DNA of 64,000 bases, taken from NCBI RefSeq assembly GCF_003287935.1, contig NZ_CP030287.1:7820869-7884868 (forward strand), written 5' to 3'. Under the pieces are notes generated by a model. It worked only from the letters and a program-made list of their open reading frames with translations, searched no databases and was not told the DNA's origin. A program made the translations under genes and the position numbers. This stretch comes from Streptomyces sp. ICC1 (GTDB lineage Bacteria > Actinomycetota > Actinomycetes > Streptomycetales > Streptomycetaceae). Below are positions 1-64,000 of this stretch, in pieces. Positions within the stretch are counted from its first letter, which is position 1. Each line of letters opens with the position of its first letter.

Positions 1-409
1 TCAGGCGTCCGCCACTTGAGGCTGACCAGACCCCTTCCACGTCATTGACGGCGAGCGGCGGACCGCTGCGGTCCTCGGTCAGGTCGACAGGGAAACTGGT
101 CAGCGCCGCGATGACACAGCCTCCGGCAGCAACCGACAACCAGACAAATCGCCGCGGCAGATCAGTCACTGACATCCTCATCTCAAGCAGGTGCCCTGGG
201 CATTCCCCGGCACTCCTCAATCATGATCCAGACGTTAATCAGATGGAACCCTGCTTGGAGGGACGGGCCCAGCCGGGAACAGGGTGGGTCATGTAGCCCT
301 GGCGCAGCCCGTGGTCATGAAGCGTGATCGTCGAGCCGTCCGGGCCCAGCACCCCACTGACACGAAACCGGCACGTCGCACAACGTTGAGGGATGCGGCC
401 GGGGTTGTG

Positions 410-571
410 ATGACGGACAGGTACCGTTTGGCCATGGATCCTTCGGGGGCGAACACTACTGACAACGAGAACACCGGGCGGGCGGCGGTCATCCAGTACT
501 TCGGCTTCGCGATCGCCGTCGCGGCCGAAGGCGTCGGCCTCGTGGTTCCTCCCGACGAGACGACGCCGTAG
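410..571 (+). CDS. small hypothetical protein, 53 aa
   Basis: An ATG-started frame of 53 residues ends with a TAG two bases before the start of the next frame. The middle (AVIQYFGFAIAVAAEGVGLV) is hydrophobic enough for one weak membrane segment. No clear Shine-Dalgarno sequence was seen and no family is recognised. The tight spacing to the frameshifted gene downstream suggests a two-gene unit, but chance is possible in DNA of this GC content. Bases 1-409 contain nothing else that I can support. Confidence 0.3.
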   Translation: MTDRYRLAMDPSGANTTDNENTGRAAVIQYFGFAIAVAAEGVGLVVPPDETTP

Positions 572-573
572 GG

Positions 574-1316
574 ATGAACCAGCGAATAGAACTGCACCTG
601 GCCGGCGCACGACTGAACCTCCACAGGGAGCGGTGGCTCGCAGAGGGCTTGTCCGTATCGCCCACCCTGTGGCGACATCAAGCGGGTTCACACGCACCCG
701 CCGAGCGCGGGCCGCTCACGGCCCCCGACGGCCTGGCTGTACGGATCACAGGACCGGACTGGGGCGTGGTCCTGTCCGTCGAGCTGCAGCCCGACGGGAC
801 GGCAGGTCTGACGTACCACGCACCCCTCGGGTGGGTGGAGGAGCGCATGGGTGTCCGCTCTCTCGAAGCATGGGACGCACTGCTGGACAACGCCGTCCGG
901 CGCGCTTGCGGCCTGAAGGTGCAGCACGCCCACTTGCTTGCCGCCAGCTGCACCACGGGCTGGCTCGACTGGTTCCACGGCGAGTTGTGGCTACTGCCGG
1001 ACTCCCTGGTTCGCATTCGCAGCGGATTCGCCGACACCGTCGTGAACTCCATCAGTCCCGGCGTACGGGAACACACCGCCACCAGTGTGATCGGCTACGA
1101 CCCGGCGGCCGTCCTAGGGGGCACCGCACCAACAAGGTCATTCCCTTCGACGGCATCGCGCACGCCAGCCTGCACCGCGGTCTCACCACGTCCAGCCTTG
1201 CCGTGACGATGACGGACGGCACCCGCCACAAACTGCTGTGGCTGTCCTCCGAACCAGCCCGCCGCGTACTGACGGACCGGCTGCTGCCCGTACTCGGGTC
1301 CCGCCTGACCCGGTGA
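574..1316 (+). pseudogene. conserved-looking hypothetical gene with a frameshift
   Basis: The first frame reads about 183 plausible residues (for example GWLDWFHGELWLLPDSLVRIRS) up to about base 1118. There it runs into low-complexity sequence, while the frame one base back continues sensibly (NKVIPFDGIAHASLHRGL ... KLLWLSSEPARRVLTDRLLP) to a TGA at 1316. A one-base loss at or next to the G run at about 1116-1120 explains both halves. The product would be about 247 residues, soluble, with no signal peptide or membrane segment. I do not recognise the family. The lesion may be a real pseudogenisation or a sequencing error in the homopolymer. Confidence 0.5.
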
Positions 1317-1375
1317 TCGGAGTGTGCCTCAAGATCACGGAACTACAGCCTGCCTGGCTACGGCCGGTGTCACGG

Positions 1376-2453
1376 TCTAGGTGTACTGCCTCGGGAGGTT
1401 GTGGACGGGTGATGGAGGTCTCGGTTGAGGGGTCTTGAACGGGTGAGGGCCTTCCGGGTTCGGTGTGGATTGCGACGTCTACACCGACCAGAAAGGCCCT
1501 CGTGGTCCACCGTAATGCACCCCTGACCGAGACCGGACGGCTGCGTCTGGCCCGCTGCGTGGTCGAGGACGGCTGGCCGCTTCGCCGGGCCGCCGAGCGT
1601 TTCCAGGTCTCACCGACCACCGCTCAGCGGTGGGCCGCCCGCTACCGCAAGCTCGGCGAGGCCGGAATGCCCGACCACTCCTCCCGCCCGCATCACAGCC
1701 CGAAGCGGACCCCCACCCGCACCGAACGGCGGATCATCAAGGTCCGCCTCCTGCGGCGCTGGGGCCCCGCCCGCATCGCCCACCTGCTGCGACTGGTGCC
1801 CTCGACCGTGCACCGGGTCCTGGTCCGCTACCGCATGGCCCGTCTCACTCACCTGGACCGGGCCACCGGACGTGTCATCCGCCGCTACGAACGCGAGCGC
1901 CCGGGCGAACTCGTGCACGTCGACATCAAGAAGCTGGGCAACATCCCCGACGGCGGCGGCCACAAGACCCGCGGACGACAGGACGGCCGCAAGAAACGTG
2001 GTGCCGGCTACAGCTACATCCACACCGCCGTCGATGACCACTCCCGCCTGGCCTACAGCGAGATCCTGGCCGACGAGAAGAAGGAAACCGCCACCGCTTT
2101 CTGGGCCCGTGCCCAGACCTACTTCACCTCGTGCGGCATCACCGTCGAGCGCGTCCTGACCGACAACGGTTCCTGCTACAAGTCGTACGCCTGGCGCGAC
2201 CTGCTGGCGGCGGCCGGGATCGCCCACAAACGAACCCGGCCCTACCGGCCCCAGACCAACGGCAAGGTCGAACGCCTCAACCGCACCCTGCTGGACGAGT
2301 GGGCCTACGCCCGCCCCTACCGGTCAGAGACTGAACGCCGGGCAGCGTTCCCGCAGTGGCTGCACACCTACAATCACCACCGCGGACACACCGCGCTCGC
2401 AGGCAAACCACCCGCCAGCCGCATCCCCAACCTCACAGGGCAATACATCTAGG
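1376..2453 (+). mobile_element. IS481-family insertion sequence with its target duplication
   Basis: The element proper spans 1382-2447 (1,066 bp). Its ends are imperfect inverted repeats starting TGTACTGCC (left) and TGTATTGCC (right, read inward), with about 21 of 28 matching bases. It is flanked on both sides by the direct repeat TCTAGG (1376-1381 and 2448-2453). A 6-bp duplication centred on CTAG is the known target preference of IS481 itself (NCTAGN). One intact transposase gene lies inside, so the copy looks functional. A 9-bp inverted repeat (1445-1453 with 1493-1501) sits just before the transposase start and may form a hairpin that limits expression. Confidence 0.88.
1502..2452 (+). 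CDS. IS481-family transposase (DDE)
   Basis: The gene encodes a cut-and-paste/replicative DDE transposase acting on the IS481-type ends around it. GTG at 1502 is chosen because the product then begins VVHRNAPLTETGRLRLAR, the usual start of this group. The frame is open further upstream. It has an N-terminal helix-turn-helix region (about residues 8-60), a second winged helix, then an RNase H-like core with candidate catalytic residues in HVDIKKL, LTDNGS and NGKVERLNRTL. The length of 316 residues is normal. The final codon ATC joins TAG, and this stop lies in the target-site duplication rather than in the element. Confidence 0.92.
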   Translation: MVHRNAPLTETGRLRLARCVVEDGWPLRRAAERFQVSPTTAQRWAARYRKLGEAGMPDHSSRPHHSPKRTPTRTERRIIKVRLLRRWGPARIAHLLRLVPSTVHRVLVRYRMARLTHLDRATGRVIRRYERERPGELVHVDIKKLGNIPDGGGHKTRGRQDGRKKRGAGYSYIHTAVDDHSRLAYSEILADEKKETATAFWARAQTYFTSCGITVERVLTDNGSCYKSYAWRDLLAAAGIAHKRTRPYRPQTNGKVERLNRTLLDEWAYARPYRSETERRAAFPQWLHTYNHHRGHTALAGKPPASRIPNLTGQYI

Positions 2454-2906
2454 CCGGAACCGTCCTCAAACCGCGGAGGGCTTTCCCGCTCGATGGGGCA
2501 GGACCGCACAGGCCGGTACTTTCCCCCGGCGCCGGCAGGGTTGATGTGGGTCAAGACCGCAGAAGAGAGCGACGGGGAGACGAGCTACGAGCTTGGCCGG
2601 GTACCGGGCAGCCAGGCACCGATGGAGTACACCGAACTCGTGTTCCCTGCCATCACACCGCAGGTCCGTGGGCCCATCTCACAGCCGCATTACGCTCTCC
2701 CCGCCGTACGTGCTGCTGCCGAACCCGACCCGCTCAAAGCAGCTCTCAATGCGGTCTGGGATGCGCTGAACACGTACGGAGAGCACTACCTGAAGTTGCT
2801 GGGTGAGATCCGGTCGATCTGGGGCGGGCGGATATCCGTACCGGATGCAAAGACACGGCCTGCTGATCTGGGCCGACGAGTGCGGAGCGGACGAGGGAGC
2901 GTAGCG
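2454..2906. other. stretch between the IS481 element and a small gene
   Basis: This 450-base stretch has no recognised gene. An open frame reads through it (for example PHYALPAVRAAAEPDPLKAALNAVWDALNTYGEHYLKLLGE) into the small gene at 2907 without a stop. It could be the remains of a short protein gene interrupted by the insertion sequence. I saw no good start with a ribosome-binding site. Confidence 0.3.
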
Positions 2907-3065
2907 ATGGTCAACTACCGGGTGAGGTGGGTACGCGCGCGCGACGGCAAGGCCATGGTGTCCGCGGTGAGCTACGACCAGCCCAGCGCCGAGCACCGCA
3001 AGGCAGATCTCGAGGCCGAGGGCGCCACGGACATCAAGATCGTGAAGGTGCGGGCCGGCGAGTAG
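2907..3065 (+). CDS. small conserved Streptomyces-type protein, 52 aa
   Basis: The product is 52 residues, basic-acidic and soluble (MVNYRVRWVRARDGKAMVSA at the start, ending DIKIVKVRAGE). ATG at 2907 follows a purine-rich GAGGGA element about 8 bases upstream. The pattern of a short beta-rich start, a central loop and an EAEGATDIKIVKV tail resembles small conserved proteins annotated only as hypothetical in Streptomyces. The longer upstream frame is not needed. A strong hairpin terminator follows within 60 bases, which supports this as a real transcript end. Function unknown. Confidence 0.6.
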   Translation: MVNYRVRWVRARDGKAMVSAVSYDQPSAEHRKADLEAEGATDIKIVKVRAGE

Positions 3066-3123
3066 GGCCGCCCGATTCGCGTGCACCCGGCCGTTTCCAC
3101 GGCACACGCGGGCGTTGAATGCG

Positions 3124-3159
3124 AACAGCCCCCTCGACCTGGTGGTCGAGGGGGCTGTT
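3124..3159. terminator. 16-bp hairpin, bidirectional terminator
   Basis: A perfect 16-bp stem (3124-3139 with 3144-3159) closes a 4-base TGGT loop. It lies 4 bases beyond the 3' end of the leftward tRNA gene and 58 bases beyond the rightward small gene, so it can end both transcripts. Confidence 0.85.
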
Positions 3160-3163
3160 GCGT

Positions 3164-3240
3164 TGGTAGCGGGGACAGGATTTGAACCTGCGACCTCTGG
3201 GTTATGAGCCCAGCGAGCTACCGAGCTGCTCCACCCCGCG
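3164..3240 (-). tRNA. initiator tRNA-fMet (anticodon CAT)
   Basis: A 77-nt tRNA on the minus strand, with CCA encoded (complement of 3164-3166). The anticodon loop reads CTCATAA. Initiator hallmarks are visible: three G-C pairs at the base of the anticodon stem (GGG/CCC) and no Watson-Crick pair at 1-72 (C against T). The T-loop GGTTCAAATCC is standard. It delivers formyl-methionine to start codons. The hairpin next to its 3' end is the likely terminator. Confidence 0.97.
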
Positions 3241-3431
3241 TCGGTGAACACCACCCTACGGCACTGGCCCCACTCCGAAGCTGATTCCAAACAGTTGACC
3301 TGCGGCTTCGGGGTTCAGAAACAGCTTGCAAGGACCACCAGCGACTAGGGTCTGCTCGACATCGACGAGACCGCGGCCCGCGGCCCGCGAGGACCGACCC
3401 GTACGGCGCCGGGCCGGTGGATACTCGGGGC

Positions 3432-3782
3432 ATGACTGTCTCCAACCCCGGTCTCGACGACGCCGTGCTGTACAGGCTGAAATTCGCCCGCCGGCTTCCC
3501 CCGAGCCTGTCTGCGCTGACCGGGCCCGTCCACGGAGTCATCGAGCTTCCCCTACACGTGGCCTGGTCCGGGCTGCGCGCCTTCGACCTCGACCAGCCCC
3601 GCCAGCGCATGGGCCTCTACCGCACCGTCCTGGCCGAAGGCACCCGCGAGGACCTGTGCCGCTTCCTGAACGCAGAGCTACTCGCCAGCCTGTGGCCGGT
3701 CCTGCGGACCCTGGCCGGACCGAGCGTGCGGGGCGTGTGGGAGGAAGCCTTCCCCCAGCTCCGGGAGAAGACCGCGGCGTGA
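3432..3782 (+). CDS. partner protein of an AbiE-like toxin-antitoxin module
   Basis: A 116-residue soluble protein starting MTVSNPGLDDAVLYRLKFAR. It ends in TGA overlapping the GTG start of the next gene (GTGA), so the two are translationally coupled. The downstream stub is the beginning of an AbiEii/AbiGii-type nucleotidyltransferase, and Streptomyces copies of that toxin are usually preceded by a small partner of this size. The role as antitoxin or regulator is inferred from position; I see no clear helix-turn-helix. With the toxin gene destroyed by the IS21-type insertion, this gene is orphaned. Confidence 0.6.
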   Translation: MTVSNPGLDDAVLYRLKFARRLPPSLSALTGPVHGVIELPLHVAWSGLRAFDLDQPRQRMGLYRTVLAEGTREDLCRFLNAELLASLWPVLRTLAGPSVRGVWEEAFPQLREKTAA

Positions 3783-3880
3783 AGATGCCCGACTTGCATG
3801 CGCGGCTGCTCGCCGACGTGCTCGCGCTTGGATCCCCCTACCCCCTGGTCCTGACCGGCGGCTACGCGGACAGGCGCACG
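3779..3880 (+). pseudogene. 5' stub of an AbiEii/AbiGii-type nucleotidyltransferase toxin
   Basis: The GTG at 3779 gives MKMPDLHARLLADVLALGSP followed by YPLVLTGGYA. This is the characteristic N-terminus of AbiEii-type nucleotidyltransferases, where LTGGYA lies in the nucleotide-binding region. After GGYA one base appears lost; the bases that follow, GA-CAGGCGCACG, match a GTA-CAG-GCG-CAC reading (VQAH) expected for the family. The gene stops exactly at the TGTGAG end of the IS21-type element at 3881. The remaining codons are not found on the other side of the element, so the toxin is dead here. Confidence 0.72.
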
Positions 3881-4054
3881 TGTGAGCGTTCACGTTTTTC
3901 CCCATCGGGTGGTTTGAGCTTCATGTAATTCCTCATCCCGACTTCTCCTAATTGGCCATGGGTACGACGGAGTTCGGGATCGAGGGACCTGGTCATCGCG
4001 GAGGCGCATGGGCGGCCCTGGGCCTGTGGTTCGGAAGGCCGATGGTCAGCCCGG

Positions 4055-5671
4055 ATGGCAAGGAGAACGTTCGTCGTGGTCGACATCACCGAGATCTATG
4101 TCCACTGGTACGCGGGCCGCTCGAAGAGCGAGCTGGCCGCGTCGCTGGGGGTGGACCGCAAGACGATCAGGAAGTACCTGGAGCCGGCGGAGGCGTCCGG
4201 GATCACGCCGGGCGGACCGCCGATGAGGGAAGCCGACTGGGCCAAGCTGATCAAGAGCTGGTTCCCCGAACTCGGCGACCGGCGGCTGCGGCAGATCACC
4301 TGGCCCGACATCGACCAGCACCGCGACTACATCAAGAACCTGCTGGGGACGGTGACCGTCTCCACGATCCACCAGCGGCTCCGGGACGAGCACAAGCTGG
4401 ACGTGTCGATCTCCTCGTTCCGCCGGTGGGTGCACGCCACGCTGCCCGATGAGACGGCAAGGTCCCAGGTCACGGTCTTGCGGGATGACGTCGAGCCGGG
4501 ATCGGAGGCTCAGATCGACTACGGTCACCTGGGCCAGTGGACCAATCCGAAGACCGGTAAGCGCCACCGGATCTGGGCCTTCGTGATGGTGCTGCCGTGC
4601 TCGCGGCACATGTTCGTCCGCCCGGTCCTCTACCTGCACCAGCACGCTTGGACCGAGGCCCACGTCGCCGCATTCCGCTACTTCGGGGGCGTCCCGCGCC
4701 GACTGGTGCCGGACAACCTGCGGACGGGGGTCGACAAGCCTGATCTCTACGATCCGAAGATCAACAAGGCATATGCTGAGCTCGCCACCCACTACGGGGC
4801 CTTGGTCGATCCTGCCCGTGCTGCCCGGCCCAAGGACAAGCCGCGGGTCGAGCGGCCGATGCCCTACATCCGGGACTCGTTCTGGCGGGGGCGGGAGTTC
4901 ACCTCGATCGAGCACATGCAGGCCGAGGCTGTGACCTGGAGCCAGAAGGTGGCTGGCCGACGGCAGTGCCGGCCGTTGCAGGGAGCCGCACCGATGGCGG
5001 TGTTCGAGGCCGTCGAAGCCGAGACCCTGCTGCCGCTGCCGCCCACGCCGTTCGTGCTGGCCCGCTGGTCGACGGCGGTGGTCGGGCCGGACATCCACGT
5101 CAAGGTCGGCCGCACCCTCTACTCGGTGCCCTGGAAACTGATCGGCCGCAGGGTCGACGTCCGCTCGACCGCCACGATGGTGCAGGTCTTCCTCGACGGC
5201 GACCTGGTCAAGACCCACGTGGCACTTGAGCAGGGCAAACGCACCGACAGGACCGACTACCCGCCGGAGAAGATCGCCTTCCAGATGCGCACGCCGATCT
5301 GGTGCCGGACCCAGGCATCCGAGGTCGGGGACGCCTGCCGGACCGTCGTCGACCAGCTGCTGGAGGTCAACGCTCTCTACCGGCTCCGCGCCGCCCAGGG
5401 AATCCTCGGCCTGAAGAAGAAGTACGGCGACGCGAGGCTGGAGGCCGCCTGCGCGAGGGCCATCACGGTCGGAGATCCGTCCTACCGCACCATCAAGGGC
5501 ATCCTGATCGCCGGCACCGAGACCGATCCGGAGCCCGAATCCAGCGGGGACGCGGGAGCCGCGGCCTTCCTCCACGGGCCCAAGCGGCTCTTCGCCTCCG
5601 TCGCCCCGTCCGAGACGGCGGACGAGCTCCACGACGACCAGGTCCACGGCGAAGCTGAGGGAAGCATCTGA
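4055..5671 (+). CDS. istA: IS21-family transposase IstA
   Basis: A 538-residue DDE transposase. The N-terminal helix-turn-helix (VDITEIYVHWYAGRSKSELA, DRKTIRKYL, residues about 9-45) binds the terminal repeats. The integrase core carries acidic residues in AQIDYGH, LVPDNLRTG and KPRVERPM, followed by the beta-barrel Mu-C-like domain. The length is typical. The stop overlaps the istB start (TGATG), the normal coupling of IstA and IstB. The gene looks intact, but without a working IstB helper the element is probably unable to transpose alone. Confidence 0.92.
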   Translation: MARRTFVVVDITEIYVHWYAGRSKSELAASLGVDRKTIRKYLEPAEASGITPGGPPMREADWAKLIKSWFPELGDRRLRQITWPDIDQHRDYIKNLLGTVTVSTIHQRLRDEHKLDVSISSFRRWVHATLPDETARSQVTVLRDDVEPGSEAQIDYGHLGQWTNPKTGKRHRIWAFVMVLPCSRHMFVRPVLYLHQHAWTEAHVAAFRYFGGVPRRLVPDNLRTGVDKPDLYDPKINKAYAELATHYGALVDPARAARPKDKPRVERPMPYIRDSFWRGREFTSIEHMQAEAVTWSQKVAGRRQCRPLQGAAPMAVFEAVEAETLLPLPPTPFVLARWSTAVVGPDIHVKVGRTLYSVPWKLIGRRVDVRSTATMVQVFLDGDLVKTHVALEQGKRTDRTDYPPEKIAFQMRTPIWCRTQASEVGDACRTVVDQLLEVNALYRLRAAQGILGLKKKYGDARLEAACARAITVGDPSYRTIKGILIAGTETDPEPESSGDAGAAAFLHGPKRLFASVAPSETADELHDDQVHGEAEGSI

Positions 5672-6335
5672 TGAGCGTGATGGACTCTGCCCTGCGTGAG
5701 TCGCTGAAGTCGCTGCGGCTCTCAGGAATGCTGGAAACCCTCGATGCCCGCCTGGCCCAGGCTCACGGCGGCGAACTCGGGCACCTCGATTTCCTCCAGG
5801 TCCTCTGCCAGGACGAGATCACCCGCCGCGAGACCGTCACCTTCCAACGGCGCCTGACCCGGGCGAAGTTCGAGCAGCAGGTCACCCTGGAGGAGTTCGA
5901 CTTCACCGCTTCCTCAAAGCTGCCGGCCGCCCAGATCCGCGACCTCGGGGCCCTTCGCTGGCTCCACTCCGGCGAGTCGGTCATCCTCTTCGGCCCGGTC
6001 GGAGTCGGCAAGACACACGTCGCCCAGGCCCTCGGCCACCTCGCCGTCCGCCAGAGCGCCCACGTCCGGTTCGCCAAGACCAGCCGGATCCTCGCGGACC
6101 TCGCCGGCGGCCACGCGGACCGCACCTGGGACAAGCGGATCCGTGAACTGGTACGGCCCGACGTGCTCATCCTCGACGACTTCGCCATGCGCCAGCTCGG
6201 AGCGTCGTCGCCGAGTCGCTGCTGGACCGGCTGATCAACACCAGCCACCAGGTCATCATGAACGGCCCCAGCTACCGCCCGAACAAGCGACCCAAGAACC
6301 CCACCGACAAGCCGGCCAAACCCACGATCACCTAG
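5671..6335 (+). pseudogene. istB: istB helper ATPase with an internal deletion
   Basis: The first about 177 residues are normal IstB: MSVMDSALRESLKSLRLSGM, Walker A GPVGVGKT at 108-115, Walker B PDVLILDDF. At about base 6200, just after FAMRQL, roughly 100 bases are missing and the frame is lost. The gene's true end can still be read in another frame (VVAESLLDRLINTSHQVIMN ... KPAKPTIT) to TAG at 6335. The deleted part holds the sensor-I and arginine region needed for AAA+ function, so the protein is almost surely inactive. The stop codon lies in a CTAG palindrome that is also the edge of the nested repeat element. Confidence 0.85.
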
Positions 6336-6685
6336 GCGGTTTCGTTTGGATCATCTGGCAGACCAGAGGACGATGCCCGCGACTTGGCAGCAGCTGGCCA
6401 CCAGGCAACCAATCGGGCGGCCATCGCTTCCGGCCGCAGGCCCAGAGGGTCGAGACCGAAGTGATCCTCCAGTTCGTGCCGCAGGAATACACCGATCTCG
6501 GTCTGGTTGGCGCCACCGTGGAGCCGCTGGAGCAGAGGCGCGAGCATGCAGTCGTACTCGTCCTGCACATCGTCGGCGACGCCTATCGGATCCCACTCAT
6601 TGAGTAGATGCCGCAGGGCGTTCTCGGTGACGTCGGTTCCAGGTCGCATCGTTCCAGGGTGCCACCCAGGAACCGTCGTCACCAC
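6332..6685 (-). CDS. small protein carried in the inverted-repeat element (DUF1871-like motif)
   Basis: A 117-residue frame lies wholly between the inverted repeats and runs leftward. It contains LRHLLNEWDPIGVADDVQDE followed by YDCMLAPLLQRL, close to the INEWDPIG...DEYD signature of DUF1871-type small proteins whose role is unknown. The last codons (DDPNETA) are encoded by the left inverted repeat, and the TAG stop falls in the same CTAG that ends istB on the other strand. The compositional pattern looks like a real gene. The first about 15 residues may not be translated, because a start nearer the motif is possible. Confidence 0.55.
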   Translation of the reverse strand: MVTTVPGWHPGTMRPGTDVTENALRHLLNEWDPIGVADDVQDEYDCMLAPLLQRLHGGANQTEIGVFLRHELEDHFGLDPLGLRPEAMAARLVAWWPAAAKSRASSSGLPDDPNETA

Positions 6686-6716
6686 TGGCCCCCACCGTGA
6701 TCCAAACGAAACCGCC
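6335..6716. mobile_element. small inverted-repeat (MITE-like) element
   Basis: Perfect 19-bp inverted repeats, ggcggtttcgtttggatca at 6335-6353 and its complement at 6698-6716, bound a 382-bp segment. CTAG stands beside both ends (6332-6335 and 6720-6723), which would fit a 4-base target duplication if the right end includes a few extra bases. No transposase is encoded. The ends resemble, from memory, those of Streptomyces IS5-type elements, so mobilisation in trans by such an element is an inference. It sits exactly at the istB stop codon. Confidence 0.65.
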
Positions 6717-6783
6717 CAGCTAGGACCACCTCCCGGACGGCTGGCCGACGATGATGTCGGTCCGGGGTGAGATCGTTTCCCGC

Positions 6784-7125
6784 ATGGCCGACACAGAGGA
6801 AGCAGAAACCGACGTTGAGCACGCCGTCATCGTCCGCTATCGACTGGCCGATGACGGCCTTGGCAGACCCAGCCAACGGGAGGTCGTCCTTCAAGCCCAG
6901 TCCCTCCTGAACGAGGCGATCGAGCAAGCCGATGTCGGCGAGTTCGACGGAAACGAATACGGAGGCGGCGAGGTTGTCCTCTATGCCTACGGACCGGACG
7001 CCGATGCACTCTTCACCGTCATGGCACCCATCCTGCATGGCCTGCCGTTCCGGCCAGCACACGCCGTCTTGCGCTACGGCTCCGTTGATGACCCATCGGC
7101 TGCCGAACATCGCATCGACCTCTGA
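6784..7125 (+). CDS. hypothetical passenger protein, 113 aa
   Basis: A soluble acidic 113-residue protein (MADTEEAETDVEHAVIVRYR ... LRYGSVDDPSAAEHRIDL). The core (REVVLQAQSLLNEAIEQADV, GGGEVVLYAYGPDADALFTV) predicts an alpha/beta fold of the kind seen in small unannotated Streptomyces proteins. No catalytic motif is seen. ATG at 6784 is preferred over an earlier one because the conserved-looking part starts there. It lies inside the IS21-type ends, downstream of istB and the nested repeat, so it may be a passenger gene or trapped host DNA. Confidence 0.55.
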   Translation: MADTEEAETDVEHAVIVRYRLADDGLGRPSQREVVLQAQSLLNEAIEQADVGEFDGNEYGGGEVVLYAYGPDADALFTVMAPILHGLPFRPAHAVLRYGSVDDPSAAEHRIDL

Positions 7126-7225
7126 CGAGACGAGTCGCCAGTCCCAGCCCCGGACGGGCACCTGGGGAATTACGTGAACTTCCCCCTGGGGAATTACGCG
7201 AACGTCCACAGCCCTCGACCTACGT

Positions 7226-7411
7226 CGGCACCAGCCCGGAAGCCTCGTACGGCTCGCGCCGTATCTCCACGAGCGGACCGCCGGGCGGATCGGCTCCCTC
7301 GCCCGCCTCATCCGCCAGGCTGCTCTCACGGCTCTGACAGACGGCACCGAACGCATCGCCAAAGCCACCCTCGACCACATCCGCCTGGACCACCTCGCCG
7401 AACAACACCAC
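7226..7411 (+). pseudogene. C-terminal remnant of a TniB/TnsC-like transposition ATPase
   Basis: Read in the frame of codons starting at 7391, the sequence gives LVRLAPYLHERTAGRIGSLA then RLIRQAALTALTDGTERIAK and ATLDHIRLDHLAEQHHAG. This is the C-terminal helical part of TniB-like AAA+ proteins of Tn5053/Tn7-like or IS21-related elements. No start, Walker motifs or stop remain. The remnant ends at the beheaded hpnG, in a different frame, so no fusion protein is expected. It marks a second, older mobile element at this breakpoint. Confidence 0.6.
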
Positions 7412-7412
7412 G

Positions 7413-8042
7413 CTGGTCGCCTGCGCGCTGCGCATCGAGCGGGCGGCCCTGCGCAGCGGCCGCGAGCGGGGCGCGCCCGAGCGGTACGAGGTCCTGCGCA
7501 CCGGCATGGGCCCGCGCGCGGCCGAGCGCGCCGTCGGCCGGGCGCTCGCCGGTCCGGAGCTGCGCGGGGCCGCCGTGCTGGCCACCGGATTCTGCGCCGG
7601 GCTGCTGCCCGGCATGAGCCCCGGCGACCTGATCGTCGCCGAGGAGACCCGGGACCCGCGCGGCACGGTCGCCTGCGCCGGTACCGCCCTGCTCGCCGAG
7701 GCGCTGGCCCGGGCCCTGCCCGACCGGACCGTGCACCTCGGCGCACTGACCGGATCCGACCACGTCGTCCGGGGCCAGGAGCGCGCGCAGCTGCGCGCCA
7801 CCGGTGCCATCGGGGTCGACATGGAGTCCGCGGCCACCTTGTGGACCGCGACCCGGGGCGGGACCGTTGCCGACGGTGCGGAGCGCCCGGTTGCGGCCGT
7901 CCGGGTGATCGTGGACGCTCCGGAGCATGAGCTCGTCCGCATCGGCACCGTTCGGGGGGGAATATCAGCCTTTCGCGTACTGCGTGCCGTACTGCCCGCG
8001 TTTTATGACTGGCACCGTTCTTTGCTGCTCCCCAGGAGGTGA
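7413..8042 (+). pseudogene. hpnG: hopanoid nucleosidase HpnG, missing its 5' end
   Basis: HpnG is a purine-nucleoside-phosphorylase-like enzyme that removes adenine from adenosylhopane to give ribosylhopane. The readable part starts LVACALRIERAALRSG, normally residues 5-10 onward, directly against the TniB remnant, so the start codon and ribosome-binding site are gone. The rest is intact: RTGMGPRAAER, GFCAGLLPGMSPGDLIVAEE and GVDMESAA, the family's substrate-binding signature. An internal ATG at 7506 could give a 178-residue product lacking the first strand. Its stop overlaps the hpnH Shine-Dalgarno region, so hpnH was in the same operon. Confidence 0.78.
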
Positions 8043-8047
8043 GCCAG

Positions 8048-9079
8048 ATGGCAATGCCACTGCGACAGACCATCAGGGTCGGGACGTATCTTCTCGAACA
8101 GAAGCTGCGCAAGCGTGAGAAGTTCCCGCTGATCGTCGAACTGGAACCCCTCTACGCCTGCAACCTCGCCTGTGAGGGGTGCGGCAAGATCCAGCACCCG
8201 GCCGGCGTGCTCAAGCAGCGCATGCCCGTGGCGCAGGCCGTCGGGGCCGTGCTCGAATCCGGCGCGCCGATGGTGTCCATCGCGGGCGGCGAGCCCTTGA
8301 TGCACCCGCAGATCGACGAGATCGTGCGCCAGTTGGTGGCGAAGCGGAAGTACGTCTTCCTCTGCACCAACGCGATGCTGCTCCGGAAGAAGATCGAGAA
8401 GTTCACGCCGTCCCCCTACTTCGCCTTCGCCGTGCACATCGACGGACTGCGCGAGCGCCACGACGAGTCGGTGGCGAAGGAGGGCGTCTTCGACGAGGCG
8501 GTCGCCGCCATCAAGGAGGCGAAGAGCCGCGGGTTCCGCGTGACGACGAACTCCACCTTCTTCAACACGGACACCCCGCAGACGATCATCGAGGTGCTCA
8601 ACTACCTCAATGACGACCTGCAGGTGGACGAGATGATGATCTCGCCCGCCTACGCCTACGAAAAGGCACCCGACCAGGAGCACTTCCTGGGCGTGGAACA
8701 GACCCGGGAACTCTTCAAGAAGGCCTTCTCGGGCGGCAACCGCAGGCGCTGGCGCCTCAACCACTCCCCGCTCTTCCTGGACTTCCTGGAAGGCAAGGTG
8801 GATTTCCCGTGCACCGCCTGGGCCATTCCGAACTACTCGCTCTTCGGCTGGCAGCGCCCCTGCTATCTGATGAGCGACGGATACGTGCCCTCGTACCGGG
8901 AGCTGATCAACGACACCGACTGGAGCAAGTACGGCCGCGGCAAGGACCCGCGCTGCGCGAACTGCATGGCGCACTGCGGGTACGAGCCCACCGCGGTCCT
9001 CGCCACCATGGGGTCGCTGAAGGAGTCGCTGCGCGCGGTCCGCGAGACCATGGGCGGGAACCGGGACAAGTCGGCATGA
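8048..9079 (+). CDS. hpnH: adenosylhopene synthase HpnH (radical SAM)
   Basis: HpnH adds the 5'-deoxyadenosyl radical from S-adenosylmethionine to diploptene, the first step of extended (bacteriohopanepolyol) hopanoids. The radical SAM CxxxCxxC motif is at residues 38, 42 and 45 (YACNLACEGCGKI), followed by SIAGGEPLMHP and the C-terminal YGRGKDPRCANCMAHCGYEP cysteine region. The length is 343 residues as in the family. ATG at 8048 is chosen for the AGGAGGTGA site 7-14 bases upstream. It overlaps hpnO by four bases (ATGA). With upstream hop genes missing here, its transcription source is unclear. Confidence 0.93.
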   Translation: MAMPLRQTIRVGTYLLEQKLRKREKFPLIVELEPLYACNLACEGCGKIQHPAGVLKQRMPVAQAVGAVLESGAPMVSIAGGEPLMHPQIDEIVRQLVAKRKYVFLCTNAMLLRKKIEKFTPSPYFAFAVHIDGLRERHDESVAKEGVFDEAVAAIKEAKSRGFRVTTNSTFFNTDTPQTIIEVLNYLNDDLQVDEMMISPAYAYEKAPDQEHFLGVEQTRELFKKAFSGGNRRRWRLNHSPLFLDFLEGKVDFPCTAWAIPNYSLFGWQRPCYLMSDGYVPSYRELINDTDWSKYGRGKDPRCANCMAHCGYEPTAVLATMGSLKESLRAVRETMGGNRDKSA

Positions 9080-10548
9080 GCGCGGGCCACGCGCGCCGGG
9101 CGGGGGAGGCGGCCGCGGCAGGCGGGGCGTCGGCCGCGGCGGGCGGATCGGGCGGGCGCGGCCGGGGCAAGGGCTTCGACCTCGGCGCCCTGCTGGCCGA
9201 ACGCGGCGCGGAGCGGTACGAGCTGCACGCCCGCCACCTCAACCACCAGCTGCCCCGGATGCTGCACACCATCGGCTTCGACAAGGTCTACGAGCGGGCC
9301 CAGGGGGCCCACTTCTGGGACGCCGAGGGCAACGACTACCTCGACATGCTGGCCGGGTTCGGGGTGATGGGCCTCGGCCGCCACCACCCGGTGGTCAAAC
9401 AGGCCCTGCACGACGTCCTGGACGCCCAGCTCGCCGACCTCACCCGCTTCGACTGCCAGCCGCTGCCCGGGCTGCTGGCGGAGAAGCTGCTCGCCCACAG
9501 CCCGCACCTGGACCGGGTCTTCTTCGGCAACAGCGGCACCGAGGCGGTGGAGACGGCCCTGAAGTTCGCCCGGTACGCCACCGGGCGGCCCAGGGTCCTC
9601 TACTGCGACCACGCCTTCCACGGGCTCACCACCGGCTCGCTGTCGGTCAACGGCGAAGCCGGCTTCCGGGACGGCTTCGCCCCGCTGCTCCCCGACACCG
9701 GGATCGCGCTCGGCGACCTGGCCGCCCTGGAGCGGGAGCTGAAGAAGGGCGACGTGGCGGCCTTCGTCGTCGAGCCGATCCAGGGCAAGGGGGTGCTCGC
9801 CGCCCCGCCCGGCTTCCTGGCTGCCGCGCAGGAGCTGCTGCACCGGCACAAGGCGCTGCTGATCGCGGACGAGGTGCAGACCGGCCTCGGACGGACCGGG
9901 GACTTCTACGCCTACCAGCACGAGGCCGGGGTGGAACCCGACCTGGTGTGCGTGGCCAAGGCCCTCTCGGGCGGCTACGTCCCGGTCGGCGCGACCCTGG
10001 GCAAGGACTGGATCTTCAAGAAGGTCTACTCGTCCATGGACCGGGTGCTCGTCCACTCCGCGAGCTTCGGTTCCAACGCGCAGGCGATGGCGGCCGGACT
10101 CGCGGTGCTCTGCGTCATGGAGGACGAGGGGGTGGTGGCCAACGCCCGCGCGATGGGCGACCTGCTGCGCGGCCGCCTCGCCGGGCTGGTCGACGAGTAC
10201 GAGCTGCTGCACGAGGTACGGGGACGCGGGCTGATGATCGGCATCGAGTTCGGCCGGCCGTCCTCGCTGGGGCTGCGGAGCCGGTGGACCATGCTGCAGG
10301 CGGCCCGCAAGGGGCTGTTCGCGCAGATGGTCGTGGTGCCGCTGCTGCAGAAGCACCGGATCCTCACGCAGGTCTCGGGCGACCACCTCGAAGTCATCAA
10401 GCTGATCCCGCCGCTGATCGTGGACGAGGCGGACGTCGACCGGTTCGTCGGCGCCTTCCGCGAGGTCATGGACGAGGCGCACGGTGGCGGCGCGCTGATG
10501 TGGGACTTCGGCAGGACGCTGGTCAAGCAGGCGGTCGCCAACCGCTGA
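9076..10548 (+). CDS. hpnO: hopanoid aminotransferase HpnO
   Basis: A class III PLP-dependent aminotransferase of 490 residues, thought to convert the ribose-derived side chain to the amine of aminobacteriohopanetriol. After a low-complexity Ala/Gly start, the fold begins around residue 40. The motifs FFGNSGTEAVETALKFARYA, LLIADEVQTGLGRTG and CVAKALSGGYVPVGA (the Lys after ...CVA is the PLP Schiff-base lysine) are all present. The start overlaps the hpnH stop (ATGA). In Streptomyces hop clusters ispG and dxs copies usually lie between hpnH and hpnO; they are absent here. A strong terminator follows. Confidence 0.9.
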   Translation: MSAGHARRAGEAAAAGGASAAAGGSGGRGRGKGFDLGALLAERGAERYELHARHLNHQLPRMLHTIGFDKVYERAQGAHFWDAEGNDYLDMLAGFGVMGLGRHHPVVKQALHDVLDAQLADLTRFDCQPLPGLLAEKLLAHSPHLDRVFFGNSGTEAVETALKFARYATGRPRVLYCDHAFHGLTTGSLSVNGEAGFRDGFAPLLPDTGIALGDLAALERELKKGDVAAFVVEPIQGKGVLAAPPGFLAAAQELLHRHKALLIADEVQTGLGRTGDFYAYQHEAGVEPDLVCVAKALSGGYVPVGATLGKDWIFKKVYSSMDRVLVHSASFGSNAQAMAAGLAVLCVMEDEGVVANARAMGDLLRGRLAGLVDEYELLHEVRGRGLMIGIEFGRPSSLGLRSRWTMLQAARKGLFAQMVVVPLLQKHRILTQVSGDHLEVIKLIPPLIVDEADVDRFVGAFREVMDEAHGGGALMWDFGRTLVKQAVANR

Positions 10549-10558
10549 GCGGACGGGC

Positions 10559-10598
10559 GGGGCGGGCCGCCGGGTCTTCGGACCCGGCGGCCCGCCCC
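10559..10598. terminator. 18-bp hairpin with TTCG loop
   Basis: A perfect 18-bp GC-rich stem (10559-10576 with 10581-10598) closes a TTCG tetraloop, 10 bases after hpnO. The convergent phosphatase gene ends at 10631, so it can serve both transcripts. Confidence 0.85.
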
Positions 10599-10630
10599 GC
10601 GCCGTGTGTGCCGTGTTGTGCCGCGCGAGG

Positions 10631-11437
10631 TCAGTCCAGCAGCCGGTCGCGCAGCCGGCCGAGGGTCTCGGGTGCGAGCCCGAGCCCCTCGCCGAGGTAG
10701 CGCTCCGCCCCGCCCCACTCCTCGTCGATCGTCTCGAAGGCCGCGGTCAGGTACGGGGCGCGGGCGTCGAAGAGCGGGGCGAGCAGCTCCGCCACCTCGG
10801 CGGTGCGGGGCTGGGCCGCCTCGCTGCCCCGGCGGACCCGGTAGCGGTTGTGCGGGGCGTTGGACTCCAGGTAGTCCGCGACGATCGCCTCGCGCCCGAC
10901 GCCCAGCGCGAGCAGGGTGACCGCGATCGACAGGCCGGCCCGGTCCTTGCCGGCCGCGCAGTGCATGAGGGCGGGGACGCTGTCCTCGGCGAGGGCGTGG
11001 ACGACCCGGCTGTGCTCGGCGGTGCGGGTCTTGATGATCGTGCGGTACGAACGGGACATCCGCGCGACGGCCTTGCCCTCACCCAGGATCTCGCGGAGCT
11101 GGGCGAGGTCCCCGTCGCGGACCATCGTCCAGAACTCCCGGCCGTCCGCCGGGTCAGACAGCGGGATGTTGATGTTCCGCACGCCGGGAAGCTCCACGTC
11201 CGGGCCCTCCAGCGCGTGGTCGGCGTCGTTGCGGAAGTCGAAGACGGTGTGCAGCCCGAGCGAAGCGAGGAACTGTGCATCGGTTTCGGTGGCATGCGCC
11301 AGATGTCCGCTTCGGAACAGTCGTCCCGTCTTGACCCTCCGTCCGTCCGTGGTCGGCAGCCCGCCCACGTCGCGGAAGTTGCGTACGCCGGCCAGGGTCG
11401 GCCCCGCGTGGGGGGTCTGGGATATCCGCTGGGTCAC
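10631..11437 (-). CDS. tyrosine/serine protein phosphatase, Y_phosphatase3 type
   Basis: A 268-residue soluble phosphatase of the PTP-like superfamily. The N-terminal LAGVRNFRDVGGLPTTDGRR signature and the P-loop HCAAGKDRAG (CX5R) identify the family; FRSGHL and DFRNDAD also match. GTG at 11437 is chosen because GGAGG lies 6 bases upstream; the frame is open further but unsupported. It stands alone, convergent with hpnO. The natural substrate is unknown. Confidence 0.88.
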   Translation of the reverse strand: MTQRISQTPHAGPTLAGVRNFRDVGGLPTTDGRRVKTGRLFRSGHLAHATETDAQFLASLGLHTVFDFRNDADHALEGPDVELPGVRNINIPLSDPADGREFWTMVRDGDLAQLREILGEGKAVARMSRSYRTIIKTRTAEHSRVVHALAEDSVPALMHCAAGKDRAGLSIAVTLLALGVGREAIVADYLESNAPHNRYRVRRGSEAAQPRTAEVAELLAPLFDARAPYLTAAFETIDEEWGGAERYLGEGLGLAPETLGRLRDRLLD

Positions 11438-11721
11438 AGGGGTCCTCCGTGTCGTCGTCGCTGGTGTCCGAATTACGCTACTTGTGGCCAACTTGCCATG
11501 GCGAGCGCCGAGATCGGACACGTCCCGTGAGCCAGATCATACGGTGACGGTGAGTGCCTGATCGCGAATGCCGAATTGCCTAGCCGGAGCGGTCGTTGAA
11601 GGTGCGGAATGGACGGAGGGTGACCAGAATTCCGGCGCACCGTCATCTTCAAGATTCTGTTGGGGAATTCAAGACTTGTTCCGTGCGGCCGGACTCGATT
11701 ACGTTCGCGATCGATCCGGAC

Positions 11722-11938
11722 GGACCGCCTAATCCTGCCGCCGACCGGAAACCGCATCCGACTATTCACGCGCGCGGCAGGAGCGGGGGAACCAGGTAAG
11801 CCGCTGTTCCGGATCTCCGTCGAGATCTTTACAACGGGACAGCTCGGGGTGAAGCCGTACATGTGCTGTTCGCCGGCACGTGGGCGGCCGGACATCTCCA
11901 GTCCGAACCCGACAGCTCACCTCGCAGGCGTCGGAGAG
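11722..11938 (+). ncRNA. ydaO/yuaA c-di-AMP riboswitch
   Basis: The leader contains the conserved blocks of actinobacterial ydaO elements in order: accgcctaatcctgccgccg, gcggcaggagcgggggaacc, cggggtgaagccgt and gaacccgacagctcacctcg followed by caggcgtcggagagga. It ends about 10 bases before the ATG of an M23 peptidase with LysM. In Streptomyces the same RNA controls cell-wall hydrolase genes, where c-di-AMP binding promotes termination and so lowers expression. Bases 11,438-11,721 upstream hold the promoter region and nothing else that I recognise. Confidence 0.92.
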
Positions 11939-11948
11939 GAAATTCGCC

Positions 11949-12941
11949 ATGCCTGGAACGGGTAAGCACCGCCGTCCGAAGTCCCGCTCGATATCCCGTG
12001 GTTTCGCCGCCGCCGGCACCGGTGGCGCGGCCCTCGCGCTTCCGCTGCTCGGGGCGGCCGGCGCCCACGCGGCCGGCGCCCCGGCCGCCGCACCCGCCAC
12101 CGCACCTGCCACCGCGCCGGCCTCGGCGCCGCAGGTCCCGGCCTCGCTCCAGGCCGCGCCCGCCACTGCGCAGGCCGCCCCCACCGTCTACACCGTGGTG
12201 CCCGGGGACCACCTCTCCAAGATCGCCGAGAGCCGGCACCTCAGCGGTGGCTGGGAGCAGCTCTACGCCGACAACCGGGCTGCCGTCGGGTCCGACCCGT
12301 CGCTGATCCACCCGGGCCTCAAGCTGACGCTCGGCGCGAAGGGCACGGCCGAGGCCGCTCCGAGCCGGGCGGCCGCTCCGGCCGCGCCGGCCGCGCCGGC
12401 CGAGCAGTCCGCCGACTCCTCCGAGTCCGCCGAAGACGCGTCCGGTTCCGGCGGCGCCGAGGCCCCGGCGGCGCCCGCACGCAAGGCGCCCGCACCCAAG
12501 GCCCCCGCCAAGCAGCAGCAGGCCGCCCCCGCTTCGGCCGGGTTCGTCTCCCCGGTCAGCGGCGGCGCCTCCACCGCGTACAAGGTCGCCGGGTCCATGT
12601 GGTCCAGCGGCTACCACACCGGCGTCGACTTCTCCGCGAGCACCGGCAGCACCGTGAAGGCGGTCGGGGCGGGCACCGTCGTCTCCGCCGGCTGGGGCGG
12701 CGCGTACGGCAACGAGGTCGTCATCCGGCACGCCGACGGCAAGTACAGCCAGTACGCGCACCTCTCCCAGCTCAACGTCTCGTCCGGCCAGAGCGTCAGC
12801 GCCGGGCAGACCGTCGGCCTCTCCGGCGCCACGGGCAACGTGACCGGCCCGCACCTCCACTTCGAGATCCGCACCGGTCCCTCGTACGGCTCGGACATCG
12901 ACCCGCTGGCCTACCTGCGGTCGAAGGGCGTCAGCATCTGA
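11949..12941 (+). CDS. secreted LysM-M23 peptidoglycan endopeptidase
   Basis: A 330-residue exported cell-wall hydrolase. It has a basic N-terminus and hydrophobic signal segment to about residue 41 (ending AHA), an Ala/Pro-rich linker, a LysM peptidoglycan-binding domain (80-128, YTVVPGDHLSKIAESRHLSG), a second low-complexity linker and a C-terminal M23 domain. The zinc ligands are visible at H223/D227 (HTGVDF) and HLH at 302-304 (PHLHFE). It cuts peptide cross-links in peptidoglycan outside the membrane, during growth or spore germination. The c-di-AMP riboswitch directly upstream is its regulator. Confidence 0.93.
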   Translation: MPGTGKHRRPKSRSISRGFAAAGTGGAALALPLLGAAGAHAAGAPAAAPATAPATAPASAPQVPASLQAAPATAQAAPTVYTVVPGDHLSKIAESRHLSGGWEQLYADNRAAVGSDPSLIHPGLKLTLGAKGTAEAAPSRAAAPAAPAAPAEQSADSSESAEDASGSGGAEAPAAPARKAPAPKAPAKQQQAAPASAGFVSPVSGGASTAYKVAGSMWSSGYHTGVDFSASTGSTVKAVGAGTVVSAGWGGAYGNEVVIRHADGKYSQYAHLSQLNVSSGQSVSAGQTVGLSGATGNVTGPHLHFEIRTGPSYGSDIDPLAYLRSKGVSI

Positions 12942-13023
12942 CTCCGTCCGGCGCCGCGACCCGGTGGGCCTTCCCGGTCGCAGCACTAGACTGCCCGTCC
13001 GCTCACGGGACGGGGTGCACGGC

Positions 13024-14175
13024 ATGGCGGTCACGGCAAGGGAGCTCAACCGCTCCACCCTCGCACGGCAGTTGCTGCTCGGGCGCGAGGCGCTCGGTGT
13101 CACCGACGGGGTCCGGCGGGTGGTCGCGCTGCAGGCGCAGCAGGCCGCCTCGCCGTACCTCGCGCTGTGGAACCGGCTCGCGGACTTCGATCCGGCCGCT
13201 CTCGACGCCGCGTTCACCGGCCGCGAGATCGTCAAGTCGACCCTGATGCGGATCACCCTGCACGCCGTGCACGCCGACGACTTCCCCGCCTTCCGCGAGG
13301 CGGTGCAGCCGGGGGTGCGGGCGGCGCGGCTGGGCAGCCGGTTCACGGCGTCGGGGCTGAGTGCCGAGGACGCCGACGAGCTGGTGCCGCGGCTGCTGGC
13401 CTTCGCCGACCGGCCCCGTACGGCCGCGGAGTGCGAGCGGTGGCTGGAACAGCGGCTGGGCGAGCCGCCGCAGCCCGGAGCCTGGTGGGGACTTCGGCAG
13501 TACGCGCCGCTGCTGCACGCGCCCACCGCGCACCCGTGGTCCTTCGGCGAGCGGCCGTCGTACGTCGCGTCCCGGTACGGGACGACGCGGGCGGTCCCCG
13601 CCGATCCCGAGGCCTCCGCGCAGTCCCTGCGGGCGCTCGTCGTGCGCTACCTGGAGGGCTTCGGGCCCGCCTCGGTGGCGGACGTGGCGCAGTTCGCGCT
13701 GGTCCAGCGGGGCAGGGTCAGGCAGGCGCTGCGGGAAGCCGAGCTCTCCCACGGCCTGCGGCGGCTGGAGGGGCCGGGCGGCGAGGAGCTCTTCGACGTC
13801 CCCGGCGCGCCGCTGCCGGACGGGGACACGCCGGCGCCGCCCCGGCTGATGGCCATGTGGGACAGCATCCTGCTCGCGTACTCCGACCGGGGCCGGGTCA
13901 TCCCGCCGCAGTACCGGAGCCTCGTCACCCGGGTGAACGGGGACACGCTGGCGACCCTGCTGGTCGACGGGTACGTGGCCGGGGTGTGGCGCCCGGCGCC
14001 CGGGGGAGTGGAGGTCACCGCCTTCCACCCGCTGCCGGAGGAGGTCTGGGAGGCGCTCGCGGCCGAGGCCCGGTCGCTGACGGCCTTCCTCGCCGACCGG
14101 GATCCGGAGGTCTACCGGCGGTACGGCCACTGGTGGAGCAAGCTGCCGAGCGCCGGAACCCGGCTGCTCGTCTGA
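13024..14175 (+). CDS. AlkZ/YcaQ-like winged-helix protein (HTH_42)
   Basis: A 383-residue protein of the HTH_42 family, related to AlkZ DNA glycosylases. Starts RELNRSTLARQLLLGR; the VVALQAQQAASPYLALWNRL segment carries the Gln-rich element typical of the group, and FGPASVADVAQF is a winged-helix motif. ATG at 13024 fits the family start. Actinobacterial members include self-resistance glycosylases for DNA-alkylating antibiotics, but no biosynthetic genes are nearby, so a housekeeping repair or unknown role is more likely. It stands alone and ends in a strong hairpin. Confidence 0.82.
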   Translation: MAVTARELNRSTLARQLLLGREALGVTDGVRRVVALQAQQAASPYLALWNRLADFDPAALDAAFTGREIVKSTLMRITLHAVHADDFPAFREAVQPGVRAARLGSRFTASGLSAEDADELVPRLLAFADRPRTAAECERWLEQRLGEPPQPGAWWGLRQYAPLLHAPTAHPWSFGERPSYVASRYGTTRAVPADPEASAQSLRALVVRYLEGFGPASVADVAQFALVQRGRVRQALREAELSHGLRRLEGPGGEELFDVPGAPLPDGDTPAPPRLMAMWDSILLAYSDRGRVIPPQYRSLVTRVNGDTLATLLVDGYVAGVWRPAPGGVEVTAFHPLPEEVWEALAAEARSLTAFLADRDPEVYRRYGHWWSKLPSAGTRLLV

Positions 14176-14176
14176 C

Positions 14177-14219
14177 GCCGGCGGGGCCGGGACCGGAGGG
14201 GGGTCCCGGTCCCGCCGGC
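14177..14219. terminator. 18-bp hairpin after the AlkZ-like gene
   Basis: An 18-bp stem (14177-14194 with 14202-14219) with one G-U pair and a 7-base loop begins 2 bases after the stop codon at 14175. Confidence 0.82.
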
Positions 14220-14321
14220 ACCGTTCTCCTATTCCCCACCTGACGGGTGGTGAAGATCACGGTCCGTAAGACCGTGGCTACGGTCGCGTAGGTGGCGGGT
14301 CGGGGTGAAGGATGTGGTCCC

Positions 14322-15107
14322 GTGGCAGCGACGACGACGACACTCAAGACCATCGGCTCGTACGCGGCGATCGGGGACAGCTTCACCGAGGGCATCGGGG
14401 ACCCGGGACCCGGGGAAACGTTTCTCGGCTGGGCGGACCGGCTGGCCGTACTCCTGGCCGATCAGCGCGACGAGCACGACTTCCGGTACGCGAACCTGGC
14501 CGTGCGCGGCCGCCTCCTGGACCAGATCGTGGCCGAGCAGGTCCCCCGGGCCAAGGAGCTCGAACCGGACCTGGTCACCTTCTGCGCGGGCGGCAACGAC
14601 ATCATCCGGCCCGGCAGCGACCCGGACGACGTGGCCGAGCGGTACGAGGCCGCCGTGCGCGACCTCACCCGCTCGGTGGGCCGGGTCATGATCACCACGG
14701 GCTTCGACACGCGGGACGTGCCGGTCCTCAAGCACATCCGGGGCAAGATCGCGACCTTCAGCGCGCACGTCCACTCCATCGCCGACCGGTACGACTGCCC
14801 GGTGCTCGACCTCTGGTCGCTGAAGTCCGTACAGGACCGGCGGGCCTGGGACGCCGACCGGCTGCACCTGTCGCCCGAGGGGCACACGCGCGTCGCGCTG
14901 CGGGCCGCGCAGGTGCTCGGCATGGAGGTGCCCGCCGACCCCGACCAGCCGTGGCCGCCGCTGCGGCCGCGCGGATCGGTGGACGTGACCCGGGACAACA
15001 TCCAGTGGGCGCGCGAGTACCTGGTGCCGTGGATCGGACGGCGGCTGCGCGGGGAGTCCTCCGGCGACCACGTCGAGGCGAAGCGGCCGGACCTGCTGCC
15101 GCTGTAG
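14322..15107 (+). CDS. SGNH/GDSL hydrolase
   Basis: A 261-residue cytoplasmic-looking SGNH-fold esterase with block I GDSFTEG (Ser nucleophile), block III CAGGNDI and block V DRLHLSPEGH (Asp/His). GTG at 14322 is used because GAAGGA lies about 9 bases upstream. No signal peptide is present, so it probably acts inside the cell on an unknown acyl ester. The whole 3' two thirds is antisense to the extended tail of the convergent TerC gene. Confidence 0.88.
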   Translation: MAATTTTLKTIGSYAAIGDSFTEGIGDPGPGETFLGWADRLAVLLADQRDEHDFRYANLAVRGRLLDQIVAEQVPRAKELEPDLVTFCAGGNDIIRPGSDPDDVAERYEAAVRDLTRSVGRVMITTGFDTRDVPVLKHIRGKIATFSAHVHSIADRYDCPVLDLWSLKSVQDRRAWDADRLHLSPEGHTRVALRAAQVLGMEVPADPDQPWPPLRPRGSVDVTRDNIQWAREYLVPWIGRRLRGESSGDHVEAKRPDLLPL

Positions 15108-16072
15108 GACCCGGCCGGACCCGGCCGTACGGGGGGGGTTGGGGCGGGCCGGCGCATGCTGAGTACGACGGAGCCGGTCAGGACGGTGACGATGACGGCC
15201 AGGCTGACCGGTGAGGGGATCTCCGGGATGCTGGGGCTGATCAATTTATGGGATGCCTGGAGGATGAGCTTGACGCCGATGAAGGCGAGGATGATCGCGA
15301 GACCCCTGTTCAGGTAGTGGAACCGGTCCAGGAGGCCGGCGAGCATGAAGTAGAGGGCCCGCAGGCCGAGGATCGCGAACGCGTTGCTGGTGTAGACGAT
15401 GAACGCGTCGTCGCTGACCGCGAGGACGGCGGGAACGCTGTCCACGGCGAAGATCAGGTCGGCGGCCTCGATCGCGGCGACCACCGCGAGGAGCGGGGTG
15501 GCCATGCGCGTGCCGGCTTCCTTGACGAAGAATTTCGCTCCGGCGTATTCGTCTCGGACGGGGATGATCTTGCGGAGCATCCGCACGGCGAAGCTCTTGC
15601 CCGGGTCGAAGCTGTCCTGCTCGTCCTTGAGGAGCTTGTAGGTGCTGTAGAAGAGGACTGCGGCGAAGGCGAAGAGCACCGCGGTAAAGCGGCTGACCAC
15701 GGCGACGCCGAGGGAGAGGAAGACCCCGCGGAAGACGAGGGCGCCGATGACGCCGAAGAACAGCACGCGGTGCTGGTAGGCGCGGGGGACCTTGAAGTAG
15801 GCGAAGATCACGGCGAAGACGAAGAGGTTGTCGACCGACAGGCTCTTCTCCAGCAGCCAGGCCGTCGTGTACTCCGTGCCCGCCGTCGTGCCGAGGACGA
15901 GGAAGACGACCGCGCCGAAGATCAGGGCGAGGCTCACCCACAGGCCGCTCCATGCGGCGGCCTCCTTGAACCCGATGACGTGCGCGGTGCGGTGGGCCAG
16001 CAAATCGACCGCCAGCGACACCACCACTGTCGCGGCGAACGCCCCCCACAGCCAGAGCGGGACATCAAGCAC
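14462..16072 (-). CDS. TerC/Alx-family membrane protein with an antisense tail
   Basis: The first about 306 residues are a normal TerC/Alx integral membrane protein with seven to nine hydrophobic helices and the conserved acidic motifs LSVDNLFVF and FAVDSVPA, a family linked to metal ion efflux (manganese) and tellurite resistance. GTG at 16072 is preferred because GAGGG lies 8 bases upstream. Family members stop soon after the last helix (VIVTVLTGSVVLS), but here no stop occurs and about 230 basic, low-complexity residues follow, encoded opposite the SGNH gene. The tail is probably not meaningful. A lost stop codon, or a miscounted C8 run near 15131-15138, is likely. Confidence 0.8.
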   Translation of the reverse strand: MLDVPLWLWGAFAATVVVSLAVDLLAHRTAHVIGFKEAAAWSGLWVSLALIFGAVVFLVLGTTAGTEYTTAWLLEKSLSVDNLFVFAVIFAYFKVPRAYQHRVLFFGVIGALVFRGVFLSLGVAVVSRFTAVLFAFAAVLFYSTYKLLKDEQDSFDPGKSFAVRMLRKIIPVRDEYAGAKFFVKEAGTRMATPLLAVVAAIEAADLIFAVDSVPAVLAVSDDAFIVYTSNAFAILGLRALYFMLAGLLDRFHYLNRGLAIILAFIGVKLILQASHKLISPSIPEIPSPVSLAVIVTVLTGSVVLSMRRPAPTPPVRPGPAGSYSGSRSGRFASTWSPEDSPRSRRPIHGTRYSRAHWMLSRVTSTDPRGRSGGHGWSGSAGTSMPSTCAARSATRVCPSGDRCSRSASQARRSCTDFSDQRSSTGQSYRSAMEWTCALKVAILPRMCLRTGTSRVSKPVVIMTRPTERVRSRTAASYRSATSSGSLPGRMMSLPPAQKVTRSGSSSLARGTCSATIWSRRRPRTARFAYRKSCSSR

Positions 16073-16087
16073 GTCGGGAACCCTCAC

Positions 16088-16615
16088 GATGGCCCGCGCG
16101 GAGTACGCCGGCCCCTATACGCGAGTGTGCGGCATTTCGCCCCCTGACGCACGGCCGAGCGGTCTGTGAGCCGCAGGTCCCGCACCGGCCCGCCGGGGCA
16201 TGGCCCGGGCCGATCGCTGAGGCCAGGCGGCTCGCCGAGAACGTGCGCAACGAGCGTTCTCATGGGGCGGGAGACCGGTCGCACCGCCCTGCGCGGGAAC
16301 CTCCCCCTGCTCGTCAGCGGGGACCTGTCCACCGAACCTCCGATGCCTGTGTCCATCCGCATCACCCCCGGGCCGGGAACGCCCCGCTGCGCCGCCGTGA
16401 TCGACGGTATGGAGATCCTGATGTCCCCACGCTCCTCCTGAACCGGGAGGGCGTGACTCGGTACACCGGGTGCGGGCCGCGGGCCACGGGCTCCGATGGT
16501 CAGGATGACGATGATGCAGGTGCTCGCTGTCTCGCTGATACCGGGCAGGGGTTCCTTCCCTCCGGAAGACAGCGGCGCAGCGGTCCGTCACCGTGGCCGG
16601 CGCTGCCGGGTGTGG
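16088..16615. other. gap between TerC and TerD-like genes
   Basis: I see no supported gene here. A 32-codon frame at 16343-16441 (MPVSIRITPGPGTPRCAAVI...) has no ribosome-binding site. The promoter of the leftward TerC gene should lie near 16090-16150. Coding traces on either side suggest this stretch is part of a decayed Ter region. Confidence 0.3.
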
Positions 16616-17122
16616 TCAGAGGCGGGAGGCGATGGCGGGCAGGAGGTCCTTGAAGGTGCGGCCGTCGGCCGGCTCCCCGATCGCGGACATGTTCCAGCCT
16701 CCGCCGGAGCGGTGGACCTTGGCCATCACCTGCGCGGTGTATTTGCCGCCTCCGGAGAGGGTGTAGCGGGCCAGTTCCTGGCCGTTGCTCTCGTCGACGA
16801 GGCGGCAGAAGGCGTTCTCCACCTCGGCGAAGGTCTGCCCGGTGAAGGAGTTGACGGTGAAGACGATCTGGTCGACGTGCACCGGTACTCGCTGGAGGTC
16901 CACGAGGATGGACTCGTCGTCGCCGCCCTGGCCGGCGCCGCCGACGAGGTTGTCCCCGGTGTGGCGGACGGAGCCGTCCTTGCTGACCAGTTGTTGGAAG
17001 AAGGCCACGTCCACCGGCTCCTTCCCGGCGAAGAGGACGGCCGAGGCGTCGAGGTCGATCTCCCGGGCGGTCAACCTGGCGAGGAATCCCTTGCGCGGGG
17101 CGGCCTGCCAGCCGAGCCCCAT
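16616..17122 (-). CDS. TerD-family protein with a lost N-terminus
   Basis: TerD proteins are calcium-binding stress proteins of tellurite-resistance clusters. Residues from EIDLDASAVLFAGK through HTGDNLVGGAGQGGDDESIL and VFTVNSFTGQTFAEVENAF to the C-terminus match the family well and keep the Asp-rich calcium sites. In-frame codons for ALEKSGGGALSVVR continue upstream to about 17161, as in normal TerD, but then turn into unrelated sequence with no start codon. The first usable ATG is at 17122, which removes the first beta strand. Function is doubtful. Confidence 0.68.
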   Translation of the reverse strand: MGLGWQAAPRKGFLARLTAREIDLDASAVLFAGKEPVDVAFFQQLVSKDGSVRHTGDNLVGGAGQGGDDESILVDLQRVPVHVDQIVFTVNSFTGQTFAEVENAFCRLVDESNGQELARYTLSGGGKYTAQVMAKVHRSGGGWNMSAIGEPADGRTFKDLLPAIASRL

Positions 17123-17390
17123 CCGTACGACGCTCAATGCCCCGCCGCCGCTCTTCTCGAGGGCTTGGCGGTGCGACCCGGCGGAATGCCGTGGCGAGGA
17201 GTCGAGCCCGACGCGCGAGCGGAGGCGATGGCGAGAGTCGTGATGGCCGCCGCCGCCCGGTCGGCACTCGTCGACGCGTCCGCGAGGGGCTGCTGGATTC
17301 CGGCCGTATCCGGGGTGCAGTCGGGAGCGGGGTGAACAGTACCGACCGTCGCGCTTTCGGGCGGGCCGAAGGTGCGGCCCGCCCGCATGC

Positions 17391-18077
17391 ATGCGTCGGC
17401 GCGTCAGATGCATTCCTGCCCTGCTCGCGGTCCTCGGCTCCTGCACGGCAACGGCCTGGCGGCACCGCCGGGTCCGCCGTCGCAGCGTCCGGGCCCTTGC
17501 CGGGCTGCCCGCCACCGCGGTGGCGGTCGTGCGCGACGACGCGCCGTACGCGTACGCGCTGCCCGGCGGGCGCCGGGAGCGCATCGTGGTGACCACCGGG
17601 ATGCTCGCCGCGTTGGCCTCGTGCGAACGCCGGGCCCTGTTCGCGCACGAGCGCGCTCATCTGTCCGGCCGCCACCACCGGTTCCTGCTGACGGTCCGGC
17701 TCGCCGCCCGGGCCAACCCCTTCCTGCGCCCCCTGTACTCGGCGGTGCCGTACACCGCCGAGCGGTGGGCTGACGAGGATGCGGCCGCCGCTGTCGGGAG
17801 CCGGCGCACCGTCGCCGTCGCCATCGGCAAGGCGGCCCTCATAAGTCGCGGCACCCCCCTCGCCACGCTCGCGGGATTCGCCGCCGCCGGGCCGGTACCG
17901 CGCCGGGTCGCCGCCCTGTTGGGGCCGGCCCCCGCGGGAGACGACTGGCCTCCGGTCTTCACCGCGGTCGGCCTGGCAGCATGGGGAGCGGCAACGGGCG
18001 CGGCTGTCTCCGCCCTGTCCTCGGCGAACTCCGCCGTCACGCTCTTCTTCATCCTCCACGCTGCCACCCCGTTGTAA
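17391..18077 (+). CDS. M56/BlaR1-type metallopeptidase, probably N-truncated
   Basis: A 228-residue protein with a zinc-peptidase helix HERAH (86-90) and ERWADEDAA (the third-ligand region), as in M56 membrane peptidases of Streptomyces, often partners of BlaI-type repressors. Family members have three or four membrane helices before the catalytic part; here only a trace remains (IPALLAVLGSCTATAW). A hydrophobic tail (TAVGLAAWGAATGAAVSALS) could be one membrane helix. No BlaI gene is nearby. It lies between two decayed Ter genes, so it may itself be a remnant. Confidence 0.6.
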   Translation: MRRRVRCIPALLAVLGSCTATAWRHRRVRRRSVRALAGLPATAVAVVRDDAPYAYALPGGRRERIVVTTGMLAALASCERRALFAHERAHLSGRHHRFLLTVRLAARANPFLRPLYSAVPYTAERWADEDAAAAVGSRRTVAVAIGKAALISRGTPLATLAGFAAAGPVPRRVAALLGPAPAGDDWPPVFTAVGLAAWGAATGAAVSALSSANSAVTLFFILHAATPL

Positions 18078-18161
18078 GGCGAGCCGTGCCGGTACGGCAC
18101 CGGCCGGAAGCGGTACGCTTCGCGGCCGCGGTTTACCGCAGGGCGGCGAGGTGTACGCGAT

Positions 18162-18383
18162 CGTCCATTTCTTCTTCGCCTTGGCGATCTCCTGTATGAC
18201 GCTGACCTTGCCGAAGGCGAAGGCGAAGCCGGCGGTCAGCGTGTCGAGGTTTTCGTCGAAGCGCCGCTGCAGGTCCGTGGAGCCGAAGTTCCGCAGCACC
18301 TCGTCGGTGGCGATCAGCTGTGCGACTCGCCGGCGTTCGGAAGGTTCGATCGTGCCGTCTGCTGCTGCGGCCATGTCGCCCAC
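18162..18383 (-). pseudogene. stub of a TerB-family tellurite-resistance gene
   Basis: About 73 residues read MAAAADGTIEPSERRRVAQL, IATDEVLRNFGSTDLQRRFD and FGKVSVIQEIAKAKKKW, the first half of the TerB helical bundle with its Asp-rich start. At about base 18168 the similarity ends and the frame continues into low-complexity sequence; the second half of TerB (IVIGGADG...) is missing. The N-terminal tail before ADG is also absent. The fragment is non-functional. It would have belonged with the nearby TerD-like and TerC genes. Confidence 0.65.
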
Positions 18384-18551
18384 GATGAGACCGCGAGGCC
18401 CGCGGCGCCGCCCCCGACGGCGGCGCCTGAAGGCGCTCCCCCGCCCGCCTGCGACACCTCCGGACGCTCTGTACGGGGAACTGCCGGACCATGGCCTGGA
18501 GCCTGCCCTCCCACCGCCGACCGGTTGCGCGGCCGGCAGGCGCGGAAGAGG

Positions 18552-19097
18552 TCAGTGGACGCCGAGGAAGATGCCGCCCGGGGTGCTCAGATCGTCGTTG
18601 TACAGGTGGAACGCCCGGATGGACTTGGTGACTTCCTGCTGGGAGATGAAGGCGTCGCGGTCCAGGTCCAGCCGTTGGAAGACAATCGGGGCGTCTTCGG
18701 GGGAGATCCCCCAGAGGCCCAGATACCTGACGAACTCGTCCCGGCTGATCTTCTTGTCCCCGTCGAAGTCCACGACATTGAATACGGCACGCGCGATGTC
18801 ATCCAGCAGATGGGATCCGTTCGCGCCGAAGCCCGCAGCCCGGTTCGCCGCGACGAACTCGTCGAGGGACAGACGCTCCTGGCCCGGCGTCGCCTGCTGC
18901 AGCAGTCCCAGCCACTGTGACCAGTACGCCCGCTCCAGTGAACTGATCTTGGGGTCATTCCTGGCCAGCCCGTAACCGGTCGCGTACCTGTCCACGATCC
19001 GCTCGTGGTCACCCCACCCGACGAATCCGTCCTCGTCGGCGTCCAAGGCCACGAACAACCTTCGCAGCCTGCGGGCGATCGGATCAGTGATGGCCAT
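18552..19097 (-). CDS. EF-hand calcium-binding protein (calerythrin-like)
   Basis: A 181-residue soluble protein with four EF-hand positions. Three loops are readable: DADEDGFVGWGD (about 19-30), DFDGDKKISRDE (about 113-124) and DLDRDAFISQQE (about 145-156). The second loop is degenerate. The layout matches calerythrin/CalD-type actinobacterial proteins, which buffer calcium or respond to it. A clear start ATG at 19097 follows an AAGGA-type site. It neighbours Ter proteins, which also bind calcium, though the link is only positional. Confidence 0.88.
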   Translation of the reverse strand: MAITDPIARRLRRLFVALDADEDGFVGWGDHERIVDRYATGYGLARNDPKISSLERAYWSQWLGLLQQATPGQERLSLDEFVAANRAAGFGANGSHLLDDIARAVFNVVDFDGDKKISRDEFVRYLGLWGISPEDAPIVFQRLDLDRDAFISQQEVTKSIRAFHLYNDDLSTPGGIFLGVH

Positions 19098-19362
19098 GCG
19101 TCAAGTCCTTCCTGAAGGGAGACCGGTGCGGCGTGACGCCGACTCTCCCTCATTGTGACCGTATGTGCGGGATGCCCACAGCGGGCCTCCTCGGCTACGG
19201 CACCGACCGCCCACCCCCGAATGGGGGGGCTGCCGGTCGCGGACGGCCGCGACTACGTCGTGAGCTCTCGGGCAGAGGTCACGAGCACGGTTCGCCGTGG
19301 TGCGGCTGGGGAGGGGCTGAGCACTGGTGTGCCGTCCCCTCCCGCCTTCAACCCCGCACAGC

Positions 19363-19644
19363 TCAGCCGAGCAACGCCATGGCCGTGCGGTCGTGCTGTG
19401 TGAAGCAGCCGCTCCGGCTGCGGTGCGATGCCGGGTACTCCCGGCCGGCCGTGGGTGTCTCCGCATCTGTCAGGAGAGCCATGAGTTCGGTGCGGGCGCG
19501 GGCCACGCGGAGCGGACCGTGCCGACGGGACAGCCGATGGCTTCGGCCGCGTCGGCGTAGGGCAGGCCGAGGAGTTGGGTGAGGACGAAGGCGTCCCGGC
19601 GTTCGGCAGGGATCGTTGCCAGGAGCTCGGCCTGGTCGTTCCGT
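19363..19644 (-). pseudogene. region-4 stub of an ECF sigma factor, frameshifted
   Basis: The sequence reads [40 protein letters not shown], then a one-base loss near 19510 and, in the next frame, [18 protein letters not shown] to a stop at 19363. This is the DNA-binding region 4 of an ECF sigma factor. The region 2 half is missing, replaced by the end of a kdpB remnant in the same frame ([16 protein letters not shown]). The fusion shows a deletion that joined two unrelated genes. Confidence 0.72.
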
Positions 19645-21044
19645 TCCGCTACGGCCAGCGGCGTACCGCCGGAGGAGGACACCTGGTCCACGGTCGCCGT
19701 AAGGGCGGGAGGGACCTCGCCGCCGTGTTCGCGCACCCAGGCCGCGACGGCCGTGGCCGCTCCCTTGCGCGGCTTGCGACCGTCGGGCAGGTCGACGCCC
19801 GACATCCGGGTGGTGGCGGTGAACGGGACCCACTCGGCGCCGGCCACGACCCGCTCGGTCAACTGGTATTCGTGATAGCCGAATTCGATGATCGATCGGC
19901 CTTCGGGCGTCTCGTCGGCGAGAGGACAGCAGGGCGGCCCGCGCCAGTCGCTCGATCGATGTGCCCCCGACCGGGAGGAGGGAGCTGGCCCGACGGTTGC
20001 CGTAGGTGATGGTGCCCGTCTTGTCGAGGAGCAGGGTGTTGACGTCGCCCGCGGCCTCGACGGCCCGCCCGGACATGGCCAGGACGTTGCGCTGGACGAG
20101 CCGGTCCATCCCGGCGATGCCGATCGCGGAGAGCAGCGCGCCGATCGTCGTCGGGATCAGGCACACGAGGAGTGAGACCAGGACGATGCCGGTGACACCG
20201 TCGGCGGTGAGGGCCGCGGTGTCGTGCGCGGCGGCCATGGCGTCCTTGGAGAAGATCGCCATGGGCTGGAGCGTGACGGCCGCGACCAGGAAGACGAAGG
20301 TCAGCCTGACCAGGAGCAGGTTGAGCGCCAGCTCGTTGGGGTCTTCTGCCGGTTGGTGCCCTCTACCAGGGAGATCATCCGGTCCAGGAAACTGGCCCCG
20401 GGCTCCTGGGTGATCCTTACGGCGAGCTGGTCGGAGAGCACGCCGGTGCCGCCGGTGACCGCGCTGCGGTCGCCGCCCGACTCGCGGATGACCGGGGCGG
20501 ATTCACCGATGATCGCGGACTCGTCGACGCTCGCCGCGCCCTCGATCACATCGCCCGTCACCGGGAATCAGCTCCCCGGCCGGTACGAACACGCTGTCAC
20601 CGCGCCGGAGTTCACCGGCCGATACGGTCTCCTCGATGTACGAGCCCGCCCGCGCGCCCGGCTCCCAGCCGGTCAGCCGGCGTGCGCTGGTCTGCTGCCG
20701 CGTGCGGGGCAGGGTGTCCGCCTGCGCCTTGCCACGGCTCTCGGTCACGGCCTCGGCGAGGTTGCCGAAGACCACGGTCAGCCAGAGCCACGCGGTGATC
20801 AGCCACCCGAAGAGGGTGGGGTGGAAGGCGGCGATGCCGGTGGTGAGCGCGGCGCCCATCTCGGGGACGAACATGACCGGTTCCGGAACAGGGTCACCGG
20901 GCTGAGCTTGCGCAGCGCCTACGGGAGCGCGCGCCACAACTGCTTCGGGTCGAGCATCCCGGCGCCGATCCGACGGGGCCGGTCGCTTCCGGGAGGTGGT
21001 GCGTGACGGACGGGGGCGGGGCCGACCGCGGTGGAGGCGGCCAT
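19645..21044 (-). pseudogene. kdpB: kdpB, potassium-transporting ATPase B subunit, decayed
   Basis: KdpB is the P-type ATPase that energises high-affinity potassium uptake. The pieces lie in order but in several frames: start MAASTAVGPAPVRHAPPPGS, RIGAGMLDPKQLWRALP followed by an in-frame TAG, then a base loss before [55 protein letters not shown], the phosphorylation site [13 protein letters not shown], and [18 protein letters not shown]. The C-terminal third, with the hinge motif and last membrane helices, is missing. The protein is dead. Confidence 0.88.
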
Positions 21045-21132
21045 CAGAACTTCTCCGGCTCGATCAGGGCGATGACCAGATAGGCCAGCAGGGCGACGGC
21101 CACGACCAGGCCGACAGTGTTTCGACGGTCAT
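21044..21132 (-). pseudogene. kdpF: kdpF with a one-base deletion
   Basis: KdpF is the about 29-residue membrane peptide that stabilises the Kdp complex. Here ATG ACC GTC GAA should continue AAC ACT GTC GGC, but one A of the run is missing. The rest (VGLVVAVALLAYLVIALIEP then EKF) is readable only after a shift. Its TGA overlaps the kdpB ATG (TGATG). kdpA, which normally sits between the two, is absent without a scar. Confidence 0.78.
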
Positions 21133-21266
21133 CGAGACCTCGTCCTCACAGGGGGAAACAGGGGCAATGTGGATCTTCAGGGCAGCTCCAGGCCGCGCGC
21201 ACGCGTGCCTGGGGCCGTCCTCCGCCGGGCTGCCATCCGGCGGAGGACAGAAGAGGGCCGGCGGCC

Positions 21267-22628
21267 CTACAGGCCGATGTCCCGGCGGTTCATGTCGTCC
21301 ATGGATTCACGGCGTACGAGCATCCGCGCGGAGCCGTCCCGGACCGCGATCACGGGCGGGCGGCCGACCAGGTTGTAGCCGGAGGCCATGGACAGGTGGT
21401 ACGCGCCGGCGGCCGGTACCGCGATGAGGTCTCCGGGTCGCACGTCGCCGGGCAGCGCGACATCCTCCGCCACGACGTCGCCGGCCTCGCAGTGCCGGCC
21501 CACCACCGTGACCAGGGCGGGCAGGGCCGTCGAGGCGCGGCCGATCAGCCGGGGCGCGTACCGGACCCCGTACAGGGCCGGCCGGGGGTTGTCGCTCATG
21601 CCGCCGTCGACGGCGACGAACGTCCGCCCCGAGGTCTCCTTGACCGTGAGGACCCGGTAGACGGCGACTCCGGCGGGGCCTACGAGCGCCCGCCCGGGCT
21701 CGATGGTCAGGCGCGGTACGGGCAGCTTCGCGTGGGCGCAGCCGTCCGCCAGCTCGGCCAGGACCCGGTTGGCGAGGGTGGTGAGGTCGAGGCTGTCCTC
21801 GCCGGGGCGGTAGGCGATGCCGTGGCCGCCGCCGATGTTCAACTGGGGCGGTTCCAGGTCGTGGTGGTCCCGTATTTGGGTCATCAGGCCGACCATCCGG
21901 CGTACGGCGGCGACGTACGGCTTGACCGAGGTGATCTGGGAGCCGATGTGGCAGTGCAGTCCCACGAGTTCGAGACGGGGCTGGGCGAGGACCCTGGCGA
22001 TGGCGTGCTGGGCGGAGCCGTCCGTGATCGAGAGGCCGAACTTCTGGTCCTCCGTACCGGTGCGGATCTTGGTGTGACCGCCGGCCGCGATGCCGGGCAC
22101 GACCCGGATCATGACCTGCTGGCGTTCGCCTTCGGGCACGATGTCGGCCAGTCGGGCGATCTCCGAGGTGCTGTCGAGGACGATGCGGCCGACGCCGAGC
22201 CGGACGGCGGTGTACAGGTCCTCGGGGCTCTTGGCGTTGCCGTGCAGCACGATCCGCTCGGCGGGGAAGCCCGCGGTCATGGCGAGGCCCAGCTCGCCGG
22301 CGGAGCAGACGTCCAGGCCCAGGCCCTCGTCCTCGACCCAGCGGGCCATGGCCCGGCAGAGGAACGCCTTGGCCGCGTAGATGACGTCCGCGTCCGGGAA
22401 GGCCGTGCGGTAGGCGCGGCAGCGGTCGCGGACCTCGCCCTCGTCCAGGACGTACAGGGGGGTGCCGAACCGATCGGCCGCTTCGGTGAGGGAGATCCCG
22501 GCGACGGTGACGTCGCCTCCGGCGGCCGGGCGGGCCGAGGCGGGCCAGACGGAGAGCCCCTCGGCGGCGTCGGGGGCCGGTATCGGATCCGAGGTCCGGA
22601 CCGGGGAGGAAGGGAAAGTGACAGACAT
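21267..22628 (-). CDS. lysA: diaminopimelate decarboxylase-like enzyme (LysA)
   Basis: A 453-residue fold-type III PLP enzyme that decarboxylates meso-diaminopimelate to lysine. It has the PLP lysine in DVIYAAKAFLCRAM, the HGNAKSPEDL motif, LHCHIGSQ, NIGGGHGIAYRPGED and the C-terminal GRHCEAGDVV and SGYNLVGRPP motifs that complete the dimer active site. An extra about 35-residue start precedes the domain. It sits 9 bases after the stop of a truncated upstream frame, not with argS/hom as the primary lysA of Streptomyces does, so it may be a second copy or serve a special pathway. Confidence 0.85.
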   Translation of the reverse strand: MSVTFPSSPVRTSDPIPAPDAAEGLSVWPASARPAAGGDVTVAGISLTEAADRFGTPLYVLDEGEVRDRCRAYRTAFPDADVIYAAKAFLCRAMARWVEDEGLGLDVCSAGELGLAMTAGFPAERIVLHGNAKSPEDLYTAVRLGVGRIVLDSTSEIARLADIVPEGERQQVMIRVVPGIAAGGHTKIRTGTEDQKFGLSITDGSAQHAIARVLAQPRLELVGLHCHIGSQITSVKPYVAAVRRMVGLMTQIRDHHDLEPPQLNIGGGHGIAYRPGEDSLDLTTLANRVLAELADGCAHAKLPVPRLTIEPGRALVGPAGVAVYRVLTVKETSGRTFVAVDGGMSDNPRPALYGVRYAPRLIGRASTALPALVTVVGRHCEAGDVVAEDVALPGDVRPGDLIAVPAAGAYHLSMASGYNLVGRPPVIAVRDGSARMLVRRESMDDMNRRDIGL

Positions 22629-22637
22629 GGAGGGCCC

Positions 22638-22757
22638 TCAGCCGATCAGGAGGTTCATGCAGGAGACGACCGCCGCGGCCCCGGTCACGCGCAGGACACC
22701 GACGTGCTGCGGATCCCAGTCGCGCCAGGCCGGAAGCGGCTTGGCGGCGAGGGCGGG
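22638..22757 (-). pseudogene. unidentified 3' gene tail upstream of lysA
   Basis: About 38 in-frame codons (PLPAWRDWDPQHVGVLRVTG then AAAVVSCMNLLIG, stop) end 9 bases before the lysA start, the spacing of an operon partner. The upstream part is cut where the LacI fragment begins on the other strand. I do not recognise the protein. Confidence 0.35.
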
Positions 22758-22764
22758 GACGGGG

Positions 22765-23168
22765 GCAAGGACGCCAGCGTCAACCGCGCCTACGCGCTGC
22801 GCACCGTACGGGCCCCCCTCACCGTCGACGGCGCCCGTACGGCCACCGAAGCCGCCCTGGCGGCCCCCGGAGCCCGCCCCACCGCCATCGTCTGCGACGA
22901 CGACATCCTCGCCGCCGGAGCCTGCAAGGCCGCCCGCCGCCTCGGCCTGCGCGTCCCCGACGACCTCTCCGTCACCGGCTTCGACGACCTCGCCCTCGCC
23001 ACCGCCGTCGAACCCGAACTCACCACCGTCCGGCTCCCCGCCGAACGCGTCGGAGAGCAGGGCATGACCGCCCTCCTCGCCGCCCTCGAAGGCACCCCCT
23101 GGGCCGCCGACGACATCCCCGTCGAACTCGTCGTCCGCGACTCCACCGGCCCCGCCCCGACCCCCTGA
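22765..23168 (+). pseudogene. C-terminal part of a LacI-family regulator
   Basis: About 130 residues of the effector-binding domain remain: TATEAALAAPGARPTAIVCD, DDILAAGACKAARRLGLRVP, DDLSVTGFDDLALATAVEPE and LTTVRLPAERVGEQGM. These are standard LacI motifs. The DNA-binding half and the start are missing, cut at about 22,765. In S. coelicolor, as I recall, a regulator gene follows prcA and precedes pafA, so this may be that gene's remnant at a breakpoint. Confidence 0.75.
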
Positions 23169-23183
23169 CCCCGGGAACGCGAA

Positions 23184-23213
23184 AGCGCCCCCGGCCGGAA
23201 GGCCGGGGGCGCT
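23184..23213. terminator. 13-bp hairpin downstream of prcA
   Basis: A perfect 13-bp stem (23184-23196 with 23201-23213) with a GGAA loop lies 23 bases past the end of the leftward prcA gene and just after the LacI fragment. It can act for both. Confidence 0.8.
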
Positions 23214-23235
23214 CACACCGCACTGCGGACCGTCT

Positions 23236-24000
23236 CTACTCGGCTTCCTCTTCGGGAGCCTCGTCGTTCGACACGGCATCCGCCTGGGCGGCCGCCGGAA
23301 CGTCCGCCTCCAGCAGCCGCGACAGCTGCCGGCCCCGGATCCGCTTGAACTTGCGCTGCTGGGCCCGCGTACGGTCCAGCACCGCCACCTCCAGCCGCTC
23401 GTGCGGAATCGCCTTGTCCGTGCCGTTCGCCTGGCTGGACAGCGCCTGCACCGCCAGCTTCAGCGCCTCGGACAGGGTCATCCCGTCCTGGTGCCGCTGG
23501 TCGAGGAAGGTGCTGATCTGCTCGGCGTTGCCGCCGACCGCCACCGAACCGTGCTCGTCCACGATCGAACCGTCGTGCGGCAGCCGGTAGATCTGGTCCC
23601 CGGCCGCCGTCGCGCCAACCTCGGCCACGACCAGCTCCACCTCGTACGGCTTCTCACCGGCGCTGGAGAAGATCGTTCCCAGCGTCTGCGCGTAGACGTT
23701 CGCCAGCCCACGGGCCGTCACGTCATCGCGGTCGTAGGTGTATCCGCGCAGATCGGCGTAGCGCACGCCGCCGATCCGCAGGTTCTCGTACTCGTTGTAC
23801 TTGCCGGCGGCCGCGAAGCCGATCCGGTCGTAGATCTCGCTGAACTTGTGCAGCGCGCGGGACGGGTTCTCGCCGACGAACACGATGCCGTCGGCGTACT
23901 GGATCACAACAAGGCTGCGACCGCGGGCGATGCCCTTGCGGGCGTATTCCGCCCGGTCGGCCATGGCCTGCTGGGGTGAGACGTAGAACGGAGTCGACAC
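23236..24000 (-). CDS. prcA: proteasome alpha subunit PrcA
   Basis: PrcA forms the outer heptameric rings that gate the 20S proteasome core. The 254-residue product begins [40 protein letters not shown] and keeps the family's N-terminal gate helix and the [20 protein letters not shown] segment. As usual for alpha subunits it has no catalytic N-terminal Thr. It is the last gene of the leftward proteasome operon here, 46 bases after prcB. Downstream, the expected pafA ligase gene is not present in the window. Confidence 0.96.
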
Positions 24001-24046
24001 CGGCTGTCCGTCCCTTTCTTCTGGGCTCCTACGGGGCGACGGATGG

Positions 24047-24886
24047 TCAGAGCAGGGCGGCGCGCGGGCCGTCGGGCTGCTCCAGCCGACGGTTCGTGAT
24101 CTTGCGGGCCAGCTCCGAGGACTCCTCGTCGGTCAGCCGGCGGAATCCCTCTTCGGTCATGACGGTGACGATGGGGTAGATGTGGCGGTAGAGGTCCGGG
24201 CCGCCGGTGGCCGAGTCGTCGTCGGCGGCGTCGTACAGCGCCTGGACGACGAGCGTCGTGGCCTCCTCCTCCGTCAGCTTCGAGTGGTACAGCTTCTTCA
24301 TGGAGCCGCGCGCGAAGATCGAGCCGGAACCGGTCGCGGCGTAGCCGTGCTCCTCGGAGCGGCCGCCGGTCACGTCGTAGGAGAAGATCCGGCCCTTCTC
24401 CTTGCCCTCGTCCCACCCGGCGAAGAGCGGTACGACGGCCAGCCCCTGCATCGCCATGCCCAGATTGCTCCGGATCATGGTCGACAGCCGGTTCGCCTTG
24501 CCTTCGAGGCTGAGGGTCGCCCCCTCCACCTTCTCGAAGTGCTCCAGCTCCAGCTGGAACAGCTTCACCATCTCCACGGCCAGGCCGGCGGTGCCGGCGA
24601 TGCCCACGGCGGAGTACTCGTCGGCCGGGAACACCTTCTCGATGTCCCGCTGCGCGATCATGTTCCCCATGGTCGCCCGCCGGTCACCGGCGAGCACGAC
24701 CCCGCCGGGGAAGGTGGCGGCCACGATGGTCGTCCCGTGCGGCGCCTCGATGACCCCGTCGGGCAGCTTCCGGTTGCCCGGGAGCATCTCGGGCCGGTGC
24801 GCGCCCAAGAAGTCCATGAAGGACGACGACCCCGGCGTCAGGAAGGCTGCCGGTAGACGCCCTGTGCTACGAGTGTTGGGTTCCAC
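24047..24886 (-). CDS. prcB: proteasome beta subunit PrcB
   Basis: PrcB is the catalytic subunit of the 20S proteasome. The 279-residue precursor has a 51-residue propeptide ending EAPHG; autocleavage exposes T52 ([20 protein letters not shown]) as the nucleophile. The family Asp/Lys residues follow in [10 protein letters not shown]. The start overlaps the end of the upstream endonuclease VII-like gene by 49 bases, in a different frame, which suggests translational coupling or an imperfect insertion of that gene. Confidence 0.96.
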
Positions 24887-25446
24887 AGGTTTCCTTCCAG
24901 ATATGAGACGACCCTACGAGCTGCGTCGGGATCGTCTCCCAACTTGCCGATGGCCGTGTTGCAGTTGAAGCAAAGTACGCCTCGGACCCTACCCGTGGTG
25001 TGGCAATGATCCACATGAACGGCTGGGCTCTTTTTGCAGATCAAGCAGATGCCGCCCTGCGCCGCGATCATCTCGTCTCGCTGGGCCTCCGTCATGCCGT
25101 ACGAGCGCTTGAGATGCCCCGCCCGACCCTGTACGGCCCGGCAAGCCTTGCAGCGAGTGGACTCGCCATCAGACGCTGTTGCGTTCTTATGCCACTCGCC
25201 GTGCGGCTTCACCTCGCCACACTGCCTGCAGAGCTTCCACCCCGCCGGCACGTCCACGTGCTCTCTGACTGCCTTGCCTTTGGCTGCCTGACGGCGGCGA
25301 TAGTGCTCGGCACTGTAGGCCGCCACGCATTCCCGGCATCTGGGCTGAAGCCCATCGCTCCGATTGCGATCCGAGGCGAATCCGCTCAGTGGTATGTCAC
25401 GGGCACACCCGCGACACCACTTCGTTCCATTGAACATGGAGCACAC
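24838..25446 (-). CDS. endonuclease VII-like protein inside the proteasome operon
   Basis: A 202-residue protein with two N-terminal zinc-ribbon-like blocks ([31 protein letters not shown] with CKAC) and a C-terminal His-Me finger domain like T4 recombination endonuclease [23 protein letters not shown], then [20 protein letters not shown]. The Cys pairs bind zinc and HVDHCH/N form the active site. T4 endonuclease VII cuts branched DNA. Here it sits between pup and prcB and overlaps prcB; its host role is unknown and it could be a domesticated homing-type nuclease. Base composition is somewhat less GC-rich than its neighbours. Confidence 0.82.
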
Positions 25447-25474
25447 ACTGGCGGATTCGCCTTAGATTCGAAGG

Positions 25475-25687
25475 CTATTCGCCGCCTTTTTGTACGAAAC
25501 TCCGAACGAAGTCCTCGGCATTCTCCTCGAGTACATCGTCAATCTCGTCAAGTACGGAGTCGACGTCGTCGGAGAGCTTTTCCTGGCGCTCCTTGAGGTC
25601 GGTCGATTCTTCGACCGCCGCCTCCTCGACCTCCTCGGTCGAGCGCTGCGCCTTCTCCTGTCCGCCGCCGGTGTCCTTGGTCGCCAT
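25475..25687 (-). CDS. pup: prokaryotic ubiquitin-like protein Pup
   Basis: A 70-residue, highly acidic, largely disordered protein tag, beginning MATKDTGGGQEKAQRSTEEV and ending NAEDFVRSFVQKGGE. The C-terminal half (SDDVDSVLDEIDDVLEENAE) is the coil that docks on the ARC/Mpa ATPase. It ends in GGE rather than GGQ, so the glutamate used by the PafA ligase is encoded directly and deamidation by Dop is not needed for activation. ATG at 25687 follows GAGGTAG. It sits between dop and the endonuclease VII-like gene. Confidence 0.97.
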   Translation of the reverse strand: MATKDTGGGQEKAQRSTEEVEEAAVEESTDLKERQEKLSDDVDSVLDEIDDVLEENAEDFVRSFVQKGGE

Positions 25688-25833
25688 GTCTACCTCACCC
25701 CGCTCGGTTCGCACGCTCACGTCGAGAGACCCCGGGAATTCGGGATCCCTCAAGATCAGACCCTACGTCGGACCCTACAAGGAGGGCCCGACATTCGCCC
25801 CGCACTTTGACAACGTGCAGGTGTCCTCATGAT

Positions 25834-25869
25834 TCCCTCGGCGGGGGCCTTTCAGCCCCCGCCGAGGGA
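25834..25869 (-). terminator. 15-bp hairpin downstream of dop
   Basis: A 15-bp stem (25834-25848 with 25855-25869) with a CTTTCA loop lies just past the dop stop at 25883. It may separate dop from the promoter of pup, about 150 bases further left. Confidence 0.8.
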
Positions 25870-25882
25870 TCGGAAAGGGGGC

Positions 25883-27394
25883 TCAGCGGCCCGACAGCAC
25901 CCGTACCAGGTCCTCCGCCGTCCGACAGCGGTCCAGGAGCTCCTTCACATGGGCCCGCGTGCCCCGCAGGGGCTCCAGGGTCGGGACCCGCTGGAGGGAG
26001 TCGTGGCCCGGCAGGTCGAAGATCACCGAGTCCCAGGAGGCCGCGGCCACGTCGTCCGCGTACTGCTCCAGGCACCGGCCCCGGAAGTACGCCCGGGTGT
26101 CCTCCGGCGGCTTGCTCTGCGCGCGCTCCACGGCCGGCTCCTCCAGCAGCCGCTTCATCTTGCCGCGGGCCACCAGGCGGTTGTACAGCCCCTTCTCGGG
26201 CCGTACGTCGGAGTACTGCAGGTCCACGAGGTGGAGCCGGGCGGCGTCCCACTCGAGGCCGTCGCGCCGCCGGTAGCCCTCCAGGATCTCCCGCTTCGCG
26301 ATCCAGTCGAGCTCTCCCGACAGGCTCATCGGGTCGGTCTCGAGCCGGCCCAGTACGTCCTCCCAGCGGGCCAGCACGTCCTTGGTCTGCTCGTCCGCGT
26401 CGGAGCCGAAACGCTCCTCCACGTACTTCCTGGCCAGCTCGTAGTACTCCATCTGGAGCTGTACGGCGGTCAGCGTCCGCCCGCTGCGCAGCGTGATCAG
26501 GTACTGCAGGTCGGGGTCGTGGGAGACGTGGTGCAGGGTGCGCACGGGCTGGTCCACGGCGAGGTCGACGTTGATGTAGCCGTCTTCGATCATGGACAGG
26601 ACGAGTGCGGTCGTGCCGAGCTTGAGGTAGGTGGAGATCTCGGAGAGGTTGGCGTCGCCGATGATCACGTGGAGCCGGCGGTACTTCTCGGCGTCCGAGT
26701 GCGGTTCGTCGCGGGTGTTGATGATGGGGCGCTTGAGGGTGGTCTCGAGGCCGACCTCGACCTCGAAGTAGTCGGCGCGCTGGCTGATCTGGAAGCCGTG
26801 TTCGCGGCCGTCCTGGCCGATGCCGACGCGGCCGGCGCCGGTGACGACCTGGCGGGAGACGAAGAAGGGGGTGAGGTGGCGCACGATGTCCGAGAAGGGG
26901 GTTTCCCGCTTCATCAGGTAGTTCTCGTGCGTGCCGTAGGAGGCGCCCTTGTTGTCGGTGTTGTTCTTGTAGAGGTGGATGGGCTGGGCTCCGGGGAGCT
27001 GGGCGGCCCTGACTGCCGCCTCGGCCATGATCCGCTCGCCGGCCTTGTCCCAGAGGACGGCGTCGAGCGGGTTGGTGATCTCCGGGGAGCTGTACTCGGG
27101 GTGCGCGTGGTCGACGTAGAGCCGTGCGCCGTTGGTGAGGATGACGTTGGCGAGGCCGATGTCCTCGTCGGTGAGCTGGCTGTTGTCGGCGGCCTCGCGG
27201 GCGAGGTCGAAGCCGCGGGCGTCCCGCAGCGGGTTCTCCTCCTCGAAGTCCCAGCGGGCGCGTCGCGCCCGGTGCATCGCCGCCGCGTAGGCGTTGACGA
27301 TCTGGGATGAGGTGAGCATGGCATTGGCGTTCGGGTGCCCCGGGACGGAGATCCCGTACTCCGTCTCGATCCCCATTACTCGCCGTACGGTCAT
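25883..27394 (-). CDS. dop: depupylase/deamidase Dop
   Basis: Dop is an ATP-dependent carboxylate-amine-ligase-fold enzyme that removes Pup from substrates and can deamidate Pup-Gln. The 503-residue protein starts [20 protein letters not shown] and keeps the catalytic region [13 protein letters not shown] and the N-terminal ETEYG nucleotide motif that separates Dop/PafA from other ligases. ATG at 27394 follows GGAGGG. With Pup already ending in Glu, depupylation is its likely main task. It is transcribed leftward after arc with a 250-base gap. Confidence 0.95.
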
Positions 27395-27644
27395 GCGGCC
27401 CTCCTTGCCCGGCGGCGCTCCCGTTCGGGAGCGGCGCTCAAGTACCGCTGGTGCTCCGGTGCGTCGTGTGCGGTGCCCGTCCCCGCACTGCGCGACCTGC
27501 GGTACGGATGAGCCTAGAACCACTCCGCGCCGGTGGGGAGATCATTTCGGTCATTGAATTCGACCGGTCACCGGCTGAAAAGAGCAGTCGGTAAAGCAGT
27601 CGGCTGCGGGTGCCCTTGCGGGCTCCCGCAGCCGGCCCGCTTCG

Positions 27645-29411
27645 TCAGAGGTACTGACCGGTGTTGGCCACCGTGTCGATGGAGCGTCCGGTGTCCGCGC
27701 CTTGCTTTCCGGTGACGAGCGTGCGGATGAATACGATCCGCTCGCCCTTCTTTCCGGAGATTCGGGCCCAGTCGTCGGGGTTGGTGGTGTTGGGGAGGTC
27801 TTCGTTCTCCTTGAACTCGTCCACGCAAGCCTGGAGGAGGTGGGCGACGCGAAGGCCCTTCTGGTTGTGCTCGAGGAAGGCCTTGATGGCCATCTTCTTC
27901 GCACGGTCCACGATGTTCTGGATCATCGCGCCCGAGTTGAAGTCCTTGAAGTAGAGGACTTCCTTGTCACCGTTGGCGTACGTGACCTCGAGGAAGCGGT
28001 TCTCCTCGGTTTCGGCGTACATCTGCTCGACGACGGTCTGGATCATGCTGTGGACGGTTTCCGCCGTGGAGCCCTGGTGCTCGCCCAGGTCGTCCGTGTG
28101 CAGCGGGAGCGTGGCCTTGAGGTACTTCGCGAAGATGTCCTTCGCCGCCTCGGCTCCGGGGCGCTCGATCTTGATCTTCACGTCGAGCCGGCCGGGGCGC
28201 AGGATGGCCGGGTCGATCATGTCCTCGCGGTTGGAGGCGCCGATGACGATGACGTTCTCCAGGCCTTCCACGCCGTCGATCTCGGCGAGCAGCTGGGGGA
28301 CGATGGTGTTCTCCACGTCCGAGCTGACTCCGGATCCGCGGGTGCGGAAGAGGGATTCCATCTCGTCGAAGAAGACGATGACGGGGGTGCCCTCGCTCGC
28401 CTTCTCCCTGGCACGTTGGAAGACGAGGCGGATGTGCCGCTCGGTCTCGCCGACGTACTTGTTGAGGAGTTCGGGGCCCTTGATGTTCAGGAAGTAGGAC
28501 TTCCCGGTGGGCTGGCCGGTGACCTCGGCGACCTTCTTGGCAAGGGAGTTGGCGACGGCCTTGGCGATGAGCGTCTTGCCGCAGCCGGGGGGGCCGTAGA
28601 GCAGGATGCCCTTGGGGGGCCGCAGTTCGTGTTCCTTGAAGAGGTCGGGGTAGAGGTAGGGGAGCTCGACGGCGTCGCGGATCAGTTCGATCTGGTCGCC
28701 CAGGCCGCCGATCTTGTCGTAGTCGATGTCGGGGACCTCTTCGAGGACGAGGTCCTCGACCTCGCTCTTGGGAACGATCTCGTAGACGTAGCCGGAGCGG
28801 GGTTCGAGCAGCAGGGAGTCGCCGGGGCGGATGGTGACGTCCAGGAGCGGCTCGGCGAGCCTCACCACCCTTTCCTCGTCGGTGTGCCCGACCACCAGGG
28901 CGCGCTCGCCGTCCTCGAGGATCTCCTTGAGGGTGACGATGTCCCCGGCGCGCTCGAATTCCATGGCTTCGACCACGTTGAGGGCTTCGTTGAGCATGAC
29001 CTCCTGGCCGCGCCGGAGGTCTTCCGGTTCGACGCTGGGGCTCACGTTCACTCGGAGCTTTCGGCCGCCGGTGAAGATGTCGACGGTTCCGTCTTCGTTC
29101 GCCTGCAGGAAGACTCCGAAGCCGGCCGGCGGCTGTGCGAGCCGGTCGACTTCTTCCTTGAGGGCCACGATCTGGTCGCGGGCCTCGCGCAGGGTATTGG
29201 CCAGACGCTCGTTCTGGGCGGAGACGCCTGCCAGGTTTGTCTGGAGCTCGACGATCCGCTCTTCGAGAATCCTCGTGTGTCGCGGAGAGTCGGCGAGCTT
29301 ACGTCGCAGGACGGCGATTTCCTGCTCGAGATAGGCAACCTGGCCGGCGGGGTCCTCAGACCCTCGCCCGGGCCGGATGCCGTGGTTGATGTCGTCGTCG
29401 TGGGCTGCCAC
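27645..29411 (-). CDS. arc: proteasome ATPase ARC/Mpa
   Basis: A 588-residue AAA+ unfoldase that recognises Pup and feeds pupylated proteins into the 20S core. It has an N-terminal coiled coil (about residues 24-93), tandem OB domains ([20 protein letters not shown] onward), Walker A GPPGCGKT, Walker [11 protein letters not shown] and the C-terminal QYL, the HbYX-type tail that docks into the alpha ring. GTG at 29411 is chosen for the GGAGGTGAG site just upstream. The divergent ferredoxin gene shares its upstream region (29,412-29,675). Confidence 0.96.
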
Positions 29412-29675
29412 GGTCCTCACCTCCTCCAAGGGGAGCTGGACGCTTTCTGACCCTACCTGGGCTGGTGGTGATTGAAACCCCTAGATCACAAAGACGGTAG
29501 GGGTGTGTCCGATCTTCACCCTTGCGTACTCCCTCACGCCAAGGAAATACCCACCCATCAAACTCGGGAAGCGGCCGGTTGTAAGGTCGAAGTGTTCAAC
29601 ACCCGTCAGAGCTCGTGCGACTTGCCGCGGGTTGTGTCCGGGATGGATCACTCATCGCAGGGAACGGCAGGAGAT

Positions 29676-30005
29676 ATGACCGTGCAGCAGGAGGCAACCT
29701 CCGACCAGACCGGTGGCGTCGGCGAGGCCGGAGAGCCGCTCGAGGTCTGGATCGACCAGGACCTCTGCACCGGCGACGGCATCTGTGTGCAGTACGCGCC
29801 GGAGGTGTTCGAGCTGGACATCGACGGTCTGGCGTATGTGAAGGGCTCCGCCGACGAGCTGCTCGTGGAGGCGGGGGCGACCACTCCGGTTCCGCTGGTG
29901 CTGCTCCAGGACGTGGTCGATTCGGCCAAGGAATGTCCCGGCGACTGCATCCATGTAAGGCGCGTTTCGGACAGGGTCGAGGTCTTCGGTCCCGACGCGG
30001 AGTGA
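29676..30005 (+). CDS. 3Fe-4S type ferredoxin
   Basis: A 109-residue ferredoxin with WIDQDLCTGDGICVQYAPEV near the start and AKECPGDCIHVRR near the end. The first site is CX5C with the usual second cysteine replaced by Gly, so a 3Fe-4S cluster is expected. ATG at 29676 follows GGAG by 5 bases; an earlier ATG at 29643 lacks a site. A gene of this type divergent from arc is a conserved arrangement in Streptomyces. The electron partner is unknown. Confidence 0.88.
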   Translation: MTVQQEATSDQTGGVGEAGEPLEVWIDQDLCTGDGICVQYAPEVFELDIDGLAYVKGSADELLVEAGATTPVPLVLLQDVVDSAKECPGDCIHVRRVSDRVEVFGPDAE

Positions 30006-30009
30006 CGGT

Positions 30010-31401
30010 TCAAACACCTGTGGCGGTCGAGTCCGTAAGCTCCTGGCGGAATTTTCCGCCGGTCCAGCGCCACTTGGCGAACTGTTTCGTGTCGGGGCTG
30101 TAGCGGGGGATCTCGGGCGAGGAGTAGCCGAGGAGCGTCGCGGTGACGACTCCGTCGCGCACGGTGAGGTCGGTGGCGGTCTGTCGGCGGCCGGCTTCGA
30201 GCAGGGTGGCGACGACGCGGGGGCCCGTGTTCTTGCCGGTGTCCCGGGTGAGTACGTAGATCGCGTGCGGCGGGGTGCCGGATCCGGCGTCGCAGCGGAC
30301 GGCCGCCACGGTTTCGGGGCGGCCGTCGCCGTCGAGGTCGCCTTCGGCGGTGGCCGTGACGGCTTGTGGGGCGCCGTTGCAGTCGAGTGGGTAGGTGAGC
30401 GCTCCGGCGTCGGGGGCGGCCGCCTCGGGGCCCTTCGGGGGGGGTGCGGCCGGTGTGGCGGGGCCCGGCGGCGTGCCGGGGGAGGCAGGTGCGGTCGCGC
30501 CGGGCGTGGCCGTGGGGGACTCCGGGACGCAGATGACCTCGTCGCGCGGGGTGTAGTGCGTACGGAAGGTCTCCCGGCCGACCTCGTGGCCGCCGCGGAC
30601 GAAGACGCGGTCGACGGAGACGTCGAAGCCCTCCAGCGGGGTCTGCGCCTCGCAGGTGGGGCCGGCGACCGTGCGCTTGCCCGGCGGCGTGACGAGGGTG
30701 CGCGGACCCTTGGTCGCGCGTACCTCGTCGTACTGCCTCGTTCCGAGCAGGGTGACCGTCACCGAGGTGGCGGTGGAGGAGGCGCGGACGATGACCGGGT
30801 GCCCGGAGTCGTTCTGCCAGCGCAGGTCCAGGGTGCCCCAGGCGACGGTGGCCTCGCGGCCTTCGGGGTACCGCTCGATGTAGAAGGAGTGGGCCCCGTG
30901 CTCGATCGGCTTCAGGCCCGCGAAGAACATGGCGTTGTACATGGTCGTCGCGACCGCGGAGACGCCGCCGCCGGGCGATTTCACGTACCGGCCGTCGTTG
31001 ATCATGATGCCGTCGACGAAGCCGTTCTCCTCGGTCCGCTCGCCCACCGTCTGGTTGAAGCTCCAGATGTCGCCCTGCTGGACGACGGCGCCGTTGATCA
31101 GTTCCACGGCGCGCGCGATGTTGTGGGTGCGGTAGGGCGCGGCGGGATAGGCGACGGTGAAGGAGGAGAGGACCTGCTGCCCGACGGCTGCCTCGGCGGC
31201 TGCCTCGGCGGCTGTCTCGGGGGTGGCCCCGGCGGTGGCCCCGGCGGTGGCCGCGTGCCGCCCGGTCGCCCGGTCCCCGGTGGGCCCGCCCGCGGCGGCC
31301 GCGGTACCGGCGGACAGGCCGCCGAGGCCGAGCACGGCGGCGGTGCCCGCCGATATCAGGGCGATCCGCGTGGTGGCCGTACGGCCGTGGGCGCGTCGCA
31401 T
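30010..31401 (-). CDS. secreted VanW-family protein
   Basis: A 463-residue exported protein with a signal peptide (to about residue 35, ALISAGTAAVLGLGGLSAGT). The VanW domain (about 85-215: YRTHNIARAVELINGAVVQQ, GDIWSFNQTVGERTEENGF, SPGGGVSAVATTMYNAMFFA) is followed by a beta-sandwich region, a Pro/Ala-rich linker and a C-terminal stretch with VTATAEGDLDGDGRPETVAA, an Asp-rich calcium-type loop like those of FG-GAP/VCBS proteins. VanW proteins sit at the cell surface with unknown activity. The stop is 5 bases past the convergent ferredoxin stop. Confidence 0.85.
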   Translation of the reverse strand: MRRAHGRTATTRIALISAGTAAVLGLGGLSAGTAAAAGGPTGDRATGRHAATAGATAGATPETAAEAAAEAAVGQQVLSSFTVAYPAAPYRTHNIARAVELINGAVVQQGDIWSFNQTVGERTEENGFVDGIMINDGRYVKSPGGGVSAVATTMYNAMFFAGLKPIEHGAHSFYIERYPEGREATVAWGTLDLRWQNDSGHPVIVRASSTATSVTVTLLGTRQYDEVRATKGPRTLVTPPGKRTVAGPTCEAQTPLEGFDVSVDRVFVRGGHEVGRETFRTHYTPRDEVICVPESPTATPGATAPASPGTPPGPATPAAPPPKGPEAAAPDAGALTYPLDCNGAPQAVTATAEGDLDGDGRPETVAAVRCDAGSGTPPHAIYVLTRDTGKNTGPRVVATLLEAGRRQTATDLTVRDGVVTATLLGYSSPEIPRYSPDTKQFAKWRWTGGKFRQELTDSTATGV

Positions 31402-31517
31402 GTCTCTCCCTGTCGCTGAGGAATCCGAACCACACAAGTTTGGTCCAAATCGGACTAAAAGGGTGAGGAATGTGCCGGTTCTCACGAGCGTGTGGGGGAG
31501 CCGCCGGCCGGGACGGT

Positions 31518-32765
31518 CTACGGAACCGAGCGGATCCGGCGGACCAGCACCGATCCCGCGACCGCCAGGGCGCCCGCCAGCGCGTACAGCGCCGTGTACC
31601 CGCCGAGGTGGGTGACCACCGGGGCCGCGATCACCGGGGCCAGCACCTGCGGCAGCGCGTTGGCGATGTTGATGACGCCCAGGTCCCGCCCCCGGTCCTC
31701 CTCGGTCGGCAGCACGTCCGTGAGCAGGGCGAAGTCCACCGCCGTGTACACGCCGAAACCGAGGCCGAGGACGAGCGAGGCGACGACCGCGCCGGTCCAG
31801 GTCTGCCAGACGGCGAGCAGCAGGGTGGCCGCGGCGATGACCAGGCCCGACCGGATGACGTAGGACTTGCGGCGGCCGCTGCGGTCCGACCGGATGCCGC
31901 TGATCACCACCGTGGCGAGCAGGGTGAGCGCGTTGAGCGCGGTGAGGACCAGCACGCCGGTGTCCGCGTCGCCCTGGTAGCGCACCGCGTCGGTCAGGTA
32001 GTAGAGCAGGTACATCGTGCTGATGGAGTACGACAGGTTCATCAGGAACCGGGTGAGCCAGGCCCAGCCGAAGTCGGGATGGCGGCGCGGGTCGATCCAG
32101 AAGCCGGCGAGGAAGCCCCGCCACCGGAAGGGCGGCCGGTCGGCGGGGGCGAGCACCGAGTCCCGCCGCATCAGGACGTACGGCACGGCCGCCACCACCG
32201 AGAAGACCGCGCAGGCCAGGTAGCCGCCCGCGATCCCGCCCGCGACCGTGGCCAGCGCCGTGCCGATGAGGATGCCGACCACCTGGGAGACGCCGAGCCA
32301 GCCCCCGACCAGGCCGCGCCGCCGGACCGGCACCTGGTCGGGGACGGCCGCGGTGAGCGCCGCGAAGGCCGCGTTCAGGGCGAGCTGGACCAGGCACCAG
32401 CCCGCGATCACCACCGCGACGCTCTGCGCCGCGGCGAGGACCACCAGGCCGGCGGCCCCGCCCGCCACCCCGGTCACCACCCAGGGGATGCGCCGGCCCG
32501 CGCGCGCCGTCGTCCGGTCGGACAGCGCGCCGAAGACGGGGTTGGCGACCATCGAGACCGCCGCTCCCAGCCCCGTCACCAGGGCGAGCGTGGAGGCCTT
32601 GTGGTCGGGGGCGAGGTGCTCGGCCTGGCGTGCCAGGAGCAGTTGCAGCGGGCCGAACCAGCCCACCCAGACGCCGAGGTTGGCGAGGGACAGCGCGCCG
32701 ACCCACCGGCCGCCGGGGGAGGCCGGGGCCTGCGCGTCCGGCGCGGCCTTCGCCCCGGCGGTCAT
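31518..32765 (-). CDS. MFS transporter, probably for a beta-glucoside
   Basis: A 415-residue major facilitator with 12 hydrophobic segments and the loop motifs GALSDRTTARAGRRIPWVVT and GIRSDRSGRRKSYV. The start overlaps the stop of the GH1 beta-glucosidase (ATGA), so the pair forms one operon and the substrate is plausibly a disaccharide or aryl beta-glucoside. The fold resembles glycoside-pentoside-hexuronide-type carriers. No regulator gene is next to it. Confidence 0.86.
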   Translation of the reverse strand: MTAGAKAAPDAQAPASPGGRWVGALSLANLGVWVGWFGPLQLLLARQAEHLAPDHKASTLALVTGLGAAVSMVANPVFGALSDRTTARAGRRIPWVVTGVAGGAAGLVVLAAAQSVAVVIAGWCLVQLALNAAFAALTAAVPDQVPVRRRGLVGGWLGVSQVVGILIGTALATVAGGIAGGYLACAVFSVVAAVPYVLMRRDSVLAPADRPPFRWRGFLAGFWIDPRRHPDFGWAWLTRFLMNLSYSISTMYLLYYLTDAVRYQGDADTGVLVLTALNALTLLATVVISGIRSDRSGRRKSYVIRSGLVIAAATLLLAVWQTWTGAVVASLVLGLGFGVYTAVDFALLTDVLPTEEDRGRDLGVINIANALPQVLAPVIAAPVVTHLGGYTALYALAGALAVAGSVLVRRIRSVP

Positions 32766-34129
32766 CTGCCGCTCCTGATCAGGTCGCGGTACCAGGCGTA
32801 CGACTCCTTGGGCGTGCGCGCCAGCGTCTCGTAGTCGACGTGGACGAGGCCGAACCGCTGCCGGTAGCCCTCCGCCCACTCGAAGTTGTCGAGGATCGAC
32901 CAGATGAAGTAGCCGCGGACGTCGGCCCCTTCGGCCATCGCCCGGTGCAGGGCGCGCACGTGGCCCTCGTGGTAGGCGATCCGCCGCGCGTCCTCGATCC
33001 GGCCCGTGCCCGGGTCCGGCCCGTCGCCGTACGAGCAGCCGTTCTCCGTGATGTACAGCGGCGGGAGCCGGTCGCCGTAGCGCTCGCGCAGGGTGGCGAG
33101 CAGCTCGCGCAGCCCGTCCGGGACCACCGGCCAGTCGAAGTCGGTGCGCTCGTACCCCTCGATCTGCCGGATGCCGAAGGGGAGTCCGGAGGGGATCTCG
33201 ATCCCGCCGAAGACGGAGGCGCCGGCCGGGGTCGGGGCGCCGACGAGCATCGGGTTGTAGTAGTTGACCCCGTACCAGTCCAGAGGGGCCGAGATCGTCT
33301 TGAGGTCCTCCGCCACCGGGCCGGGCAGGAGCGAGTCCAGTCCCTCCGGGTAGGCGCCGGTCAGGATCGGGTCGGCGAAGAGCCGGTTGGTGAGCGTGTC
33401 GTACAACTCGGCGGCGGCGCGGTCCTCTTCGCTCCCGGAGGCCGCCCAGACGGGGCTGTGCGAGGCGGCGATCCCGATCCGCCGGGCGCCCGCCGCGCGC
33501 AGGGCCTGCACGCCCAGCCCGTGGGCCAGCAACTGGTGGTGGGCGGCGGGCAGGGCGTCGAAGACGAGCTGCTTGCCGGGGGCGTGCTCGCCGAGGCCGT
33601 AGCCGAGGAGGGTGACCTCCGCGGGCTCGTTGATGGTGATCCACATGGGCACGCGGTCGGCGAGGCGCTCCGCGACCACCGAGGCGTACGCCGCGAACCG
33701 CTCGGCGGTGTCGCGCTCCAGCCAGCCCCCGCGCTCCTCCAGCGCGAGCGGGGTGTCCCAGTGGAACAGGGTGGGCACCGGGGCGATCCCCGCGGCGCAC
33801 AGCTCGTCGACGAGCCGGTCGTAGAAGTCCAGCCCCGCCCGGTTGACGGGCCCGCGGCCGTCGGGCAGGACCCGGGACCAGGACACCGAGAACCGGTACG
33901 CGTCCACGCCGAGCCCGCCCATCAGGGCCACGTCCTCCCGGTAGCGGCGGTAGTGGTCGGTGGCGACCTCCGCGTGGGAGCCGTCCTTGACGTGCCCCGG
34001 CTCCCTGGTGAAGGCGTCCCAGGAGGAGGGGCCTCGGCCGTCGGCCGTGGGCGAGCCCTCGATCTGGAAGGCGGAGGCGGAGACCCCCCAGAGGAAACCG
34101 GCCGGGAACGGGGGTACGGGCGCTGTCAT
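32762..34129 (-). CDS. GH1 beta-glucosidase
   Basis: A 455-residue retaining glycosidase (GH1, TIM barrel), cytoplasmic with no signal peptide. The acid/base Glu is in ITINEPAE (E168) and the nucleophile in LYITENGCSYGDG; FPAGFLWGVSASAFQIEGSP and WSILDNFEWAEGYRQRFGLV are standard. It releases glucose from cellobiose-type or aryl glucosides brought in by the coupled MFS carrier. ATG at 34129 fits the family start. A region of low-GC CAAT-rich sequence at 34,190-34,260 upstream may hold the promoter and operator. Confidence 0.95.
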   Translation of the reverse strand: MTAPVPPFPAGFLWGVSASAFQIEGSPTADGRGPSSWDAFTREPGHVKDGSHAEVATDHYRRYREDVALMGGLGVDAYRFSVSWSRVLPDGRGPVNRAGLDFYDRLVDELCAAGIAPVPTLFHWDTPLALEERGGWLERDTAERFAAYASVVAERLADRVPMWITINEPAEVTLLGYGLGEHAPGKQLVFDALPAAHHQLLAHGLGVQALRAAGARRIGIAASHSPVWAASGSEEDRAAAELYDTLTNRLFADPILTGAYPEGLDSLLPGPVAEDLKTISAPLDWYGVNYYNPMLVGAPTPAGASVFGGIEIPSGLPFGIRQIEGYERTDFDWPVVPDGLRELLATLRERYGDRLPPLYITENGCSYGDGPDPGTGRIEDARRIAYHEGHVRALHRAMAEGADVRGYFIWSILDNFEWAEGYRQRFGLVHVDYETLARTPKESYAWYRDLIRSGR

Positions 34130-34327
34130 GCGGACTCGCTTCGGTCGGGGCGGTGCGGATCCCCAACACGGGTACGGGGAAGCGCTGTCGGGCGTGCTGC
34201 TCACGGCACTTTCGGGTTCCCGGACCCGCCCTGTCAATGGAAAGTGAACAATCCTCAACTTTTGCGGGGCGCGTCCGATCGCGAAGTGCGGCCGCCGCCC
34301 GGCCGCGAAGTCCGGCCGCCGCCCGGG

Positions 34328-34882
34328 TCAGCCCGCGGCGTCGAGCAGGGCCAGCTGCTCGGAGCCGGCCCGCTCCATCGCGGCGGCGAGCTCCCGCGCG
34401 CGGCCGTCGCCGCCGGAGGCGCGTTCGGCCGCGCAGAGCAGCACGGACTGCCGCAGGTGTGCGCGCAGGGAGGCGGTGAAGAGGCTGTCGAACTCCGGCC
34501 CGGACAGCGCCCCCGCCCTGCGCACGGTGTCCGAGCTGACCATGCCCGGCATGTCGTGCCCCTCGTGCGGGCGGGTGTCCGGCGCCGCGGACAGGGCCAG
34601 GAGCCCGCGCAGGCCGGCCAGTTCGCCCGCCTGCCGGTCCGCCGCCGCCGCGGCGAACCGGACCACGGCCGGATCCCCGGCCCGCGAGGGCGCCAGGCCG
34701 GTCAGCAGCCGGGCCCGCTCGTCCATCGGGATCATCAACTGGATCCAGGCGATGTCGGTGGCGTTGAAGGCCGCCGCCCGCGGCGGCCCCGCCACCGGCT
34801 GCGCGGTGCAGCCGGTGGCCAGGAGCGCCGCGAGCAGGGCCCACACGGGCCGCCGGGTCAGAACGTACCGGCGGAGTTGCAC
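34328..34882 (-). CDS. DUF305 lipoprotein
   Basis: A 184-residue lipoprotein: LLAALLATGCTAQP is a lipobox with lipidated Cys, placing it on the outer face of the membrane. The DUF305 helical-bundle motifs MIPMDERARLL and HEGHDMPGM (a Met/His-rich copper-type loop) follow. Normal family members read HH.QAI.M; here the first motif is altered. The start at 34882 overlaps the upstream gene's end by 25 bases; GTG at 34846 is an alternative. Confidence 0.75.
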   Translation of the reverse strand: MQLRRYVLTRRPVWALLAALLATGCTAQPVAGPPRAAAFNATDIAWIQLMIPMDERARLLTGLAPSRAGDPAVVRFAAAAADRQAGELAGLRGLLALSAAPDTRPHEGHDMPGMVSSDTVRRAGALSGPEFDSLFTASLRAHLRQSVLLCAAERASGGDGRARELAAAMERAGSEQLALLDAAG

Positions 34883-36228
34883 TTGGCGCTCTGTACGACG
34901 CAGTCCTTCACGCGCTGCCCCAGGGCCGCGTCGTCCCAGGCGTTGAAGAAGTCGCCGTGGATGGACGAGGCCATGCCCGAGGACAGCGAGAGGCCGTCAG
35001 GGCCGCCGCCCGTCGGATAGCCGATCACGAAGGAGACGGAGGGGATGGCCACGGGATAGGCGCCGGAGCACTTGCCGCCGACGGTCGTGAAGGACACGTG
35101 CGACGTGTGGTCGGGGCTGTCGAGGTGCTTGCCGTCCCAGCAGTCGGGGAAGACCAGCTGGTACACGAGCTTGGCGTTCGGCGCGCACACCGGCCAGTTG
35201 CCGTCCGAGCTGCGGCCGCTCTCGCCGCCCTCGCCCGCGCAGTAGAACTGGTTGACCGAGCCGGCCGGAGTGGGAACCTGCGACTTGGCGCTGCCGGCGA
35301 TCATCCGGAACCCCTGGGGGAAGGGCACCGTCGCCGTGGGGTCGGGCAGCCGGGACCCGTAGTACACGATCATGCCCTCGGGTTCGACGGCACTGCCGTG
35401 CTCGTACAGGGTCGGGATCCAGTAGCTGGAGAGGTCCTTGGCGGGGGTGCAGCTCGTCGCGGTGTGCGAAGCCAGGGACTCGGCCGTGGTGAACGCGTCC
35501 GTGCTGCGGTTGCCGAAGAAGCTGTGCATGTGGGACGCGCCCGGCAGGCCGGGGGCCACGATCGGGTCGTCGGGCTTGGAATGGCTGTAGACGCAGGTGG
35601 CGTTGAACTCGGGGACCCGGACGGAGTTCGCCGGTACCGGCGCCGGAACCATCGCCCGGAACCCGGCCAGCTGGGTGTCCCACTTCGCCTGGTCGATCTT
35701 CACCCAGCCGGGCGAGGAACCGGCCGCGAACGAGAACCAGTTGACGTTCACGAAGTCCCCGGCCCCGCTGCTGCGCAGCACCGCGAACACCGTCTGGGAA
35801 CCGGCGGGATGGGCGGCGGCATCGGCGGTCCGCGTGACCCAGCTCTGCCAGCCGCCGGTGGCGGCCATCTCGAACTGTGCGAGCAGCGGGCCCGCCGGGG
35901 ACCCGGTGCGCAGCTCGACGGCGCCGGGACCGCCGACCGCGGAGGCCACCCGGGCCGAGACCGTCAGGGGGCCGGAGGCACCCAGGTCGACGTTGTCGAA
36001 GCGCATCCAGTCGCCGTTGGCGAGGTAGGCGGCGTTCTGGCCGCCGCCCGTGTCGCCCGTCGCCTCGAGCTGTACGCCGGACTGCGCCGCGTACGCCTCT
36101 GCCTGGACGAGGACGGTGTCGGCGGCCCGCGCGGGTGCGCTGGTCACCGTGGCGCCGAGGCTCGCGGCCAGCACGGTGGCCAGCGCGCCCGCGAGGAGGG
36201 CATGGAGGGGGAAGCGGGGTTTTCGCAT
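34858..36228 (-). CDS. secreted CBM6-DUF1996 protein
   Basis: A 456-residue exported protein: signal peptide to about residue 35 (ending PARA), a CBM6-like carbohydrate-binding module (38-165; VLVQAEAYAAQSGVQLEATG, LANGDWMRFDNVDLG) and a DUF1996 domain (about 190-450; FNATCVYSHSKPDDPIVAPG, HMHSFFGNRSTDAF, FPDCWDGKHLDSPDHTSHVS). The HMHSFFGN and CWDG..D..DH motifs are the family's likely metal or substrate site. DUF1996 has no settled activity. It lies beside a GH16 glucanase on the same strand, which suggests joint action on a polysaccharide. Confidence 0.85.
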   Translation of the reverse strand: MRKPRFPLHALLAGALATVLAASLGATVTSAPARAADTVLVQAEAYAAQSGVQLEATGDTGGGQNAAYLANGDWMRFDNVDLGASGPLTVSARVASAVGGPGAVELRTGSPAGPLLAQFEMAATGGWQSWVTRTADAAAHPAGSQTVFAVLRSSGAGDFVNVNWFSFAAGSSPGWVKIDQAKWDTQLAGFRAMVPAPVPANSVRVPEFNATCVYSHSKPDDPIVAPGLPGASHMHSFFGNRSTDAFTTAESLASHTATSCTPAKDLSSYWIPTLYEHGSAVEPEGMIVYYGSRLPDPTATVPFPQGFRMIAGSAKSQVPTPAGSVNQFYCAGEGGESGRSSDGNWPVCAPNAKLVYQLVFPDCWDGKHLDSPDHTSHVSFTTVGGKCSGAYPVAIPSVSFVIGYPTGGGPDGLSLSSGMASSIHGDFFNAWDDAALGQRVKDCVVQSAKCNSAGTF

Positions 36229-36291
36229 CGAAGGTCCTTGCCTGCCGGTGGAGGGGGAAGGGGCTGCCCGGGGCCGGACAGCCCCGGTGGC

Positions 36292-37959
36292 TCACTGGTA
36301 GACGCGCACGTAGTCGACGAGCATCCGCGCGGGGAACGGCGTGGTGGCGTCGGTCGGGCCGGGCCAGTCACCGCCGACCGCGAGGTTGAGGATCATGTAC
36401 GACGGGTGGTCGAAGACCCAGGGGCCGCGGGTGCGCTCCACCTGCTCCTTGTCGAGGGTGAAGACGGTCCGCCCGTCGAGGCTGTAGACGATCCCCTTGC
36501 TGTTCCAGTCGGCGGCCCAGACGTGGAAGTCGTCGGAGAAGTCGGCGTCCTGGGGCAGCCTGTACGGGCCGCCGATCCCGCCTCCGCCGTTGTAGGCGGG
36601 CGCGTGGACGGTGGAGTACGAGGTCTTCACGTCCTTGCCGAGGACCTCCATGATGTCGATCTCGCCGTTGTACGGCCACGGCCGGCCGGTCAGGAAGTCG
36701 CCCCCCATCATCCAGAACGCGGGCCACAGCCCGTTGCCCTTGGGCACCTTGATCCGGGCCTCGACGCGCCCGTAGGTGAACTGGAACGTCGCCCCGGTGT
36801 TCATCCGGGCCGAGGTGTACTGGCAGGTGGTGCTGCCGGTCAGCGGATCGGGCGGGCAGCCCTTGCCGGGCGTGGCCTCCTTCCGCGCCTCCATGACGAG
36901 GTGGCCGGCCCCGTCCGTCGCGGCGTTCTGGTGGTCGGTGTAGTACTCCAGCTCGCCGTTCTGCCCGGTGCCCGGGTCGGCCCTCCACTTGGCGGCGTCG
37001 GGCTTGCCCGCCACGGGACCGTCGAACTCGTCGCTCCACACCAGCCGCGGCGGGTTCGCGGGGTCCGGCGGGAGCGGCGGGGGAGTCACGGGCGCGCCTC
37101 CGGTGCCGTGGACCTGGAACTCCCACAGGGAGTAGCCGTACGGGGTGGCCCGCTCGGTGCCGTACATCCGCACGTACCGGCCCGTGCCGGAGACGGCCAG
37201 GGTCTGCTTGAAGCCGGTGCCCGCCGTCGTGGAGTACACCGGCGTCCAGGCGTTCCCGTCCGGGGAGACCTGGATCTGGAAGGACTTGGCGTAGGCCGGA
37301 TCCCACTGGAGGACGACCTTGCGGATCTGCGCGGGCGCCCCGAGGTCGACGGATATCCAGCCCGGATCCGTCCAGCCCGTGGCGGGGCTCGTCGCCCAAC
37401 GGGACGCCGGATCACGGTCGAAGGCCCTGGCCGGGGTGCACTCCCAGCAGTTCCCGTCGGCCTGCGAGGAGGAGGCCGCGCCCGCCTTGCCGTACGACAG
37501 GAGCACGTCCCCGCCACCGTCCCCGCCGCCGGGGGTGCCGAACACCTGGAACTCCCAGAGGGAGTAGCCGTATCCGGTGGCCCGCTGGGTTCCGTACATC
37601 CGCACGTGGCGGCCGGTCCCGGAGACGGTCAGGTGCTGGATGCCGCCGGGGCCGGCGGTCGTCCCGTAGACGGTGGTCCAGTGGGCCGCGTCGTCCGAGA
37701 CCTGGATCTGGAACGCCTTCCCGTACGCGGCCTCCCAGTTGAGGGAGACCCGGCTGATCACCGCGGTGGCACCCAGGTCGACCTGGATCCACTGGGGGTC
37801 CGCGAAGGCGCTGGACCAGCGGGTGCCGGCGTTCCCGTCGACGGCGCTGCCGGGGCTGTGGCCGGGCTCGCTGCCCGACACGGTGACGGACTTGCCCTGC
37901 GACAGCAGGGTTTCGGCGGCGCGGGCGGGAGAGGCGGGGAGGCCGTCTCTTATCCTCAT
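36292..37959 (-). CDS. GH16 beta-glucanase with two discoidin-type domains, 5' end damaged
   Basis: The readable protein has two F5/8-type (CBM32-like) domains (ETLLSQGKSVTVSGSEPGHS onward and VLLSYGKAGAASSSQADGNC onward) and a C-terminal GH16 domain with the catalytic motif GEIDIMEV and WPAFWMMGG, expected to cut beta-1,3 or mixed glucans. The start is unreliable: LPASPARAAETLL is the end of a signal peptide, but the hydrophobic core and start codon are replaced by adapter-like sequence (37943-37976). The ATG at 37959 lies inside that sequence. Confidence 0.8.
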   Translation of the reverse strand: MRIRDGLPASPARAAETLLSQGKSVTVSGSEPGHSPGSAVDGNAGTRWSSAFADPQWIQVDLGATAVISRVSLNWEAAYGKAFQIQVSDDAAHWTTVYGTTAGPGGIQHLTVSGTGRHVRMYGTQRATGYGYSLWEFQVFGTPGGGDGGGDVLLSYGKAGAASSSQADGNCWECTPARAFDRDPASRWATSPATGWTDPGWISVDLGAPAQIRKVVLQWDPAYAKSFQIQVSPDGNAWTPVYSTTAGTGFKQTLAVSGTGRYVRMYGTERATPYGYSLWEFQVHGTGGAPVTPPPLPPDPANPPRLVWSDEFDGPVAGKPDAAKWRADPGTGQNGELEYYTDHQNAATDGAGHLVMEARKEATPGKGCPPDPLTGSTTCQYTSARMNTGATFQFTYGRVEARIKVPKGNGLWPAFWMMGGDFLTGRPWPYNGEIDIMEVLGKDVKTSYSTVHAPAYNGGGGIGGPYRLPQDADFSDDFHVWAADWNSKGIVYSLDGRTVFTLDKEQVERTRGPWVFDHPSYMILNLAVGGDWPGPTDATTPFPARMLVDYVRVYQ

Positions 37960-37976
37960 CTCCGAGACCACGAGAC
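37943..37976. other. sequence resembling an Illumina Nextera adapter
   Basis: About 30 of 34 bases match the Nextera read-2 transposase adapter as I remember it; the last part reads tctccgagaccacgagac where the adapter has tctccgagcccacgagac. On the plus strand it translates SYPHLRDHE, close to SYTHLRAHE, which appears in many database proteins through adapter carry-over. It sits precisely where the GH16 signal peptide is cut and directly against the stop codon of the next gene. It is probably an assembly join, not biology. Confidence 0.7.
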
Positions 37977-38755
37977 TAGCGGAGACGTTCCTCCACCGCC
38001 GAGTTGTACGCCGCCACCAGCGCCCGCCGGGCAACCCGTTCCACCGGCCGCAAAGCCTCCGCCCGCGCCGCCATCTCCGACGCGGCCACCGCCGCCCCGT
38101 GCCCCCGCTCGTTCGCCAGCGACACCATCAGGTCCACCCGCTGCGCCAGCGCCAGCACCCGTACCGCCCGCGCCGGATACCCCGGCGCCAGCGCGTCCCG
38201 CCCGGCCTCCGTCCGCGCCCGGTACGCGGACAGCGCCGCCTCCGCCACCGGCCCGGACCCCGCCACGTCCAGCCGGGTCAGTACCACCGCCGCCTCGCGC
38301 AGCGCCTCCGCCAGCTCCCGTTCCGCCTCGCCGAGCGACGGCACGTCCGCCGGCGGTGCCTCCCGTACCGGCAGGCAGTGCCAGGTCACCGAGACGTGGA
38401 CGTCCCCGGCGGGTCCGGCCTCGTGGACCTCGGGCACCAGCCCCACCGCCGCGCCCACCGCCACGACCGCTTCCTCGGCGTCCAGCGCCCGCGCGTTGAA
38501 CTCCGGCGGCCCGCTCAGTCCCAGCGGATGCCCCGGCGCGGGCAGCGCGATCCGCAGACCGCTCACCCCCAGGGCGCGCAGCCGGCCCAGCGCGAGCGTG
38601 AGCCCGACCGGTCCGGATTCCCCCGGCAGCCCCTCCACGCGGTGCACGGCGTCCTCGCCCACGATCGACAACACGGCCTCGTCGGGCGAGACGAGACCGG
38701 CCAGCAGAGCGTTCCCCCAGGCGGCGAGCCGCCCTGAACGTGGTTCGAAAAGCAT
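37976..38755 (-). CDS. conserved hypothetical protein, 259 aa
   Basis: A soluble 259-residue protein (MLFEPRSGRLAAWGNALLAG ... ALVAAYNSAVEERLR) with an alternating alpha/beta start (RALGVSGLRIALPAPGHPLG) and a long helical C-terminal half. No known motif is seen. It diverges from an ABC ATPase gene, a pairing that I believe is common in Streptomyces. The TAG stop is immediately followed by the adapter-like sequence, so its 3' neighbourhood may not be real. Confidence 0.75.
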   Translation of the reverse strand: MLFEPRSGRLAAWGNALLAGLVSPDEAVLSIVGEDAVHRVEGLPGESGPVGLTLALGRLRALGVSGLRIALPAPGHPLGLSGPPEFNARALDAEEAVVAVGAAVGLVPEVHEAGPAGDVHVSVTWHCLPVREAPPADVPSLGEAERELAEALREAAVVLTRLDVAGSGPVAEAALSAYRARTEAGRDALAPGYPARAVRVLALAQRVDLMVSLANERGHGAAVAASEMAARAEALRPVERVARRALVAAYNSAVEERLR

Positions 38756-38893
38756 CCCCCCACTTTACGGATCCGCCCTCCGACCCGGGCTGGCGCCCGC
38801 ACCCCTCCCCGAGTGGCGTAGGTTTTCCCCTTGGGGCTGCGCCGACCGGTGGCGCACACACGCACCGAGACTGCAAGGGGAGACAACACGCTC

Positions 38894-39688
38894 ATGAGCG
38901 ATGTTCTGGAGCTGGTGGACGTATCCGTGGTCCGCGAGGGCCGGGCTCTGGTGGACCAGGTCTCCTGGTCGGTCAAGGAGGGGGAGCGCTGGGTGATCCT
39001 CGGCCCCAACGGCGCCGGGAAGACCACCCTGCTCAACGTCGCCTCCAGCTACCTCTTCCCCACCAAGGGCACCGCCACCATCCTCGGCAGCACCCTCGGC
39101 AAGGTGGACGTCTTCGAGCTGCGCCCCCGCATCGGCATCGCCGGCATCGCGATGGCCGACAAGCTCCCCAAGCGCCAGACCGTCCTGCAGACCGTCCTCA
39201 CCGCCGCGTACGGCATGACGGCCACCTGGCAGGAGGAGTACGAGGACATCGACGAGCAGCGCGCCCGCGCCTTCCTCGACCGCCTCGGCATGACGGACTA
39301 CCTCGACCGGAAGTTCGGCACCCTCTCCGAGGGCGAGCGCAAGCGCACCCTGATCGCCCGCGCCCTGATGACCGACCCCGAACTGCTGCTCCTCGACGAG
39401 CCGGCCGCCGGTCTGGACCTCGGCGGCCGCGAAGACCTCGTACGCCGCCTCGGACGGCTCGCCCGCGACCCGCTGGCACCCTCCATGATCATGGTCACGC
39501 ACCACGTCGAGGAGATCGCGCCCGGGTTCACCCACGTCATGATGATCCGTCAGGGCAAGGTCGTCGCCGCCGGTCCCATCGACCTGGAGCTGACCTCCCG
39601 CAACCTCTCCCTCTGCTTCGGGCTGCCGCTCGTCGTCGAGCGCAACGAGAACGACCGTTGGGGCGCCCAGGGCCTGCCCCTGCGCTGA
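38894..39688 (+). CDS. ABC transporter ATP-binding protein
   Basis: A 264-residue stand-alone ABC ATPase with Walker A ILGPNGAGKTTLLN, signature LSEGERKRTLIARAL, Walker B LLLLDEPAAGLDL and H-loop MVTHHVEEI. It resembles the ModF/YlmA-type family of ATPases with no membrane partner encoded beside them. ATG at 38894 follows GGGGAGA. The upstream 138 bases hold its promoter, divergent from the hypothetical gene. The transported substrate, if any, is unknown. Confidence 0.9.
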   Translation: MSDVLELVDVSVVREGRALVDQVSWSVKEGERWVILGPNGAGKTTLLNVASSYLFPTKGTATILGSTLGKVDVFELRPRIGIAGIAMADKLPKRQTVLQTVLTAAYGMTATWQEEYEDIDEQRARAFLDRLGMTDYLDRKFGTLSEGERKRTLIARALMTDPELLLLDEPAAGLDLGGREDLVRRLGRLARDPLAPSMIMVTHHVEEIAPGFTHVMMIRQGKVVAAGPIDLELTSRNLSLCFGLPLVVERNENDRWGAQGLPLR

Positions 39689-39746
39689 GCGGCCCGAGGC
39701 TTCCGCACCCTGTCCGGACCGCACCCACCCGACCTACCATGACCAT

Positions 39747-40178
39747 GTGGACATCGACGCGTGGGTGTGGTGGCTCATCGGGGCGGTCGGACTGGGCATC
39801 CCCCTGGTCCTGACGGCGATGCCCGAGTTCGGCATGTTCGCCGCGGGAGCGGTGGCCGCCGCGATCACGGCGGCCCTCGGCGGGGGAGTGGTCGCCCAGG
39901 TCCTGGTCTTCGTGATCGTCTCGATCGCGCTCCTCGCGGTCGTCCGGCCGATCGCCAACCGGCACCGCAACCAGAAACCCCAGCACCGCAGCGGCATCGA
40001 CGCGTTGAGGGGCCGCAGCGCCGTCGTCCTGGAACGGGTCGACGGCAGCGGCGGCGGGCGGATCAAGCTCGCCGGCGAAATCTGGTCGGCCCGCGCCCTC
40101 GACGCGGACAGCAGTTTCGAACCGGGCGAGTCCGTCGACGTGGTGGAGATCGACGGAGCGACCGCGGTCGTCATGTGA
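39747..40178 (+). CDS. NfeD-like membrane protein
   Basis: A 143-residue protein with two or three hydrophobic helices (WVWWLIGAVGLGIPLVLTAM, VLVFVIVSIALLAVV) and a C-terminal OB-fold domain (GRSAVVLERVDGSGGGRIKL, GESVDVVEIDGATAVV). Such short NfeD proteins are encoded beside SPFH proteins, as here (the next gene, 84 bases on), and are thought to help assemble membrane microdomains. GTG at 39747. Confidence 0.9.
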   Translation: MDIDAWVWWLIGAVGLGIPLVLTAMPEFGMFAAGAVAAAITAALGGGVVAQVLVFVIVSIALLAVVRPIANRHRNQKPQHRSGIDALRGRSAVVLERVDGSGGGRIKLAGEIWSARALDADSSFEPGESVDVVEIDGATAVVM

Positions 40179-40262
40179 CAAGCAGAGGACTCGCGGCCCC
40201 GGGGTCTGCGAGACTCCGCTGAACGGGGCAGCACAGACAGCCGGAAGGGCACGGGGAACCGC

Positions 40263-41240
40263 ATGCAACCGATCATCATCGTCCTGATCATTCTGGTGGT
40301 TCTGGTCTTCATCGCACTGGTCAAGACGATCCAGGTGATCCCGCAGGCCAGCGCCGCCATCGTCGAGAGGTTCGGCCGCTACACCCGGACCCTCAACGCG
40401 GGCCTCAACATCGTCGTCCCGTTCATCGACTCGATCCGCAACCGGATCGACCTCCGCGAGCAGGTCGTCCCGTTCCCGCCGCAGCCGGTGATCACCCAGG
40501 ACAACCTGGTCGTCAACATCGACACGGTCATCTACTACCAGGTGACCGACGCCCGCGCCGCGACGTACGAAGTGGCCAGCTACATCCAGGCCATCGAGCA
40601 GCTCACCGTCACCACGCTCCGCAACATCATCGGCGGCATGGACCTCGAGCGGACCCTGACCTCCCGCGAGGAGATCAACGCGGCCCTGCGCGGAGTCCTC
40701 GACGAGGCCACCGGCAAGTGGGGCATCCGCGTCAACCGCGTCGAGCTCAAGGCCATCGAGCCGCCGACTTCCATCCAGGACTCGATGGAGAAGCAGATGC
40801 GCGCCGACCGCGACAAGCGCGCCGCGATCCTCCAGGCCGAAGGTGTCCGCCAGTCCGAAATCCTGCGCGCCGAGGGCGAGAAGCAGTCCTCGATCCTGCG
40901 CGCCGAGGGTGACGCCAAGGCCGCCGCCCTGCGCGCCGAGGGCGAGGCGCAGGCCATCCGTACGGTCTTCGAGTCCATCCACGCCGGCGACGCCGACCAG
41001 AAGCTGCTCGCCTACCAGTACCTCCAGATGCTCCCGAAGCTCGCCGAGGGCGACGCCAACAAGCTCTGGATCGTCCCGAGCGAGATCGGCGACGCCCTCA
41101 AGGGCCTCTCCGGCGCCATGGGCAACTTCGGTCCGATGGGCCCGGGTTCGGGCTTCAACCCGGGCGGTTCCGGCAAGGACGCCGGCCCGGCGGCCGACAA
41201 GGCCGCCGCGGAGCGCCGCGAGCAGCCCCCCATCGACTGA
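40263..41240 (+). CDS. SPFH/band 7 protein (QmcA-like)
   Basis: A 325-residue protein with one N-terminal membrane helix (IIIVLIILVVLVFIALVKTI), an SPFH domain (SAAIVERFGRYTRTLNAGLN, VVNIDTVIYYQVTDARAA) and an Ala/Glu-rich coiled-coil built on repeats of LRAEGEK/LRAEGDA, then a Gly-rich tail. These proteins form ring-like scaffolds in the membrane and protect membrane proteins from proteolysis. It follows the NfeD gene, its usual partner. Confidence 0.93.
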   Translation: MQPIIIVLIILVVLVFIALVKTIQVIPQASAAIVERFGRYTRTLNAGLNIVVPFIDSIRNRIDLREQVVPFPPQPVITQDNLVVNIDTVIYYQVTDARAATYEVASYIQAIEQLTVTTLRNIIGGMDLERTLTSREEINAALRGVLDEATGKWGIRVNRVELKAIEPPTSIQDSMEKQMRADRDKRAAILQAEGVRQSEILRAEGEKQSSILRAEGDAKAAALRAEGEAQAIRTVFESIHAGDADQKLLAYQYLQMLPKLAEGDANKLWIVPSEIGDALKGLSGAMGNFGPMGPGSGFNPGGSGKDAGPAADKAAAERREQPPID

Positions 41241-41323
41241 ACGGCCCGCTCCTGCTGCATGATCAGTGAGGCCCCTCGACCTTCATGGCGGGGAGGCGAC
41301 TCACCCACGCAAAGGGGACGGCC

Positions 41324-42109
41324 TTGCCCTCCTTCTCGATGTCCCTCTGGGAAGCGCTCGCGGTCCTCGCCGCGGGCGTCGGCGCCGGAGCGATCAACAC
41401 CATCGTCGGCTCCGGCACCCTGATCACCTTCCCGGTGCTGCTGGCCACCGGTCTGCCGCCGGTCACCGCCAACGTGTCCAACACCCTGGGCCTCGTGCCC
41501 GGTTCGCTCAGCGGAGCCTTCGGCTACCGCAAGGAGCTGCGCGGCCAGCGCGCCCGCGTCCTGCGGCTCGGCGCCGTCTCGCTCGTCGGCGGACTCGCGG
41601 GCGCCGTCCTGCTCCTGACCCTGCCGTCGGACTCCTTCGACACGATCGTGCCCGTCCTCATCGGACTGGCCCTCGTCCTCGTCGTCCTCCAGCCCCGCCT
41701 CGCCGCGATCCTGCGCAGGCGCCAGGAAGCGGCGGGCGGCGACCCGGGCCACCCGGACGGCGGACCGGCCCTGCTCACGGGGATGCTGCTCTCCAGCGCG
41801 TACGGAGGCTACTTCGGCGCCGCCCAGGGCGTGCTCTACCTCGGCCTCATGGGCCTGCTGCTCCGCGACGACATCCAGCGGATCAACGCGGTGAAGAACG
41901 TCGTCGCCGCGATGGTGAACGGCATCGCGGCCGTCTTCTTCCTCTTCGTCGCCGAGTTCGACTGGACGGCGGTCCTGCTCATCGCCGTCGGCTCCACCAT
42001 CGGCGGCCAGATCGGGGCCAAGGTCGGCCGCCGCCTCCCGCCCACCGTCCTGCGCGGGGTCATCGTGACCGTCGGGATCATCGCGATCGTCCAACTGCTG
42101 CTCCGCTGA
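41324..42109 (+). CDS. TauE/SafE-type sulfite/anion exporter
   Basis: A 261-residue polytopic protein with eight hydrophobic segments and the TauE/SafE repeats GAGAINTIVGSGTLITFPVL and GMLLSSAYGGYFGAAQGVLY. The family moves sulfite, sulfonates or other small anions. TTG at 41324 is chosen because AAAGGGGAC sits 6 bases upstream; ATG at 41339 or 41285 are alternatives without a good site. It stands alone downstream of the SPFH gene. Confidence 0.85.
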   Translation: MPSFSMSLWEALAVLAAGVGAGAINTIVGSGTLITFPVLLATGLPPVTANVSNTLGLVPGSLSGAFGYRKELRGQRARVLRLGAVSLVGGLAGAVLLLTLPSDSFDTIVPVLIGLALVLVVLQPRLAAILRRRQEAAGGDPGHPDGGPALLTGMLLSSAYGGYFGAAQGVLYLGLMGLLLRDDIQRINAVKNVVAAMVNGIAAVFFLFVAEFDWTAVLLIAVGSTIGGQIGAKVGRRLPPTVLRGVIVTVGIIAIVQLLLR

Positions 42110-42187
42110 GCGACGTAGAAAACGTACGCCGCCCAGCGCGAGCGTCCAGCCGACAGGACGAACCGGCCCTACGCGATCACGCGCGGC

Positions 42188-42691
42188 CTAAGCGGAACGC
42201 TCCAGCCACTCCGGCAACACGTCCCGCCCGCCCACCCCCAGCGCGAGCAGCATGGCGTCCGCCGGAGAGGGCACGAAGGGCTTGCGCAGCAGGGGCATCC
42301 CGGCTTCCTCCGGAGTCCGGGCCGCCTTGCGGTGGTTGTCCTCGGAGCAGGAGGCCACCGTGTTCAGCCACGTGTCCCCGCCGCCCTGCGCCCGTGGCAG
42401 CACGTGGTCCACGGTCGTCGCGCGCTTCCCGCAGTACGCGCACCGGTGCTGGTCCCGGATCAACACCCCCCTCCGTGACCAGGGAGCATGTCTTCGGAAG
42501 GGCACCCGGACGTACCTGCAGAGTCTGATCACCCGCGGCATCGGAAGATCCATCGTGGCCGCGCGCACACGGAGCTCGGGATGCGACTGTTCGACCACGG
42601 CCTTGTCCTGGAGCACCAGGACGACAGCCCGGTTCAGGGTCACCGTCGACAGCGGCTCGAAGCTCGCGTTCAGCACCAGCGTGTCCCGCAT
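42188..42691 (-). CDS. HNH endonuclease-domain protein
   Basis: A 167-residue protein with a C-terminal HNH domain: HRCAYCGKRATTVDHVLPRA then NTVASCSEDNHRKAARTPEE. The two CxxC-like pairs bind zinc and DHVLPRAQGGGDTWLN is the active-site loop. The N-terminal half (TLVLNASFEPLSTVTLNRAV) is the conserved leader of this widespread actinobacterial family. ATG at 42691 follows GGGAGGTGGG. The housekeeping role is unknown; it is not linked to a restriction system here. Confidence 0.88.
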   Translation of the reverse strand: MRDTLVLNASFEPLSTVTLNRAVVLVLQDKAVVEQSHPELRVRAATMDLPMPRVIRLCRYVRVPFRRHAPWSRRGVLIRDQHRCAYCGKRATTVDHVLPRAQGGGDTWLNTVASCSEDNHRKAARTPEEAGMPLLRKPFVPSPADAMLLALGVGGRDVLPEWLERSA

Positions 42692-42787
42692 CTCGCCCAC
42701 CTCCCGTGTGCAGGCCCGCGACCACCCCGGCGGCAGGGCCCGCAACCACTCTGGCCGCGCGCGCCACGCGGGACAACGCAATAAAAA

Positions 42788-42824
42788 TGCCCGGTCCTGG
42801 CCGTCTTTAGACCAGGACCGGGCA
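42788..42824 (-). terminator. intrinsic terminator of the YbhB gene
   Basis: A 13-bp stem (42788-42800 with 42812-42824) and 11-base loop are followed, on the minus strand, by TTTTTAT. It ends the leftward YbhB transcript. This is one of the few U-tract terminators in the window. Confidence 0.87.
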
Positions 42825-42852
42825 AACGCTCGGAGAACGAAAGGCGCGAGGA

Positions 42853-43386
42853 TCAGCCCGCGGGAGCCTCGTACTCACCGATCAGCTGCGCCCGCCCCAG
42901 CGTGTGGAAGCGCAGATTGAATCCGATGGCGGCCGCCGACGCGTCGGCGCCGGGCCCCAGCTTCTCCGTATCCACCGCGTAGACGGTGAACACGTACCGG
43001 TGCCGCTCCCCGGCGGGAGGCGCCGCCCCGCCGAAGTCCTTGGTGCCGTAGTCGTTGCGCACGTGCACCGCCCCGGCCGGCAGCCCCTCGAACTTCCCGC
43101 TGCCCGCCCCGGCCGGCAGTCCGGTGACCGAGACCGGGAGATCGAAGAGCACCCAGTGCCAGAACCCGCTGCCCGTCGGGGCGTCCGGGTCGAAGCACGT
43201 CACGGCGAAGCTCCGCGTCCCCTCGGGGAAGCCCTCCCACCGCAGCTCGGGCGAGACGTTCCCGCCCGACAGCACCTGGGCGTCGCCCAGATCGGCCCCG
43301 GGCTCCAGGTCCGCGCTGCTCACGGCGAACTCGTGCACCGGGGGATGGAAATCGTGGGGGAGCGGCGCCCTGCTCTGCTCGGCCAC
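42853..43386 (-). CDS. YbhB/YbcL (PEBP, Raf-kinase-inhibitor-like) protein
   Basis: A 177-residue soluble PEBP-fold protein. The ligand-pocket motifs are present: GGNVSPELRWEGFPEGTRSF, TCFDPDAPTGSGFWHWVLFD and RNDYGTKDFGGAAPPAGERH. The bacterial role is not settled; proposed functions are small-ligand binding. It is monocistronic, with its own terminator, and about 60 bases from the Spo0M gene. Confidence 0.92.
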   Translation of the reverse strand: MAEQSRAPLPHDFHPPVHEFAVSSADLEPGADLGDAQVLSGGNVSPELRWEGFPEGTRSFAVTCFDPDAPTGSGFWHWVLFDLPVSVTGLPAGAGSGKFEGLPAGAVHVRNDYGTKDFGGAAPPAGERHRYVFTVYAVDTEKLGPGADASAAAIGFNLRFHTLGRAQLIGEYEAPAG

Positions 43387-43449
43387 TGCTGAACCTCCTG
43401 CTGAATCGCGTCTTCGCCTACCCGTGTCCAGGCCCGAGCCTAGATCCGC

Positions 43450-44232
43450 TCAGAGCCAGTTGCGCTGCGAACCCACCGAGGCGATCCACTGGTTCAGGTA
43501 CGCCGCCCAGTCCGTCTCCTGGTACGACTGCAGCCCCACCTGGAAGCAGCGGTAGGTGTCGCTGCCCTCGCTGAACAGGCCCGGCTTCTTGTCCATCTCC
43601 AGGATGACGTCCATCTCGCGGCCGTCGGAGACGAAGGTCAGCTCGACCTGGTTCAGCCCCCGGTACTGGGACGGCGGGACGAACTCGATCTCCTGGTAGA
43701 AGGGCAGCGTCTGCCGCGTCCCGCGGATGTGCCCGCGCTCCATGTCCGCACTGCGGAAGGAGAAGCCCAGCTGCGCGAAGGCGTCGAGGATCGCCTGCTG
43801 CGCCGGCACCGGGTGCACGTTGATCGCGTCGAGGTCGCCGGCGTCCACCGCGCGCGCGATCTCCAGCTCCGTGCTGACCCCGATGTTCATCCCGTGCAGG
43901 TGGCGGCCGCCGAAGTGGGTGATCGGCGTCTCCCACGGGATCTCCAGCCCGAAGGGCACCACGTGCAGGGCGCCCGGCTGCACCTGGAACGCACCGCCGA
44001 GGCGCTGCTTGGTGAAGACCACGTCCTGCTTGTACTCCTGGTCGCCGCCCTCCACCTCCACCCGCGCCTGGAGCCCGACGGACAGCCCCTCGATCTGCTG
44101 CTCCACGGACCCGCCCTGGATCCGCACCTCGCCCTGGACGATCCCGCCCGGCACGACGTTCGGCTCGGTGATGACGGTGTCGACCGACGCACCGCCTGCA
44201 CCCAGGCTCGCGAACAGCTTCCTGAACCCCAT
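43450..44232 (-). CDS. Spo0M family protein
   Basis: A 260-residue arrestin-fold protein related to Bacillus SpoOM, a regulator of sporulation and cell shape. It begins MGFRKLFASLGAGGASVDTV, with the beta-sandwich motif VPGGIVQGEVRIQGGSVEQQ and later LGFSFRSADMERGHIRGTRQ and LPFYQEIEFVPPSQYRGLNQ. Full-length and typical. In Streptomyces it may influence development, but this is inference from the family. Confidence 0.9.
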   Translation of the reverse strand: MGFRKLFASLGAGGASVDTVITEPNVVPGGIVQGEVRIQGGSVEQQIEGLSVGLQARVEVEGGDQEYKQDVVFTKQRLGGAFQVQPGALHVVPFGLEIPWETPITHFGGRHLHGMNIGVSTELEIARAVDAGDLDAINVHPVPAQQAILDAFAQLGFSFRSADMERGHIRGTRQTLPFYQEIEFVPPSQYRGLNQVELTFVSDGREMDVILEMDKKPGLFSEGSDTYRCFQVGLQSYQETDWAAYLNQWIASVGSQRNWL

Positions 44233-44377
44233 GCTCTGACTCCCCTTGAAGACGTGCTGTGAAGACGTGCTGGAAGACCTGCTCGCAGACGTGTGCGACC
44301 ACGCGCAGGACTACCCCTACAAACGCGGAACCTTAGGCCCCGGTTGCAGCCGCGCCCAGTCCACTACGCTCGACCGG

Positions 44378-45019
44378 ATGAGCGCGCGCCCCGACCGTAC
44401 GCCCCTGCCCAGGACCTTCTTCGACCGCCCGGTCCTCACCGTGGCCCCGGACCTCCTGGGCCGCACCCTGGTCCGCCGCACCCCGGAAGGCCCGCTGGAA
44501 CTGCGCATCACGGAGGTGGAGGCGTACGAGGGGGAGACGGACCCGGGCTCCCACGCCCACCGCGGCCGGACGGCGCGCAACGCGTCGATGTTCGGTCCAC
44601 CCGGACACGCGTACGTCTACTTCATCTACGGCATGTGGTTCAGCCTCAACTTGGTGTGCGGCCCGCCCGGCCACGCGAGCGGGGTCCTGATCCGCGCGGG
44701 GGAGGTGACGCTGGGCGCCGAGCTGGCCCGTAAACGGCGGATTTCAGCCAGAAGTGACCGGGAACTGGCCAAAGGTCCGGCCCGTCTGGCCACCGCCCTC
44801 GATGTCGACCGCTCCCTCGACGGCGTCGACCTCTGCGCGGGCCCGGATGCACCCCTCTCCCTGCTCGCGGGCACGCGGACCGCGCCCGACCAGGTGAGCA
44901 ACGGCCCCCGCACCGGAGTGGGCGGCGCCGGCGCGGCCCACCTCTACCGCTACTGGATCACCCACGACCCGACCGTGAGCCCGTACCGGGCCCACGCGCC
45001 GCGCCGCCGCCCGACTTGA
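44378..45019 (+). CDS. 3-methyladenine DNA glycosylase (AAG/MPG type)
   Basis: A 213-residue base-excision-repair enzyme of the AAG family. It contains [20 protein letters not shown] (catalytic Glu) and [20 protein letters not shown], followed by [20 protein letters not shown], the DNA-intercalating and base-pocket regions. ATG at 44378. It removes alkylated purines. The gene is followed by the rRNA-leader-like region and has no terminator that I can see. Confidence 0.93.
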
Positions 45020-45231
45020 CTCGGCGTCGGCGGGCGCCTAACGTGGCCCGAGCCGCTTGAACGGGGCACTGCCATCAGCAGACCCCCAGAGCGACCAACC
45101 CACTACCTACGACTTACCCCTGGCGGGGTCTTATTCGGCATGTCCGAATTCGATTCCAAGCGGCCGATTATGAGCCGCAAGGGATAAGCGCTAATGTGGT
45201 GGAGCGCCGAAAGGCACAGACCCCCAACGGT

Positions 45232-45440
45232 CACCGAATTCAAATCCGAGAGTCGGAAACGACACGGAAATGATCTGGTAGAGTTGGAAACGAAGGAAGC
45301 GCCCGGAGGGCCTGGAAACAGGAACAAAGGAAGCGTCCGTTCCTTGAGAACTCAACAGCGTGCCAAAAATCAACGCCAAAAAGTTGATACCCCGTCCATT
45401 TCGGTGGATGAGGTTCCTTTGAAAAAGACCTGTGAGGTCG
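45232..45440 (+). promoter_or_regulatory. rRNA-operon-like promoter and leader without 16S rRNA
   Basis: The stretch carries the recognisable Streptomyces rrn upstream pattern: a TAGAGT -10 box at 45279-45284 followed by TTGGAAACG, then aaaggaagcgtccgttcctt, tccttgagaactcaacagcg, a caacgccaaaaagttgatac block and gaggttcctttgaaaaag. These leader blocks normally precede 16S rRNA and carry antitermination and processing signals. After about 45,440 the sequence departs from rrn and runs into the 5' end of a secreted-protein gene (45557). No 16S rRNA sequence is present. Bases 45,020-45,231 upstream hold further AT-richer sequence that could contain more rrn-type promoters. Confidence 0.8.
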
Positions 45441-45556
45441 CGGTTCTGCCGGCCGCGCGCCGCTCCACCGGCTTCCCCGGTGCCACCGGCCCCGCCGCCT
45501 CCTCCACCCATTCCAGCTCGTCCAGCCATTCCCGACCGAGGAAGTGAAGTGATCGC

Positions 45557-46948
45557 ATGAGTGTCAAGGACAGCAAGGGGCCCCAGGGAGGGGCAGGTCA
45601 CAAACGCCGGCTCAAGCCCGCGCACAAAGCACTGGCCCTCGTGTCCGCCCTGGTCCTCGGCGGCGGCGCGGTCGTGATCGCCGCCCAGGGCGCGTCCGCC
45701 GGCCAGGACGCGCGCCGGGCACCCGTCACGGCCACCATCGACTGCCCCGACGTGGGGGAGCGGCTGCGCGAAGTGCCCGACCAGGCGCGGCCCGAGGTCG
45801 ACCGGGAACTCGCCGGACTCGACACCCAGATCGCCGACGCCTACGGACGACTGGCCACCGGCCGGGCGCCGGCGGACGCACTGCTCGGGGAGCTGAAGGA
45901 CCAGCGGGGCAAGACGATCACCAAGGTCTCCGACGCGATCGGGCGGGACGCCGCCCGCCCCGACGGCCTGGAGGAGCTGAGCGCCTGCACGATGCAGGAG
46001 GCGTCGGCCGCCGACGGAGACCTCGCCCGCAGCGGCGGAGGCGGCAGCTCGGAAGCCGCGGCGAAGGGCGGACCGGCGCGCTCGGACTTCGTCCCCATCG
46101 GCTCGGTGAAGCCGAACGTGCGCAAGCCCGCGGTCAAGCAGGGCGCGTCCAAGGGCTCCTTCGCCGTGGAGTGCGGCCGCAACGACGAGCGCCACCTCAA
46201 CCCCGACAACGTCATCGTCGCCCCCGGGGTGAGCAACGGAGCCCACCACATGCACGACTACGTCGGCAACAAGACCACGGACGCCTTCTCCACCAACAAC
46301 AGCCTGGCCGCCGCCAAGACCACCTGCACCAACGGCGACCAGTCCACCTACTACTGGCCCGTACTGCGGCTGCGCGACGGCAAGGCCGAGCAGGACGCGG
46401 CCGCGCCCGGCGGCGGGCAGGACGCCAACGTGGGGACCATCCTGCGGCCGAAGAAGGTCACGATCGAGTTCAAGGGCAGCCCCGTCTCCCGGGTCACCGC
46501 CATGCCCCGCTTCCTGCGGATCATCACCGGCGACGCCAAGGCCCTCACCAACGGCCCGGCCAACGCCAACGCCTCCTGGAGCTGCACCGGCTTCGAGAAC
46601 CGTCAGCTGAAGGACAAGTACCCGATCTGCCCCAAGGGGAGCGACGTGGTCCGGACGTTCAACTTCCAGAGCTGCTGGGACGGGAAGAACACCGACAGCG
46701 CCAACCACCGCACCCACGTGGCCTTCGCGGGCCGCGACGGCTCCTGCCCGGCGGGCTTCAAGGCGGTCCCGCAGCTCGTGCAGCGGATCGTCTACACCGT
46801 GGCGCCCGGCGCGCGCTTCGCGGTGGACAGCTTCCCCGAACAGCTGCACAAGCCGGTGACGGACCACGGTGACTTCATCAACGTCATGTCGGACCGGCTG
46901 ATGGCCGACGCGGTGCGCTGCGTCAACGGCGGGCGCGCCTGCCGCTGA
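45557..46948 (+). CDS. secreted DUF1996 protein
   Basis: A 463-residue exported protein with a signal segment (ALALVSALVLGGGAVVIAAQ, ending ASA), a helical region (about 60-150) and a C-terminal DUF1996 domain: FAVECGRNDERHLNPDNVIV, GAHHMHDYVGNKTTDAFSTN, QSCWDGKNTDSANHRTHVAF and SFPEQLHKPVTDHGDFINVM. It is a paralogue of the protein at 34858-36228 but lacks the CBM6 module. It lies directly downstream of an rRNA-type leader, so it may be transcribed strongly from rrn promoters. A strong hairpin follows. Confidence 0.87.
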   Translation: MSVKDSKGPQGGAGHKRRLKPAHKALALVSALVLGGGAVVIAAQGASAGQDARRAPVTATIDCPDVGERLREVPDQARPEVDRELAGLDTQIADAYGRLATGRAPADALLGELKDQRGKTITKVSDAIGRDAARPDGLEELSACTMQEASAADGDLARSGGGGSSEAAAKGGPARSDFVPIGSVKPNVRKPAVKQGASKGSFAVECGRNDERHLNPDNVIVAPGVSNGAHHMHDYVGNKTTDAFSTNNSLAAAKTTCTNGDQSTYYWPVLRLRDGKAEQDAAAPGGGQDANVGTILRPKKVTIEFKGSPVSRVTAMPRFLRIITGDAKALTNGPANANASWSCTGFENRQLKDKYPICPKGSDVVRTFNFQSCWDGKNTDSANHRTHVAFAGRDGSCPAGFKAVPQLVQRIVYTVAPGARFAVDSFPEQLHKPVTDHGDFINVMSDRLMADAVRCVNGGRACR

Positions 46949-46958
46949 CGCGCGTGAA

Positions 46959-46998
46959 GGCGGTGCCGGTCCGAAGTCCCCTTCGGACCGGCACCGCC
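46959..46998. terminator. 18-bp hairpin after the DUF1996 gene
   Basis: A perfect 18-bp stem (46959-46976 with 46981-46998) with a TCCC loop begins 11 bases after the stop codon. Confidence 0.85.
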
Positions 46999-47058
46999 GT
47001 GCGCCGTGTCGTTCGTACGTGCCGTGCGCCGTGTTGTTCGTACGTGCCGTTCGTTCGT
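46996..47058. repeat. 2.5-copy 25-bp tandem repeat
   Basis: Two 25-bp units (46996-47020 and 47021-47045), differing at one base and each starting gccgtgcgccgtgt, are followed by a partial third (47046-47058). It lies between the terminator hairpin and the end of the convergent PucR gene. No function is evident; it is a possible site for strain-to-strain length variation. Confidence 0.7.
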
Positions 47059-47080
47059 GCCGGGAAGCCGCGCCCGGGGG

Positions 47081-48364
47081 CTACAGGCCGTTCACGCGGG
47101 CGACGCGACCGTCGCCCAGGGCCGGACGGAGGTCGGCGCCACCGCGTGCCCGGCGGATCCCGCGGACCGGCCTGAGCCGTACCTGGGCCATCAACCGTCG
47201 GCTGCGCAGGGCCAGTTCGAGCTCGAAGCGGGTGCGCGGATCCCGCAGGCCGGGGCCGAAGAGCTTCTCCAGCTGGCGCATGCGGTAGCGGACCGTCTGG
47301 GGGTGCACGCTCAGCGCCTTCGCCGCCTCGGGCGCCCCGCCGCCCTCCAGCCAGGCCAGCAGGGTCACTTCGAGGCGTTCGCTCTGGCGCGGGGTCAGAT
47401 CCGCCAGCGGACGCAGCCAGCGGGCGGCGAGCGCGTGCGCCAGCGGCTCGTCCTGGAGCAGCAGCAGGGTCGAGAGGTGGTCGTCGACGAAGAGGGCCCG
47501 CACCTCGGAGCCGGACCGGGTCGCGGTCGGGGCCGGGGTCAGCGACAGCAGGCGCAGGGCCCAGCGCAGTGAGGAGGCGGTGTCGCCGGGCGCCACCGGG
47601 TGGCCGACGACGGCGAGCCGGCCGCGCAGCGCGCAGTCCAGGGCGGTACGGGCCTCCGGATCCGGGGCGGGCACGAGGAGGCAGGGCTGGCCTGCGACCA
47701 TCCCGCCGAGGCAGTCGTCCAGGAGGGCCGCGAGCTGCTGGGTCTCACCGGGTGAGGCCAGGACCACCGCCCGCACGGCGACGGGCAGGGGCCAGCCGGC
47801 CGCGTTCGCCAGCTCGGCGAGTGCCGGTCCGCGCAGCGGTGTCTCGCCCGTGAGCACGGCGAAGAGTTCGCGCCGGGCGCGTTCGCGGACCGAGCCGAAC
47901 CGCTGGAGGGGAACGGCCTGCAGCGGGGGCAACTCACCGCCGCCGAAGGCCCCGGGGTTGCGGTCGTGGGAGTGGGGCCGGGTGTGGGCGTGTACGTGGG
48001 TGTCTGCATGGGTATGCGGTCGGGCGTGTTCGGTTTCCGCCTCGGCCTCGGCCTCGGACTTGGGGCGGATGCGGGCACCGCTGCGGGTTTCCACCCCGGC
48101 GCCGGGTACGGGTTCCGGGTCCGCGCAGGCGTCGGGCCGGTCCTCCCCGGCGCCCTCGCGGTAACCAAGGGCGGTGAGCAGCGCCGCCTCCATCTGCTGT
48201 CTGACCACCTCGTCGTCGACGTCCTCGACGAGCGCGGCGAATCCCGGGACGGTCTCCAACAGCTCCTCCACCATCTTCGCGGCCAGCGTGGGCAGTTCCT
48301 TGCGCAGGACGCGGGTCCACTCGCCGCGTGGGCGGGACCAGATGCGGTTCAGAAGTTCGCACAT
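47081..48364 (-). CDS. PucR/CdaR-type transcriptional regulator with His-rich linker
   Basis: A 427-residue regulator. The N-terminal helical domain (ELLNRIWSRPRGEWTRVLRK) is followed by a disordered acidic and histidine-rich linker (HARPHTHADTHVHAHTRPHS, about 11 His in 26 residues), a GGDEF-like central domain and the C-terminal PucR helix-turn-helix (LSVHPQTVRYRMRQLEKLFG). ATG at 48364. It diverges from the redox operon starting at 48600 and probably controls it. The His cluster could bind metal, which fits a neighbour with a ferric-reductase-like fold, but this is inference. Confidence 0.85.
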   Translation of the reverse strand: MCELLNRIWSRPRGEWTRVLRKELPTLAAKMVEELLETVPGFAALVEDVDDEVVRQQMEAALLTALGYREGAGEDRPDACADPEPVPGAGVETRSGARIRPKSEAEAEAETEHARPHTHADTHVHAHTRPHSHDRNPGAFGGGELPPLQAVPLQRFGSVRERARRELFAVLTGETPLRGPALAELANAAGWPLPVAVRAVVLASPGETQQLAALLDDCLGGMVAGQPCLLVPAPDPEARTALDCALRGRLAVVGHPVAPGDTASSLRWALRLLSLTPAPTATRSGSEVRALFVDDHLSTLLLLQDEPLAHALAARWLRPLADLTPRQSERLEVTLLAWLEGGGAPEAAKALSVHPQTVRYRMRQLEKLFGPGLRDPRTRFELELALRSRRLMAQVRLRPVRGIRRARGGADLRPALGDGRVARVNGL

Positions 48365-48599
48365 TGTTACCTCGTTCAAGCCGGGGTATGGCCTGCCCCG
48401 TGGGAGGGTGGCAAGCCTGCAGTCCCGCGGCATCGGCTCGATCGCCGTCGGGGAGGTGCGGCGGCGGATCAGGTGTCAACCCCGTCGCAACCGCACCACT
48501 GGAAGGGAATCTTCCGGGGATGTTCGATGCGATGGCTGTGCGAGGGCCAGAAATTATCACGTTTCGATAAATCCCGTGGAGGGCTTGCGAAGCTCCACG

Positions 48600-49862
48600 A
48601 TGCTTCTGCCCTCCGGCCCCGCTCCCGGCCGGCCCGGTGGGCCAGGCGCCCATCTCCCGCCCGTCGAGGAGCGGTTGCGACGTCTACCCCCGGGCGCCGA
48701 GCGCGAGGTGGAAGTGCTCGGGCTCGGCCGTATGGGAGACCACATGCCCTTGCCCCAACCCCGCATGCCCCGCCGCTCGCACCGGGCGCGGCCTGCGAGA
48801 GACCGCACCCGCCGGCACGCCGGCGCGGCGCCCGCTGCCGCCGCCGGCCGGCGGGCCGTGCGGCGCCCGCCTCTGCTGTCCGCCGCCGGGGGACCGCATC
48901 CCCTGGCCCTGGGCGCCGCGGCCCTCGCGGCCCTGGCCTCCCTGTCCGTGGCGGCCCGGGCCGGCGCCCTGACCCGCCTGTGGGACTTCCTGGACTACGG
49001 GGCGGGCGTCCTCTCGCTCGTCTCCCTCACCGGCGCCGTCCTGTGGGGCCTGGCGGCCACGGACCGCACCCTGCTCGCCTCCGGGCACCGCCTCGTCGCC
49101 CAAGGGGTGCACCGCGGCCTCGCCGTCGCCGGGCTCGGCTTCCTCGTCCTCCACGTCTGGATCAAAGTCGCCCGCTCCCGGGTGGACGCCGTGGGCGTGG
49201 TCGTGCCCTTCGCGGACGGGCGGCAGCCGCTCCTCATCGGCCTCGGCAGCCTGGCGGGCTACCTCTTCGTCGCCGTGGCCGTCTCCGGCGCCGTCCGCAG
49301 CGCCTTCGCCACCCGGGGCCGCTCCCTGTGGTGGCGGGCCCTGCACATGGGCGCGTACCCCGCCTGGGGGGCGTCACTCGTGCACGGGCTCAAATCCGGC
49401 CGCTCCGCCAGCGGTTGGGTGACGGCCGCCTACGCACTGTGCCTGGTCGCCGTCGCGGGGGTGCTGGCGGTGCGGCTGCGCGCCCGGCTCCGCACGGAGT
49501 CGGCCGCGAAACCGCGTGCGAATCCGCGTGCGAACCCGCGCACGCAGTCGCGCACCGGGCCCGCCGGACCGCCCTCGGTGCCGCCGATGCCCTCCGTGCC
49601 GCCCCTCGCGCCCAGGGCGCCGGGAGCGGCGCCGCCGAGGAACCCGCTGCCCTTCGTACGCAGGCCCGCGGAATGGGCGGCGGAGCTGCTGACCGCGCGC
49701 CTGGCCCGGCAGCCCGGCCCCGGGGTGCCCGGACCCCGGGGTCCGGAACCGGCCGCGCAGGCACCCGCCGGCCGGTCCGCCGACTGGCCGCCGGACCCGT
49801 CCGCGCAGCTGCCGCCCGACTGGTCCGCCGAACCGCTCGACGGTGTGCGGGGCCGGCGGTGA
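48600..49862 (+). CDS. ferric-reductase-like haem membrane protein
   Basis: A 420-residue protein with five or six membrane helices (about 95-280). Histidines that may bind haem b lie in LVAQGVHRGLAVAGLGFLVL followed by HVWIKVARS, and in ALHMGAYPAWGASLVHGLKS. The N-terminal about 90 residues are basic and the C-terminal about 140 Pro/Ala-rich, both likely cytoplasmic and disordered. There is no flavin or NADH domain, so electrons must come from another protein; the next gene overlaps by 4 bases (GTGA) and encodes a NADH/FMN/Fe-S protein. The start is uncertain because no good ribosome site lies near. Confidence 0.7.
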   Translation: MLLPSGPAPGRPGGPGAHLPPVEERLRRLPPGAEREVEVLGLGRMGDHMPLPQPRMPRRSHRARPARDRTRRHAGAAPAAAAGRRAVRRPPLLSAAGGPHPLALGAAALAALASLSVAARAGALTRLWDFLDYGAGVLSLVSLTGAVLWGLAATDRTLLASGHRLVAQGVHRGLAVAGLGFLVLHVWIKVARSRVDAVGVVVPFADGRQPLLIGLGSLAGYLFVAVAVSGAVRSAFATRGRSLWWRALHMGAYPAWGASLVHGLKSGRSASGWVTAAYALCLVAVAGVLAVRLRARLRTESAAKPRANPRANPRTQSRTGPAGPPSVPPMPSVPPLAPRAPGAAPPRNPLPFVRRPAEWAAELLTARLARQPGPGVPGPRGPEPAAQAPAGRSADWPPDPSAQLPPDWSAEPLDGVRGRR

Positions 49863-51307
49863 GCGGCGTCGCGCATCCCGCGCTCGGCTGTGTGGGGCGG
49901 CCCCGGCTGCTGGCCGGACTCGACACCGCCGCCCGGCTCGACCGCGAAGGCCACCTCGGCGTGCACGGCGCGCTACCCCGCCATCCGGCCGAGGCACTGG
50001 TGGAACTCGCCGAGGACATAGCCCTCGGCGGGCGCGGGGGAGCGGGCTTCCCCTTCGCCCGCAAGCTCCGGGCCGTCACCCGCAACGCCCGCGGGCAGGA
50101 CGGGCGTACCGCCGTCGTCGTCAACGGCTCGGAGGGGGAGCCGAGTTGTCTCAAGGACGCCGCGCTGCTGCTGTACGTACCGCACCTCGTGCTCGACGGG
50201 GCCCTGCTGGCCGCCGCCGCGCTCGGCGCCGAGGACGTGGTGGTCGGCGTCACGCGGTCGGACGTGGAGCGCTCCGTCGTCGAGGCCGTCGCCGAACGGG
50301 GCCCGGCGGGCCGCCGCGTGCGCGTCGTCCGGCTCCCCGAGCGCTTCGTCACCGGAGAGGGGACCGCCCTGGTCAACGGGCTCGAAGGCGGGCCCGCCCT
50401 GCCCTCCGGCCAGAAGGTCCGCACCAGCGAGCGGGGACTCGGCGGCCTGCCGACCCTGCTGTCCAACGCCGAGACCTACGCGCAGCTCGCGGTCGCCGCC
50501 CGACTGGGCGCGCCGGAGTACCGCACCGCGGGCCTGCCCACCGAGCCCGGCACGACCCTCCTGACGGTCGCGGGCGCGACCGTCGTCGAGGTGCCGATCG
50601 GCACTTCGCTGGCGTACGTACTGGACCTGTGCGGCACGGTGCCCGGACAGGGCGTGCTGGTCGGCGGCTACCACGGCCGGTGGCTGGACCCCGCGGCGGC
50701 GCGCGAGGCCCTGCTGTCCCGAGGGTCCCTGGCCGCGTACGACGCGGTGCTCGGCGCGGGCGCCGTGCTGCCGCTGCCCGAGGACACCTGCCCGGCGGGA
50801 GAGGTGGCCCGGGTCACCCGGTGGATGGCCCGGGAGTCGGCGGGCCAGTGCGGCCCCTGCGTACGGGGGCTCCCCTCGCTCGCCGACGCCGTGGAGCGGC
50901 TGGTGGCCGGCGGGGGCGGGGCCGCACTCGACGCCGTCCAGGCCAGGATGCGCGGGGTGCGCGGCCGGGGCGCGTGCTCCCACCCGGACGGCACGTCCTC
51001 GTTCGTGGCCTCCGCGCTCGCCGTCTTCCCGGAGGAGTTCCGCGACCACGCGCTGGGCAGCGGCTGCGGGCGCGGTGTGCTCGGAGCCCTGCCGCTGCCC
51101 AGCGACGAGAGCCCCGAACGGCTCGTCGTGGACTGGACGTTGTGCAAGGGCCACGGGCTGTGCGTGGACCTGCTGCCCGACGTCGTCCGGTTGGACGAGG
51201 ACGGTTACCCGGCGCAGGGCGTCATGCCGGTGCCGGGGCCGCTGCGGCCCAAGGCGCTGAGAGCGGTGCGCCGTTGTCCCGCGCTCGCCCTGCGCATTCA
51301 GGAATGA
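49859..51307 (+). CDS. NuoF-like NADH/FMN protein fused to a ferredoxin
   Basis: A 482-residue cytoplasmic redox protein. The first about 400 residues are NuoF-like: the FMN/NADH glycine loop IALGGRGGAGFPFARKL, NGSEGEPSCLKD, GEGTALVNGLEGG, an SLBB-like segment, and the cluster region SAGQCGPCVRGL with C331, C334 and C373. The first cluster cysteine of normal NuoF is Ala328 here, so a three-cysteine cluster is expected. The last about 60 residues are a ferredoxin-like domain (VDWTLCKGHGLCVDLLPDVV ... RRCPALAL). It likely passes electrons from NADH to the haem membrane protein upstream. Confidence 0.82.
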   Translation: MSGVAHPALGCVGRPRLLAGLDTAARLDREGHLGVHGALPRHPAEALVELAEDIALGGRGGAGFPFARKLRAVTRNARGQDGRTAVVVNGSEGEPSCLKDAALLLYVPHLVLDGALLAAAALGAEDVVVGVTRSDVERSVVEAVAERGPAGRRVRVVRLPERFVTGEGTALVNGLEGGPALPSGQKVRTSERGLGGLPTLLSNAETYAQLAVAARLGAPEYRTAGLPTEPGTTLLTVAGATVVEVPIGTSLAYVLDLCGTVPGQGVLVGGYHGRWLDPAAAREALLSRGSLAAYDAVLGAGAVLPLPEDTCPAGEVARVTRWMARESAGQCGPCVRGLPSLADAVERLVAGGGGAALDAVQARMRGVRGRGACSHPDGTSSFVASALAVFPEEFRDHALGSGCGRGVLGALPLPSDESPERLVVDWTLCKGHGLCVDLLPDVVRLDEDGYPAQGVMPVPGPLRPKALRAVRRCPALALRIQE

Positions 51308-51478
51308 GGGGGCGGGGATCCGGCGGTGAACGGCTGCCGCGGGGCCGAGTTCATCCTTTGGCGTGATCTGACAAATTCCCGGCGCTTCGAATTCGGAAGG
51401 CCCCGAAGGGCTTATGAATAACCGAACGGAAAGCGCGCCGCACCACATGCGCGCCGGGCAGAAACCGAAGGAGAGATC

Positions 51479-52495
51479 ATGGGCAAGAAGCGTCGGGTGA
51501 CCGCTGCGGCCGGATCGGTGATGACGGTGCTCCTGCTGGCGGCGGGATGCGGCGCCGGATCGGGCGGATCCGGCGGGGTGACCGCCGTCCGGCCCGCCGG
51601 GGCCGAGCAGGCCCTCGGTGACGGCTACGACTCGGGATACGGCTCCGCGGGCTCGGCGGACCCCGCGGCGGACCCCGCCGGGGAGGCCTCCGCGCCGGCG
51701 GGCCGGCTGGCGGTCCGGGAGATCGTCGGGGTCGGCAGCGCGGTCACCGACAGCGCCGGCGCCACCCTCTACCGCTTCGACAAGGACACGGCCCAGCCGC
51801 CCCGGTCGAACTGCGCCGCGGACTGCGCCACCCTCTGGCCCCCGGTGCCGGCGAACGACGCCCAGGCCGCGGCCGGCATCGACGCGGGGCTGCTGGGCGC
51901 GGTCGACCGGGCCGACGGCGTCCGCCAGCTCACGCTCGGCGGGTGGCCCGTGTACCGGTACGCGAAGGACACCCGGGCGGGCGAGGCGAAGGGCGAGGGC
52001 GTCGGCGGCACCTGGCACGCGGTGGCGGCCGACGGCAAGAAGGCGGCCGACAAGGCGAAGGAGAAGGCCGGCGGGGCGGGCGAGGAGCAGGCCGACGGGG
52101 AGCAGGCCGACGGGGCGGGCGGAAACGCGGAGGGCGGCGGGCTTTCCACGGCCGACGACGCGAAACTCGGAAAGATCCTGGTGAATTCCGAGGGGCGCAC
52201 GCTCTACCGGTTCGACAAGGACAGCGCCTGGCCGATGAAATTCGGCTGCCTCGATGCCTGCCTGAACACCTGGAAACCCGCCGCCCCCGTGGAAAAGGAC
52301 AAGGTGTCCGGAATTCCGGCCGGTCTCGTCGGATCGGTGAAGCGCCCCGACGGCAGCGAGCAGATGACGATCGACTGCTGGCCGGTCTACCTCTTCACCG
52401 GGGACACCGCACCGGGCCAGACCAACGGACACGGCAAGCAGGGCCTTTGGTTCGCGGTGGACGACGCGGGCAAGAAGGTCCCGGCGGCGGGCTGA
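51479..52495 (+). CDS. lipoprotein with two COG4315-type secreted repeats
   Basis: A 338-residue lipoprotein: VLLLAAGCGAG is the lipobox. Two repeats of the family follow (about 85-195 and 225-335), each with TLYRFDKD, a Cys pair (NCAADCATLWPP; GCLDACLNTWKP) and GWPVYRY or CWPVYLF, separated by a charged Lys/Glu/Gln linker. The family is extracytoplasmic with unknown function. It comes 171 bases after the NuoF-like gene, after a probable new promoter, and would face the outside where the haem protein delivers electrons. Confidence 0.85.
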   Translation: MGKKRRVTAAAGSVMTVLLLAAGCGAGSGGSGGVTAVRPAGAEQALGDGYDSGYGSAGSADPAADPAGEASAPAGRLAVREIVGVGSAVTDSAGATLYRFDKDTAQPPRSNCAADCATLWPPVPANDAQAAAGIDAGLLGAVDRADGVRQLTLGGWPVYRYAKDTRAGEAKGEGVGGTWHAVAADGKKAADKAKEKAGGAGEEQADGEQADGAGGNAEGGGLSTADDAKLGKILVNSEGRTLYRFDKDSAWPMKFGCLDACLNTWKPAAPVEKDKVSGIPAGLVGSVKRPDGSEQMTIDCWPVYLFTGDTAPGQTNGHGKQGLWFAVDDAGKKVPAAG

Positions 52496-52501
52496 CCGGC
52501 C

Positions 52502-52891
52502 GTGGCAGCCAACCGGCCCGCGCCCTCCGTCGGCGCCCGCCATCTCGCGCCCTGCCTCGCCGTACTGCTGGCCTCGCTGCTCTGCGGAGGCTGCGGGGCG
52601 GGCGGGACGCGACGCGGCGGGTGGCGGACCGGCGGACGGTGGCTCCGCACGGGGGGGGTGCGCAGCTCGGCCTTCTCCGGCGGGCCGTCGGGCAGCGCCC
52701 GCGGCTCGGTGAACAGGGCCCGCGCGCCAGTGCGGTCGCGCGGATCCGGCAGGGGGGCCGGAGCGGTGAACACCGGGGCCGCGGGGGCGTCCGGTGTGTC
52801 CGGGGCCGGGGCCGGCGGGGCCGTGGCAGCGGCCCCCGGTGGCTGGACCGGCAGTGGTTGGTCGTGCTGGTTCGCCCCCGGACCGTCTTGA
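52502..52891 (+). CDS. possible small lipoprotein, 129 aa
   Basis: A GTG-started frame 6 bases after the lipoprotein stop begins with a signal-like segment and lipobox (APCLAVLLASLLCGGCGAGG) and then becomes low-complexity Gly/Arg/Ser. It may be a real short lipoprotein or a frameshifted one; no domain is recognised. It ends just before the esterase gene. Confidence 0.35.
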   Translation: MAANRPAPSVGARHLAPCLAVLLASLLCGGCGAGGTRRGGWRTGGRWLRTGGVRSSAFSGGPSGSARGSVNRARAPVRSRGSGRGAGAVNTGAAGASGVSGAGAGGAVAAAPGGWTGSGWSCWFAPGPS

Positions 52892-52905
52892 ACCCAGGAG
52901 TACGG

Positions 52906-54537
52906 ATGCAACGGCTCTCGACCCGGATCGCCCGGTTTTCCACGGCAAGGCCCCTGCTCGGTACCGCACTCGCGCTGACCGCCCTGATCGCCGCGGCGCT
53001 CCCGGCGGCCGCCTCCGCCGGATCCCAGATCGCCGGCCCGTCGGACGGCTCGACCCGCCCGGTGGTCTCCGTGGCGCAGGGCGCGCTGCGCGGCCGGGCC
53101 CACGACGGGGCGCAGGAGTTCCTCGGCGTTCCCTACGCCGCCGCGCCGGTCGGAGAGCTCCGGCTGCGCGCCCCCCGGCCGCCCGCGCGCTGGAACGGGG
53201 TGCGCGAAGCCACCGAACAGGCCCCCGCCTGCCTGCAGTTCTCGCCCTTCGGGCTGCGGGACCCGCGGGCGGTCAGCGAGGACTGCCTGTTCCTGGACGT
53301 GTACCGGCCCCGGGGGGCCCGCCCGGGGGCCCGGCTGCCGGTGGTCCTCTGGATGCACGGGGGTGCGTACAGCCAGGGCACCGGAACCCAGTTCGGCGGA
53401 CGCACGATGGCGGAGCTGACCGGCAGCATCGTGATCAGCATCAACTACCGCCTCGGACAGCTCGGTTATCTGGGCCTTCCCGAACTGGCCCGCCAGGACG
53501 CCCCGCGCTCCGGCTCCTTCGGCCTGATGGACCAGATCCAGGCGCTGCGCTGGACTCGGGAGAACATCCGGGCCTTCGGCGGCGATCCGGGCAACGTCAC
53601 GGTCTCCGGCCAGTCGGCGGGCAGCGGTTCGGTGTGCGGGCTGCTGGCCGCCCCGTCGGCGGCGGGACTGTTCCACCGGGCCGTGCTGCAGAGCGGGCCG
53701 TGCACGCTGCTGCGCACCCCGGACGCCGCGAAGGCCGAGTCCGAGGCCCGGGCGTTCGCGGCGGGCGCCGGCTGCGCCGATCCGGCCGCGGTCGTCGCGT
53801 GCCTGCGCGCCGCCTCCGGGCAGTCATTGGTGGACGCGGCCCGTACGCGGGCGACTTCGGGTCCCGCGTCGGGCGACGGGCTCCTCCCGAAGGATCCCGC
53901 CGCCGCGATCGCCGCCGGGAACTGGAACAAGGTGCCGGTCCTGATCGGCAGCAACCGCTCCGAGGCGCGGTTCTTCGTCGCGCTGACCCAGCCCGGGCTG
54001 ACGGCCGAGCAGTACGCGGGGCAGGTCCTGGCGGGCTACGGAGCGGCCGGTCCGGAGGTCCTCGCCCGCTATCCGGTGGCCGCCCACGGATCCCCGTACC
54101 TGGCGCTGTCGGCCGTCATGACCGACTCGACGTTCGCCTGCGAGACCTCCTGGACGACGCAGCTGTTCGCTCGGCAAGTGCCCACCTTCGCCTACGAGTT
54201 CGACGACCCGGACTCGCCCACCCTGGCGGGTGCGCAGGTCCCGGGCCTGGACGAGTCGAACGCGCACAGCGCCGAGCTGGCCTATCTGCACGACTTCACC
54301 ATGGGCGAGCGTCCCCTCACCCCCGTCCAGGTCGCGCTCGCGACGCGGATGAAGCGCTACTGGGGAGCCTTCGCCCGCCACGGGGTTCCCGCGGTTGCCG
54401 GCCAGACCCCCTGGCCCGCCGCCGGCCCGGGCGGCTCGGTCCTGAAGCTGGCTCCCGCGGGCGACCGGCTCGACCGGTCCTTCGCGGCGGAGCACCAGTG
54501 CACGTTCTGGCGCACCCAGCCTTCCCGGCCGTTCTGA
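52906..54537 (+). CDS. secreted type-B carboxylesterase
   Basis: A 543-residue exported alpha/beta hydrolase. Signal peptide to about residue 38 (ALTALIAAALPAAASA). The oxyanion region LPVVLWMHGGAY, catalytic Ser in VTVSGQSAGSGSV, Glu in IGSNRSEARF and the C-terminal His region (SNAHSAELAYLH) are in the usual order, with EDCLFLDVYRP typical of the COesterase family. It hydrolyses carboxylic esters outside the cell. ATG at 52906 follows AGGAG. Bases 54,538-54,835 after it show no gene. Confidence 0.92.
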   Translation: MQRLSTRIARFSTARPLLGTALALTALIAAALPAAASAGSQIAGPSDGSTRPVVSVAQGALRGRAHDGAQEFLGVPYAAAPVGELRLRAPRPPARWNGVREATEQAPACLQFSPFGLRDPRAVSEDCLFLDVYRPRGARPGARLPVVLWMHGGAYSQGTGTQFGGRTMAELTGSIVISINYRLGQLGYLGLPELARQDAPRSGSFGLMDQIQALRWTRENIRAFGGDPGNVTVSGQSAGSGSVCGLLAAPSAAGLFHRAVLQSGPCTLLRTPDAAKAESEARAFAAGAGCADPAAVVACLRAASGQSLVDAARTRATSGPASGDGLLPKDPAAAIAAGNWNKVPVLIGSNRSEARFFVALTQPGLTAEQYAGQVLAGYGAAGPEVLARYPVAAHGSPYLALSAVMTDSTFACETSWTTQLFARQVPTFAYEFDDPDSPTLAGAQVPGLDESNAHSAELAYLHDFTMGERPLTPVQVALATRMKRYWGAFARHGVPAVAGQTPWPAAGPGGSVLKLAPAGDRLDRSFAAEHQCTFWRTQPSRPF

Positions 54538-54835
54538 CGGGAGACGAGACGCGGTGACCGGCAGGGGTGATCCGCGCTCCCGTCAACACGGGGGTGCGGT
54601 TCCCATCCTTTGGTGATCACCGAAATGGCGGCGGCCCGGGGGGTGCCGCCACGCCGCCGGGTGCCCCGCGGACCACGGTTCCGAGGGGCGCCCGGCGGCT
54701 CACCGCCGTCCGCCGCGCGTGCGCCGGCGCGCAACGGCGGCGGATCGTGTCCCGCGCGGACTGCGGAGAATGCCAGCATGCCCGCTCAGGCAGCGGAACC
54801 AGGCGAAGCCGTTGCGCAGGCACGGAGGTGGGAAC

Positions 54836-56281
54836 GTGACCGCTCAGACGGTGGACGAAGCGGACGGCGGGGCGTCCGCGGGGCCGTGGTTCGCGGACGC
54901 CGCCGACCCGCCGCGAGACGCCCGGCCGAGACCGCGCCGCACGGATCCGGAGCTGCTGCTGGCCGCGTCGGTCCTGCTGGCGGACGCCGCCCTCACGGCG
55001 AGACAGGCGGGCGCCGAGCTGACGAGCGCGCTGTCGAGCCCCCGGTCGGCGTGGCAGGCGCTGCGCCGACCGGCCTGGGCCCTGGGCGCGGCGGCGTCCT
55101 GCGTCAAGGCGTTGACCAGCCCCTCGGGTCTGGGCTTCGGGGCGAACGGCGGCCTGGCCGGTGAACTGGCCCGGATGGCGGGGAACCTGACGTACCGCCG
55201 CCCGGCCGCCGTGGCGATGGCCGTCGATGCCTTCGCCCTGCGGATCAGGGCGATCGCGGCCGAACACCCCAACCTGGACTCGCCCTTGGCCAGACGGCTG
55301 ACGGACGCCATGGCCGCCGGGAACCGGCTGGAGGCGCTGCGCGCCATGTACGCGCTGATCGAGCACTCGGGGCTCACCCGCGCCCTGACCACCGTCAGCC
55401 CCGTGATCATGGAGCTCCTGGCCCTGCTCGGCCTGCTCGACGAGAACCCGGTCAACGACGACTTCTCCTGGGTGACGCTCGCCGGCGGGGTGCCGGCCAC
55501 GGATCCGCTCTTCGGACTGCCCAGCACCCTGCTGAAGTACCTCAACCCCGGCCCGGGGCGGGCGGAGCGGACGGACGCGGACTCCATCCTGGCGAAGGTG
55601 CTGGCCGCCTCCCGCAACGACATCGTCAGCTACGTCAACGACATCGGGGCCCTGGGCAACCACGGACTGGTGCTGCTGCGCCGCGTCGCATGCGCTGACG
55701 GGGAGGTCCGCCACGTCCTGCTGCTGCCCGGAACGAGCTTCGCGCTGCTGAGCAACAGCACCCCGCAGGACCTGGTGGGCGCGTTCGACGGCCTGCTGCG
55801 CACCGATACGACCTACACCCGCGCCGCGCGGAAGCTGCTGCTCCGGGCCGGCGTGCCCACCGGCTCGCAGCTGATGATCGTCGGTCACAGCCTGGGCGGA
55901 CTGACCGCGATGAACCTGGCGGCGGACGTGGAGGTCTGTGCCCGCTACCGGATCACGCACGTGGTCACGCTGGGTTCCCCGATCGACGGCAAGCGGCCCG
56001 CCGACCACACCACCCGGGTGATCAGCCTGGTCAACAACCACGACGTGATCCCGATGCTCGACGGACGCGGACCGGCGTCGCCCAACGAACTGCCCGACAA
56101 CTGGGTCGAACTGGACTGGCTCGACGAGTCGTACGACTATCCGCTCTCCCACGCCCCGCAGGCCTACTCGGACACGCTGCGCGGCGCCATGGCGCACCAC
56201 CGGGAGCGGGTCAACGAACTGATCGGCACCTATGACGGCGAGATCGTCGGCAACCAGCCCTACATGCTGCGCGACAAGTGA
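54836..56281 (+). CDS. lipase-like alpha/beta hydrolase
   Basis: A 481-residue protein without a signal peptide. The C-terminal half has an alpha/beta hydrolase core with the lipase nucleophile elbow MIVGHSLGGLTAMNLAA, VVTLGSPIDGKRPADHTT and LVNNHDVIPMLDGRG, then SHAPQAYSDTL as a likely His region. The N-terminal half is helical with no known domain (SVLLADAALTARQAGAELTS), a form seen in Streptomyces lipase-like proteins next to modifying enzymes. GTG at 54836 follows GGAGG. It leads an apparent operon with the P450-like gene 19 bases on. Confidence 0.75.
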   Translation: MTAQTVDEADGGASAGPWFADAADPPRDARPRPRRTDPELLLAASVLLADAALTARQAGAELTSALSSPRSAWQALRRPAWALGAAASCVKALTSPSGLGFGANGGLAGELARMAGNLTYRRPAAVAMAVDAFALRIRAIAAEHPNLDSPLARRLTDAMAAGNRLEALRAMYALIEHSGLTRALTTVSPVIMELLALLGLLDENPVNDDFSWVTLAGGVPATDPLFGLPSTLLKYLNPGPGRAERTDADSILAKVLAASRNDIVSYVNDIGALGNHGLVLLRRVACADGEVRHVLLLPGTSFALLSNSTPQDLVGAFDGLLRTDTTYTRAARKLLLRAGVPTGSQLMIVGHSLGGLTAMNLAADVEVCARYRITHVVTLGSPIDGKRPADHTTRVISLVNNHDVIPMLDGRGPASPNELPDNWVELDWLDESYDYPLSHAPQAYSDTLRGAMAHHRERVNELIGTYDGEIVGNQPYMLRDK

Positions 56282-56300
56282 CCCCGAGGGAGACCTTCCG

Positions 56301-57821
56301 ATGCCCCCTGCCGACAGCACGGCGACGGCGATGCCGGTTCCGGTGACGGCGCCGCGACGGCCGGCGACGGCCTGGCCCTTGGAGAGCGCCGTGTTCAGCG
56401 CCGCCATGCTCGCCCAGCGCCTGCCGTGGACGGACGCCCCGGCCCGAGCACTGGGCCTGGACGCGCTGACCCGCGAGGGGGTGACCCGCTCGCTCCTCGC
56501 ACACTTGCGGCGCACCCGCTCGGGGCGGCCGGTGCGGGTGACCACGCCGTTCGGGTCCTTCCTCGTGCCGCTGACCCCCGCCGACTCCGAGGCGCTCCTC
56601 GCCCGGGCCGACGAGGTGGGGGCGCTGGAGCCCGCCGTCGGGCTCACCCCGGGCGGGCACCGGTACGGGTTGTCCCCGCACGCGGTGCCCGAGGGCGGCA
56701 TGGGCGCCCCCGGCGAGCGGTCGCCCGCCCTCGTGGCCCGGGTCGTGGACGAGGTGATCGGCGCCCGGCGCGGCGACGGCACTCTGCCGTGGCAGGTCTG
56801 GCACGAGGGCATGGCCCGGCTGGCCCGGCTCGTGGTGCTGGGCGAGGGGGCCGCCGAGGACACGCTGCTCGGCGAGATCACCTCCCGGGCGGCGGCCGCC
56901 ACGGACCGCCTGGAACGCGAGACCTGGGGCCACGCCCTGCGGCGACGGCTGGTGCCCCACCTGGAGCGTCCGGACCCCGCTTCCCCGGCCGGCCGGCTGC
57001 TCGCGGCGCCCGCCGGAGCGGACCGGAGCACGGACCGGAGCACGGACCGGGGGCCGCACCGGAGCTCCGGTGCGGACGGCGTGGCCGGGGCCGTCGCGCA
57101 CTTGCTGGCCCTGGTCTCCGAGGCCGCCTCCTCCACCGCCCTGCAGGCCCTGGCCCTGCGGACCGTGGACCCGGCGGCCTCTCCGGAAGAGGCCGTGGCC
57201 CGTGCGCTGCGGCTCTATCCGCCGGTCGCCGCCGCCGTGTACCGGGTACGGGCGCCGTTCGCCTGGGAGGACCTCGAGATCGGCGCCGGAACGGAGATCC
57301 TGTGTGCGCCGGGCTGGTCGGTGCTGCCGGGGGACCCCGCCCGCCCGGGAGCCTGGCCGTCCCCGCTGTGCGGAGCGCCCGGCGACTGCCCGGCGACGCG
57401 CTTCGCGGCGCTGGCCGCCGAGGAGGTCGTACGCGCGGTCACGGCGGCCGCCCGGCCCATGCTGATCTCACCGGTTCTGACGGCACGCCGGCTGCCCGCG
57501 ACCCTGGACCCCCGGACCCTGCTCCTGGCCCTCGGGGAGCGCGCGGGCCGGCCGGGCGACGGGCGGGTGACGGTCGGCATGCCGGCGGCGGCCCCCGTCC
57601 CGGCCCGCGGCTGCACGCCCGCGTCGTACGGGGCCCTCGCGCGGGCGAGCGCCGAGCGGCTGGAGTCGCACGCGGACAGCCTCGCGGCCTGCGCCGAGAC
57701 GGGAGGCTGGAGCGAGGACGAGGCGGGGGAGCGGTTCCGCACGGTCCTGCTCGACCACGCGCGGCGCTGCGTGACCGCGGCGGACGGCGTCCGGCGCGCC
57801 GCGAACCGGCTGTCGGACTGA
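56301..57821 (+). CDS. cytochrome P450-like protein with degenerate motifs
   Basis: A 506-residue protein with P450 traits in its second half: a K-helix region ARALRLYPPVAAAVYRVRAP, GAGTEILCAPGWSVLPGDPA, and a haem-loop-like segment PLCGAPGDCPATRFAALAAE with Cys363 as the expected thiolate. Two hallmarks are missing: the ExxR glutamate is replaced (RALR), and the I-helix AGxxT is not recognisable (LVSEAASSTAL). The N-terminal half has no obvious P450 pattern. It may bind haem without normal oxygen chemistry, or use another cofactor. It lies between the lipase-like gene and the convergent acyltransferase. Confidence 0.6.
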   Translation: MPPADSTATAMPVPVTAPRRPATAWPLESAVFSAAMLAQRLPWTDAPARALGLDALTREGVTRSLLAHLRRTRSGRPVRVTTPFGSFLVPLTPADSEALLARADEVGALEPAVGLTPGGHRYGLSPHAVPEGGMGAPGERSPALVARVVDEVIGARRGDGTLPWQVWHEGMARLARLVVLGEGAAEDTLLGEITSRAAAATDRLERETWGHALRRRLVPHLERPDPASPAGRLLAAPAGADRSTDRSTDRGPHRSSGADGVAGAVAHLLALVSEAASSTALQALALRTVDPAASPEEAVARALRLYPPVAAAVYRVRAPFAWEDLEIGAGTEILCAPGWSVLPGDPARPGAWPSPLCGAPGDCPATRFAALAAEEVVRAVTAAARPMLISPVLTARRLPATLDPRTLLLALGERAGRPGDGRVTVGMPAAAPVPARGCTPASYGALARASAERLESHADSLAACAETGGWSEDEAGERFRTVLLDHARRCVTAADGVRRAANRLSD

Positions 57822-57874
57822 ACCGGCTGTCGAACTGAGGGCTGGGCCGGGGGCCGCGGGCGGGCGCGGCGCGG

Positions 57875-58678
57875 CTACCAGAAGGGCGTCGCGCGCCGGG
57901 GCCGCTCCCTGTCCACCAGGCCCTGCACCGCCTCCTGGGCCTGGGCGCACAGCAGCCGCGCCGCGGCCGACCGGGCGCCGAAGGACGCGGACCGGGCCGG
58001 CGCGGGGATCGGCTCGCCCACGGTGATCAGCCACTTCGCGGGCAGCGGGAAGAGGGCCGTGAGCGGGAAGCAGGGCAGGTCCAGCAGACGGGCGAGGGCG
58101 GGGAGCGCGCCGATCCGGGGGAGCGCCTCCTCGGCGCCGATGACGCTGACCGGGACGACGGGGGCGCCGGCCTTGACGGCGGTCACCGCGAAGCCCGGAC
58201 TGAACGGCCGCAGCCGGTAGCGGCTGCGGAAGGGCTTTTCCAGACCGGCGATTCCCTCGGGAAAGACCCCCACGATTCCACCGGCGGTCAGCCGGTCCAG
58301 TCCGAGGGTCGGATCGAGTGGAATGGCTCCGTACTTCCGTGCGTACGAACCGATGACCGGAAATCGAAAGGTCAGCGGTGCGGCAGGCATGCACAGAGGC
58401 CGGTCCAAGTGGCGGGTGAGCGCTTTGTGGAGGATGAACGCGTCCAGTCCCCAGGCGCCCGAATGGTTCGCCACGACAACGGCGGGACCTTCCGCGGGAA
58501 GGTTCTCCAAGCCCGCGGTCTCCAGCCGGAAGTAGTCGTCCATCAGCCAGTCCAGCAGCCGGCCCCAAGCGTCCGCTCCCGCTTCGCCGAGCGCCTCCTT
58601 GGCGTACCGGAGCTCGGCTCCGCCGATTTCGATCGCGGCGGTCAGGCTTTCCGACACAAGTGGTCCCCGCTTTCGCAT
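57875..58678 (-). CDS. PlsC-like acyltransferase
   Basis: A 267-residue glycerolipid-type acyltransferase: the HX4D-type motif is NHSGAWGLDAF and the substrate motif is GVFPEGIAGLEKPF; IGSYARKYGAIPLDPT supports the fold. Family members transfer an acyl chain from acyl-ACP or acyl-CoA to lysophosphatidate or another alcohol. It diverges from the ACP and ketosynthase genes, with the ACP start about 107 bases away, so it is a natural candidate to use the acyl chain made on that ACP. Confidence 0.85.
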   Translation of the reverse strand: MRKRGPLVSESLTAAIEIGGAELRYAKEALGEAGADAWGRLLDWLMDDYFRLETAGLENLPAEGPAVVVANHSGAWGLDAFILHKALTRHLDRPLCMPAAPLTFRFPVIGSYARKYGAIPLDPTLGLDRLTAGGIVGVFPEGIAGLEKPFRSRYRLRPFSPGFAVTAVKAGAPVVPVSVIGAEEALPRIGALPALARLLDLPCFPLTALFPLPAKWLITVGEPIPAPARSASFGARSAAARLLCAQAQEAVQGLVDRERPRRATPFW

Positions 58679-58784
58679 TTTGAATCATCGGGAAGGCATC
58701 AAAAGGCGGCCCTTTTTGAGTATGAACCCAGCCGTGATAGTTCTCTGGACCCGGGAACATACCGCATCGCAAATGAGGGCAGTC

Positions 58785-59036
58785 GTGACCACTTCAGCAC
58801 CGGAATCCGTGATCGATCTGATCAGCGAAATCCTCGTCGAAACGTTCGAAATCCCCGCCGAGGAGGTGCGGGCCGACGCCCGGATGCGTGATCTGCTGAC
58901 CGACTCGCTCATGGTGGTCGAGATGGCCATCGCCGTCCACGAGGCGCTGGGCTTCAAGGTCGACGAGGAGGAGCTGCGGGACACCACCCTCGCGGAGTTC
59001 GCCGCGGTCCTCGACGCGCGGCGGACCGAGCGTTGA
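58785..59036 (+). CDS. acyl carrier protein
   Basis: An 83-residue acidic four-helix ACP. The phosphopantetheine site is LLTDSLMVVEMA (Ser41), with the usual leading DSL motif. GTG at 58785 is chosen because GAGGG stands 5-9 bases before it; ATG at 58773 is possible. The stop overlaps the TTG start of the ketosynthase (TTGA), so the two proteins are made together. It is not the housekeeping fatty-acid ACP, which lies in a fab operon elsewhere in Streptomyces. Confidence 0.88.
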   Translation: MTTSAPESVIDLISEILVETFEIPAEEVRADARMRDLLTDSLMVVEMAIAVHEALGFKVDEEELRDTTLAEFAAVLDARRTER

Positions 59037-60238
59037 CGCGCGGCCCCGGGGCCGTCGTGACCGGCCTCGGCCTCGTCACGCCGGCCGGGTGCGGAGCGGA
59101 GGCCGTCTGGGCGGCCGTGTGCGAGGGCCGCACCACCTCGGCCGTCGATCCCGCGCTGGAGGGGCTGGCCCTCTCCCTCAGCTGCCGGGTGCCGGAGTTC
59201 GACCACCCGGTCCTGCGCGGGCGCGGCTCCGCCCACCTGGACCGGGTCGACCGACTGGGCCTCGTGGCCGTCGCGCAGGCGCTCGAGCACGCCGGCCTCG
59301 ACCCCCTGGCGTGGGACGGCGACAGGGTCGCCGTGGTCACCGCCGGCGGCGCGGGCGGCGTGCTGACCCAGGACAGGGCCCTCGCGAGGATGGCCGAGCT
59401 CGGCCCCGAGTTCGTCTCGCCCTATTTCCTCACCGGCTATCTGTCGAACATGACGTGCGCCAACATCGCCCTGCGGTTCGGAGCGACCGGTCCGTCGCTG
59501 GCCACCTCCACCGCCTGCGCCTCCGGCACCACGGCCATCGGCCTCGCCCGCGACCTGCTGGCGACCGGGCAGTGTGACATCGCTCTGGTCTGCGGCGCCG
59601 AGGCGCCCATCACCCGGCTGCTGGCCACCGGCTTCACCCAACTCGGAGCCATGTCGGGCACCGGCGCACGCCCCTTCGACGCCACCCGCGACGGCTTCGT
59701 CATCGCCGAAGGCGCCGGCGCGCTGGTCCTGGAACGCCCCGAGCACGCCGCGGCCCGGCGAGCCCGGCCCCTCGCCCGGCTCATCGGCTACGCCGCCGCC
59801 ACCGACGCCCACCACCTGGTGTCCCCGGACCCCGGCGGCCGCGGAGCCGAACGGGCCACCCGCCTCGCCCTCCCCGACGCCGGCATCGCCCCGCACGAGG
59901 TCGGCCACGTCAACGCGCACGGCACCTCCACGCGGCAGAACGACGCCGTGGAAGCCGCGCTCCTGCGCCGGGTGTTCCCCCAGCGGCCGCCCGTCACCTC
60001 CGCCAAGGGGACGCTCGGCCACACCCTCGGCGCGTGCGGGGTCATCGAGGCGGCACTCACCGTCCTCGCCCTGGACACGGACACCGTGCCGCCCACGGCC
60101 GGGCTGACCACCACCGACGCGGACATGGACATCGACGTGGTCGCGGGCACCGCCAGGAACCACGCGTCGTCGATCGCGGTCAGCAACTCCTTCGGGTTCG
60201 GCGGCCACAACGCCGTGGCCGTCCTCGCGCGCGCCTGA
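59033..60238 (+). CDS. beta-ketoacyl-ACP synthase (FabF-like)
   Basis: A 401-residue condensing enzyme with the full Cys-His-His triad: Cys162 (LATSTACASGTTAIG), His296 (HVNAHGTSTRQND) and His330 (AKGTLGHTLGACGVIEA). It elongates an acyl chain on the ACP encoded just upstream. TTG at 59033 overlaps the ACP stop. It is closer to type II polyketide/fatty-acid KAS II enzymes than to modular synthases. There is no chain-length-factor partner or ketoreductase beside it. Confidence 0.9.
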   Translation: MTRGPGAVVTGLGLVTPAGCGAEAVWAAVCEGRTTSAVDPALEGLALSLSCRVPEFDHPVLRGRGSAHLDRVDRLGLVAVAQALEHAGLDPLAWDGDRVAVVTAGGAGGVLTQDRALARMAELGPEFVSPYFLTGYLSNMTCANIALRFGATGPSLATSTACASGTTAIGLARDLLATGQCDIALVCGAEAPITRLLATGFTQLGAMSGTGARPFDATRDGFVIAEGAGALVLERPEHAAARRARPLARLIGYAAATDAHHLVSPDPGGRGAERATRLALPDAGIAPHEVGHVNAHGTSTRQNDAVEAALLRRVFPQRPPVTSAKGTLGHTLGACGVIEAALTVLALDTDTVPPTAGLTTTDADMDIDVVAGTARNHASSIAVSNSFGFGGHNAVAVLARA

Positions 60239-60371
60239 GCCCCGACACCCCGACTGCCCCGACACCCGCTGTAGCGTCCCCGGCGCGGCCGCCGGTCACC
60301 CCGGCCCTCCGGGTCCGCCCGGTCCGCCGCCGATCTCTTCGCAAGGCCGGACGACCCGTGAGGAACACCGA

Positions 60372-62147
60372 ATGACCGATGTGCGGCCACCGCTCACACC
60401 GCGGGCCGTGCCCGAGCCCACTGCCCCGGAGGGGACCCCGGGGCCGGAGGGGACCGCGGGGCCGGAAGGGACCGCCGCCCCGGAGGGGACCGCGGGGCCG
60501 GTGGGTCTTCGTCTGCTGTGCGGCCTCGCCGCCAATCCGGCCCTGCCGTCCGGGCTCGTGGACCGGCTGATCGCCCTGAACGGCTCGGTGGACGATCCGC
60601 ACGACGAGCTCCTCTACGACCTGAGCGAGCGGACGGACCTCTCCCCCGCCCAGGTCCGCGCGATCGCTGCCGCCGACGAGTTCGCCGCGGGCCGGATGGG
60701 GCGCGCGGGACTCCTCGACCCCGCCGACGTGGACCCGCTCGCCCGGCCGTCGGTGGCCCTGGCCATGCTCGACGAGGGCTTCGGGCCGCCCGAGTGGGCG
60801 CGGGCGCTCGCCACCCACCCCGAGCGCCAGGTCCGCCGGGACCTCGCTTCCCGGCCCGGCCTGCCGCTCGACGTGCAGGAGACCCTCGCCGCCGACCCGG
60901 ACGTGGAAGTCGTCGCGGAGCTCGGCATCTGGACCACCGAACCGCAGCTCGCCGCCCGGCTCGCGACGCACCCGCACGCCGAGGTGCGGATGACGACCGC
61001 CCTCAACGAGGCGGTGCCCGGCTCCGTACTGGCGGCGCTGATCACGGGAGAGGAGCTCGCACCTGCTCTCGCCTGCCTGGTCTGCGACCAGGAGGAGATC
61101 CCCTTCACCCACGACCCCTACTGCCGGCGCCCGGACTGCGGCCTCTTCGCGAACGCCACCTGCACGGGCGTTCACGAGACGGCCGTGCACAACACCCTGG
61201 AACGGGCCGCGCGCAACCCCTCCACACCGCCCGCCACCGCGGCCACCCTCGCCGGCCACCCGTCGATGCTGATCCGCCGCGCCCTGGCCGAACGGTCCGA
61301 CCTGCCGCAGGAGACGTACGCGCTGCTCGCCGCCGACCCGATGCCGGGCGTCCGTCGGGACGTCGCGGCGAACTCCGCTCTCGGGGCGCCGCTGATCCGC
61401 GAGCTCGCCGCGGGCCGCGAGGTGGAGCTGCTGAGGGCGCTGGCCCTCCAGCCGCTGGTGCCCCTCGACGTCCTGGCGGACCTGGCGCGCAGGGCCCGGC
61501 TCCGTCCGGATCCACTGCCCCGCATCGAGTCCGCCACCGCCACGGAGCTCGCGGAACTGGCCGCCTCCCCGCACCCGGCCGTACGCAAGCTCGCGGCCCG
61601 CAGCCGCGCCCTGCCGCCCGCGCTGCTCGACGCCCTGGCCGACGACCCCGACGCGGTGGTGGCCAACGCGGTCGCCCCGCACCCGGGCCTGTCCGAGGAC
61701 CGGCTGCGCGCGATGGTCGCGCGGCACGGCGTACAGGTCCACGCGCAGGTGGCGGCCAACCCGGAAGCCCCGTCCGGCCTGTTGGAGGAGCTGGCCCGGC
61801 ACGACCCGCCGGCGCTGCGGGCCTGGCGCGCGATCGCCGTGCACCCGAACGCGACGGAGGCGGCGCTGCTGCCGTGCCTGGCCGACCACAAGGCCGGCCC
61901 CAACGCGGCACGCCACCCGGCACTGTCCGGACCGGCCCTCGTGGGACTCCTCACCCACGCGTCCCCGGCCGTCGCCGAGGCCGCGGCGGCCAACCCCTCC
62001 CTCCCCCGGCCGGCGATGGAGGAGCTGATCGCGCGCGGACCGCGGCGGCGAAGTGGAGTAGGAGCGGAGCAGGCCCTGTCGGGCGTCAGGGGGCGGGGCG
62101 CAACGGCTGGTCCCCGAGCAGGGGCTCGACGGGCTCGCCGTTCTTGA
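60372..62147 (+). CDS. leucine-rich variant (LRV) repeat protein with Cys cluster
   Basis: A 591-residue protein. Residues 18-43 are a PEGT tandem repeat (four units). From about 130 onward come many roughly 25-residue alpha-helical repeats with A.HP...VR..LA.....P, the LRV pattern. In the middle a cysteine segment (CLVCDQEEIPFTHDPYCRRP then DCGLFANATC, Cys 235, 238, 251, 256, 264) may hold a metal or Fe-S cluster, as in the Azotobacter LRV protein. The last about 60 residues are low-complexity and overlap a convergent gene, so the true stop may differ. Function unknown. Confidence 0.75.
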   Translation: MTDVRPPLTPRAVPEPTAPEGTPGPEGTAGPEGTAAPEGTAGPVGLRLLCGLAANPALPSGLVDRLIALNGSVDDPHDELLYDLSERTDLSPAQVRAIAAADEFAAGRMGRAGLLDPADVDPLARPSVALAMLDEGFGPPEWARALATHPERQVRRDLASRPGLPLDVQETLAADPDVEVVAELGIWTTEPQLAARLATHPHAEVRMTTALNEAVPGSVLAALITGEELAPALACLVCDQEEIPFTHDPYCRRPDCGLFANATCTGVHETAVHNTLERAARNPSTPPATAATLAGHPSMLIRRALAERSDLPQETYALLAADPMPGVRRDVAANSALGAPLIRELAAGREVELLRALALQPLVPLDVLADLARRARLRPDPLPRIESATATELAELAASPHPAVRKLAARSRALPPALLDALADDPDAVVANAVAPHPGLSEDRLRAMVARHGVQVHAQVAANPEAPSGLLEELARHDPPALRAWRAIAVHPNATEAALLPCLADHKAGPNAARHPALSGPALVGLLTHASPAVAEAAAANPSLPRPAMEELIARGPRRRSGVGAEQALSGVRGRGATAGPRAGARRARRS

Positions 62148-62808
62148 GCGTGACCGGGATCCCCCCGGTGAGTTCCTGCAGGCGCGCCTTGAACTCCGCG
62201 GACCACGAGCCCTCCTGATTGGTGGTCACCTCCACCGACGAGCCGTGCCCGCCGGAGGTGCTGTAGACCGGGAAGTCCGCCTTCAGCGCGATGATCCTGG
62301 CCGCGGCGGCGTTGAGGGTCCGGTGGGAGTACGGGCTCACGTACACGTCCGCCCGGGCCGGGTCCGCGCCCGGATCCGCCGCGTGCGCCGCTTCGAGGAG
62401 GAGCCGGCCGCGGGCCGGATCGGTGACGCACAGGGCCACGCGCCCCGCCGGATGGTCGGTGATCTGCACGGAGTAGACGTCCGCGAAGGCGCCGCGGGCC
62501 TGGGCGCCGATGGCCTGGGAGAGGCGTGTGGCCTCGGGGGTGTTGGCCGGGGTGCCGTGGATCAGCGTCGGCGGCGCCTGCCGGACGGCGGAATCGGACT
62601 CGGGACACGGCGCGGCGCTCTCGGTGCGGACGGACACGCCGGGCCCGACCGGCTCGTTCCCGGTCACCTCGCCGCAGCCGGTGAGCAGCACGGCGGCGCC
62701 CAAGCACGCGAGCACGTACGGGGACACGGACCTGGCGGCGCCGCCCACGGCGAACGGCCCGCCTCCCGATGCGACGCCCGGGACTCTCCTCGTGGTGCGG
62801 TTCAACAC
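62086..62808 (-). CDS. lipoprotein, 240 aa
   Basis: A lipoprotein with lipobox [11 protein letters not shown] after a basic N-terminus. The mature part ([60 protein letters not shown]) resembles small substrate-binding or beta-lactamase-inhibitor-like folds, but I cannot name the family. GTG at 62808 follows GAGGGGGA. It overlaps the 3' end of the LRV gene by 62 bases, tail to tail. Confidence 0.75.
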
Positions 62809-63013
62809 GGTCTCCCCCTCGCGCTCCTGTGCCGGATCGGCTCCGCTGGGACGTACCGGCCGGTCCACCGGTTCCCCACACGGGCACCCCCCCGGGTGTG
62901 TGCGCGGGCGCCATGGCCAGGGCCCGCCGCCGGTTCCTAGGGTCGTCCGTGTCGGCCCGGCCGCACCGGTCCGGTCGGGGCCGGCGGCCCGGCGCCGGGC
63001 GAAGGAGCGTGCG

Positions 63014-63817
63014 ATGGGTCTGGACAAGGAGGTCGCGACCGCGGCCGCGGCGGTGGCGGACATCCCCGCCGGGGCGTCGCTGGCGGTGGGCGGCTTCGGG
63101 CTGTGCGGGATTCCCGGCGTGCTGATCGGCGCGCTGCTGGAACGGACGGACGCGGTCGCCCTGGAGGTGGTGTCCAACAACTGCGGGGTCGACGACCGGG
63201 GGCTCGGGCTGCTGTTGCGCGAGGGCAGGATCGCCCGGATGACGAGCTCGTACGTGGGCGAGAACAAGGAGTTCGCCCGGCAGTACCTGAGCGGCGAGCT
63301 GGAGGTCGAACTGCTCCCGCAGGGCACGCTCGCCGAGCGGCTGCGGGCCGGCGGCGCGGGGATCCCGGCGTTCTACACGCCGGCCGGGGCCGGCACCCAG
63401 GTCGCGGAGGGCGGGCTGCCGTGGCGCTACCGGGCCGACGGGAGCGTCGCCGTGGCCTCGCCGCCCAAGGAGCTGCGCAGTTGGGCCGGCCGGGAGTACC
63501 TGCTGGAGGAGGGCATCACCACGGATTTCGCCCTGGTGCGGGCGGCGGCCGGGGACCGGCACGGCAACCTCGTCTTCCATGCCTCGGCGCGCAACTTCAA
63601 CCCGCTGGCCGCGATGGCGGGCCGGATCACCATCGCCGAGGTGGAGGAGCTGGTCGAGCCCGGAGAGCTCGATCCGGACTCCGTGCACCTGCCGGGGATC
63701 TTCGTCCAGCGGGTGGTCCGGGTGGACCCCGGCGATCCGGCGGGCGAACGGCACATCGAGTGCCGCACGGTCCGCACGGTCCGCACCCTTCTCCCCGAAC
63801 AGCAAGGCGGTGTTTGA
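63014..63817 (+). CDS. CoA-transferase subunit A (SCOT/AtoD-like)
   Basis: A 267-residue alpha subunit of a 3-oxoacid CoA-transferase, which moves CoA between succinyl-CoA or acetyl-CoA and acetoacetate or a related acid. It has [16 protein letters not shown] (CoA-binding), [33 protein letters not shown] and the [20 protein letters not shown] motif. ATG at 63014 follows GAAGGAG. It is followed 3 bases later by subunit B, forming an operon that runs out of the window, probably into a pca- or aromatic-type catabolic cluster. Confidence 0.92.
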
Positions 63818-63820
63818 CAC

Positions 63821-64000
63821 ATGGCTCTGACACGTGGGCAGATGGCGGCCCGGGCCGCCCTCGAACTGGCGGACGGCACGTACGTGAACCTGGGGATCGG
63901 GCTGCCGACCCTGATCCCCGGCCACCTGCCGCCGGGGGTCGAGGTGGTGCTCCAGTCGGAGAACGGGATCCTCGGCGTGGGCCCGTACCCGACGGCCGAC
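63821..64000 (+). CDS. CoA-transferase subunit B, partial at the window end
   Basis: The first 60 residues of the beta subunit ([60 protein letters not shown]). The catalytic Glu that forms a glutamyl-CoA intermediate lies in [10 protein letters not shown]. The gene runs past base 64000. It starts 3 bases after subunit A, so the two are co-translated and form the active heterodimer or tetramer. Confidence 0.9.

Follow-up and report, generated by a model that had tools for sequence, protein, structure and literature searches.

An rRNA operon leader ahead of a DUF1996 gene in Streptomyces sp. ICC1 is almost certainly the product of a contig join

In Streptomyces sp. ICC1 the promoter and leader of an rRNA operon (rrn) stand in front of a gene encoding a DUF1996 protein. 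The window analyzed, that is the whole stretch of 64,000 nt, corresponds to C1:7820869-7884868 of a genome presented as one contig of 9,034,319 bases. With a probability of about 0.98, the leader-DUF1996 arrangement is a seam left when short-read contigs were strung together as a single pseudo-chromosome. Two explanations had been offered by a sequence-only reading. The chimeric join is supported by a break point common to several leaders and by a DUF4142 gene split in two, while recombination conferring rRNA-strength, antiterminated transcription found no support. The features of the window are as follows.

11749 to 11945: c-di-AMP riboswitch (RF00379, 62.9 bits), an ordinary feature
37943 to 37976, minus strand: Nextera-like adapter remnant, with a mosaic end at 37943-37961 (3 mismatches)
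44378 to 45019, plus strand: mpg, methylpurine-DNA glycosylase (PF02245, E 5.8e-61)
45265 to 45450, plus strand: rrn promoter/leader with TAGAGT at 45279-45284 and the boxA-like core TTGAGAACT, truncated ahead of 16S
45324 to 45450, plus strand: 127-bp block found in each of the genome's eight leaders, identical in seven of them and with a single mismatch in L024
45450 to 45451, no strand: proposed contig join, placed by the common break, the native neighbors of both halves and the split DUF4142 gene
45451 to 45547, plus strand: detached C-terminal end of a DUF4142 gene, its frame and RPRK-stop matching Streptomyces sp. ISL-43
45557 to 46948, plus strand: DUF1996 protein gene (PF09362, E 2.7e-27)

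Positions 45265-45450 do carry a true Streptomyces rrn promoter/leader. The TAGAGT box and the leader blocks tccttgagaactcaacagcg and caacgccaaaaagttgatac, pointed out earlier as rrn signals, are all present as described; only the end of the leader, previously set at 45440, has to be moved, as the rrn-derived part runs to 45450. When window 45020-45560 was used as query against the same genome, the leader aligned to seven other sites (85-100% identity, E 5.4e-66 to 7.1e-61). It also aligned to leaders in related genomes, and with both sets it shares the TAGAGT boxes, the leader blocks and the TTGAGAACT core. By similarity, the window copy is an rrn operon leader, and this half of the original claim is real. 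It differs in what follows: the copy stops before the start of 16S and then gives way to unrelated sequence, and an Rfam search at gathering thresholds found no rRNA gene in the window. Neither the window nor the 28 loci examined (L001-L028) contained N bases, which ruled out masked rRNA as the cause and means that the joins are unmarked.

The genome carries eight rrn leaders versus a single 16S gene (8898187-8899711) and a single 23S gene (8706398-8709520), about 190 kb apart. The 5S genes, six above the cut-off and a seventh match that falls short of it, are sited away from both. Only the leader in L028 (one of eight) runs on into 16S. No 23S was found within 5.7 kb downstream of this sole 16S, whose 3' spacer turns into coding-like sequence after about 110 bases, as judged by eye. 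The remaining seven leaders, the window copy and six others, all break where the 127-bp block ends, at window position 45450. Beyond this point each of the seven enters a different, unrelated sequence, a pattern that marks an assembly join artefact. Leaders at eight places with one 16S could also mean that deletions truly removed most rRNA operons from ICC1, the leaders being left beside whatever lay downstream. However, a deletion would keep the operon's own 3' flank, whereas here 5S lies apart from 16S and 23S and the sole 16S has no 23S nearby. Moreover, deletions leave neither adapter sequence nor one identical stop base, and five near-complete relatives carry five to seven 16S copies each. 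Operon loss in the strain was rejected on account of the scattered 5S, 16S and 23S genes, and we regard it as scarcely credible.

A largest k of 127 is common for SPAdes, and adjoining pieces of its assemblies overlap by k bases. The window leader is identical to the other copies only from 45324 on, and the common end at 45450 is therefore what a graph with k = 127 is expected to give. An exact 127-base overlap also links the 23S piece to two of the 5S pieces, and several 5S pieces to one another. From this pattern we infer that a SPAdes-like de Bruijn assembler, run with k = 127, produced contigs that were then concatenated. The mismatch in L024 lies inside the block, and a pure k = 127 graph cannot account for it without later base correction.

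Short-read draft assemblies break at collapsed rRNA repeats. ICC1 shares with such drafts the breaks at repeat edges, the one 16S and one 23S present as separate pieces, the exact overlaps of a single length and adapter-like remnants at some piece ends; in draft relatives, contigs likewise end at this leader. Unlike in those drafts, the ICC1 pieces form one contig, in which the joins are unmarked and hidden by concatenation. The single-contig genome behaves as a chain of short-read contigs. The left contig would have run from mpg into the rrn operon and halted at the last base that could be assigned ahead of the collapsed rRNA repeat. Its partner on the right would have started inside the DUF4142 tail and continued into DUF1996, and the 16S and 23S repeat pieces would have been placed elsewhere in the same chain.

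Adapter-like remnants occur across the genome and at some of the leader joins, though not at 45450. The joins in L023, L024 and L026 (three of the seven 16S-less leaders) begin with sequence resembling the Nextera adapter, as does the stretch at window 37943-37976. A search with the 19-base mosaic end, allowing up to 3 mismatches, gave 162 matches in the genome compared with 1 for the reversed control. Matches with at most 2 mismatches numbered 4 in the first Mb and 35 past 8.0 Mb, a skew toward the far end that would fit pieces strung from long to short. For the mosaic end at 37943-37961, 0 matches were expected in 100 shuffles, and window 37943-37976 is a probable second contig join. If so, the left contig would span about 37977-45450. 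On the minus strand, a glucanase-like ORF (36292-38034) passes through this adapter remnant, and its N-terminus is untrustworthy for that reason.

The neighbors of the left half were examined in relatives. The start codon of mpg at 44378 was picked by eye, the mechanical ORF being 44246-45019. Among 11 mpg loci of relatives, the order mpg, leader, 16S was found in seven, and the other four reach a contig end first. These counts rest on the full sense-strand 16S sequence; five of the seven 16S matches cover at least 1,111 bases, one covers 285 bases at 90%, and one covers 120 bases before the contig ends. Judged from this gene order, mpg is the native upstream neighbor of an rrn operon. In the five near-complete relatives, 16S follows all 30 of 30 rrn leaders (seven in G004, six in G005, five in G007, six in G009 and six in G012). 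This count does not score upstream pieces of these rrn regions as leaders and omits two weak leader-like matches without 16S (G005, G012), which are mobile-element leaders. It also excludes G010, where only two 16S copies were found against five leader matches, with 16S scores of 282 and 443 bits versus about 1,585-1,590 elsewhere.

On the right, a DUF1996 gene does lie after the leader, as had been stated from the sequence. For comparison, 80 related DUF1996 loci of 183 were kept, several of them short upstream (74 bases in L112, 895 in L114 and 1,304 in L096). In none of the 80 was an rrn leader or 16S found upstream of DUF1996. A relative of the Streptomyces sp. ISL-43 DUF4142 gene (PF13628) is the immediate upstream neighbor in 53 of the 80, one of these being weak (L162, tblastn, 69 residues at 51%). 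Within the 42 loci listed first the figure is 41, and the lone miss has 74 bases of upstream sequence. In ISL-43, the DUF4142 protein ends in RPRK-stop and DUF1996 begins nine bases later. The window shows the same ending, with RPRK at 45533-45544 and the stop at 45545-45547, and collinearity with ISL-43 begins at 45495. In ICC1 the body of the DUF4142 gene is found inside C1:8256874-8258650, at 93% identity to ISL-43; the tail is about 390 kb away in the same assembly. Thus both sides of the join have other native neighbors (mpg-leader-16S in 7 of 11 loci, DUF4142-DUF1996 in 53 of 80): in relatives mpg and the leader go with 16S, and DUF1996 goes with DUF4142, so both halves are parted from their usual partners.

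The 39 bases at 45451-45489 match, inverted, a stretch of ISL-43 about 790 bases upstream of DUF1996 (85%) and, in part, C1:8257859-8257894 of the ICC1 genome itself (89%). A contig end that folds back, or a chance match of GC-rich sequence, may be the reason.

The alternative that a real recombination or insertion set the rrn promoter and boxA leader before the DUF4142 tail and DUF1996, giving rRNA-strength, antiterminated transcription, agrees with a leader that as far as 45450 is intact and points the right way, and with the existence of 16S-less leader-like sequences in other Streptomyces mobile DNA. Yet such an event leaves unexplained why six more leaders break at the identical base into other sequences, three of those six joins carrying adapter remnants. 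It also sits poorly with the lack of a leader in any of the 80 DUF1996 loci and with a DUF4142 gene whose body is so far removed from its tail. Regulatory capture by recombination was rejected because six further leaders share the break base, and we consider it highly improbable.

Leader-like sequences without 16S do occur in mobile DNA. The weak matches in G005 and G012 lie away from contig ends. A pattern search of 150 members of the genus Streptomyces found the leader form in seven genomes. In G082 all three matches are about 50 bases or less from a contig end and look like rrn; in the other six genomes, no 16S was present in the 3-kb loci around the leaders (L176, L177, L180, L181, L183, L185). 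The conserved 16S-less form reads CCxGAG ... GGAAGCG ... TTGAGAACT ... ACAG, and in an alignment of 4 rrn and 8 mobile leaders GGAAGCG, TTGAGAACT and ACAG are kept in all 12. Partial leader matches to a 101-base query (E limit 0.01) came from 36 phage and 8 plasmid records of Streptomyces, none covering 80% of the query. One plasmid and one phage were examined. The features of these loci are as follows.

L176, 2292-2362: 16S-less leader
L177, 2894-2960, complement: 16S-less leader
L192, 5001-5060, linear plasmid NZ_CP108537.1: leader match between a divergent GntR gene and a WhiB...DUF2637 run
L191, 661-721, phage Caliburn (Likavirus): leader match ahead of right-end genes
L176, 2400-2525 (G005; L184 1578-1703 is the same place): gntR-DTE RNA, RF02989
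L180, 1578-1703 (G087): gntR-DTE RNA, RF02989

Downstream genes were examined in three genomes. They include an integrase (PF00589, 1.8e-21), Prim-Pol and DUF2637 in G005, a weaker integrase (2.3e-5, below Pfam's cut-off) and an FtsK-like protein in G115, and an FtsK-like protein in G012; by their domains, the genes following the leader in these three are of mobile-element type. In G005 and G087, the Rfam gntR-DTE RNA begins some 40 bases past the rrn-type leader. It is possible, though we put this forward tentatively, that an rRNA-type boxA leader antiterminates non-rrn operons in Streptomyces mobile DNA and that such elements may borrow the host rRNA antitermination machinery for transcribing long operons. 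Titles and abstract openings in the literature on boxA and antitermination in Streptomyces, on gntR-DTE and on assembly contained nothing that we recognized as on point.

Several observations count against a join at 45450/45451. No adapter remnant is present at 45450 itself, L024 carries its mismatch, the first 44 bases past the join (45451-45494) gave no alignment to the ISL-43 DUF4142 tail, and the genome is rated 100% complete (contamination 1.19). In addition, the relatives belong to different species, the highest DUF1996 identity among them being 89%, and for that reason they do not on their own decide against a rearrangement in ICC1. The contig join is nevertheless the reading we favor, at the probability given above.

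In living ICC1, a 16S-23S-5S operon is most likely what this leader drives, and DUF1996 most likely comes after DUF4142. The leader-DUF1996 arrangement of ICC1 has no biological significance of its own; its value is that of a warning. A one-contig genome with a perfect completeness rating seems to hold many unmarked joins. Gene neighborhoods across 45450/45451 and about 37943-37976 in the window are not to be trusted, and gene neighborhoods, fusions and apparent regulatory captures in ICC1 need checking before they are read as biology.
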